Assembly: GCA_903844895.1 (NCBI GenBank)
Contig: CAIMVM010000361.1
Coordinates: 1 to 37,061, forward strand
Direction: 5' to 3'
From: an uncultured Pseudomonadota bacterium
Lineage (GTDB): Bacteria; Bdellovibrionota_B; Oligoflexia; Oligoflexales; CAIMVM01
Length of the DNA stretch: 37,061 nt
Made by a program: the position numbers and the translations under genes. Every line of letters begins with the position of its first letter. Within the stretch, counting starts at the first letter, position 1. This document shows, in pieces, positions 1 to 37,061 of this stretch. A model generated the notes under the pieces. The model saw only the letters and a program-made list of their open reading frames with translations, was not told the DNA's origin and ran no database searches.

Positions 1-9
1 GGTCTAAGC

Positions 10-579
10 GTGTCCCAAACTTGGTTGATGGTTCTTACCTTTGTACCCCTTGTGATCTATGTTGTGGTGGATTTTTATTCTGGATTAAAGTCAGGAGTAC
101 TGGCAGCCATTGGGACGGCAATCCTAACTGCTATCGCCTTTTGGTGGTTGCTTGGCGAGCTGGACTGGGAGTCTGTTTTTATCGTAGGCATCATGGCGAT
201 TTCTGGTGTGATTTCTATAAAGAAAAACAATCCTATTTTTTTTAAAATGCAACCGGTCATTACGGGTGGGGCAGTGGTTCTCTATTTGGCATGGTATCAG
301 TTTTGGGATGTGCCTTTTATAATCAAGGCTCTTCCTAAACTAATGCCTCTCCTGCCAGACTATCAACGGGAAATTTATAGCAGTCCAAGTGGAAATCAAC
401 TGCTTATCGATTTGAATCTGTATATTATTATTTGCTATTTTATGCACACTTGCGTCCTGGCCTGGGCTGCCATGAAATCGAGTAACAAGATTTGGATTTT
501 GATTAAGGGGCTTGGGGTCCCTTTTGTGATGATTGGTACTATTTTGGGTTTTTTAATTAGTACCGCATTAAGGTCCTAA
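10..579 (+). CDS. YciB/IspZ-like inner-membrane septation protein
   Basis: A small polytopic membrane protein of about 189 residues with five or so hydrophobic segments. It resembles the YciB (intracellular septation protein A) family in length, in the N-terminal FVPLVIYVVVDFY stretch and in the C-terminal membrane hairpin. In enterobacteria YciB is an inner-membrane protein linked to envelope synthesis and septation; that role is inferred here from family resemblance only. GTG at 10 is the first start in the window, but the frame is open to base 1, so the true start could lie upstream. ATG at 28 would also fit the family, giving MVLTFVPL. The next gene is 317 bp downstream, so it is probably not co-transcribed with it. 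Confidence 0.6.
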   Translation: MSQTWLMVLTFVPLVIYVVVDFYSGLKSGVLAAIGTAILTAIAFWWLLGELDWESVFIVGIMAISGVISIKKNNPIFFKMQPVITGGAVVLYLAWYQFWDVPFIIKALPKLMPLLPDYQREIYSSPSGNQLLIDLNLYIIICYFMHTCVLAWAAMKSSNKIWILIKGLGVPFVMIGTILGFLISTALRS

Positions 580-896
580 AAAAATCCTAAAAAAAAGCGT
601 TAAAAGTCGTGCTTCGTTTTTGGAAACATGGTCTTAGAATTCCATTTGCGCAGTTTATGGATTTGGCCTGTAGCAGGTCAACCGTCAAGGAAATCCCAGA
701 TAAAGAATCGCAAATATCTAGTTTTTTTCATTTGAAGCGAAACTTAAAGACTTAGGTGGAGTATGCTTTAACTAGCTATTTTAAAACGAGAATGGGGTTG
801 ATTTTTGAAATAGTGGTGATTTTCTTTTGCCTTAAACCTTAGCGATATTGTGGAGATCGAGTATAATTTACTTATGCTGATTTAAGGAAAGTGGAA
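580..896. other. Intergenic region with leader of the MinD-like gene
   Basis: A non-coding stretch of 317 bp. I see no convincing terminator hairpin after the YciB-like gene, only A-rich sequence just past its stop. The right end holds the candidate promoter and ribosome binding site of the next gene. Nothing else was recognised in it. Confidence 0.6.
839..867 (+). promoter_or_regulatory. Candidate sigma70-type promoter of the MinD-like gene
   Basis: A perfect TATAAT lies at 862-867. Seventeen bases upstream, TTAGCG at 839-844 is a poor -35 element. Transcription would start near 874, ahead of an AAGGA ribosome binding site at 884-888. The -10 match is strong and the -35 weak, so this is a plausible but unproven promoter. 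Confidence 0.45.
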
Positions 897-1925
897 ATGA
901 AACAACTGGACCCAGTCCATTCCATTCGCAATGCGTTTCATAGAGAATTCTGGCGCCATTGGTGCGTGGCTTTGCCTAATTGGATCGATCTTGATGTAGC
1001 CATGCCGCTGCCTACGATAATAGCGGTTGGTGGTGGAAAAGGTGGAGTCGGCAAAAGCGTGATTAGCGCCAATTTAGCAGGCAAAATGGCGAGAAACTCA
1101 AAAGTTTTGGCCGTGGATTTAGACATCGGGGGTGCCAATCTTCATACCTATTTTGGAATTAAGACACCCAAGCTAACAAGCAGTGATCTCCTTCTGGGCA
1201 GTCGAGTGGATTTTCATGATATTTCGGTTCCGAGCGGCATTCCTAATTTAGATATTGTTTGTGCGGGTCAAGATTTTGGTTTAGACAGACTCAATAGCAG
1301 GGCAGCAGGACTCAATCAGATATGGGCGGGGATTTTAGAGGCTAAAACTAAATTTGGTTATGATTACGTAGTTCTGGATTTAGGTGCAGGTACTGCCTCT
1401 CATACCATTGACTTCTTTTTAGGGGCCCATGTTGGCATTATGTCTGTTCTTCCTGAGCCCACCTCTATTGAAAATGCTTATTCGTTTCTTAGGGCGCTGT
1501 TGTGGCGGATGATTCATAATGTAGGGGCAAGGATGGGAGAAGAGAGCCTTGCCCATTCCTTTGCGGAAAGAATTTTTAATGGGGAAGGGCATGGGGGGTA
1601 TTCTCAGGCCTTACTTAAATTGAAAGAAGAATCTCCGCGCCTTGTAAATGGGGTGTTGGCGGGGCTTTCTGGCAGGCGCCTTGGCTTTGTTGCCAATCAG
1701 ATTAGAGGTCAATCAGATATCGAGATTGCTCAATCGATGGCATCTATTTCTAAAGATTTTTTCGGTTTTAACACTCTTTCCCTGGGCTATTTGAACTATG
1801 ATGATAGTGCTTGGAAAGCTCTTAGAAACCGCAGATTGCTTATTCAGGACTTCCCCCATTGTCTTTTCTCGAGACGTCTTGATGAAGTTTTGATACGGTT
1901 GCAAAATGCGGTTCGGATGTCTTAA
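897..1925 (+). CDS. MinD/FlhG-type P-loop ATPase
   Basis: A deviant Walker A ATPase of the MinD/ParA/FlhG group. The motif GGGKGGVGKS lies at about residues 45-54, followed by a VDLDIGGANLH switch-type segment, and VVLDLGAG is the Walker B-like strand. Such proteins dimerise on ATP binding and position flagella, pili, division sites or other polar structures. The GTG at 891 is only two bases after AAGGA (884-888), whereas ATG 897 has eight bases of spacing, so ATG is preferred. This leaves an unusual N-terminal extension of about 38 residues before the beta strand; ATG 1002 would remove it but lacks a clear ribosome binding site. It sits 21 bp ahead of a J-domain/HTH gene. Which structure it positions cannot be read from the sequence. 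Confidence 0.8.
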   Translation: MKQLDPVHSIRNAFHREFWRHWCVALPNWIDLDVAMPLPTIIAVGGGKGGVGKSVISANLAGKMARNSKVLAVDLDIGGANLHTYFGIKTPKLTSSDLLLGSRVDFHDISVPSGIPNLDIVCAGQDFGLDRLNSRAAGLNQIWAGILEAKTKFGYDYVVLDLGAGTASHTIDFFLGAHVGIMSVLPEPTSIENAYSFLRALLWRMIHNVGARMGEESLAHSFAERIFNGEGHGGYSQALLKLKEESPRLVNGVLAGLSGRRLGFVANQIRGQSDIEIAQSMASISKDFFGFNTLSLGYLNYDDSAWKALRNRRLLIQDFPHCLFSRRLDEVLIRLQNAVRMS

Positions 1926-1946
1926 AGTTGATAGAGGAGCATATTG

Positions 1947-2687
1947 ATGAAGTTTGAACAAAACAGCAACAGCCCCGAAGAGTCTCCTGACAGTTTTGCT
2001 TCGTTCGATCTCTCAAAGGTTCGAGGAAGTTATTATGATATGCTTGGAGTGCTTCCCACAAGTACGAGTCTTCAAGTACGTGAAGCTTACTTCCGCTTAA
2101 AAGCGACATATACGGATTCGAATCAAGCAATTTATAGTTTAATGACGGGCTCAGATTTAGCTGAAAAAATAAAAGCTATTGAAGAGGCTTTTGATGTATT
2201 AAGAGACGTAGACTCAAGGTCGCGTTATAATGAAAACATCGGAATTACGGAACGAGCGGGAGCGTCTCGCACAGACATTTTGATAGAGAACATCTCATTT
2301 CCGCCGGTTGATGAGGGCATGCGCAAAGCAACTCGGCAGGCAAAGGACCAAAAAATACGGCTTGTTGCTGGCCAAATACATCGAGACTCCAGCTTGGCAC
2401 TGCGTATTAGAAGTATATTTGAGTCAGCTGAAACCCCATCAGGAAGCACTTTAAAGGCTATGAGGGAAGCAGCGTTTGTGACTTTTGAGGATATCGAAGC
2501 AAATACAAAAGTCGGGCAAGAAAAAATATTGTTGATTGAAAATGACGATTTTGTAAAAATGCCGCCTGCTGTTTATATAAAAGGCTTTTTAAAAAGCATT
2601 TTGTCATTTTACGGCATAGCTGATTCTAAGGCTTTCATTGAAGGCTATACCTTGAGAGTAGAGTCTTGTCACAAGAAAACGAAGTAG
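1947..2687 (+). CDS. J-domain-like plus RodZ-type helix-turn-helix protein
   Basis: A soluble protein of 246 residues. Residues about 27-95 look like a DnaJ J domain (SYYDMLGV, then FRLKATY, then EKIKAIEEAFDVLRD), but the HPD tripeptide needed to stimulate Hsp70 is missing, with TDSN in that loop. Residues about 160-235 match a RodZ/HTH_25-type helix-turn-helix (LKAMREAAFVTFEDIEANTK, then PPAVYIKGFLKSIL). It is therefore probably a scaffold or regulator, not a true Hsp40. ATG 1947 is preferred to TTG 1944 because GAGGAG at 1934-1939 is seven bases before it. It follows the MinD-like gene by 21 bp and overlaps the RluD gene by 22 bp, which implies one transcript. Confidence 0.7.
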   Translation: MKFEQNSNSPEESPDSFASFDLSKVRGSYYDMLGVLPTSTSLQVREAYFRLKATYTDSNQAIYSLMTGSDLAEKIKAIEEAFDVLRDVDSRSRYNENIGITERAGASRTDILIENISFPPVDEGMRKATRQAKDQKIRLVAGQIHRDSSLALRIRSIFESAETPSGSTLKAMREAAFVTFEDIEANTKVGQEKILLIENDDFVKMPPAVYIKGFLKSILSFYGIADSKAFIEGYTLRVESCHKKTK

Positions 2688-3646
2688 AACTTTTTGTCGA
2701 AGAAGCGGGGGAGCGTCTTGATAGATGGCTGGCCTCTAAGTTGCTCGAGACAAGTCGTTCACGCATCCAAAAGCTGATTGATTCTAAAATGATTGCGGTA
2801 AATGGCTCAGACGCGACGTCAAATTATCGCGTTCGCGTTGGGGATCAAGTCAATGTTTCCCTAGTCCCTGATGATCATCTGGAGCTTTCGCCTCAACCAA
2901 TTCGTCTTGATATCCTTTATGAGGATGATGATCTTTTAGTAGTAAATAAGGAAGCTGGGCTCACGGTTCATCCTGGAGCTGGCACCTATGGGACTCCTAC
3001 GTTAGTGGAAGGGATTCTCTATTATCTGAAGCAGACTCCAGATCCAGGAAATTTACGTCCGGGAATTGTCCATCGGTTAGATAAAGACACCTCAGGTGCT
3101 CTGGTAATAAGCAAGAATGAATACGTCCATCAGAGACTCAGCTTGCAATTCGCTGAGAAAACAAATCATAGAGAGTATGCTGCTCTGCTGGTGGGGGTTT
3201 TGCCACAAAATGAGCTTACGGTAGAAAGTTATTTAAGCCGAGATCCTCACAATCGATTGAAATTTGTTTCCCATCCTACGGATCCTGGCGGATCTGCTCG
3301 GTGGGCGAAGTCCATATTTAAGGAGCAGGTTCGTTTTGCCCACAGAATGTCCTTAGCATCAGTGACTCTTCATACAGGACGTACGCATCAAATCAGGGTT
3401 CATGCAAAAGTTCTAAATGCTTCTGTATTAGGCGACCAACTCTATGGGCATAAGGTGGATTTTGGTGGTCATATGTCAAAGGAGGTCCAAGCTGCCTTAA
3501 ATAAGGCCTCTAGGCAAATGCTTCATGCTCGGCTGCTAGGCTTTATACATCCCAGAACAAAGGCAGAAATGATGTTTGAAGCGCCTGTGCCTGAAGATTT
3601 TAAAATATTACTAAATCTTCTTAAACCTTATGCTTTTTCCGACTAA
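2666..3646 (+). CDS. rluD: 23S rRNA pseudouridine synthase, RluD/RluC family
   Basis: It has the two-domain layout of RluC/RluD enzymes: an N-terminal S4 RNA-binding domain (about residues 13-75) and a pseudouridine synthase core. The catalytic motif GIVHRLDKDTSG is intact, with the conserved Asp at residue 139 of HRLD. These enzymes isomerise uridines in 23S rRNA; RluD modifies the helix 69 positions. The 326-residue length is normal. The start is a TTG inside the 3' end of the preceding gene, so translation is probably coupled. The exact target (RluD against RluC-type sites) cannot be fixed from the sequence, so the symbol is the likeliest reading rather than a certainty. Confidence 0.88.
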   Translation: MSQENEVELFVEEAGERLDRWLASKLLETSRSRIQKLIDSKMIAVNGSDATSNYRVRVGDQVNVSLVPDDHLELSPQPIRLDILYEDDDLLVVNKEAGLTVHPGAGTYGTPTLVEGILYYLKQTPDPGNLRPGIVHRLDKDTSGALVISKNEYVHQRLSLQFAEKTNHREYAALLVGVLPQNELTVESYLSRDPHNRLKFVSHPTDPGGSARWAKSIFKEQVRFAHRMSLASVTLHTGRTHQIRVHAKVLNASVLGDQLYGHKVDFGGHMSKEVQAALNKASRQMLHARLLGFIHPRTKAEMMFEAPVPEDFKILLNLLKPYAFSD

Positions 3647-3660
3647 TTTATGGGGGATAT

Positions 3661-3688
3661 TTTCAGAATTTAATTTTTGAAATATAAT
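3661..3688 (+). promoter_or_regulatory. Candidate promoter for the L,D-transpeptidase gene
   Basis: TATAAT is present at 3683-3688 in the short gap after the RluD gene. The best -35 candidate is TTTCAG at 3661-3666 with a 16-base spacer, a weak match. It would give the transpeptidase gene its own start about 45 bases ahead of ATG 3733. Confidence 0.35.
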
Positions 3689-3732
3689 AAAGAGCAGGCT
3701 ATTGTATTCTAAAGATATTTAAGGATTCCAAT

Positions 3733-4725
3733 ATGAAGCCCCTATTCGTAAGTTTAGCCGCCATTCCTTTTTTAATAAGCCAAAATGTGGAAGCAGCCGA
3801 AAAAAATCAATCTATGGTTTTTATGGCTGTCGATAAAACAAAGCTGATTGCTGAGCTCAGAACATGGACAGAGGATTTTGCAAAGTCGGAAGTTCTGTCT
3901 AAGTTTCCCATCGCTATTGGCAAGGAGAAAGGTGATAAGCTCAAAGCTGGTGACAATCGCACTCCAGAAGGAATATATTTCACTCAAACGCACATTTCAC
4001 CTTCACAAATTCCAGTCGAGAAATATGGACCTAAAGCGGTTCCTTTAGATTTTCCAAATCCTTTTGACTTGTTCCAGAATAAAACTGGCTATGGGATTTG
4101 GCTACATGGTGCCGGAAATGACAATCGCATGGCGGAAGCAACCGTAACGGAAGGGTGTGTCGCCTTTTATAATCGAGATATTAAGAAATTAAGTAGCTGG
4201 CTCGTTCCCTATCAAGCTGCTGTTGTAATTTCTAGGGATCTAGAAAGCATCAACAGGACCGATGATATGCAAAGCGTGAAAATGCGCACGGAAGCTTGGT
4301 TGGCGGCGTGGGCATCAAAAGATCTTAATAGCTATTTGGACTTCTATGATACTGATTTCAATCTAGAAGGACGCAATAGAGCTCAATTTAAGGAGTATAA
4401 GCAAAATCTTTTTGCAAAGTATTCCACTATGGAAGTGAAAGGCTATGGAATTAGAGTGCTCGCACATGAAAAATATGCCGTTGCTGCTATGAATCAAGAT
4501 TTTACGGGAAATGGATCCTACGTCTCCAATGGCAGAAAAGTTCTCTACTGGATTAAAGGAAAAGACGGCCAGTGGAAAATTTTGAGAGAAACATTTGGTG
4601 AGCATAGGTTCGAACCTTTAGCTTGGACTCAACAGGACTTAAAATTATTGATATCCAGTCAAGCCGGAGATCGCAGCTTGGGGGAGCAGAGAGCCCCACC
4701 CAGGGGCACCACTAAGAAACTTTAA
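3733..4725 (+). CDS. Secreted L,D-transpeptidase (YkuD) with NTF2-like C-terminal domain
   Basis: A secreted peptidoglycan-modifying enzyme. Residues 1-22 form a signal peptide ending near VEAAEK. The YkuD catalytic domain covers about residues 27-170, with WLHGAG (His125) and VTEGCVAFYNRDI (nucleophile Cys142), the hallmark of L,D-transpeptidases that form 3-3 crosslinks or attach proteins to the sacculus. Residues about 180-300 look like an NTF2/SnoaL-type domain (EAWLAAWASKDLNSYLDFY, ending WKILRETF), an architecture known for Cds6-type L,D-transpeptidases. The last 25 residues are Arg/Pro-rich. ATG 3733 follows AAGGA. A strong terminator follows at 4759, so the gene may be monocistronic. 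Confidence 0.85.
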   Translation: MKPLFVSLAAIPFLISQNVEAAEKNQSMVFMAVDKTKLIAELRTWTEDFAKSEVLSKFPIAIGKEKGDKLKAGDNRTPEGIYFTQTHISPSQIPVEKYGPKAVPLDFPNPFDLFQNKTGYGIWLHGAGNDNRMAEATVTEGCVAFYNRDIKKLSSWLVPYQAAVVISRDLESINRTDDMQSVKMRTEAWLAAWASKDLNSYLDFYDTDFNLEGRNRAQFKEYKQNLFAKYSTMEVKGYGIRVLAHEKYAVAAMNQDFTGNGSYVSNGRKVLYWIKGKDGQWKILRETFGEHRFEPLAWTQQDLKLLISSQAGDRSLGEQRAPPRGTTKKL

Positions 4726-4758
4726 TTGCTTTTTTGCGGTAGTTTGATATTTTTTAGC

Positions 4759-4792
4759 TCGAGGAAGGATTCTCCTTCCTCGAACTTTTTTT
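4759..4792 (+). terminator. Strong Rho-independent terminator
   Basis: An 11-bp perfect stem (4759-4769 with 4773-4783, TCGAGGAAGGA against its complement) closes a 3-base TTC loop and is followed by a run of seven T at 4786-4792. It terminates the transpeptidase transcript. It ends only nine bases before the ATG of the next gene, whose ribosome binding site (GGAG, 4793-4796) begins at the T-run. Confidence 0.9.
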
Positions 4793-4801
4793 GGAGATTT
4801 C

Positions 4802-5767
4802 ATGAAGTTCTTAGTAATTGCTTGTTTGGTACTTTCCAAGGTCTCTTTTGGCCAGGCTCTTTATAAGTTGAATGGAAAAGTAGTTCAGAAGTCCGACCTT
4901 CCTTCTGGAATCGGCCAAAATTTATTCGAGGCCGAAGTTAAGCACCGCGATATGATGCAGGCGTTAGTTGATGAGGCGATTTTTGCCAGCCATTTAGCAA
5001 GTGAAGCTAAGAAAAAAAACAAGTCCCCTAAAGATCTTGCTGCAGAAATAGTCAAAGGTAAAAACCCTTCTGAAAGTGATCTCAAGAGTTTCTATGAGAA
5101 AAATAAGGCCCGCATTGGGGCGCCTTACGAGCAAGTTAAAGGGGAGCTGACTAATTACTTGAAAAGTGAAAGCGAACAAAAGGCTCGAAGTGAATTAGTT
5201 GCTAGCCTAAAAAAGAAGGGCGGTTTTGAATTTCTAGTTCCAGAGATTGAGGCTCCTAATCTACAAATTGACACATCTGGAGCACCCACAAAGGGGCAAA
5301 AAGGCTCAAAAGTAAAAATCGTAGAGTTTGCTGATTACCAGTGCCCCCATTGCAAACATGCCCATGAAGTATTGAAAAAGTTTATGGGTAAGATGTCAGG
5401 GAAAATTGAATTTGTATTTATGGATTTTCCCATCAATAGGTCCGGGATTAGCCGAAGGGTTGCCGAAGGTGCGTACTGCGCCAATCAAATGGGCAAGTAC
5501 TGGGAATTTCATGATATTGCCTTTGAAAAGCAAGATAAGTTAACCAATGAATATCCACTTGAGATTGCCAAAACATTAAAACTGGATGAAGCTAAGTTTA
5601 AAGCCTGTATGGATGGGGCAGAGTCTAAAGCTTATGTCCAAAAGTCTTTGAATGAGGGAGAGCGCATAGGGATTTCTGGTACACCTTCGGTTTACTTAAA
5701 TGGAAAGCGCGTCATGGATTGGACGGAAGAAGCTTTGTCAAAGCAAGTCGAGAAGGCTTTAAAATAA
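4802..5767 (+). CDS. Periplasmic DsbA-family thiol oxidoreductase with SurA-like N-terminal region
   Basis: An exported thioredoxin-fold protein. Residues 1-18 form a signal peptide. Residues about 19-140 are helical and charged, with a SurA/parvulin-like N-terminal feel (MMQALVDEAIFASHL, SESDLKSFYEKNKARIG). The DsbA domain covers about 165-320, with active site CPHC at 181-184 in FADYQCPHC and the cis-proline loop GTPSVYLNG (Pro295). DsbA-type enzymes introduce disulphides into exported proteins. The next gene encodes a periplasmic domain with two CX3C pairs, a plausible substrate (inference). The start ATG 4802 has GGAG six bases before it. The gene begins directly after a terminator, so its own promoter must overlap that hairpin or precede it. 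Confidence 0.85.
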   Translation: MKFLVIACLVLSKVSFGQALYKLNGKVVQKSDLPSGIGQNLFEAEVKHRDMMQALVDEAIFASHLASEAKKKNKSPKDLAAEIVKGKNPSESDLKSFYEKNKARIGAPYEQVKGELTNYLKSESEQKARSELVASLKKKGGFEFLVPEIEAPNLQIDTSGAPTKGQKGSKVKIVEFADYQCPHCKHAHEVLKKFMGKMSGKIEFVFMDFPINRSGISRRVAEGAYCANQMGKYWEFHDIAFEKQDKLTNEYPLEIAKTLKLDEAKFKACMDGAESKAYVQKSLNEGERIGISGTPSVYLNGKRVMDWTEEALSKQVEKALK

Positions 5768-5823
5768 GTTCCTAGTACCTAGGTAAAAGTTTCCTTGTAA
5801 ACATTCTTTAAATGTTCCGATAG

Positions 5824-5850
5824 CCCTCAAGTAGAAATACTTGGGGGTTT
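5824..5850 (+). promoter_or_regulatory. Hairpin overlapping the ribosome binding site of the FliF/FliG-like gene
   Basis: A 10-bp stem (5824-5833 with 5838-5847, one T-G wobble) with a GAAA tetraloop abuts the start region. The 3' arm ends in GGGGG at 5843-5847, which is also the only purine-rich ribosome binding site ahead of ATG 5857 (nine bases) and ATG 5851 (three bases). It could hide the site and modulate translation. A terminator is less likely because only three T follow. Confidence 0.5.
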
Positions 5851-5856
5851 ATGGCT

Positions 5857-8067
5857 ATGAGGCGCATATTTTTTACATTTCTAGGTTTATTAGCCTCGCT
5901 TCATGCCATTGCTGGTGCGGAGACAGATAAAGGCGCCTATGAAGCTGAGCTTTTGCGAAAAGCAGAACGGCAAATCCGGGGATCCTTAGAAAAATACTGC
6001 CGAGATGCATGTGAATTCTTACAAGTTGAGGCGGATATTGAAGACATTCTTCAAAATCTTGATGACCTAGGATTTGAAGGTATGGAGGGAATTGAGGCGC
6101 CTTCATTGAGTTTTAAAACCAATAAAATTTGGACACGAGTTCAAATCGATATGAGAGTAGACACCAAGAACAGAGACCGACTCACTAGGATTCTTCAGGG
6201 TCAGTTAGCTAGTCTAGCCCCTTTTTCGGAGGTCATCTGGGTTGACTTAGCGGTTCCTGAGATTGGTAAAGAAAATACGGTTAAAGCTCGCGTCATAAAG
6301 GGTTTAGAAGAACGACTTTCCAGCATTGCGACAGATTTGTTTTCAAAGTATTGCCCAGAAACCTGTATTTTAAGTAACGTTAAAGTGACCGGAGAAACTT
6401 TAACAGAAGAGCAAACTTTAAACTTATCAAGTACAGAATTTTTCTTCGATCGCGCTGAAAATTCTTGGCTTAAAGTCAACGATGCTGTTGTCAGCATGAC
6501 CATGTCGGAGAGCATGGATGAAAATGAAAAAAAACAAATAGCCGCACTCTTACAAGATCAAGTCTCATTTCTATCAAATGCTAACGTAGAAGCTCGTTCC
6601 GTGAAGTTTCCTGAAACCTTTGCCTCTAGAAGGCTTAGGCTTGAGGCAGAGTCACGTGATCCCTACGGCTTGGATCGTCTCAAAAAAACCATGACCTTAT
6701 TTAAGGAGCTTTCCGAAGACCGCGAGCAGATAACTCTACCAGCATCAGTCCCCTCTGAGAATCCTAATCTCTCTAAGTATATTGTGGCGGCTGTAGTTTT
6801 GTTAGTAGTAGCTGGCTTAATAATCTTGGTAGTAGCGCGATATGGTGCTGTGCAGCGTGAGGCTATGATGATGCGCCAATCAGCAGAAAACCAGAGACTG
6901 CAATATCTAGGTGAAGCTTCAAAACATGAGGAGCAAGATCAAAAAGAAGAGGAAAGATCAAAACGAGTTGAAATTGATGAAAATCTTGTTTGGAAGCTTA
7001 AAGCTGATGACCTTAAAGATGACATCATTGAAATTATCACAAGGAATCCTAAAGTTGCGAGAGAAAGCTTTGGTAGAATTATAGCTGAAGAGGGTGTTGA
7101 AGAAACTTCGAAGTATATACATGTTTTGGGAAATAGTGTTGTTTTTGACCTACTTAAGGACCCCGCCCATAGACGTAGTTTGAGGGATCTTTCGGAATAT
7201 TATCAGAAGTCAAGTTTCGACTTTTCTCCAGAGGAAGAAGCGAGGCTTTTAGCTGGTCTCAAAACCAAGGTTTTGGCTAGTGAACTCAGAGTTTTAACTA
7301 GGAGCGATTTAGAGGCCTTTGAGTTTCTTTCTCAGATGGACTCGCCTCAAATCTTTACTCTCATCAATGATGAAAAATCAAAGATCCAGTCTGTTGTTCT
7401 AGCACAGCTTCCTTCATCTAAGAGAAGACAGGTGTTTGAACTCTTTAAGGGAGAGTCGCGAATTTCTCTGATGAATGAGCTTTGTGATAATGGGGCAATT
7501 ACTAAAGACTATTTGGTGAATGTTGCGAGAACTTTGGCCAGGAAAGTAGCTGGGCGTGGCGGTCTTGACCCTGAGACGGCGAGGGCTTCAGATATCATTC
7601 AAGAGTTGTTAGAGCGTGTAGGCATCGAGGAACAAAGAGCTTTAGTGAGGAATCTTGAAGTTTCGAACCCCGATGGTGCGAGAAATATCAAGATGCGACT
7701 GGTGACATCCTATACTCTAGCCTACATAAAGTCGGGGGCTCTTTTAGAAATTATCTTAGATCTAGAGCACGAAGACTTAGTCGTATTCCTTGCGGGGGCA
7801 CCGGAAGACATTGCTAAGTTGGTTATCGAGCAGGCTCCCAGTGAACTAGCAGATGCACTTCTTGAGGAACTTGAAAGTGTTGCTAAAGTTGATGATAACA
7901 ATTTCAGGCTAGTAGAGCTTAAGGTTCTTTCAAAGCTGAGGAATATGGTCAGCTCTGGCAGAGTTAACCTCTTGGAGATCAATGAAGCGATGTTCTCAGA
8001 AAGACGAAACCTTTCTTCAGACCCAACAAAAAGAAATCAGCAATCCGTGGAAAAGGGTGCTGCATAA
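5857..8067 (+). CDS. FliF-like/FliG-like single-chain membrane protein
   Basis: A 736-residue protein in five parts. (1) Residues 1-20 are a signal peptide or N-terminal anchor. (2) Residues about 30-265 are a periplasmic region of two similar halves, each with a KYCxxxC motif (Cys48/52 and Cys166/170) and ending in VPE or FPE, resembling the segment before the second FliF transmembrane helix. (3) A transmembrane helix lies at about 307-329. (4) A charged linker leads to IIEIITRNPKVARESFGRII (388-410), like the FliF C-terminal tail that binds FliG. (5) Residues about 413-720 are FliG-like N, M and C domains, with MDSPQ at the EHPQ position and a colinear C domain. Normal FliF and FliG are separate proteins of about 560 and 335 residues. 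No other flagellar structural gene is present, so this looks like a specialised paralogue of unknown function. ATG 5857 fits the ribosome binding site better than ATG 5851. Confidence 0.75.
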   Translation: MRRIFFTFLGLLASLHAIAGAETDKGAYEAELLRKAERQIRGSLEKYCRDACEFLQVEADIEDILQNLDDLGFEGMEGIEAPSLSFKTNKIWTRVQIDMRVDTKNRDRLTRILQGQLASLAPFSEVIWVDLAVPEIGKENTVKARVIKGLEERLSSIATDLFSKYCPETCILSNVKVTGETLTEEQTLNLSSTEFFFDRAENSWLKVNDAVVSMTMSESMDENEKKQIAALLQDQVSFLSNANVEARSVKFPETFASRRLRLEAESRDPYGLDRLKKTMTLFKELSEDREQITLPASVPSENPNLSKYIVAAVVLLVVAGLIILVVARYGAVQREAMMMRQSAENQRLQYLGEASKHEEQDQKEEERSKRVEIDENLVWKLKADDLKDDIIEIITRNPKVARESFGRIIAEEGVEETSKYIHVLGNSVVFDLLKDPAHRRSLRDLSEYYQKSSFDFSPEEEARLLAGLKTKVLASELRVLTRSDLEAFEFLSQMDSPQIFTLINDEKSKIQSVVLAQLPSSKRRQVFELFKGESRISLMNELCDNGAITKDYLVNVARTLARKVAGRGGLDPETARASDIIQELLERVGIEEQRALVRNLEVSNPDGARNIKMRLVTSYTLAYIKSGALLEIILDLEHEDLVVFLAGAPEDIAKLVIEQAPSELADALLEELESVAKVDDNNFRLVELKVLSKLRNMVSSGRVNLLEINEAMFSERRNLSSDPTKRNQQSVEKGAA

Positions 8068-8253
8068 AAATGGCTTGTGCGTTTCAGGTACCAATATTTC
8101 GAAAGTCCATAGCTAGTGCTTTTTCCCAAGGAATTGAAGGCACTATTATTAAGTGCTTCAACTTATTTGGCTCTAACAAATGCAAAGGTACATTTAGAAA
8201 GATTTGCGCAGTTTAGGAAGGAATGCTTCTGTGGGATTTTTTCGAGAGGATAC

Positions 8254-8293
8254 AAGAGCGCTCGTCTCACTAGACATCCCTTGGGCGCTTTTT
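8254..8293 (+). terminator. Probable branched terminator after the FliF/FliG-like gene
   Basis: An outer stem pairs AAGAGCGC (8254-8261) with GCGCTTTT (8285-8292) with one G-T pair. An inner GTCT/AGAC stem (8264-8267 with 8272-8275) lies inside the loop, and a T-run ends at 8293. It is less compact than a textbook terminator. The 274 bp between the flanking genes hold nothing else I recognise. Confidence 0.45.
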
Positions 8294-8341
8294 AACCTCA
8301 TGTCTATGTTCACTGTATCCGAGGTCTTCTAAATCTGGCTT

Positions 8342-8851
8342 CTATTTTTTATCAATGGAAAGTGCATATTTCCAGAGAAGGCTTTGAGCGGAAATAAAAT
8401 CTTCATTTATGATTCTAAAGATTTCAGCAAGATAGGCGGTAGTTCTCCTATAGAATTTTAACTCTAACTGAATACCGCCTTCTTTTAGGAAAGCGTCAAA
8501 AAAGTTACTCTTGATTTCAAATACCTCAATATCTGAGTCGGCCACCACGGTTGCTGATCTAGGAGCATTGTCAATGAGTGAAATTTCCCCAAAAGACTGC
8601 CCAACATCGAGATGGGCAATGCGAGATAGATGCTCCGTTTTTTTATTGTTCTTAAAAATAGAGGCGGCTCCAGAAATAATTATGTAGAGCCCCCGCTGGG
8701 ATTCTCCCTCCACACATATTGTGGTGTCTCTTTTAAAAAAATGAATGGTTCCGCCCTCAGCTAATTTGGCAATTTCGGTATTGCTGAATTCCGAAAAAAT
8801 AGAAACGGCTTTTAGTTTTTCCGCAATGTCTTCGTAATCATACTTAGCCAT
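8342..8851 (-). CDS. Stand-alone cyclic-nucleotide-binding domain protein
   Basis: A 169-residue soluble protein made almost entirely of a cNMP-binding (CAP-ED) beta-roll. The phosphate-binding cassette is recognisable as FGEISLIDNAPRSATV: the Glu that contacts the ribose and the Arg that contacts the cyclic phosphate are both present, so ligand binding is plausible. No helix-turn-helix follows, so it is not a CRP/FNR transcription factor; about 40 helical residues close the chain. It starts three bases after the stop of the cystathionine beta-synthase gene, so the two are almost certainly co-transcribed. A role in regulating sulphur metabolism or any partner protein is speculation. Confidence 0.75.
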   Translation of the reverse strand: MAKYDYEDIAEKLKAVSIFSEFSNTEIAKLAEGGTIHFFKRDTTICVEGESQRGLYIIISGAASIFKNNKKTEHLSRIAHLDVGQSFGEISLIDNAPRSATVVADSDIEVFEIKSNFFDAFLKEGGIQLELKFYRRTTAYLAEIFRIINEDFISAQSLLWKYALSIDKK

Positions 8852-8854
8852 CTG

Positions 8855-10213
8855 CTAGCGACCCTTCAAATTTGAAATCCATTCTACCAAATCAATTCTT
8901 GTGAGCATCTGCAAGGGGCGCATATTATGATCCACAACGATAGCGGAACCTGCGTTGAGTAACATTTCTTGAAGCGTTGCGAGAGGAGTGTCCGCAGTAA
9001 CGCAATTAGCAGTCTTCCTGTCCATAATGGTAGCAATAGGACTGTTAGCTGCCCGAGCCCCTGAAAGTAAATACTCTAAAACAATATTTTCATTAACAAT
9101 GCCTACGACGCGACCGTCTTCCAAAACAGGAATCTGGGAATAACCTAAGGATTGCATGGTTTCAATAGCGGTTTGGGCGGAATCTCTAGAATTTAAGGTC
9201 ACCACTTTTCTAGGTTTGTTGGAAGTTAAATCTTTTACCGTCCCAGATATCTCTTCTATAGTGGTAAACCGATTTTCAATCATCCACTTGTCTTCTATGA
9301 ACTTGGACATGTAGTTTCTCACGCTATCAGCAAGAAGAACCACACAGTTTTGGCCCTGCTTCAATTCTTTGGCAGCATAAAGTGCGGCTGAAAGTGCTGC
9401 TCCAGAAGAACCTCCGCAAAGAAGTCCTTCTTCTTTAATCAGACGGCGTGCGAGCAAAAAGGACTGTCTGTCTTCCGTTTTAACCCAGCGATCGACAAGT
9501 CTTCTATCCAGAACATCAGGGATAAAGTCGTAGCCGATGCCTTCCACTTTATAGGTTCCAATTTCATCGTTGTCATTGGCTAAAATAGATCCCACGGGAT
9601 CTGCGCCGACGATCACACAATTAGGATTTACTTCCTTAATTTTTTTGGCGACACCCGTTATCGTACCGCCCGTACCAGCAGCGATAACCACCATGTCAAC
9701 TTTGCCTTTTAAGTCCTCTAGGATTTCGGTTGCTGTGTTCATATAATGAGCATTGGGGTTTTCGGGATTTCCATATTGGTCCAGGATGTGAGCGTTAGGG
9801 AGCTCTTTTTGAAGGCGCTTGGCGATTTCAATATGACTCTCAGGTGCATCCCATGCAGCTTCGGTCGGGGTTCTGATAATTCGTGCCCCGAGAGCCTCAA
9901 GAACGACCTGCTTCTCACGACTCATTTTTTCGGGCATTGTTATGATAACTTTGTAACCTTTGACAGCTCCTGCTAGGGCGATGCCGATGCCCGTATTGCC
10001 AGAAGTAGGTTCAATGAGTGTGTCGCCGGGTTTAATTCGACCAGAAGCTTCGGCTTTTTCAAGCATATTGAAGGCAATTCGATCTTTTACCGAACCGCCA
10101 GGATTAAAAAACTCACATTTTGCGTAAAGATTGCAGCTCAGTTGGCTTGCTACTCTATTGAGTCTTACAAGGGGGGTTTTGCCTACTGCTTCTATAATGT
10201 TGTTGTAAAGCAT
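8855..10213 (-). CDS. Cystathionine beta-synthase
   Basis: A PLP-dependent enzyme of the cysteine synthase fold carrying a C-terminal pair of CBS domains (about residues 335-450). That is the architecture of cystathionine beta-synthase, which condenses serine and homocysteine to cystathionine in reverse transsulphuration. Visible motifs are NPGGSVKDR with the PLP lysine at residue 43, PTSGNTGIG for substrate binding, GTGGTITG for the phosphate-binding loop and GGSSGAA. There is no N-terminal haem domain, as usual in bacteria. At 452 residues the length is typical. Cysteine synthase activity is a possible alternative. AGGAG precedes the ATG, a candidate promoter lies upstream, and the cNMP-binding gene follows after three bases. 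Confidence 0.88.
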   Translation of the reverse strand: MLYNNIIEAVGKTPLVRLNRVASQLSCNLYAKCEFFNPGGSVKDRIAFNMLEKAEASGRIKPGDTLIEPTSGNTGIGIALAGAVKGYKVIITMPEKMSREKQVVLEALGARIIRTPTEAAWDAPESHIEIAKRLQKELPNAHILDQYGNPENPNAHYMNTATEILEDLKGKVDMVVIAAGTGGTITGVAKKIKEVNPNCVIVGADPVGSILANDNDEIGTYKVEGIGYDFIPDVLDRRLVDRWVKTEDRQSFLLARRLIKEEGLLCGGSSGAALSAALYAAKELKQGQNCVVLLADSVRNYMSKFIEDKWMIENRFTTIEEISGTVKDLTSNKPRKVVTLNSRDSAQTAIETMQSLGYSQIPVLEDGRVVGIVNENIVLEYLLSGARAANSPIATIMDRKTANCVTADTPLATLQEMLLNAGSAIVVDHNMRPLQMLTRIDLVEWISNLKGR

Positions 10214-10242
10214 GAATTCTCCTAGGGGGGGCTTAGCACCCC

Positions 10243-10271
10243 ATTATGTAGATTAGTTGTTTTAAGTGCAA
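10243..10271 (-). promoter_or_regulatory. Candidate promoter for cystathionine beta-synthase
   Basis: On the minus strand CATAAT (10243-10248) serves as -10 and TTGCAC (10266-10271) as -35, with a 17-base spacer; a TTGACT begins just upstream. The leader then contains a small G4/C4 hairpin (10228-10242) before the ribosome binding site. Confidence 0.45.
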
Positions 10272-10347
10272 GTCAAACGAAGAGGCAGGATGAAGTTCCA
10301 TGCCAAATCTTACGTGGAACTCGGCTAAAACTGCCTAAACCTGCTGG

Positions 10348-10377
10348 TTGACCTGATTTGCATGAGAATGAAACAAT
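10348..10377 (+). promoter_or_regulatory. Candidate promoter of the pilM-Q operon
   Basis: TTGACC at 10348-10353 and AACAAT at 10372-10377 are separated by 18 bases. If used, transcription starts near 10384, which would exclude the TTG at 10383 as translation start and favour ATG 10413 for pilM. The -10 element matches only four of six consensus bases. Confidence 0.35.
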
Positions 10378-10412
10378 AAGAGTTGTCTATCAGTAAATCA
10401 ATTTGGCGGTTT

Positions 10413-11486
10413 ATGCTCTTAACGAATAGAAACATGATTGCGATTGATTTGGGCAGTTCCAGCATTAAGATGCTTGAGCTATCGGGATCTCGTGAAAAAA
10501 AGATCGTAGCGCTCGGCTTAAAGACCATTCCTGAAGGTCTCATAGTCGGCGGCGGTATTGAAAACCCAACTGAAGTAGGGCAAATCATTTCGGCGTTAGC
10601 GAAGCAGCTTGGCATTCGTTTGAAGGGTAGGCGAGCGGCCATTTCGATTGGCGGAACGAGCGTTATTATTAGAAGACTTCTGTTAGATGACGCCTCGGAT
10701 ATTGTCAACGTGGACGATCTCGTAAAGAGTGATTTTGAACAGCAGTTTCAGCTTGGTATTGAGGATCTTTGCACCAATTTTTACCTGGATTCTGAGAATC
10801 AATACCCGGACGGAAAAATGCCTGTAGTGACGGCGGCTACCAAACAAGTAACAGTACAAAAGCATATAGCTGCTATTAAATCTAGCGGTCTAAAAATTGG
10901 TCTTATAGATTGTTCTGCATTGGCCCTAGTAAATGTTCTTGAGTACACCTATGGCAAGGTGCCAGGTCTTTCTGTAATCATAAGCGTAGGCGCACAATCT
11001 ACTCAGCTCGTCTTCACGCTTTTTGGCCAATACTACTACAATCGGGACATTCCTTATGGTGGCAATCACTACACGGAAGAGATCGCTAGACTTTTGAAAA
11101 TAGACAAAGCCAAAGCAGATAGCTTAAAAATCAGCGCGAATTCAAGTCAAGGTGAGACTCCCGCTGAACTTATTAAGATTTTTTCGGAAGTCAACGCTCA
11201 AGTCATTTTCGAAATAGCTGGAACTATAGATTTCTTTTTTTCAGCAAATGAACTTCCCGCTGAAATCACCAAAGTTCAGTCGTTTTTTATAACGGGAGGT
11301 GGCAGTCATGTTCTTGGACTAGATGCTGCCATTGCTACAAAGTTCGGTGTTTCAGTAAGCATTCTAGCCCCCTTTCATAAGGTGGATTCGGGGAAGTTTG
11401 AGATGGACTATGTTTTGTCGCAGGGACATTTCTATGCAAACGCAGTGGGTTTGGCTCTTCGCAAATTTGAAGATGATTTGGAGTGA
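10413..11486 (+). CDS. pilM: Type IV pilus assembly protein PilM
   Basis: An actin-like cytoplasmic ATPase of the type IV pilus alignment complex. The phosphate-1 loop IAIDLGSSSIKMLEL near the N-terminus is the PilM signature, and ISVGAQSTQLVF and FFITGGGSHVLGL mark the second nucleotide-binding half. PilM binds the cytoplasmic tail of PilN and links the motor to the inner-membrane PilN/PilO ring. ATG 10413 is chosen because GGCGG precedes it and little family sequence is lost; TTG 10383 and ATG 10434 are alternatives. The next gene starts six bases after the stop, and the order M-N-O-P-Q is canonical. Confidence 0.92.
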   Translation: MLLTNRNMIAIDLGSSSIKMLELSGSREKKIVALGLKTIPEGLIVGGGIENPTEVGQIISALAKQLGIRLKGRRAAISIGGTSVIIRRLLLDDASDIVNVDDLVKSDFEQQFQLGIEDLCTNFYLDSENQYPDGKMPVVTAATKQVTVQKHIAAIKSSGLKIGLIDCSALALVNVLEYTYGKVPGLSVIISVGAQSTQLVFTLFGQYYYNRDIPYGGNHYTEEIARLLKIDKAKADSLKISANSSQGETPAELIKIFSEVNAQVIFEIAGTIDFFFSANELPAEITKVQSFFITGGGSHVLGLDAAIATKFGVSVSILAPFHKVDSGKFEMDYVLSQGHFYANAVGLALRKFEDDLE

Positions 11487-11492
11487 TGATAG

Positions 11493-12146
11493 ATGATTAA
11501 AATACAGCTAGCTCCGTATGATGAATTGGAGGACAAAAACTGGTGGGTTCCTGACGCCATGGCTTTGGTACTTGCCTTGTTTCTTTCGAATTTTTTAGTT
11601 AGTAGTTATGTGGATCGTCTTGAAAATGAAATCTTAGAAATCCAGGCTCAAACCGAGGAGTTTAATAGAAGCATTGCTGCTATTCAACCGGAGATAGCTG
11701 TTTTTAAAGGTATTGAAAATAAGATATCCGAATTAAAAGCTGTAATTTCGGCACTTTCCTCTATTACAGTATCTAGGCTGACAAAGTATCGTCCGGTAGT
11801 TGTTCTTGAGCAAATTCAAGCATTGAAGCCTGATGGCCTTTGGTTTACTTCTATAAAAGAAGATACTGCAGCACGCAAAATTACAATCTCTGGTTTTGCC
11901 TTTGATTCCATTCTTATCGGACAATTCATGTCAGAACTTGGAGCGACCAAACTCCAAAGATTTGATCCGGCAGATATACGCTCTCAATTGAATTTTTCAC
12001 AAGTAAAATTGAAGATATTTGAAAATAGTAAATCAGGAAGTGTCTTAGATGAAGTCCAGCCAAATGGATTTTCTAAGTTCGATATATATATGAATTTTGA
12101 GGAACGTACTTCTGAAAGCATAGCGGATTCTACGGTTTCTCATTGA
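11493..12146 (+). CDS. pilN: Type IV pilus assembly protein PilN
   Basis: An inner-membrane protein of 217 residues with a short cytoplasmic N-terminus (MIKIQLAPYDE, which matches the PilM-binding INLLPY-type motif), one transmembrane helix at about residues 17-37, a coiled coil (about 40-90) and a ferredoxin-like periplasmic domain. PilN pairs with PilO. It has a C-terminal tail somewhat longer than usual (about 30 residues, Ser/Glu-rich). GGAG lies about ten bases before the ATG. Confidence 0.88.
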   Translation: MIKIQLAPYDELEDKNWWVPDAMALVLALFLSNFLVSSYVDRLENEILEIQAQTEEFNRSIAAIQPEIAVFKGIENKISELKAVISALSSITVSRLTKYRPVVVLEQIQALKPDGLWFTSIKEDTAARKITISGFAFDSILIGQFMSELGATKLQRFDPADIRSQLNFSQVKLKIFENSKSGSVLDEVQPNGFSKFDIYMNFEERTSESIADSTVSH

Positions 12147-12156
12147 AGGAAAAGTC

Positions 12157-12969
12157 ATGCAAGTTGAAGAGCTAGTCATAAATTACAAAAGAAGAAAGCC
12201 CTCGCAAAGGTTGGCTGCATTGATTGGTATCGGCCTTCTTTTTCCGGCGCTCTGGGGCTGGATTAATACGGACATTGGAGGTATTGAAAGTCGCAAGTCC
12301 CAGGCTGCTTTAGAGAAAACGAATTCTGAAGCTGAGCTGCAAAAATTTATCGAACAAAAAAAGGACGCGCCGCGCTTAGAAGAACGACTGAAGTTTACAG
12401 AAAATGAAATGGCTGATGCCAGAAAACGCCTGCCTAGTGAATACTATATTGATTTAATGATTCAAAAAATTGGCGTGTTGGCAAATAGGGCTAAGGTTTC
12501 GTTAAAGTTATTTAGTCCAGGTGAAGAGGCTGTTGTTCAGGGCCAAGTGCCCTATGTGGAGATGCCCATCAAGGTTGAAGTGACGGGCGGATATAATGAA
12601 ATCGCTCAGTTTTACGATGCGATTGTTCATTTTGATTCCATGATTCACATTCGAAACATGGAATTCCATACCTCCGCCAATGAAGAGGGTAGGGTGAGCA
12701 AAAGTTCCCGTTCCAGTGAGCAAAATCTCGATGTCAGCCAGAGGTTTGAAAGTGAAGTCAGAAATCATCAAATTGTGGCTTCGATGTTATTGGTTCTCTT
12801 TAGGAGTATGAAGCCAGACGAGTCATTGTCTGGACCCGCAAATGGTGGCGCATTCGTTCCTCCACCAATTGCTGATCCTTCGAAGTCGGGAAATAAAAAA
12901 TCTGCAGCTTATACGCCACCTAATACGCAGCCGCCCCCAGGTCTTCCCAACAAAGATGGAGGCAATTGA
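12157..12969 (+). CDS. pilO: Type IV pilus assembly protein PilO
   Basis: It has one transmembrane helix (about residues 19-38), a periplasmic coiled coil (about 42-95) and a PilO-type domain ending near residue 215, where YVEMPIKVEVTGGYNEIAQF is the conserved core. It heterodimerises with PilN and contacts PilP. A Pro-rich tail of about 50 residues (PPPIADP, YTPPNTQPPPGLP) follows the fold, which is longer than in typical PilO and resembles the Pro-rich tail of the downstream PilP. It starts ten bases after pilN and ends three bases before pilP. Confidence 0.88.
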   Translation: MQVEELVINYKRRKPSQRLAALIGIGLLFPALWGWINTDIGGIESRKSQAALEKTNSEAELQKFIEQKKDAPRLEERLKFTENEMADARKRLPSEYYIDLMIQKIGVLANRAKVSLKLFSPGEEAVVQGQVPYVEMPIKVEVTGGYNEIAQFYDAIVHFDSMIHIRNMEFHTSANEEGRVSKSSRSSEQNLDVSQRFESEVRNHQIVASMLLVLFRSMKPDESLSGPANGGAFVPPPIADPSKSGNKKSAAYTPPNTQPPPGLPNKDGGN

Positions 12970-12972
12970 ACG

Positions 12973-14025
12973 ATGAAAATTAAGACATTCGGGTTAGCGC
13001 TAACTTTTTTAACACTGATTTATTCTCGCGCCAGAGGAGATGGTCCCCCTGACCAAACAGATGTTGTAGCCAATTCTGCAGAAAATGGCTCAGATGAGTT
13101 ACCATCTGAAGCTCTACAGAATCCAGTTTCTGCACCTGAATCAGATATGACGTCGCAGACTTCATCAGATTTAAACAAGGAAACTGCCAGCCAAGCTGCA
13201 ACGAAACCCCCAGCGATTTTAAGTGCAAATGATAAAGCAGAGGAACAAGCTTGGGATAGCTCGATTGGTTATGAAGATGCAAGTCGAATTGCCTTGGACG
13301 TTACAAACGGGATTAGGATTAAAGATATCGTTCAACCTTCTGCCGAATATCACTTTGCCTCTTTTGGTAGGCCAGACCCTTTTTTGCCTCAAATCCGACT
13401 CAATCGAAAGGAATCAAAGAATCTGAAAGAGTCTGACCCTGGATATGAGGAAATTCAGGTGACTTCCATTCTCCAAAAATATTCTATTGCTGATCTTGTT
13501 GTAGTAGGAATTTGGAGCCCGAAGAATGCGGCTAAAAAAGCTTTGGTAAGCACTCCAGTTGGTGAGGGGGTCGTAGTGCAAATGGGCGACTCCATTGGAA
13601 TGAAAGCTGGTAAGGTCATCGCTATTTCAGATGATTCTGTGTCGGTGCGAGAGTTTGAAATTTCCTTTGATGGGACACGTCAATTTCAGGACTTAAAGCT
13701 TTGGATTTCTGGTAAGAAGCCCAAAGAGAATGAATTCATTAGATTGGGAGTTCAGGAACAAAGAAAAGAGGCATCTGATGGGGGCGAGCCCCAGCGTCCG
13801 GTAACGCCTATGCCTTCAGCTACCAGTTTCATGCCTCCCCCTAATTTGTTACCACTTCCGCCAGCGGGAGCCATGAACCCCCAGAATATGCCTTCGACTT
13901 ATACGCGGCGAATATCTGGCGAAAGTGAAGAAATGCCTCAAACTAGCAATATTATGGGGAAGCCTAATATATTGAGTGAGAAATCATTATTGCCGCCTCC
14001 AAGCATGCCTCAACCTGGACTTTAG
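12973..14025 (+). CDS. pilP: Type IV pilus assembly protein PilP
   Basis: An exported protein with a signal peptide at about residues 1-23. The conserved PilP domain covers about residues 130-260: GRPDPFLP, the strand IADLVVVGIW, then KALVSTPVGEGVVVQMGD and GKVIAISDDSVSVRE. PilP bridges the PilN/PilO inner-membrane ring to the PilQ secretin. Two features differ from the family: there is no lipobox cysteine, and the domain is flanked by an Asn/Ser/Glu-rich linker (about 24-85) and a Pro/Met-rich C-terminal tail of about 90 residues, making it roughly twice the usual length. Confidence 0.85.
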   Translation: MKIKTFGLALTFLTLIYSRARGDGPPDQTDVVANSAENGSDELPSEALQNPVSAPESDMTSQTSSDLNKETASQAATKPPAILSANDKAEEQAWDSSIGYEDASRIALDVTNGIRIKDIVQPSAEYHFASFGRPDPFLPQIRLNRKESKNLKESDPGYEEIQVTSILQKYSIADLVVVGIWSPKNAAKKALVSTPVGEGVVVQMGDSIGMKAGKVIAISDDSVSVREFEISFDGTRQFQDLKLWISGKKPKENEFIRLGVQEQRKEASDGGEPQRPVTPMPSATSFMPPPNLLPLPPAGAMNPQNMPSTYTRRISGESEEMPQTSNIMGKPNILSEKSLLPPPSMPQPGL

Positions 14026-14050
14026 TTAGCCTTTTTTTAAGGATACTGTT

Positions 14051-17000
14051 ATGAAACATGTTTTAAAATCTTTTGGAATAAGTCTCATGTGCCTAGCCCT
14101 GGGGTGCTCCTCGGCGCAGCCTCAGGAAGGTCAGGAAGACATCTCTAATAGTCAGGCGAACCAAAGCAACGCTGCTTTAGATGATGAACCTTCCGATTTG
14201 GATTCTGAGTCCAATGTTAATGGGGTGGCCTCGAACATTGCTACCGAAAATCAGTTTTCAAGCAATCCAACTAAGAACATTTCGTCTGGAAACAAGAATA
14301 CATCCAAGAATTTTAATTCTTTTGGGGGAGTTCCTAATCAAGTCACAAATTCCGCATCGAATTCAGCGCCTCCGGCTAACATACCTGTGACTAACAATTC
14401 GGCGGCATCAAATACTGCAGGTGGACTTAATGCAGCAATCAACAGTTCGATTTCCAACAATCTAACGACGTCTGCCAACTCTGCAACTCCAGTTGCCAGC
14501 TCGCAAGTGGCAACAAGTCCTATGCCCTTAGAGCAGGGCGCAGCCCCTAAAATGGAACCCGCTTTAGTAGATGCAGGAGCAAGATTGACTTGGGTAGGTT
14601 TTGATTATCGACCATTAGATGCACAAGTTAGAGTTGAGATTGTTGCTGAGGGCGCTCCCGAATACGACGTGCTACAGGAAGTGAACAAAAAGCAGCAACC
14701 TGAGCTTGTTGTGAGACTCTACAAGACCTCGTTAAAGAAGAAAGTCAGGCGCGACATCGATTGTTCCGAGTTTAAAAGCCCCGTTTCTTTCATAAGGATG
14801 AGAGAGGATTTAGAGAAATCATACACTGACGTAGTGATGACTCTTCGTGACAAAGTAGTGCCACGTCTATTTGCCGACAAGGGCAATATACTAATCACAT
14901 ATTCCATCCCCCAACGCTATTTTGGGAATTCTGCGATAGGAATGTCTGCAGAGTCGCGTGGGACTTTCTTATCTGGATTTAGAGTACAGCCCATTATTCA
15001 ATCGGGTTCCAAGCAGCCCTTAAAAGCATCTAAAATTCCAGATCCCACTAAAGGAGCATTTAGTCAAGCACCAGCTCTTGGTGGAGAGCCTCTTCAAAGT
15101 GAGCCCGCCGCTCTGTCTGAACCCACCGCTCCGGTTGAGCCTTCCGCAACATCTCAGGTTGCGCCAGAATCTGCACAGCCTTTGGATGAGTCGACACCAC
15201 CGCAAAATGCCAACAGTCAGGTACCGGCAAATGCTGCTGTTTCGAATGCCGGAGCTTCTGGGCTAAATGGGACGAACTTTGGAGGCATGAACGGTGGAAA
15301 TGTTAATTTAGAGAAGCAACAAGCTCAGGCGGCTAGTGAAAACCTTGCGCCTGAAGGCCCTGAAAACGAGAATTTGGAAGAGCCCGAGAATGAAGACTTG
15401 AATAATAGTGAAGAGAATAATTTAGATGAAGAAGAACAGCTCAATGACACAGGAAATGACTTTTCCTTTCAAAAAAGTTTAGAGCTTCCGAGTCTTTTGA
15501 TTGAGTACCAAATTGCTGCTGTGGGGAACGATGGGTATGCGCTAGACGAAGATTTAGATGCTGTTTCTCCTAAGAATTCCACTAATAGTGCGATAGGTGC
15601 ACAGACCCCATTTCCGCAAAATTCTGCGGTGGGCTATAGCGGAGCGGCAAACAGTATGACCCCAAACAGTGCGGTCGGCAATGGTAACAATTCAAAATTG
15701 AGTTCAAACGGCAATGCGGCAACTGGCATGTCTCTTAATGGTTCGAATCAAAACAAGTCTTTAGGAGCGGTTACAAATGCAGCTCCTCTAACACCTAATT
15801 CGAGCGTAAACTCTGCAAGTTTAGCGCCTAATACAAGCGTCAATTCTGCAAGTCTCGCACCTATAAATACGGCCGGCGCAGATTCTGAGTTCGTTGATCT
15901 TACAGGACCAGATGCAATGGGCTCTGAAAGTGTTGCGGGAGCTGAGATGTCAAATGGTGGCCAGGTTACTCGCCCTGTAAAATTGGAGTTTACTGGAGCC
16001 AGACTTTCTGATGTCTTAAAAGTTTTGTCCGAAGAAAATGGAACAAACTTCATTTTTACTGATGAAGCCGTAAAAGACTTAAAAGTGAATGTAAGTTTAA
16101 AAGATGTGAGCTGGACAGATGCATTAGGGGCCATTCTTGACACTTACGGGTTAGGCTACTCTCAGCTTCCAGGAAATGTTGTAAGAATCGATAAGTTTGC
16201 CAATCTCAAAGGTCAAAAAATTGATATCATGGCTGCCAAAGTGGAAGCGCTCAAATTACAAAGAACCCGGCAAATGGTCTACAAATTGTCATTCGCAAAA
16301 TCGGCAGACATTGAAAAGTCAATTGCCCGTCTTATCGATACGGGACTTGACCCCAGAATGAAAATCACTGGGGACTCAAGAACCAATACAGTGGTCATAG
16401 AGGCAGTGCCTGAGCTTCTCTCCAAATTTAAGTCCATTATTGAAAAGCTCGACACTCCAACCCCTCAGGTCAGAATTGCTGTTAAGGTTGTGGAAGCCTC
16501 GGAATCCTTTAACTATGATTTCGGCGTGAAGTGGGGGACAAATTTACTTTTGGACTCTGCTCGCGGTCTTGGGTTTGGTTCATTGCCCTTTCCAAAGACT
16601 GCAACTTCAAGCGTAGCCATCGATGTTCCCTCTACCAAGGCTCCGACCGTTCAAATTGGCGCACGCCTTGGCAGTCTAAACAATGCCGTTAACTTGGATG
16701 CTGTTATTGCTTTTTCTGAGGCTAAACAGAATGCTAAGATTCTACAAAACACAAGCGTACTGGTCCTTGATCAGCAGCCCGCTTTAATCGTGCAGGGCCT
16801 TACTGACTACTTTGACGCCACAGATAATTCCACAAGTACTAGTTCAGAGCGAAAGTCGTCGCTTGTAAGTATACAATACAATTTGACTTTAAATGTAACA
16901 CCCTCAGTTTCAGCTGATGGTTCTGTGGGGATGAATGTAAAGTTAAATGCCGATACACCGGTCATAGGTAAAGCTAAGACCGCGGTTGCTGGTATGGCGA

Positions 17001-17605
17001 ATAAGAAGCTCGAAACTTTTATGCTTAAAAAAAGCGGGGAAACTGCAGTAATTGGTGGTGTCTATACGACTCGCAAAGAAGAGGTCGTCAAAGCTGTTCC
17101 TTTCTTTTCAAAAATCCCCATCATTGGATGGCTCTTTAAGAGCACTGTTCAAGAGATGCAGAAGACAGAACTCATTATTTTTGTGACACCCACCATTATA
17201 AATGGAAAGTCAGATGATCGTACCCGTGGAGCAAGCTATGTGGACATCCCGCAAACTAACTCGACCTATGCTGCGCAAGGGGCCCTAGAACCAAGCACCG
17301 GCCTCAATTCCAGCGGATCTGAGGGAGCAGGTGCCCAATTTGACACTGGGGCGATCAATTCTGCGCAGGCCAATGCCACTGTAAATTCATCTCAGAGTCA
17401 AGGATCTAACCAGCAAGGTATAGGAAACCAAATGAATAATTCCAGTCAAAACAATGCCACAAATAATGCGACCGATAATGCGACTGATAATCAGACCGAT
17501 AATGCGACCGATAATGCGACTGATAATCAGACCGATAATCAGACCGATAATGCGACTGACAATTCGACCAACAATATGGGCGGCAACGGGGAGGAACAGC
17601 TTTGA
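14051..17605 (+). CDS. pilQ: Type IV pilus secretin PilQ, extended
   Basis: An outer-membrane secretin through which the pilus exits. A signal peptide ends at LALGC, a lipobox placing the lipid on Cys19. Domains: an Asn/Ser/Ala-rich stretch (about 25-170), an AMIN-type beta domain (about 177-295), a long low-complexity acidic and Asn-rich linker (about 330-635), an STN domain (about 640-710, from VKLEFTGARLSDVL), a short secretin N domain (about 742-805) and the secretin barrel (about 808-1050, containing PFFSKIPIIGWLF and ELIIFVTPTII). After the barrel comes a disordered tail of about 135 residues ending in (A/Q)TDN repeats. At 1184 residues it is clearly longer than typical PilQ (about 700-900); all of the excess is low complexity. 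AAGGA precedes the ATG. Confidence 0.92.
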   Translation: MKHVLKSFGISLMCLALGCSSAQPQEGQEDISNSQANQSNAALDDEPSDLDSESNVNGVASNIATENQFSSNPTKNISSGNKNTSKNFNSFGGVPNQVTNSASNSAPPANIPVTNNSAASNTAGGLNAAINSSISNNLTTSANSATPVASSQVATSPMPLEQGAAPKMEPALVDAGARLTWVGFDYRPLDAQVRVEIVAEGAPEYDVLQEVNKKQQPELVVRLYKTSLKKKVRRDIDCSEFKSPVSFIRMREDLEKSYTDVVMTLRDKVVPRLFADKGNILITYSIPQRYFGNSAIGMSAESRGTFLSGFRVQPIIQSGSKQPLKASKIPDPTKGAFSQAPALGGEPLQSEPAALSEPTAPVEPSATSQVAPESAQPLDESTPPQNANSQVPANAAVSNAGASGLNGTNFGGMNGGNVNLEKQQAQAASENLAPEGPENENLEEPENEDLNNSEENNLDEEEQLNDTGNDFSFQKSLELPSLLIEYQIAAVGNDGYALDEDLDAVSPKNSTNSAIGAQTPFPQNSAVGYSGAANSMTPNSAVGNGNNSKLSSNGNAATGMSLNGSNQNKSLGAVTNAAPLTPNSSVNSASLAPNTSVNSASLAPINTAGADSEFVDLTGPDAMGSESVAGAEMSNGGQVTRPVKLEFTGARLSDVLKVLSEENGTNFIFTDEAVKDLKVNVSLKDVSWTDALGAILDTYGLGYSQLPGNVVRIDKFANLKGQKIDIMAAKVEALKLQRTRQMVYKLSFAKSADIEKSIARLIDTGLDPRMKITGDSRTNTVVIEAVPELLSKFKSIIEKLDTPTPQVRIAVKVVEASESFNYDFGVKWGTNLLLDSARGLGFGSLPFPKTATSSVAIDVPSTKAPTVQIGARLGSLNNAVNLDAVIAFSEAKQNAKILQNTSVLVLDQQPALIVQGLTDYFDATDNSTSTSSERKSSLVSIQYNLTLNVTPSVSADGSVGMNVKLNADTPVIGKAKTAVAGMANKKLETFMLKKSGETAVIGGVYTTRKEEVVKAVPFFSKIPIIGWLFKSTVQEMQKTELIIFVTPTIINGKSDDRTRGASYVDIPQTNSTYAAQGALEPSTGLNSSGSEGAGAQFDTGAINSAQANATVNSSQSQGSNQQGIGNQMNNSSQNNATNNATDNATDNQTDNATDNATDNQTDNQTDNATDNSTNNMGGNGEEQL
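15790..15870 (+). repeat. Internal repeat in the PilQ linker
   Basis: Two and a half imperfect copies of an approximately 33-bp unit encode the peptide SVNSASLAPNT. The unit lies in the disordered linker between the AMIN and STN domains of PilQ and probably acts as a flexible spacer that can change length by slippage. Confidence 0.7.
17468..17575 (+). repeat. 12-bp tandem repeat encoding (A/Q)TDN at the PilQ C-terminus
   Basis: Eight in-frame 12-bp units read GCG or CAG, then ACC or ACT, then GAT AAT (GAC AAT in the last), followed by a degenerate STNN unit. The unit order A, A, Q, A, A, Q, Q, A suggests duplication of multi-unit blocks. It is a strong candidate for copy-number variation between strains without loss of frame. 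Confidence 0.9.
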
Positions 17606-18240
17606 AAACATTATTTCTATATTCCGGCTTAACGTTTGCGGTTTTAGGTTGTGGGGTGTCTCCTTCAGGGACCCCCGGACAGTGCGCGTTAAAGTGTTCC
17701 AAAGCCAAGATTGGAGACTCCATAGGAATGAAGGTGACCCCCATCAATATTCCTGAAAAATTTGTTTGTAGCTCCCAAGGCATTTTTGAACGCCCAGTTG
17801 TGCTGAGTTTTAAAGTCACCAATTCCGTACCCGGCTCTTCTTATGGGAAAAAAGCGGAAGACATGGTTGATGTGGCAGTCGGAGGAGTCAGTTTTTTGGC
17901 AGAAACTTCAGGGAGTGTCTTTTCAGTTGAAAAGTCTTCTACGGAAAACGGAACGTTTTCAGATGACAAAAAAACATTCTCACCTAGCCAATATGCGGGG
18001 ATAGCAACTCCTATGTCAGAATGGTGTACAGACGAATGCGGGGTCCTAACCATCCAAGTTTGGCCTCAGTGTCCCCCAGCTGGTATAGATATAAATGGCA
18101 CACTTGGTGTTCGCTCCGGCAGTCTGGCGCCAGCCAGTCCCGTTGTGATTTCTGTATCAACGGAAACTCCTACGGCTTTGACGAGCCCGGGACCCGAAAC
18201 GGGCTTTGAAAGACCTCTGTCACCCTCTACCTTTCCCTAA
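17602..18240 (+). CDS. Cys-rich lipoprotein coupled to pilQ
   Basis: I do not recognise a family. The N-terminus is a lipoprotein signal (lipobox AVLGC, Cys17). The mature part is about 195 residues, beta-rich in appearance, with several further cysteines (CALKC, FVCS, WCTDECG, PQCPP), suggesting disulphides; the last 30 residues are Ser/Thr/Pro-rich. The start is a TTG that overlaps the pilQ stop (TTGA), with GGGGAGG about seven bases upstream inside pilQ, so translation is coupled to the secretin. That placement suggests a pilotin-like or pilus-channel accessory role, but no similarity to known pilotins (PilF/TsaP) is visible. The function is inferred from position only. Confidence 0.7.
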   Translation: MKTLFLYSGLTFAVLGCGVSPSGTPGQCALKCSKAKIGDSIGMKVTPINIPEKFVCSSQGIFERPVVLSFKVTNSVPGSSYGKKAEDMVDVAVGGVSFLAETSGSVFSVEKSSTENGTFSDDKKTFSPSQYAGIATPMSEWCTDECGVLTIQVWPQCPPAGIDINGTLGVRSGSLAPASPVVISVSTETPTALTSPGPETGFERPLSPSTFP

Positions 18241-18278
18241 TAATCTGGTAGAATGGATTTAAATGATGTGAGGTTGTG

Positions 18279-19211
18279 ATGAAGCATTGGATAGATCTGG
18301 TCTCGAGATTGCCTTTATCTGATGTCCAGCGCGAGGTTGTAAATCGCTTTTCGGCGGATATCCAGGGGAGGCTTTTCCTTCCGATCGCAGATATATTAAA
18401 AGCCCACAATAAACTTGATGAATCCCTAGAACTTCTACTTCAGGGTGTTGCGAATCATCCAAGATATTCGGTGGCCAGGGTTGTATTAGTTCGGGAACTT
18501 TTTCACAAAGGCATGGTCAATCATGCTTGGGACTGCGTTCAATCAAGTCCCGTGAGCCTTAATGATAATCTTTTGGCTCAACATCTTATTTTTAAATTAT
18601 CGATCGTTTTGGAAGATGAAACAAGTGCAAGGGCAGCACTTCAAAATATCAGAAACCACAATCTTTCGGATCCAGAAGTCATGGAATTAGGAAGGCTTCT
18701 AGTTTCAGAGGGTATTTTTGCAGTTAAGGACGTGATTTGTCGTGAAGCCATTAAAAGGGGGCACCCTTTAAACGTTAATAGAGTTCCTCAAACGGAAAGT
18801 GCGGCAGCTTCTCCGCTATCAAAACCGGTTTTAACAAAAGTCTATCGTGGGGTAGAAAACTTCCATGTTTTAGCTTTGTCTGATATTTTCACACCGGATG
18901 GAGCAAATTCTGCTGAAGATCAAAGTTTAGATTCTGGTGTGGAATTAGATTCGACAACTCTTGCTGAAATATTTGAGAGCCAACATCACTATGGGAAAGC
19001 TCTAGGGATATATCGGCGCCTATTGCGAATGTCGCCTCGTAATGATCTATTGCGGCGTAAAGTAAGCGAGCTGGCTCGTAAGAGTTCTGATCAAAAGAAT
19101 GCGGATCTCGCTCTAGATCCGTCGTTAGTGGATCAGATGGAAGAAGCCAGTTCCCTTGATAAACGTATTGACTACTTGCAAGGTTTTTTGGAAAACCTGG
19201 AATCAAAATAA
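18279..19211 (+). CDS. TPR-like helical repeat protein
   Basis: A soluble, all-helical protein of 310 residues. Residues about 10-150 read as degenerate tetratricopeptide repeats (ADILKAHNKLDESLELLLQG, then VLVRELFHKGMVNHAWDCVQ), and residues about 218-255 form another (LAEIFESQHHYGKALGIYRR). A linker lies between. There is no signal peptide or transmembrane segment, so it is probably a cytoplasmic scaffold. It is the last gene in the pil direction, 38 bp after the lipoprotein. ATG 18279 is used in place of GTG 18276 because GAGG lies five bases before it. No partner can be named. Confidence 0.7.
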   Translation: MKHWIDLVSRLPLSDVQREVVNRFSADIQGRLFLPIADILKAHNKLDESLELLLQGVANHPRYSVARVVLVRELFHKGMVNHAWDCVQSSPVSLNDNLLAQHLIFKLSIVLEDETSARAALQNIRNHNLSDPEVMELGRLLVSEGIFAVKDVICREAIKRGHPLNVNRVPQTESAAASPLSKPVLTKVYRGVENFHVLALSDIFTPDGANSAEDQSLDSGVELDSTTLAEIFESQHHYGKALGIYRRLLRMSPRNDLLRRKVSELARKSSDQKNADLALDPSLVDQMEEASSLDKRIDYLQGFLENLESK

Positions 19212-19236
19212 AAAGAATATTTAAGTTTTTATACGG

Positions 19237-20172
19237 TTAGTAGCTTTTTTTAATCCAGTCTCTTACAAATAATTGCACATCTTGAGACTTGGATTTGTTT
19301 TGGCTGTCCATCCATCCCTGATCCAGGTCGCTAAATACTTTCAACTCCACTTCAGGATGGGTTTTAGAAATATTATTTAAAGTATCAAGAGGGACGATGT
19401 AGTCTCGGCCACCGTGGATGATGAGGGTTTTTGGAAGTTTAAAGTCAAGGGAACTTACTAAGTCAAATGAGAGCATTTCCTGAAACCATTTGCTTGTACC
19501 CTTTAGCCCTTCGATGGTCCAGGTTGTGGTAGAGTTTGGATCTGATGTTTTGATTTCGCTAAGTTTTGTACTTATGGAATTTTCAATACTTGTGCAAGGT
19601 GCGTTTTGATTTTTGGTTTTATCTTCACAGGTCAAAGCCTTTTTAAAGATGCTAGAATCTTTGAGGCCGGTGCCTATGCTCAAAAGAATAAGCCCTTCGA
19701 CGTTTGGCCACTGTTTGGCGAGGGAAATGGCTGGGAGTGCGCCTTCATAGGCTCCTACAAGATAGAGCTTACCATTCCAACCTAGATTTTTACTTTGAAA
19801 GCTATTTAAGGCAGATAGAATTTGATCAGTCCTTGCGCTGGGGTGATTGGAATTCCAATAGGAGTCTGAGCAATAGAAAAGGTTTAAAAGTGCATTAGTT
19901 CCTGTTCTGGTTCCCGCTTTATCGACCGTCATTATTCCAACATCCAGACCTTCAAAGGCGAACTGTGCCCCCGAGTGAAAGGAAATGGTATTTTTGCAGG
20001 AGGCACTGTTGATAAACAAGACTAAGCTATAGCTTTTGAGAGAAGTCTTGTAGGTGACATGATAGGGAGTGTCAGAGACTCGATCCTCAACGGTTGTCAC
20101 AAATGCCGCATCCCTGGGTCGTTCACAAGCTATGGAAACTAGGAGTACCAATGAAGTTAAAAATTTCAGCAA
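19237..20172 (-). CDS. Alpha/beta-hydrolase-like lipoprotein, probable pseudoenzyme
   Basis: A lipoprotein (lipobox VSIAC, Cys16) with the layout of an alpha/beta hydrolase. The nucleophile elbow would be LVGAYEGA, where the usual GxSxG serine is Tyr142. The acid-loop aspartate is kept (IIHGGRDYIVPLD, Asp257). The segment that normally carries the catalytic histidine reads DLDQGW, with Gln285 in its place. Two of three catalytic residues are therefore missing, so either it is inactive and binding-only or my fold assignment is wrong. The TTG start comes directly after the pgeF stop (TAATTG), with GGGGG just upstream inside pgeF, so it is translated from the pgeF transcript. Confidence 0.6.
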   Translation of the reverse strand: MLKFLTSLVLLVSIACERPRDAAFVTTVEDRVSDTPYHVTYKTSLKSYSLVLFINSASCKNTISFHSGAQFAFEGLDVGIMTVDKAGTRTGTNALLNLFYCSDSYWNSNHPSARTDQILSALNSFQSKNLGWNGKLYLVGAYEGALPAISLAKQWPNVEGLILLSIGTGLKDSSIFKKALTCEDKTKNQNAPCTSIENSISTKLSEIKTSDPNSTTTWTIEGLKGTSKWFQEMLSFDLVSSLDFKLPKTLIIHGGRDYIVPLDTLNNISKTHPEVELKVFSDLDQGWMDSQNKSKSQDVQLFVRDWIKKSY

Positions 20173-20862
20173 TTATTCCCCCATTTCGATGATTGCGTAG
20201 TTATGTCCAAAACCTGATTGTTCGCGTCTTTTACTATGGAACTCGAAGCTCGCCTTTGTACAAATACGGTGAACTTGAATGGATGTGGGAGGAATGCCGT
20301 GGCGGGCCAATTCGAGCACAGCGGCAACTTGAAGGTCGATATGCCATCGATCTAGAGAACCTTTAGAAAGTGAAAGATAAAGAGCTTCTGGAGGAAGTTG
20401 CGCTTGAAATGCTTTTACAACTTCAGGCCCCACCTCAAAAGCTTCCCGTCCTATCGCAGGTCCGACAAAAACACTCAATTCGCTGGGAAGAATCCCTAAG
20501 TGTTCTGCAGTCTGGATTCCCTCAGTTATAATTCCTCTTGTAAAACCCTTCCAGCCCGCATGCACAGCCATTATAAAATCGCATCGATTGGAAAAAAAAA
20601 GAAGAGGTAAGCAGTCAGCGGTACGAACGCCAATAGGCACTCCCTTTTGTGTGGTAAAAATGGCATCTCCCTCTTTGCCGCAACTTGCATCCTCGATGCT
20701 CAGGACGGTGGCGCCATGGATTTGTTTCGGCATTAAAGCGGAGCCAGGAGATCCTGCCCCCAGTCCCAAAACAGTAATCTTTATGGGGGACGGTGTAACT
20801 ACAGAATTGGATTCCGTCAGCCAAGTAATAGAGTCTAGTGTATCAACAATGGATTTTATCAA
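20173..20862 (-). CDS. pgeF: Purine nucleoside phosphorylase/laccase-domain protein PgeF (YfiH)
   Basis: It belongs to the multicopper-oxidase-like YfiH/LACC1 family (once called polyphenol oxidase). The metal ligands are intact: QIHG (His49), TADC (Cys84) and VHAGWKG (His101). Family members act on purine nucleosides, and PgeF edits mis-incorporated L-serine in muropeptide precursors, which would suit the envelope-rich neighbourhood. The 229-residue length is slightly below the usual 240-260. The only upstream start is TTG 20862 with a weak GGGA-type ribosome binding site, so the N-terminus is the least certain part. Confidence 0.85.
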   Translation of the reverse strand: MIKSIVDTLDSITWLTESNSVVTPSPIKITVLGLGAGSPGSALMPKQIHGATVLSIEDASCGKEGDAIFTTQKGVPIGVRTADCLPLLFFSNRCDFIMAVHAGWKGFTRGIITEGIQTAEHLGILPSELSVFVGPAIGREAFEVGPEVVKAFQAQLPPEALYLSLSKGSLDRWHIDLQVAAVLELARHGIPPTSIQVHRICTKASFEFHSKRREQSGFGHNYAIIEMGE

Positions 20863-20987
20863 TTCTAAGAGTCCCGCCGTAGGGCAATAGATTGGTGTGC
20901 CTAGGGAAGATAAGTAACAGAAAAACTCCCATTCGTTAAGCCTAGAATTAAGACCTTGGGGCCTGAGGTTGGAAAGGTGGCAGGTAA

Positions 20988-21016
20988 AAAGGGAACCCTA
21001 GTTGCGGGTTCCCTTT
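20988..21016 (-). terminator. Terminator of htrA
   Basis: A perfect 11-bp stem (AAAGGGAACCC at 20988-20998 with its complement at 21006-21016) closes a 7-base loop. It is flanked by A-runs and T-runs on both sides, so it can work in either direction. On the minus strand it follows the htrA stop by about 120 bases and has a TTTTT tail. Confidence 0.8.
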
Positions 21017-21125
21017 AAAAAGCCAAGTAAGAGCACGTAATTTAAAGCGCTGGTATCAATACAATATTTAGGATTTAGTGCTTTTCTTAGCCTACTATTC
21101 CTAACTTTAGGCACGGAGTTTACCT

Positions 21126-21155
21126 ACTTTTTGAGACTTACTTTTTGAGACTTAC
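21126..21155. repeat. Tandem 14-bp duplication across the htrA stop codon
   Basis: The unit ACTTTTTGAGACTT occurs twice without a gap (21126-21139 and 21140-21153), followed by AC. The first in-frame stop (21138-21140) lies at the junction, so the last codons of htrA are duplicated just beyond the stop. It is probably a replication slippage product. Confidence 0.85.
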
Positions 21156-22604
21156 ATAGGCAAAGCTTCCATCTCGTTCAATACGTAGCAAAAGTCGTTT
21201 TGCTCCGCTGGCTAAGTTTTTAAAGTCCTCGGCGCTGCTTATTTTTTGTCCATTGCAAGCAATGATTATATCGCCTCTTAACAGCCCTGCCTTCGCAGCT
21301 GGTGAATCGGGTTCTACCCCGGCAACTACAGCTCCAGATTTTGACTGGGGGTCTAATTCGTTTCTAAGGTCGGAGGTAAGGGTCTGAACGCCGAGTCCAA
21401 AAGGCGCCCCCTTAGCTGGTTTAGAGGCATCTTTTTCTTTGTCCGATCTGGCCACGCCATCACCCGGAAACTCTCCTACAACTACCGTAATGGGTTTCTT
21501 TGCGCCATTTCGCCAAAGAGTGATTTGAACTTTATCGCCTGGGTTGGAGAGTCCAATAGCATTGGTTAAATCCGACTCATTTGTGATTTGCTTGTTGTCT
21601 ACTTGAAGAAGAACATCGCCTTCTTTAATTCCAGATTTACTAGCAGGAGAAGAGGGCTCTACTTGACGAACCAGAGTTCCTGTTTCGTCTTTTCCTAAGT
21701 TTAGACCTTCCTTTAACTCATCAGTTAAAGGCTGCATTCCGATGCCAATATATCCTCTCTTAACTGCGCCTTGGTTTATCAATTTGGGTGCAATTGAACG
21801 AACGAGTTTTGCAGGTACGGCAAAGCCAATTCCATTGTAAGCGCCCGACTTAGAGAAAATTGCGGTGTTAATACCGACAACTTTTCCATCCATACCCACT
21901 AGCGGGCCGCCGGAGTTTCCTGGGTTGATCGCGGCATCCGTTTGAATAAAATTGCCTAATTGGGTAATTTGAAGGTTTCCACGCCCAGTGGCAGAGACTA
22001 CGCCGAAAGAAAGGCTCGCTTCTAGGCCAAAGGGAGCGCCCATTGCTACAACCAACTCGCCCACGTCTAAGGAGTCTGCTTCGGATACGGTCAATTGTTC
22101 TAATCCTGTTCGATCAAATTTATCATCGATAACTTTGACTACGGCAATGTCTGTGTTTTTGTCGCGGCCTAAAACCTTACCTGGAAATGTTTTTCCGTTG
22201 GCAAGCTTGATGAAAATTTCATCAGCATCTTCTACAACATGGTTATTGGTCAGAATGTAACCTTTAGCAATATCAACGATGAAACCCGAGCCTAAGCCTT
22301 CTTGTTTTTGTTTTCTTTCCTCTCGAAGGCCAGGGCGACCATTTCCGGGTCCAAAAAAGAATTCAAAAGGATCCATTTGTCCTGACCCAGATAATGTTAC
22401 GTTTTTAGAAACGGAAATAAACGCCAGAGACTTTCGAGTGTGTTTGGCGATTTCAGCGAGTCCAGCTGACATTTTTTTCAGCCCGTCTGTGCTAGCAGAG
22501 CCGACCTCTGACTTTCCGCTATCTTTGGGTAGATCATACGCAAAAAGACTTCCTGAAACGATTACTGCGCTGCAAAACAAGACATTAGTGAAAAAATTCC
22601 TCAT
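21138..22604 (-). CDS. htrA: HtrA/DegP-family periplasmic serine protease
   Basis: A Do-like protease and chaperone of 488 residues: signal peptide (1-22), trypsin-like domain, then two PDZ domains (about 285-385 and 400-485). The catalytic triad is complete: His122 in TNNHVVEDA, Asp152 in KNTDIAVVK and Ser231 in NPGNSGGPL. It degrades or refolds misfolded envelope proteins. ATG 22604 gives a clean signal peptide; the longer frame from 22637 would bury it and lacks a ribosome binding site, while GGGAGG lies about eleven bases before 22604. It is transcribed alone, with a terminator downstream and a 530-bp non-coding region upstream that contains the motif array described separately. Confidence 0.93.
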   Translation of the reverse strand: MRNFFTNVLFCSAVIVSGSLFAYDLPKDSGKSEVGSASTDGLKKMSAGLAEIAKHTRKSLAFISVSKNVTLSGSGQMDPFEFFFGPGNGRPGLREERKQKQEGLGSGFIVDIAKGYILTNNHVVEDADEIFIKLANGKTFPGKVLGRDKNTDIAVVKVIDDKFDRTGLEQLTVSEADSLDVGELVVAMGAPFGLEASLSFGVVSATGRGNLQITQLGNFIQTDAAINPGNSGGPLVGMDGKVVGINTAIFSKSGAYNGIGFAVPAKLVRSIAPKLINQGAVKRGYIGIGMQPLTDELKEGLNLGKDETGTLVRQVEPSSPASKSGIKEGDVLLQVDNKQITNESDLTNAIGLSNPGDKVQITLWRNGAKKPITVVVGEFPGDGVARSDKEKDASKPAKGAPFGLGVQTLTSDLRNELDPQSKSGAVVAGVEPDSPAAKAGLLRGDIIIACNGQKISSAEDFKNLASGAKRLLLRIERDGSFAYVSLKK

Positions 22605-23134
22605 GTACTCTATTTCCTCCCTTTGAAAGGCAATCATCCCCGAAGAGTATCATTGTAATAGCAATTAAATGAGTAAACTATGAGAAAACTTGGCTAGCTT
22701 GAAATGCTCCCATAGAAAATGCGTTTTGTTCAAGGATTAAGTTGGCAGAATTATTAATTTATTTTTAATTAGTCGGTTTCTGTTCAAATGCCTTCCGCAG
22801 ATAAGAGGCTTCCTTCGAGAGGCAGATGATTTTAGACTATTATGGAGCGATGAGAGTTAAAAACAAGATTTTTGAGCCATTCTCCTAACCGACTTTGACA
22901 CCGAGTCCCAGGTCATTTCCGGCCAGTGCTTTTGTTCCCAAAGAAATGCCATATAATCTCCGCAGTAGATGCGGAGATTGTGGCGGAAATTCTCCGCACT
23001 AACAAGAATTATCTCCGCAAATTATGCGGAGAATAGGGGTGATAATCTCCGCATGACTGGCTAGTTAGAAGAAAAATCAAGCAACTTTTCCTAGTATTAA
23101 CTTTTGTCCAGAAAATTTGGGGAATTTCAAAGAC
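22605..23134. other. Long intergenic region upstream of htrA
   Basis: 530 bp without a gene. The half next to htrA has no strong sigma70 promoter; on the minus strand a TACAAT near 22663 lacks a matching -35 element, so an alternative sigma factor is possible. The distal half (22955-23053) holds the repeated CTCCGCA array. The segment in between shows only AT-rich sequence. Confidence 0.6.
22955..23053. repeat. Array of an AATCTCCGCA motif in two f-r-f triads, 55-bp period
   Basis: Clear copies are forward at 22955-22964, reverse at 22970-22979, forward at 22989-22998, forward at 23010-23019, reverse at 23025-23034 and forward at 23044-23053. A degenerate reverse copy lies near 22982-22991. 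Copies 1-3 and 4-6 are each offset by exactly 55 bases, and within each triad the starts are 0, +15 and +34. The spacers between motifs have largely diverged while the motif is kept. The first pair forms a perfect 10-bp hairpin and the fourth/fifth copies an 8-bp hairpin, both with 5-base loops. It lies downstream of an outer-membrane protein gene and upstream of htrA. The likeliest reading is a multi-site operator; a REP-like element is the alternative. Confidence 0.85.
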
Positions 23135-23815
23135 TTAAATATTAAGATTAAAAAGTAAGCCTAGCCAAGTTGTATAAAGAACTTCTTTACCGGTTTGGCC
23201 GCTAATCGTAACGGGCCAACTTTGCATGCGCCAAGCGAGGTCGAGGGAAAGGAGTTTTTTGGTGATGGGAATGATGCCGCCGATTTTAAAGTCAGTTCTC
23301 GAGCCCATGGAAGCTTTTACGCTATCTTCTGCTTTGAGGATTGAGGTCGTAATCATCTTTCCCTCAAAATAGACAGTACTGCCTTTACCAATATCAAAGG
23401 AAAACCCAGTATTGGCTCCATACCCAGAGCCTAGTCCACTTAGTGTGGTCGTGCCTTGATTGTTTACATCAATGGTAACTTTCGAAAACACGGGTCCCAG
23501 AAAGAAGCTTCCCACGTTAAAGAGAATGCTCGTATCTTGAAAGGAAATTTTAGTTTCGCTGCTGTTTAGGGCGAATTTGGTTTTATTGGTAAATTCATCC
23601 CAGTGAACTCCGAGATCTCCGTCTGTCCCTGCCCGGATTTTGAGCCCGTAGCCGATGGCCGTACTCGTGTCATTCATGGCGACCACTTTGCTTTTGTAAG
23701 TTGAAAATCCACCACCCGAGTACACTTGCATGCCGGCCCCAGTGGTTCCGGCATATGACAGTGTACTAAATAGGCTTAGGGCGATAATCGCGGATCTCAA
23801 CTGATAGTCTCCCAT
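23135..23815 (-). CDS. Small outer-membrane beta-barrel-like protein
   Basis: No family is recognised. A signal peptide ends at LSYA and is followed by about 205 residues of alternating hydrophobic/polar strands rich in Gly, Ser, Thr and aromatics, ending in LGLLFNLNI, as expected for an 8- to 10-strand outer-membrane barrel. ATG 23815 (MGDYQLRS) gives a clean signal peptide; the frame also reaches ATG 23845, which would add ten charged residues. Neither start has a strong ribosome binding site. It is transcribed towards the motif array and htrA. Its role (porin, adhesin or structural) cannot be told. Confidence 0.6.
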   Translation of the reverse strand: MGDYQLRSAIIALSLFSTLSYAGTTGAGMQVYSGGGFSTYKSKVVAMNDTSTAIGYGLKIRAGTDGDLGVHWDEFTNKTKFALNSSETKISFQDTSILFNVGSFFLGPVFSKVTIDVNNQGTTTLSGLGSGYGANTGFSFDIGKGSTVYFEGKMITTSILKAEDSVKASMGSRTDFKIGGIIPITKKLLSLDLAWRMQSWPVTISGQTGKEVLYTTWLGLLFNLNI

Positions 23816-23860
23816 GACGTTTCTCAGTCTTCGGTAGATCTCCATTCGTTTTAAAGTTTT

Positions 23861-23889
23861 GTGTTTTTATGGAAACCCTAAAAACACAG
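23861..23889 (-). other. AT-rich inverted repeat between two minus-strand genes
   Basis: TGTGTTTTTA (23861-23870) pairs perfectly with TAAAAACACA (23880-23889) across a 9-base loop. It lies between the arginase-family stop and the outer-membrane protein start. It could be a weak terminator or an operator; no T-run follows on the minus strand. Confidence 0.4.
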
Positions 23890-23912
23890 ATTAAAATTTT
23901 CAGATCAATATC

Positions 23913-24944
23913 TTAAGGCAGCGCGCAAAGAGCGCGGTAAACCATATTGGCGGCAAGACGGGAGGTTTGACCATTAAAATCGCGGCTTGGACATAATTCT
24001 GCTATATCTAGCAATCGACTCGAAGATGCAGTCATTAAGGATTCTAGACTCTCTAATACATCTTCTACAGGACAACCCAGTGGAGTCGAGGCACTGGTTC
24101 CCGGGGCAATCCAGGAAGAAAAAATATCAAGGTCTAAGGAAATGTGAAGTTTTCTAAGTATTTTATGGGAATCCTTCTTTCGATAGATGTCGAGGTGATC
24201 GTTGATAAAGTCACCAGGTTTTTTAGGAGATATCAAAGATTTGGAGGGGCTTTGACAAGAATCTTCGCTAGGAATCCAATTTTGGTTTTTAAACTCAATG
24301 ACTTTAATTTGATGTTTTCTTGCGTAATCAAATAAGGAAGCAGGGTTTCTTTCCTGCTGAATGCCAACTTCAAGTAAAGCTCGTCCAGAGTCTATGGAGT
24401 TTGGAAAATGTTCGATAATTCTCGAAAAAGGTGTGCCACTGTTGATGATTCCGCCCACTACAGGGCGCAGATCAAGGTGGGCGTCAAAATTGATAATGGG
24501 TATGATATCGCTTTCGTCTTGTTGAAGGCCTTTGTAGGACCCGAAACTAAAATCATGGCCTCCACCGATGACAACGATAGTTTCCACTTTCTTGCTAAAG
24601 AAAAATGCTACGACCCTAGCTAATTTTTCATGTGTTGTGGATATGTCATCGCCTAACGTAATATTTCCAGCGTCTATAATTCTCGGTCCTAAGGCGCTAA
24701 GTCCAGGTCTGTCGTAGAGAGCGTAAAAGGCTTTTCGAAATGCCGAAGGGCCTTCTTTAGCACCTGGATTCCCGTGATTTGAGAGAACCCCTCTGTCATC
24801 GGGGACGCCGATTAGAATTATCTTTTTCTCTAAAGAATCTTCACCTTCATTTAGCAGGGAGTGGGCCGATTGGCCTAGGGTTTCCTCGCGAGTTTTAAGA
24901 GACGTTGGATGAATCGGTGTCAACAGTTCTAATATGTGTTTCAT
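23913..24944 (-). CDS. Arginase/formimidoylglutamase-family ureohydrolase
   Basis: A binuclear-manganese ureohydrolase. The ligand motifs are complete: GGGHDFSFG (His130), NFDAHLD (Asp154, His156, Asp158) and SLDLDIF (Asp271, Asp273). The NSGTPFSRII segment resembles formimidoylglutamase (HutG) more than arginase or agmatinase, but no other histidine-degradation gene is nearby, so the substrate is open. The 343-residue length includes an N-terminal extension of about 40 residues. The start overlaps the aroC stop by four bases (ATGA), making it the last gene of the kdsB operon. Confidence 0.8.
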   Translation of the reverse strand: MKHILELLTPIHPTSLKTREETLGQSAHSLLNEGEDSLEKKIILIGVPDDRGVLSNHGNPGAKEGPSAFRKAFYALYDRPGLSALGPRIIDAGNITLGDDISTTHEKLARVVAFFFSKKVETIVVIGGGHDFSFGSYKGLQQDESDIIPIINFDAHLDLRPVVGGIINSGTPFSRIIEHFPNSIDSGRALLEVGIQQERNPASLFDYARKHQIKVIEFKNQNWIPSEDSCQSPSKSLISPKKPGDFINDHLDIYRKKDSHKILRKLHISLDLDIFSSWIAPGTSASTPLGCPVEDVLESLESLMTASSSRLLDIAELCPSRDFNGQTSRLAANMVYRALCALP

Positions 24945-26023
24945 GGGATCTCCCTTGTCTTTTGCGCTAAAAACATATCAAGTACAACGATGTAGGCCAT
25001 AGCTTCGACAATCGGTACCGCTCGCGGTAGCACACACGGGTCATGGCGGCCTCCGGCTTCTATCTTTACGGGCTGGCCTTCTTGGTTGAGCGTATCTACT
25101 TCTTTTCCTAAAGTCGCTACAGGTTTAAAACCAACCCGAAAAGCAAGGGGGTGCCCGGTAGAAATACCGCCCTGCACGCCACCATGGCGATTGGATTCAG
25201 GGCAAACGGCTCCTTCTTTTAAGGTAAAGCCATCGTTATGTTCAGAGCCCAGCATGAATGTGGCTCCTAAACCCTCACCGATTTCAAAACTTTTGGAAGC
25301 GGGGAGGCTCAGCATGGCTTTGGCGAGTTCGGCTTCAAGCTTTGCAAATACGGGCTCACCCAGTCCCGCTGGAATGCCGCTCACGAGGCATTGAATGGTG
25401 CCGCCAACGCTATCGCCGGCCTTCTTGACATCGCTAATGAGAGTTTCGAAGGCCCTGGCAGCTATGGGGTCAGGACAGCGAACAACACTTTGGTCGACCT
25501 CCCCACGGGTGGGAGTATTTTTTACATTGGCACGTAAATCCTTAATGGTGTCGACCCAAGCGACGACTGAAAGAGAAAGCCCGAACGCTTCTAACACCTG
25601 TTCTGCAACCGCTCCTGAAATCACCCTTCCGATGGTCTCCCGTGCACTGGATCTGCCGCCACCACTTTGGGGCTTGATGCCAAATTTCTTTTCCCAGGAC
25701 CAATCGGCATGGGAAGGACGGTAGACTTTTTCGAGGTGAGCGTAGTCTTCAGGCTTTTGGTCTTGATTAAATATCGCAAAACAGAGAGGGCTGCCGAGAG
25801 TTCGGCCATTTTGCAGTCCGGAGAGGGCTACCAAGAGATCTTTTTCTTGGCGAGGGGAGGTAAGAGCGCTTTGGCCAGGCCTTCGCCGTTCGAGCCAGGT
25901 TTGTATGCGCTTTAAGTCGATTTCAAGGTTTCCTGGGACGCCATCTATTAATGCCCCCACGGCATAGCCATGAGACTCTCCAAAAGTACTGGTTCTGTAA
26001 AAACTACCCAATTGATTTGCCAT
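24941..26023 (-). CDS. aroC: Chorismate synthase
   Basis: It catalyses the last shikimate-pathway step, EPSP to chorismate, using reduced FMN. Hallmarks visible are STFGESHG at the N-terminus, YRPSHADWSW, GGGRSSARET and the C-terminal GRHDPCVLPRAVPIVEAM. The 360-residue length is typical. It follows the large metallopeptidase gene by eight bases, with AAGG six bases before its ATG, and overlaps the arginase-family gene by four bases. Sitting in an envelope operon is unusual for this housekeeping enzyme but does not change the assignment. Confidence 0.96.
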   Translation of the reverse strand: MANQLGSFYRTSTFGESHGYAVGALIDGVPGNLEIDLKRIQTWLERRRPGQSALTSPRQEKDLLVALSGLQNGRTLGSPLCFAIFNQDQKPEDYAHLEKVYRPSHADWSWEKKFGIKPQSGGGRSSARETIGRVISGAVAEQVLEAFGLSLSVVAWVDTIKDLRANVKNTPTRGEVDQSVVRCPDPIAARAFETLISDVKKAGDSVGGTIQCLVSGIPAGLGEPVFAKLEAELAKAMLSLPASKSFEIGEGLGATFMLGSEHNDGFTLKEGAVCPESNRHGGVQGGISTGHPLAFRVGFKPVATLGKEVDTLNQEGQPVKIEAGGRHDPCVLPRAVPIVEAMAYIVVLDMFLAQKTREIP

Positions 26024-26031
26024 AAAAGACC

Positions 26032-29000
26032 TTAAAAGTAATTGTCAAAACTAAACTTTGCAAATACCTCAAAAGGATTGCCGACAAGTTGACCAACGCC
26101 TAAACCAGCTGTGAATTTAACGCCTTTATTTTCAAACTGCAAATCAAGATTGTAGCCGTGAGCCGCTTTTAAAACAGTGCCAGAAGGTGGGGTAGGGCGC
26201 TGATTCCAAGCGCCGCCATAGTTGAAAAATGCGGTAAAATCCAAACGGTCAAAGTAGAAAATAAAGCGATATTTTTCGATGGATCCAATAACCGGAATCG
26301 TCCAATTTACCTTGGCGCGGCCTTGAGTATCTCCTGGAACCCCAGATAGTAGGCCATTCGTGGGAGTCAGGGCGAAATTATTTTGGTTAAGCCCCCCACC
26401 ACTTCCAGGAATAAAAGTTTTAAGTGGGGTGTAAAGTTCTTTCAAGAAAGGCATTTTCTTGCCTCGCGTGCGCGATGTTTCAGCGCCGAGAATGAGCTGT
26501 GAACTCGCGATGCGGCGCGAAAGAGTAAGGGAGGTCTCGAACTTATTGTAATCAAAGTTTTTGCTGAGCGATTCTGTTGTAAAGGTGCCGCCCAAATTGA
26601 ACCCTACGCGCCATTGGGCGAAAGAGCGTCCCGTAGATAATTGCCCCCCTGGTTCCCAAAGAGTTCCGATCCTAGAGAGGTTGGGTCCATATAAAGTCGT
26701 TAGACTGGCTCCTTTTATACCTAGGGAATAGTTCAAGCGTTGGTCGCCTAAATGGACATAGTTCGAAGCCTCGAAACGAGCGCCCACTTCATCGTAATAG
26801 CTGACAGTGCCTCGCCCTGTCGCAGGATCTCGAATAAATCCGTTATACGTCTGTTTTTTGTACCCAGAAAGACTTAAAAGCGTTTTAAAGCGATTTGAGG
26901 TTAAGGTAACGTCTACAGAAGGGAATTTACTTTCCACACCCACGAGAACGGTAGCTCTGACGGTTTCATTTTGGAGACTATCCACGAGGGGAATGGAAAT
27001 AATACCCATTTGAAGCCCCATGGCATCATCGCCTCCTACCCAAGGAAAGAGGAGAGCTGGGCGGGCTTTCCACTTATAGGGCTCGGCTGTAACGGGTGGA
27101 GCGGATGCTTGGCTGGGTGTTGCTTTAGAATCAGGGGGCAGGGAAACATCTACCCCTGAAGAAACAATTCGGTCTAGCGGTAGAGCTCCCTTTAGAGCGC
27201 GATCTGTATCGAGAGTCAGCTGATCCCAAGTTGATTGAGGCTCAAGGGGGGGCGGAGTGGCTTCCTCTGGTTTTTCCTTTTCAAGAGCCGGGATGGGAGC
27301 TTGTCCCGGAATTAGCGATTCCGTGGCGGCGAGAATCGGGGATTTGCCATTGGCGTTCAAGGAAGTATCTGGATTCCGATTTTTTGAATCTTCGGCTTTT
27401 GTTGCGGAGAGGGGCGGTAGTTCACCTAGTTTTGATTTCAACTTGGTCATATGGGACCAGAAATCGGTTTCTAGCATAGATTTCGAAAAAGAAGGGATGC
27501 CTTCAGCTGTGCTGGCGGGAGAAGATGGGTGGGACTTTCTTAGGGAGTAAAGGATGGGTGAAAGATGTCCCGTGGCTCCGGGGCATTTAAATTTTTTTTC
27601 ATGACTTGGGTCGATTTTTTTCAAGCTGTAACCGTCATGTTCTTTAAGAGCCGCAATCAACTCCCCGGATTCCAAACCGAAAACTGAAACTAAATAGTCA
27701 TCAAAAGGAAGTGTTTCTATGCATGCGGCGTTGTCATCGATGCGCCATAAGGATTGTGTAAGTCCATCCGCCGTCAGCACCCAAGTCTGATCTCCAGCAA
27801 AGGCAATTTTTATAGGGTCGGCATTTTCATGCCATTTCAAGGTTTGAATTTCGTTAGTATTCCGCTTCCAAACTTGTATTTTATAGCGGTCGCCAAGCAG
27901 CGTTTGCTCTGAGACTTTAAACCAGATTTCGCCAATCGTTGGACGTCCGAGTTTCGGGTCTAAAAAGCTCTTTGTACCTAGGATATTCATCGTCTGTGGA
28001 AGCGTATATTTGGCGTTGCAGTTTGGTTTTAAAAAATAGTTAGATTCTGAGGCAAGATTTTTTTTGATGTCTTTAAGTACCAGAAAACAGAGCCATGTGT
28101 CCTCTCCGTGCCAAATGGACCAGGCAATCCGATCTCCCGTGTCAAAAAGCTTTTCCACGCCATTAACAGCAGCAATTTTCTTCCATTTTCCCCCTGGCGT
28201 CCTCGCGATCATCATATCCGGGGAGTCAAGGCTACGTTTTCTTTCTCCTCTTTGCATCATGATTTCTATGTCGCTATTTTCAATTTTAGTTCCTTGACTT
28301 GGTTTTTGGGCCAAGGACGTATTGCTATCGTTCCACTTAATGGCCCATTGGGAATCGGGATCAAACAAGATTTCTTTGCCCTTTTGGGTCCCACTGCTCA
28401 AAGGGGCATCCATGGACAATGAGTTTCCGGAAACCGCTAAGGAATGTAATTGTGCGAGTTTAAGCCGTGGAGATTTTGACTCCGTAAGTTGCTTGGAAAG
28501 TCGTTGGTTTTGCCAGAATGAAGTGGTTTCTGTTTTGTATTCTTCCCAGAGTTTGGCGCCGTTTTTACCTAATTGATTTTCAAGAGCCCGATCAAAGGGC
28601 ATAAATCCGTTAAAAGGCAATGCTGCCCATGGCCAAAGCCACGGTGCAGAATAAAACCTAAAGTCTTTGAGGAATGCTGGAAGTTGATTCGGGTTGGGAT
28701 TCTTTTTTATGGCTTTTAAGTTTATCCATCTCACAAAGGAACCTACTGTCGGATATCCCTCTTGGGCCCAATTGCTATCTGAATAAAGAGCATGGAGTTT
28801 GTCATAGGAAGGCCAATGCCCACTTAAGGCATGATATCTCTCATACATCATTTGAGTTGTAGAACGCGATGAGACTGATAAGGCTTCGGCTAGGCCTTCA
28901 ATGTACCATGAGGGCATCCAAATGAGATTAAGAGTGGCGCCCGGGGGGCCAAAAATATTATAGAAATGTAGATACATGGTCGAGTGGGTGTACTCGTGCC

Positions 29001-29340
29001 AAGCAAGGTCCCTTTCAAATTGCCCCATGGTTTGAAGTTCAACTTGATCAAAAATCCAGTTGGCAAAGGAGGCATTTGAAGTGACTGCAGAGCTGATCAC
29101 AGGTAGGGGTTTGCCTTCTCGGTTCTTTTCGAACCAGGCTTCAAAAACCGGCTTCGCAGCTTCCAGTGAGTTTAATATCATGGGGCCTTCGTGCTTGACC
29201 CTGGAGTCGACATAAATGGAGAAATCTTTTGCCATGATTTGGTTGTATTTTATGCCGTCTTGAGAAATGCCGAAATTGATGGGTAGGGCTTCCGATCGAG
29301 GGATCCAGAAAAAAAACATAACGAGATACATGTAGATCAT
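26032..29340 (-). CDS. HExxH metallopeptidase/beta-propeller/outer-membrane barrel fusion
   Basis: A 1102-residue exported protein (signal peptide 1-18). Residues about 40-290 look like a gluzincin (peptidase MA-like) domain: WHEYTH supplies zinc ligands His115 and His119 and catalytic Glu116, and WYIEGLAEA supplies Glu148 as third ligand. Residues about 295-610 contain repeated beta strands with tryptophans, like a TolB-type propeller. Residues about 610-750 form a Pro/Ser/Glu-rich linker. The last 340 or so residues alternate like beta-barrel strands and end in FAKFSFDNYF, with the terminal Phe typical of outer-membrane proteins. It overlaps the kdsB stop by four bases. The likely role is a surface- or periplasm-facing protease anchored by its own barrel; the substrate is unknown. 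Confidence 0.7.
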   Translation of the reverse strand: MIYMYLVMFFFWIPRSEALPINFGISQDGIKYNQIMAKDFSIYVDSRVKHEGPMILNSLEAAKPVFEAWFEKNREGKPLPVISSAVTSNASFANWIFDQVELQTMGQFERDLAWHEYTHSTMYLHFYNIFGPPGATLNLIWMPSWYIEGLAEALSVSSRSTTQMMYERYHALSGHWPSYDKLHALYSDSNWAQEGYPTVGSFVRWINLKAIKKNPNPNQLPAFLKDFRFYSAPWLWPWAALPFNGFMPFDRALENQLGKNGAKLWEEYKTETTSFWQNQRLSKQLTESKSPRLKLAQLHSLAVSGNSLSMDAPLSSGTQKGKEILFDPDSQWAIKWNDSNTSLAQKPSQGTKIENSDIEIMMQRGERKRSLDSPDMMIARTPGGKWKKIAAVNGVEKLFDTGDRIAWSIWHGEDTWLCFLVLKDIKKNLASESNYFLKPNCNAKYTLPQTMNILGTKSFLDPKLGRPTIGEIWFKVSEQTLLGDRYKIQVWKRNTNEIQTLKWHENADPIKIAFAGDQTWVLTADGLTQSLWRIDDNAACIETLPFDDYLVSVFGLESGELIAALKEHDGYSLKKIDPSHEKKFKCPGATGHLSPILYSLRKSHPSSPASTAEGIPSFSKSMLETDFWSHMTKLKSKLGELPPLSATKAEDSKNRNPDTSLNANGKSPILAATESLIPGQAPIPALEKEKPEEATPPPLEPQSTWDQLTLDTDRALKGALPLDRIVSSGVDVSLPPDSKATPSQASAPPVTAEPYKWKARPALLFPWVGGDDAMGLQMGIISIPLVDSLQNETVRATVLVGVESKFPSVDVTLTSNRFKTLLSLSGYKKQTYNGFIRDPATGRGTVSYYDEVGARFEASNYVHLGDQRLNYSLGIKGASLTTLYGPNLSRIGTLWEPGGQLSTGRSFAQWRVGFNLGGTFTTESLSKNFDYNKFETSLTLSRRIASSQLILGAETSRTRGKKMPFLKELYTPLKTFIPGSGGGLNQNNFALTPTNGLLSGVPGDTQGRAKVNWTIPVIGSIEKYRFIFYFDRLDFTAFFNYGGAWNQRPTPPSGTVLKAAHGYNLDLQFENKGVKFTAGLGVGQLVGNPFEVFAKFSFDNYF

Positions 29341-30071
29341 CTTCTAGCCTCGAAGATTCTTCTGGCTTTTTCAAGGTCTTCTGCAGTATCAATTCCTAGG
29401 CTGGAAACCTTTGATTCGACAACTAAAATAGACATGCCTCCTTCTAAAGCGCGAAGTTGCTCCAATTTTTCGGCGGTTTCTAGCGGAGATGGTTCCATGG
29501 CCACAAAGTTCATTAAGCTATCTTTTCTAAAAACATAGACCCCTTGATGCTGTAGCCATGACCCAGGAGTGGAGTCCCGATAGTGCGGTATGGGACTTCT
29601 TGAAAAATAAAGAGCTTTGCGGTGAGCAGTAACAGCTACTTTTACAACATTGGGATTTCCCATCCCTTCCGCTCCTTGGCGTTTAAAGGCTAAGGTAGCC
29701 ATGTCTGCGTCGGACAATTCAAATTCTTCCATAAGGGTGATTAAAGTTGCTGGATCCGCAAAGGGTTCGTCCCCCTGAAGGTTCATAATAAAACCCTCTG
29801 CAAACCGGCTCGCAACTTCAGCACATCGATCAGTACCAGACTCGTGGTCTGGGCGGGTTAAGACAGCTTCTATATTATCTTTGAGGCATAGGCTTGCAAT
29901 TTGTTCAGAATCCGTTGCTACGACGATCCGCACCCCAAGTTTGGCTAAAGGTGCTACATTTTCTACGACCCGGATGATCAAGGGCTTGCCATGAAGATCA
30001 ACTAAGGGCTTCTGGGGAAGCCTTGTGCTATTAAGTCGGGCAGGAATAATTACCAGCCAGGGATGTTTCAT
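29337..30071 (-). CDS. kdsB: 3-deoxy-manno-octulosonate cytidylyltransferase
   Basis: It activates Kdo with CTP to CMP-Kdo for the lipopolysaccharide inner core. The N-terminal nucleotide-binding segment VIIPARLNSTRLPQKPL is the KdsB signature, and RPDHESGTDRCAEVA and NLQGDEPF are the other conserved blocks. The 244-residue length is standard. GGAG lies five bases before the ATG. It is the first gene of the minus-strand operon and is divergent from the sigma-like gene, with a 115-bp shared upstream region. Confidence 0.95.
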   Translation of the reverse strand: MKHPWLVIIPARLNSTRLPQKPLVDLHGKPLIIRVVENVAPLAKLGVRIVVATDSEQIASLCLKDNIEAVLTRPDHESGTDRCAEVASRFAEGFIMNLQGDEPFADPATLITLMEEFELSDADMATLAFKRQGAEGMGNPNVVKVAVTAHRKALYFSRSPIPHYRDSTPGSWLQHQGVYVFRKDSLMNFVAMEPSPLETAEKLEQLRALEGGMSILVVESKVSSLGIDTAEDLEKARRIFEARR

Positions 30072-30147
30072 ACTTACTCCGCCAACGAAATTTTACAAGT
30101 TTACCCAGACTATTTTACCATGAAAGCAGATTTTCTACTTTTTGTGG

Positions 30148-30161
30148 TACTATAGATAGTA
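30148..30161 (+). promoter_or_regulatory. Palindrome in the kdsB/sigma-like divergent promoter region
   Basis: TACTAT and ATAGTA form six-base inverted arms with a 2-base spacer, 26 bases before the sigma-like ATG; CTATAG recurs at 30170-30175. It may be an operator or part of an extracytoplasmic-function-type promoter. No clear sigma70 hexamers are in phase with it. Confidence 0.4.
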
Positions 30162-30186
30162 TGTAACTTCTATAGGGAGTCAAAAG

Positions 30187-30618
30187 ATGAGCCTAAGCCC
30201 ATCCAGTCTTAGCTATTACTTAAATACACTTTGTCCCTTGTCCGACAAGTTGTTTCAATTTTCCCATGCCTGCCTTCTTGAAAGAGAAGCTGCGCTCGAG
30301 TTAACGCGAAGCACCTTTACTGAAATTGCTGACAATCTTCCAAGTCCAGGCGATGGTGATACAGATCTAGTCGCTTTGATTCGAACAGCATGGAAACGAT
30401 TGGATCGCCAAGTACAGTACACTGCACCAAAGTCTGGACATAGAATTTTTCAGGAAGTCTTTTCTAAGATGAATCTTGAAAGTCGCGCTGCCTTGATCTC
30501 CATAGATTTTTTAGGATTGGACGAAGAGCAGACTGCATATGCGTTGGGTTTGAATGAGGCAGAGGTTTGCAAAGCGCTTTCTGCCGGTCGCAAATTATTA
30601 ATCAATGGAAATTATTGA
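30187..30618 (+). CDS. Degenerate sigma70-family (ECF-like) protein
   Basis: Only 143 residues. The C-terminal third resembles sigma region 4 (MNLESRAALISIDFLGL, then EEQTAYALGLNEAEVCKALS, a helix-turn-helix with the spacing of ECF sigma factors). The N-terminal part is helical and could be a worn region 2 (EREAALELTRSTFTEIAD), but it lacks the usual DxxQE and aromatic promoter-melting residues. Full ECF sigmas are about 170-200 residues. The next gene, nine bases away, looks like an anti-sigma factor, which supports the assignment by context. GGGAG lies seven bases before ATG 30187. Confidence 0.55.
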   Translation: MSLSPSSLSYYLNTLCPLSDKLFQFSHACLLEREAALELTRSTFTEIADNLPSPGDGDTDLVALIRTAWKRLDRQVQYTAPKSGHRIFQEVFSKMNLESRAALISIDFLGLDEEQTAYALGLNEAEVCKALSAGRKLLINGNY

Positions 30619-30627
30619 GGGATTCCA

Positions 30628-31476
30628 ATGAAGACTAATCTATATCAAAGTATGAGTGACGATGAACTTTTCTTTAGTCTTGTAGATCGTTATGCTGCCG
30701 GTGAAATCCCAGCCGAGGTGTCGTCACGATTTGATGCACTTCTTCAAAGACCAGACTACAAAGATAAAGTCGAAGTCTTTAAAAAGGCCCATGGAAAGCT
30801 ACAGCTGGTTATGGATGGTTTCTATTTAAATGAGGAGCAAACTATAGAAATTCGAAGTTTTGCCCAGGGTGCTTCCAATATGACAGAAGATGAGCAGCAG
30901 GGAATCGACGATCTTGGCAATGAATCTAAAATTTCTGGCATGTTTCGGTTTCTTGTATTCATCGCAGTATTTGGACTCGTTATTGGTGGCGCTATTTGGA
31001 AATTTACCCCTGAAAAACACGGAAAGTTTGACGCCTTATATTATTTGTCTTACGAAAGTACAGTTTTAGCAAATGATCCAGTAGGAAGAATGGATATTGT
31101 CACAGCAGATCCTTCTGAATTGGAGAATTATTTTGCAAAGTATCCGAATCTTGGCTTTAAAGTAAACCTACTAACTGTACCAACAGGTTGGACCGTGAAA
31201 GGCGCAACGGTCATAGACTATGATTTCACTAAAGTAGGAGCGATACTTTATTCCCAAAATGACGGATCTGATCATTTAGTACAGTTTGTTTGGAAGAGCA
31301 AAAAAGAAGATTTGCCAACTGCATACGAAGGGAAGGAAGGCGACCTAACCTACGCCTCCTATACTAGCGAGGCCACAAACCTTATCTCCTATAGCAATGG
31401 CGATGATACAAGTACGCTTCTCGTGGGACGGCTTTCTGCGGTGCAAATGGCAAAAATTGCAGCAGCTAAGCGCTGA
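30628..31476 (+). CDS. Anti-sigma-factor-like single-pass membrane protein
   Basis: A cytoplasmic helical N-terminus (about residues 1-100, including DDELFFSLVDRYAAGEI) is followed by one transmembrane helix (about 108-126) and a periplasmic domain of about 150 residues. The periplasmic pattern TADPSELENYFAKYPNLGFKV followed by GWTVKGATVIDYDFTKVGAI matches the sensor half of many ECF anti-sigma factors. The HxxxCxxC zinc-binding motif of the ZAS type is absent. Topology, position and the sigma-like neighbour support the call; the signal sensed is unknown. Confidence 0.6.
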   Translation: MKTNLYQSMSDDELFFSLVDRYAAGEIPAEVSSRFDALLQRPDYKDKVEVFKKAHGKLQLVMDGFYLNEEQTIEIRSFAQGASNMTEDEQQGIDDLGNESKISGMFRFLVFIAVFGLVIGGAIWKFTPEKHGKFDALYYLSYESTVLANDPVGRMDIVTADPSELENYFAKYPNLGFKVNLLTVPTGWTVKGATVIDYDFTKVGAILYSQNDGSDHLVQFVWKSKKEDLPTAYEGKEGDLTYASYTSEATNLISYSNGDDTSTLLVGRLSAVQMAKIAAAKR

Positions 31477-31529
31477 ATTGCAAAAAACTTTGCGTCAGTA
31501 TCGTGCCGCTTTTTTCGCTTTATCTTTTT

Positions 31530-31832
31530 CTAGGCTTGTACTTTGAGAGACCGGGACTCGCGACCCGAATGCATGGAGCCTGTTTTTTGCAGCTATGGGC
31601 GAGACTCCAACGTGGAAGCTCCTCCAATTTTCGGGAGGTATTGAGCCTCAAATCGGTAGTCAGATCTTCGATGGCCTCCTCACAATAAGAAGCCCCTAGG
31701 TAAGTCCAACGATAGAGTTTCGAGTCGCCGCCTTGAGCAGTATAGGACCGAATCCTATAGACCCAAGGGAGCCTTTAAGGTAGCTTTGATGACGTGGTTT
31801 TAGCGTCAAATTTAAGACAAAGGGCTTTTTTT
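31530..31832 (+). ncRNA. Candidate structured RNA of unknown class
   Basis: Boundaries are approximate. The stretch contains several hairpins: CGGG/CCCG near 31552-31567, CCTCC (31621-31625) with GGAGG (31634-31638), and a perfect 7-bp stem at 31741-31747 with 31753-31759 (loop CCGAA). It ends in a terminator-like fold with a T-run. Comparison by memory with 6S RNA, tmRNA, RNase P, SRP RNA and common riboswitches gave no match on either strand. An alternative is the long 3' untranslated region of the sigma/anti-sigma operon, or a decayed gene: the frame 31547-31699 is open for 50 codons with a protein-like composition. Confidence 0.35.
31770..31832 (+). terminator. Two-stem terminator
   Basis: The outer stem AGCCTTT (31770-31776) pairs with AAAGGGCT (31819-31826, one bulged G). 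The inner TTTG(ATG)ACG (31785-31794) pairs with CGTCAAA (31804-31810). Seven T follow at 31826-31832. It ends the sigma/anti-sigma transcript or the candidate RNA. Confidence 0.55.
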
Positions 31833-31953
31833 ATTTCTGTTTTTTTAAAGTGGGCGCAAATGGCCCCGATGATTCATGTGAAACGTTGTGTTTAACACCC
31901 AGTTTTTTTTATATGTTACTTGGAATTTATGCTAAGGATTAAACTTAAGTTAT

Positions 31954-32976
31954 ATGAAACCGCCAAAACCTGAAAGAATTCTTGTCATTCAATTGCGGCA
32001 GCTGGGTGATATTTTACTCACAACGCCCATTCTTAGGGAGTTAAAGAAAGCCAGACCCGATGCTGAGGTGACCTTTTTGTCCCATGTTATGGGCCGGCTC
32101 GTTGTCGATGGAAATCCCTATATGGATCGCCATTTGACCTACTCAGATACCATGTCTTGGAGCGAAGAATTAAGCCTCGTCCAAAAAATTAGAAGTTTGA
32201 AGTTTGATTATGTTTTAGATTTTATGTTTAATCCTAAAAGTTGTTTTTATGTGTCGTTGTCAGGCGCAAAAAAGAAAGTTTCATTTGAATCTTCTAGATC
32301 CGTTTTCTTTAACACGCTAGTTCCGCGGGGGGGCGGAGCTTATATTGTGGATGAAAAATTCAGAATATTGCGTGCTATTGGCATTTCGCCAAGTAGTATT
32401 TCATTAGATTTGCCTTGGGATGAGCATCATATTGGCCCCGTTCAGCAACTTCTAAAAGTCGATTCCTTTGCACAATCCAAGCTGCGCGTCGTGATTTCGC
32501 CGACTCATCGCAGAGCTCATCGTCGCTGGTCTTTGGAGTCCTTTAGTGAACTTGCCATGCGTTTGATTCAGAATTGGGGGGCTGAGATCATTTGGCTTTG
32601 GGGTCCAGGAGAGGAATTGTTATGCGACGAAGCTATAGCTAGGACTGAACTTCCCACTTTAAAGGCTCCCAAAACGAGTTTTAAAGAGTTGGCCGCATTG
32701 ATTTCAAATTGTGATTTGTTTATTGGAAATTCTAATGGTCCGAGCCATATAGCTGTGGCTGCAGATATTGTTAGCTTGCAGCTTCATGGGCCAACTTTAG
32801 CATCAAGCTGGTGTCCCATGACTTCAAAGCATCATGCGATTCAATCTCATGATGGCACTATCCAAGGGCTGACCACTGATGAGGTCTGGTCTGAGCTCGA
32901 AAGGATGAAAGATTTTATTTTCAATGAGTCAGAAACTAGAAAAAAAAGTGGTCTAAAGACCAATTGGAAAATGTAG
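31954..32976 (+). CDS. Family 9 glycosyltransferase (heptosyltransferase-like)
   Basis: A GT-B fold enzyme of the ADP-heptose:LPS heptosyltransferase family. The N-terminus ILVIQLRQLGDILLTTPIL is the family signature, and the C-terminal half carries FIGNSNGPSHIAVAADI and LHGPT, the donor-binding site. It adds sugars, usually heptose, to the lipopolysaccharide core. The 340-residue length is normal. It faces an upstream non-coding gap and ends before a bidirectional terminator, so it appears monocistronic. Donor and acceptor cannot be fixed. Together with kdsB it implies local LPS-core genes. Confidence 0.85.
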   Translation: MKPPKPERILVIQLRQLGDILLTTPILRELKKARPDAEVTFLSHVMGRLVVDGNPYMDRHLTYSDTMSWSEELSLVQKIRSLKFDYVLDFMFNPKSCFYVSLSGAKKKVSFESSRSVFFNTLVPRGGGAYIVDEKFRILRAIGISPSSISLDLPWDEHHIGPVQQLLKVDSFAQSKLRVVISPTHRRAHRRWSLESFSELAMRLIQNWGAEIIWLWGPGEELLCDEAIARTELPTLKAPKTSFKELAALISNCDLFIGNSNGPSHIAVAADIVSLQLHGPTLASSWCPMTSKHHAIQSHDGTIQGLTTDEVWSELERMKDFIFNESETRKKSGLKTNWKM

Positions 32977-33011
32977 GCTTCTTTGCTTTTAGTAGGACAA
33001 AAAAAAGATTG

Positions 33012-33035
33012 GCCACCAAAGTATGGTGGCTTTTT
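33012..33035. terminator. Bidirectional terminator
   Basis: GCCACCA (33012-33018) pairs with TGGTGGC (33024-33030) across a 5-base loop. Five T follow on the plus strand, and a run of eight A at 33001-33006 and just before gives a T-run on the minus strand. It serves the glycosyltransferase gene and, from the other side, the RlmI-like gene. Confidence 0.85.
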
Positions 33036-33082
33036 AAGAAAACTTTTTTGGAATGGACGCAGCATACAAGCTCATGAGCGTC

Positions 33083-34252
33083 CTATATTTTTCTAACCTG
33101 CAGCCCCTTAAGATAGGACGACTCCGGGAAAGTTAGTAGGATGGGGTGATCCTCAGCCTGCAGGAATTTACCAACAATTTGCCCATTACATCCCGCCTCA
33201 AGGGCCGCAGAAAAAATGATTTTTTGAAAAAGTAAATCATCCATATGGCCAGAGCAACTAAAAGTTGCCAGGATTCCCTCTGGGTTCAGAAGATGGAAAG
33301 CGAGGCGGTTAATATCTTTATACCCTCTCGCTGCTCTATCTAAATCGCTCTTGGAACTCACGAATTTAGGAGGATCCAGAATAATAAGATCAAATTTTTG
33401 TCCGTCTTCCTTAGCTTTTCTGAGATACTCAAAAACATCAAGCTTCATGGAAAGATTGCCCTGAGTGATTTGATTCGCCTCTAAATTTTTTTCCAGTACC
33501 TCGAGCGCCTGAGAGCTTACTTCTACTGACACAACTTCCAGAGCTCCCCCTAATAAGGCAGCGACAGAATATCCTCCCGTATAGGAAAAACAGTTGAGTA
33601 CCCGTTTGCCTTTGGCAAGCCGCATTATCTCGGCCCTGCTTTGTCGTTGGTCTAAATAGAATCCTGTCTTATGCCCAGATGGAATATTTACGAGAAGTTT
33701 ATAGCCATTTTCGACAATGAGGGTCTCTGAAGTTAAATTTTTCCCAAAAAGTAGACCCGATGTCTGTTTTAGGCCTTCTTTCTCCCTAACGGCCTCATCG
33801 CTTCGATCCCAAACGGTTTCAGGCTTTAACATTTCGACTACTAAATCAACAATGATATTTCGATAGTACTCTATGCCTGCCGTCAAAAATTGAAGAACGA
33901 TCACCGAGCCATACTGATCTATGATTAAGCCGGGAAGTTCATCAGCCTCGCTTGCTACAAGCCTACACGCCGTGTTTGTAGGCGTTAAAATGTGCTGCCG
34001 ACGAGAAAAGGAGCGTGATAGAGCACCATAGAAGAAGTCACGATCTAATTTTTGATCTTGGAAAGAAAGAATTCTTAGAGCAATTTGAGACTTAGGGTTG
34101 TAATAACCCATACCCAAAAAATCGCCTTTTGCCGACTCAATTCGGACTTCCGGGCAAAATCCATCAGGTGCTTTCAAAATGGCACCTGAAAATATCCAAG
34201 GATGTTTCCATACTGCATTTTTCTCTTTACCTGGCTTTAGCTTTACAAGCAT
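33083..34252 (-). CDS. RlmI-like SAM-dependent rRNA methyltransferase
   Basis: An N-terminal PUA domain (about residues 1-75, with HPWIFSGAI) is joined to a class I methyltransferase. GHKTGFYLDQR, VLNCFSYTGGYSVAA (SAM-binding loop) and LDPPKF (catalytic motif IV) are those of RlmI and its relatives, which form 5-methylcytosine in 23S rRNA. TTG 34306 opens the frame, but ATG 34252 has GAGAGG seven bases upstream and starts where the family does. The gene follows the NFACT-like gene by 57 bp. RlmI against another PUA-methyltransferase target is not decided by the sequence. Confidence 0.85.
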   Translation of the reverse strand: MLVKLKPGKEKNAVWKHPWIFSGAILKAPDGFCPEVRIESAKGDFLGMGYYNPKSQIALRILSFQDQKLDRDFFYGALSRSFSRRQHILTPTNTACRLVASEADELPGLIIDQYGSVIVLQFLTAGIEYYRNIIVDLVVEMLKPETVWDRSDEAVREKEGLKQTSGLLFGKNLTSETLIVENGYKLLVNIPSGHKTGFYLDQRQSRAEIMRLAKGKRVLNCFSYTGGYSVAALLGGALEVVSVEVSSQALEVLEKNLEANQITQGNLSMKLDVFEYLRKAKEDGQKFDLIILDPPKFVSSKSDLDRAARGYKDINRLAFHLLNPEGILATFSCSGHMDDLLFQKIIFSAALEAGCNGQIVGKFLQAEDHPILLTFPESSYLKGLQVRKI

Positions 34253-34309
34253 AACTGACCTCTCATTGGAATGAGAAGGCATACACCGAACCCGCCTCGA
34301 AGCCAAGAG

Positions 34310-35674
34310 CTATTGAGGCCTATTTGCAGTCTCTAAAATTTGCTTTAACTCATTGATTTCATAACGAATGAATAGAGATTCTGCCCGTTCAACGAGCCAC
34401 ATTCCAGGAGGCGCCCCTTTTGTTTTTTTAAGAAACGAACGCTGGGTGTATTGTATCTCGGAGGCCTGGGTGGCCCGCGCTTTGGAAAAATGAATCGCAA
34501 GGATAGCCCCTTCTCGAATCAATGAGGGGCTTAGAGCTTTGTGCTTTAAAGACTTAGCCGGCAATATGACGTGGGAGCCAGTGCCTGAAGTCACATGGAA
34601 CCAGTAGTCATTTCCTTTCGCCTTTTTGCATAAAACGTCATTGTCTAAGGCGCTTTTTCCTACCCAGAAAACAGAACCATCTTTTCCGAAAAACTCACGA
34701 TAGGGCTTTGAATTGGAATCCTCTAAGGCTTGCTTTTTCTTTTGTACTTCGGCCGGAATTTGAAATCTTTTATAAATAGCTTCTAGGGAAGTAGCACTTA
34801 CCATGGAATCTGAAAGGGTGGCGATCTGGTGCGTCAGTGCCTGGTGCTCGCTCTTAAGCTTTGCCAAGTGAATGCTTCCTATTTCGCGTGACCGTTCCAT
34901 TTTCTTCAACTTTTTGTACATAAGATCTAGATTTTTTCCAGGACTTATATCTGGATCCAACTCAATTTCTACTACTTTTCCAGTTGTCTCACTTAGCATA
35001 GAAAGCGTGGCATAGGGCGGTTGAAGGTTCCCTAACTGAAGTGTTAGCAAGGAAATTTTTTCTTTTTGGAGTTCTATCTCTAGGGCAGAGGATACTTTAG
35101 GGTCTGTTTTTAAAATACTTTTTTGCAGAGTACGGGCTTTTCGTTTCAATCGCTGAATCGCGTGCCTATATTCCGGCGTGAGATCGTTATTTGAGATCTT
35201 ATTTCCCCCTTTTTCTGTAGCAAGGGGAAGGGGAGTAATGACAGTTGCGATGTCAGGGGGAAAAGTCATAGTTTTAGTAAAGACTCCCTTTGAAGTCATT
35301 CGAACTAACGAGTTATGATTGCTAACAAAGTGCAAGGTTGGAGTTGAACCTTTTTCAAAACAAAAATACGCATAATCTTGTGTCTCACCTTCAGGGATTC
35401 TTCTAATCACGAGACTTTTAAGAGAGTCCGTTTGAGATTGGCCGATGAGAAGACCATGCTTAAGGTGTTTTTTTACGATTTCTGAGAATGCGCTGGTGGG
35501 TTTTAAGTCTGTTGGCTTTGTAGTTTCAATGGAAAAGCTGCCATTAATTGTATCTGCAACTAGGTAAGCTTTTCTCTGAGTGTGAGACCTTGAACCTAAA
35601 AGTTCTATCACAATGTATGCAGATAGCCCTTGCCAGACTCGCCCTGTTCGCCATTGGGGGAGGGCGTTACTCAT
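34310..35674 (-). CDS. NFACT/RqcH (Rqc2)-family protein
   Basis: A homologue of Rqc2/RqcH (FbpA family), which binds stalled 50S-peptidyl-tRNA complexes and, in bacteria, adds alanine tails. Visible parts are a shortened NFACT-N domain (about 1-175), a coiled-coil section (about 175-315, with VEIELDPDISPGKNLDLMYK before the coils) and an NFACT-R domain (about 325-440, with NDYWFHVTSGTGSHVIL). At about 454 residues it is shorter than RqcH (about 570). The position where family members have a conserved Asp-Arg in NFACT-N appears to read Lys-Ser here. ATG 35674 overlaps the mtgA stop by eight bases; ATG 35707 is an alternative start. Neither has a strong ribosome binding site. Confidence 0.8.
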   Translation of the reverse strand: MSNALPQWRTGRVWQGLSAYIVIELLGSRSHTQRKAYLVADTINGSFSIETTKPTDLKPTSAFSEIVKKHLKHGLLIGQSQTDSLKSLVIRRIPEGETQDYAYFCFEKGSTPTLHFVSNHNSLVRMTSKGVFTKTMTFPPDIATVITPLPLATEKGGNKISNNDLTPEYRHAIQRLKRKARTLQKSILKTDPKVSSALEIELQKEKISLLTLQLGNLQPPYATLSMLSETTGKVVEIELDPDISPGKNLDLMYKKLKKMERSREIGSIHLAKLKSEHQALTHQIATLSDSMVSATSLEAIYKRFQIPAEVQKKKQALEDSNSKPYREFFGKDGSVFWVGKSALDNDVLCKKAKGNDYWFHVTSGTGSHVILPAKSLKHKALSPSLIREGAILAIHFSKARATQASEIQYTQRSFLKKTKGAPPGMWLVERAESLFIRYEINELKQILETANRPQ

Positions 35675-36785
35675 TTGTTGGAGCCGAGTCGGAAGGCAGA
35701 GTCTCATTTTTATCTTGGGGCTCTTTCAAATCTGACGTCGGCGGTCCTGAGGAAGCTGGTTTCAGGGTGGCGTCAGCAGATTGCGAGCGTTCCCTGGACT
35801 CTGAAGGGACCTCGGATTCGAGGGGGTTTTGAAGAGAATTGGCTTCTTTTGAGCCTTCTAGTTGATTTAAAGTTTTATCGGTGGAGTCACTATTTGAGTT
35901 CAGACTCCTCTCTTGAATTATTGGATCATTTTTGGGGTCGTTGTTTCTGGTTTCGTCTAGATCAGATTCATCCAAATCATTGATCGGGTCAATTTCTGAC
36001 TGCTCGTCTTTTTTCTCATTCCTAATATCGTCTGTATATCCGAAAATGGGTCGACCAAAATTTCCACTAGCCATGGTCTGTCCCCATTGATTTCGGGTTA
36101 TATATCCTCCGAGCAACATCTGCTTTAATATAAACTTAAATCGTTTTTGATTGAACACGCTCAGATTCTTTTGCTTCAAGCCTTTTGACCACCTGTTGGG
36201 GGCTGGTAAAACTAAAGCAAGGCTAACAGCTTGAGCGATAGTCAGTTTTTCTGGAGGCACTTTGAAATAGGCCTTACTTGCTTCGGCAATTCCATAGATC
36301 CCATCACCAAACTCTACCATATTGATGTACCACTCAAGGATTTCATTTTTATCTAAGCTTTGCTCAAGAAGCAATGCGCCCAGGGCTTCCCGTGTCTTTC
36401 TCACATAGGATCTTTCGTAGCTGAGAAGGCCTACTTTGACAACCTGCTGGGTGATGGTGGATCCACCACGCATCTTCTTTTTATTTTTCTTATTATAAGA
36501 CCATGACTTACGAATGGCTTCAAGGTCAAGGCCTTTGTGCTCATAAAATTTTCCATCTTCGGCGCATACAAAGGCAGCTAAAACGTGCTTGGAAACATTT
36601 TGTGATGGTGTCCAGCCTGGGTGTCCCGGGCCAACTAGTTTTTGAAAAGAGCTACTTGTGGAGTAAATATATCTAGTTTGATTGATAGTTCCAATATTAA
36701 ATGCCGGGACAAAAGGAATAAACCAAAATAAGAAAGCGAGCAATGCTCCGCTTAAAACGTAAATCATTTTTTTTCGACGTGACAT
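35667..36785 (-). CDS. mtgA: Monofunctional peptidoglycan transglycosylase with acidic tail
   Basis: A family 51 glycosyltransferase that polymerises lipid II glycan strands. A membrane anchor (residues 8-27) precedes the catalytic domain, where AEDGKFYEHKG carries the catalytic Glu76; RGGSTITQQ, EILEWYINMVEFG and GIAEASKAYF are the conserved blocks. The core ends near residue 250; MtgA is normally about 230-250 residues. Here another 120 or so residues follow, rich in Asp, Glu, Asn and Ser (NDLDESDLDETRNNDPKND) and probably disordered, facing the periplasm. AAGGA lies before the ATG. The stop overlaps the NFACT-like start, so the genes form one operon. Confidence 0.88.
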   Translation of the reverse strand: MSRRKKMIYVLSGALLAFLFWFIPFVPAFNIGTINQTRYIYSTSSSFQKLVGPGHPGWTPSQNVSKHVLAAFVCAEDGKFYEHKGLDLEAIRKSWSYNKKNKKKMRGGSTITQQVVKVGLLSYERSYVRKTREALGALLLEQSLDKNEILEWYINMVEFGDGIYGIAEASKAYFKVPPEKLTIAQAVSLALVLPAPNRWSKGLKQKNLSVFNQKRFKFILKQMLLGGYITRNQWGQTMASGNFGRPIFGYTDDIRNEKKDEQSEIDPINDLDESDLDETRNNDPKNDPIIQERSLNSNSDSTDKTLNQLEGSKEANSLQNPLESEVPSESRERSQSADATLKPASSGPPTSDLKEPQDKNETLPSDSAPTNE

Positions 36786-36963
36786 CCTTGCTCTAAATCT
36801 CCCATTGCCTGTCTATTATGGCATTTTTTTGTGCAATTGCAATCTCATGGCGAGACAAGACTTCGATTTTTGCAGTGGGGTATCCTTTTAGAATTTTTCT
36901 CGTTTCCCTGCGTTCTGGCATAAAGTTCTGAGACTTTGTGGTGAAGTATCGTTAGATGGGGAC

Positions 36964-37061
36964 CTAATCAGTGACGACGTTTCTTTTAATGATGCGATAT
37001 TTGAATGCATAAAGAGGGAGGAGAATGCCGATTCCCAGGGCAGTTCTGACATAAAAGCCAA
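36964..37061 (-). CDS. C-terminal end of an unidentified membrane protein (partial)
   Basis: The minus-strand frame from the window edge to a TAG at 36964-36966 encodes about 31 residues with a hydrophobic helix and basic tail (TALGIGILLPLYAFKYRII, then KRNVV). Only this end is inside the window and no family can be named. The two other minus-strand frames look less protein-like. The gap 36786-36963 to mtgA shows nothing I recognise. Confidence 0.45.
   Translation of the reverse strand, partial: GFYVRTALGIGILLPLYAFKYRIIKRNVVTD

Follow-up and report, generated by a model that had tools for sequence, protein, structure and literature searches.

A membrane-anchored FliF-like/FliG-like fusion protein of the Oligoflexia as a candidate rotor of a non-flagellar MotAB-type motor

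The window analysed here (the whole 37,061-nucleotide contig CAIMVM010000361.1) encodes a 738-residue protein, which we call FUS, in which a FliF-like and a FliG-like part are joined in one chain. We consider that FUS is probably the membrane-anchored rotor subunit of a dedicated, non-flagellar, ion-driven motor of the MotAB type, a reading in which rotation and output are what we infer. The observations behind it are the domain content of FUS, its co-inheritance with one MotAB pair, an operon containing all three genes in the Silvanigrellales, matched changes at the stator–rotor contact, and sister pairs in two genomes without detectable flagellar rotor genes. The initial annotation proposed a ring- or rotor-like envelope machine that may serve some purpose other than turning a flagellum, and in this respect it is probably right. 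It missed the dedicated stator, because this lies outside the window, and also the wider rotor–stator family, which lies outside it too.

The first point to note is that the reading frame starts slightly upstream of the position given originally, 5857, which is a second in-frame ATG. The resulting layout is given in Table 1. The description of a single chain with an N-terminal signal or anchor, a periplasmic region and one transmembrane (TM) helix agrees with the hydropathy profile, and this arrangement is conserved in 28 genomes. Since homologues are found in so many genomes, a chance origin of FUS is excluded. Alignment of the orthologues shows four invariant periplasmic cysteines, and a helical linker joins the TM helix to the FliG-like cytoplasmic part. 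The C-terminal alanine is retained in nearly all orthologues (L052–L075) although the linker before the tail varies.

Table 1. Features of the FUS gene, its product and its neighbours, in window coordinates.
Feature	Coordinates	Strand	Basis
FUS gene, membrane-anchored FliF-like/FliG-like fusion	5851..8067	+	ORF, 738 aa; homologues in 28/58 Oligoflexia genomes
N-terminal signal peptide/anchor, aa 1–24	5851..5922	+	Hydrophobic segment 6–24 (hydropathy); predicted helix 2–21
Periplasmic RBM-like domain 1, aa 26–133	5926..6249	+	AF2 H-E-E-H-E topology; Foldseek to FliF; invariant C50, C54
Periplasmic RBM-like domain 2, aa 140–251	6268..6603	+	AF2 H-E-E-H-E topology; Foldseek to FliF; invariant C168, C172
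Membrane-proximal stretch DPxGLxxLRxxLxIFRxLAxTKEII, aa 270–294	6658..6732	+	Near-invariant, 24 orthologues
Single TM helix, aa 311–329	6781..6837	+	19-mer hydropathy 3.42
Putative FliF-tail-like segment ...NPKVARESFGRII..., aa 387–411	7009..7083	+	Position fits; score not above chance alternatives
FliG_N-like region, aa 412–490	7084..7320	+	Best FliG_N profile placement aa 412–414 (weak); structural match to full-length FliG; without Pfam FliG_N match
FliG_M, aa 500–568	7348..7554	+	Pfam 5e-8, above gathering cut-off; EHPQ: only E fully conserved
FliG_C-like, aa 601–707	7651..7971	+	Pfam 2.3e-9, above gathering cut-off; K264>A, R281>E, D288>E, D289>E (E. coli numbering)
C-terminal ...(V/A)A tail, ssrA-degron-like	8056..8064	+	Conserved; last residue A in 23/24 orthologues
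Secreted DsbA-like thiol oxidoreductase, directly upstream of FUS	4802..5767	+	Pfam Thioredoxin_4 1.4e-29; near FUS in 10 named-genome loci
L,D-transpeptidase with Cds6-type domain, conserved FUS neighbour	3733..4725	+	Pfam; conserved order
pilMNOPQ	10383..17605	+	Conserved chromosomal neighbour in some Oligoflexales

The cytoplasmic part matches Pfam FliG_M and FliG_C in all 24 orthologues scanned, and a FUS profile aligned by hhalign with FliG from the same class gives a probability of 98.6% over M and C. Its identity as FliG M and C is thus significant at the level of sequence, and the AF2 model also matches full-length FliG (3hjl) in Foldseek (6e-10, 320 alignment columns on a 321-residue target). 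The original claim of FliG N, M and C domains in order therefore stands for M and C. For N, an ungapped profile scan suggests a FliG_N-like start at about residue 412, and Pfam gives no FliG_N match in FUS. The score against the FliG equivalog model TIGR00207 is 49.6 bits, well below the cut-off of 226.7. The FliM-binding EHPQ motif has lost its histidine in 24 of 24 orthologues and is reduced to its glutamate, the GG hinge is lost and, at the torque positions, R281 has become E or D throughout (24/24), K264 is mostly lost and residues 288/289 are mostly acidic. FUS is not the flagellar FliG. The alternative that it might be the organism's only one was checked, and the source genome has both a separate canonical FliG (contig C133), with EHPQ and the torque residues, and a canonical FliF (contig C298) in a cluster of the flgBC-fliF-fliH-fliI type. 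This fliG lies outside the fliF-fliH-fliI cluster and is solitary, near tgt and a flagellin-like gene (L106:7887-14955, L107:8843-9841). A second FliM dedicated to FUS was also sought, and each genome had at most one FliM, the two matches in G057 looking like one split gene.

The periplasmic part presents a different picture. Modelled alone (mean pLDDT 86), it is predicted to form two tandem alpha-beta-beta-alpha-beta domains, which is the topology of the ring-building motif (RBM), a generic fold; the full-length model has a low pTM of 0.29. The three best PDB matches of this part in Foldseek are FliF MS-ring chains (2e-7 to 2e-6; 8t8p at 2e-7), and the first match other than FliF is about 100-fold weaker (2e-4). 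Neither YscJ_FliF nor YscJ_FliF_C (Pfam) was matched by FUS or its orthologues, hhalign against FliF was not significant for the periplasmic part (probability 1.2%) or for the cytoplasmic part, and the periplasmic profile had no match among PDB sequences. Since there is no FliF signal by sequence, 'FliF-like' is a statement on the predicted fold alone, and the FliF likeness first proposed holds in that sense. It had also been suggested that the segment NPKVARESF is a FliF tail which reproduces the FliF–FliG interface within the chain. This segment does lie just before the likely FliG_N start, but in a motif scan over all offsets, with shuffles, it scored no higher than chance alternatives, the best tail match being at residue 459, so that it is at most a candidate tail and the reproduced interface is not supported.

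The candidate partner is most clearly seen in the Silvanigrellales, where all five loci have an operon of the order TPR protein–MotA–MotB–FUS, with FUS last and the genes near-contiguous or overlapping. The best NCBIfam model for the operon MotA is PomA (3e-48), and the MotB has MotB_plug and OmpA domains. In the Oligoflexales regions fetched, the FUS-linked MotAB is apart from FUS and adjoins two genes that we take, from their sequence and not from a family search, to encode ClpS and ClpA. This position, directly upstream of the clpS-clpA-like genes, together with the degron-like tail of FUS, points to turnover under Clp control. The surroundings of the FUS-linked MotAB at 11 Oligoflexales loci (L149:8824-9723 and ten related ones) include a gene for a secreted protein, cluster d4, whose repeats are conserved and rich in Cys and Arg.

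Orthologues of the FUS-type MotA stand clearly apart by score, with 200+ bits as against at most 121 for other MotAs, and are present in 29 genomes. Presence or absence of FUS and of this MotA agrees in 55 of 58 genomes (27 with both, 1 with FUS only, 2 with MotA only, 28 with neither; Fisher 8e-13). The exceptions are G003, which has FUS and a MotA copy cut at a contig end, and G020 and G042, which have the MotA without FUS. Counted by genus, the corresponding figures are 18/1/0/11 (2e-7), and of the eight independent contrasts that FUS shows on a Tgt tree, six are matched by MotA with none opposed (p 0.03). Because the MotAB lies apart from FUS in the Oligoflexales regions fetched, linkage does not explain the co-inheritance there.

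The residues through which stator and rotor touch are altered in a corresponding manner. In E. coli and Salmonella, MotA R90 pairs with FliG D289, and E98 with R281 (PMC7564593; also PMC12505986). The FUS-linked MotAs keep R90 in 23 of 23 cases and replace E98 in 23 of 23; E98 is still present in three MotAs of flagellar type from the class. On the rotor side, the partner of R90 stays mostly acidic and the partner of E98 is the reversed R281. Judged from these alignments, retention of the R90/acidic contact and loss of the E98/R281 contact on both sides is the pattern expected of true partners. The channel prolines (P173 in 23/23, P222 in 22/23) and the MotB Asp motif (23/23) are also kept. 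Torque generation by the standard mechanism is nevertheless not assured for FUS, because R281 is charge-reversed and K264 mostly lost.

FUS homologues, full-length or split between contigs, occur in 28 of the 58 Oligoflexia genomes, most of which are MAGs, so that absence of a gene may reflect incompleteness. A profile scan of contigs, confined to this phylum, gave 24 FUS loci, all within the Oligoflexia as far as checked; a scan of contigs with the single FUS sequence gave no match, and the plasmid collection contained no fused homologue. The gene order in many Oligoflexales is MinD-like, DnaJ/HTH_25, pseudouridine synthase, L,D-transpeptidase, DsbA and FUS, to which some loci add a cNMP-binding protein, CysK and pilMNOPQ. 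The four periplasmic cysteines of FUS could plausibly have the DsbA-like protein as their partner. G026 and G022, which have lost FUS and its MotAB, encode a signal-TM protein of 579–581 residues with a distant FliG-like tail (L114:3789-5531, L115:3054-4790), in an operon with large secreted or lipoprotein-like proteins and without MotAB.

FUS is one of a wider class. A FliG_C search returned at least 24 further long ORFs (570–790 aa) with FliG_C that are not FUS orthologues. Those examined have a TM helix before the FliG-like part, mostly an N-terminal hydrophobic segment, and usually a MotB beside the MotA. Among the matches listed, 19 of 24 such TM-FliG_C fusions have a MotA within 4.5 kb, as against 0 of 49 canonical FliGs (2.7e-13), a control for which the MotAs came from the FUS-MotA ortholog-search list; when MotAs are taken from one uniform list only, the figure is 15 of the 24 among the matches listed (9e-10). 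The source genome itself has a second operon of this kind, with a TPR protein, MotA, MotB and a 709-residue TM-FliG_C protein (contig C28, L235:2154-6767). Four modules (G009:C95, G022:C92, G034:C338 and G033:C195) keep R90, E98, R281 and acidic residues at 288/289. Two genomes, G001 (96% complete) and G021 (93%), in which FliF, FliG_M and FliM were not detected at the thresholds used, carry a FliG_C-TM protein together with MotA and MotB; most of the canonical contact residues are missing from these two modules. At further loci (L244, L245, L239, L241 and L263) a MotAB pair is followed by a protein of about 600 residues, with HAMP and SpoIIE phosphatase domains where scanned, and several of them also encode a secreted protein of about 400 residues. 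The MotAB–HAMP/SpoIIE loci may encode a motor of this kind in a regulated form.

In the motor that we favour, the two RBM-like periplasmic domains and the TM helix of FUS would form a ring in the inner membrane. The FliG-like part would form a cytoplasmic ring below it, a track pushed at its FliG_C-like edge by its own MotA5B2 stator, whose MotB carries a plug and a peptidoglycan-binding OmpA domain. The TM helix would then transmit the torque to the periplasmic ring, and from there it would reach the envelope without a rod, a hook or a filament. The most likely output would be movement over surfaces or work on the envelope.

Other roles for FUS have to be weighed against this motor. It might be a flagellar accessory, an extra inner-membrane ring round the polar motor by which further MotAB stators are recruited or geared. 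Flagellar genes are present in all 28 genomes with FUS, and none of eight aflagellate genomes has it (Fisher 0.005, not tree-corrected), which would fit an accessory, although on the tree this correlation comes down to two supported contrasts and is underpowered. We nonetheless regard such a role as unlikely. Many flagellates, including members of the same genus as FUS carriers, lack FUS; it was never within flagellar loci in the regions examined, and its position outside any flagellar cluster, as originally described, was confirmed in that the ORFs scanned in the window included no flagellar gene. Moreover, the FliM-binding motif is degenerate, and the sister rotor–MotAB modules of G001 and G021 occur where no flagellar rotor genes were detected. 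Alternatively, MotAB could drive conformational changes in FUS that act on peptidoglycan or the outer membrane without rotation, in the manner of TolQR-TolA or ExbBD-TonB. The reversal of R281 would suit this, as would the failure to find an axial component and the presence of TPR proteins, an L,D-transpeptidase and DsbA as neighbours. Yet FUS keeps RBM-like domains and the organisation of FliG M and C, its stator carries a plug and an OmpA domain and belongs to the PomA/MotB type of flagella, not to the TolQ/ExbB type, and several sister families have the complete set of torque contacts. We regard a non-rotary transducer as about as unlikely as a flagellar accessory.

Two further possibilities carry very little weight. 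The proximity of pilMNOPQ, with a gene order that is conserved in some Oligoflexales, had led to the idea of an envelope ring associated with type IV pili. The distributions differ, with PilM in 58 of 58 genomes and FUS in 28 of 58, and in other lineages FUS is far from the pil genes; a pilus function was dropped on these grounds, and the neighbourhood is probably incidental. It is just as hard to credit that FUS is a decaying or spare FliG paralogue without a motor role. Loss of EHPQ, the GG hinge and K264 might be read in this way, but the protein is conserved over its full length, with invariant cysteines and motifs across 28 genomes, and is co-inherited with one MotAB.

Compared with known systems, FUS shares with flagellar FliF and FliG the predicted RBM-type periplasmic domains, a TM helix and FliG M and C, and the linked stator resembles flagellar MotAB/PomAB in its PomA-like MotA, with R90 and the channel prolines, and in its MotB with plug and OmpA domains. 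It differs from the flagellar pair in being one chain, with only two RBM-like domains and no FliF sequence signature, in its degenerate EHPQ and the E98/R281 contact lost on both sides, in having no axial or export genes nearby, and in coexisting with the canonical pair. AglRQS (myxobacterial gliding), GldLM (T9SS gliding), TolQR, ExbBD and Zorya ZorAB are likewise ion-driven inner-membrane motors of the 5:2 type that do non-flagellar work, but the FUS-linked MotAB, unlike these, has the flagellar-type plug and OmpA domain. To our knowledge, none of them has been described with a FliG-type rotor. The Chlamydiaceae have a natural FliF–FliG fusion, described as being about 330 aa long (Bergeron 2016, PMC4768692), in which a signal at the N-terminus is likewise combined with two RBM-like domains, one TM helix and a cytoplasmic FliG part. 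Of FliG it contains the M region only, and no stator is linked to it, whereas FUS is co-inherited with MotAB and includes an N-like and an M region of FliG together with the torque C region. Engineered FliF–FliG fusions of Salmonella and Vibrio, whose rings are reported to assemble (PMC6079021, PMC11481574), similarly place MS-ring-like and rotor parts in one chain; they differ in being artificial, in containing full FliF and in being part of a flagellum.

It is quite possible, though far from certain, that the Oligoflexia have several families of rotary motor that stand by themselves, independent of the flagellum. In each of them a MotAB stator would work with a FliG-like rotor ring anchored in the membrane, and the motors would power surface motility or envelope work. 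In the open-licence literature we found no MotAB working with a FliG-type rotor outside the flagellum, and an earlier description elsewhere is possible. Such free-standing motors, if they exist, would form a new class of rotary machine driven by ions, and they would offer a test, set up by nature, of whether a rotor and its stator can exist without the flagellum. The gliding motor of Bdellovibrio, a related predator, is described as a major open question in a 2026 review (PMC13104615), and genes of the FUS/MotAB type are concrete candidates to seek for it. If the FUS–MotAB pairs do rotate, the flagellar torque unit would be usable as a separate module, which would bear on the evolution of the flagellum and on the idea that the FliF–FliG joint is a split single domain.
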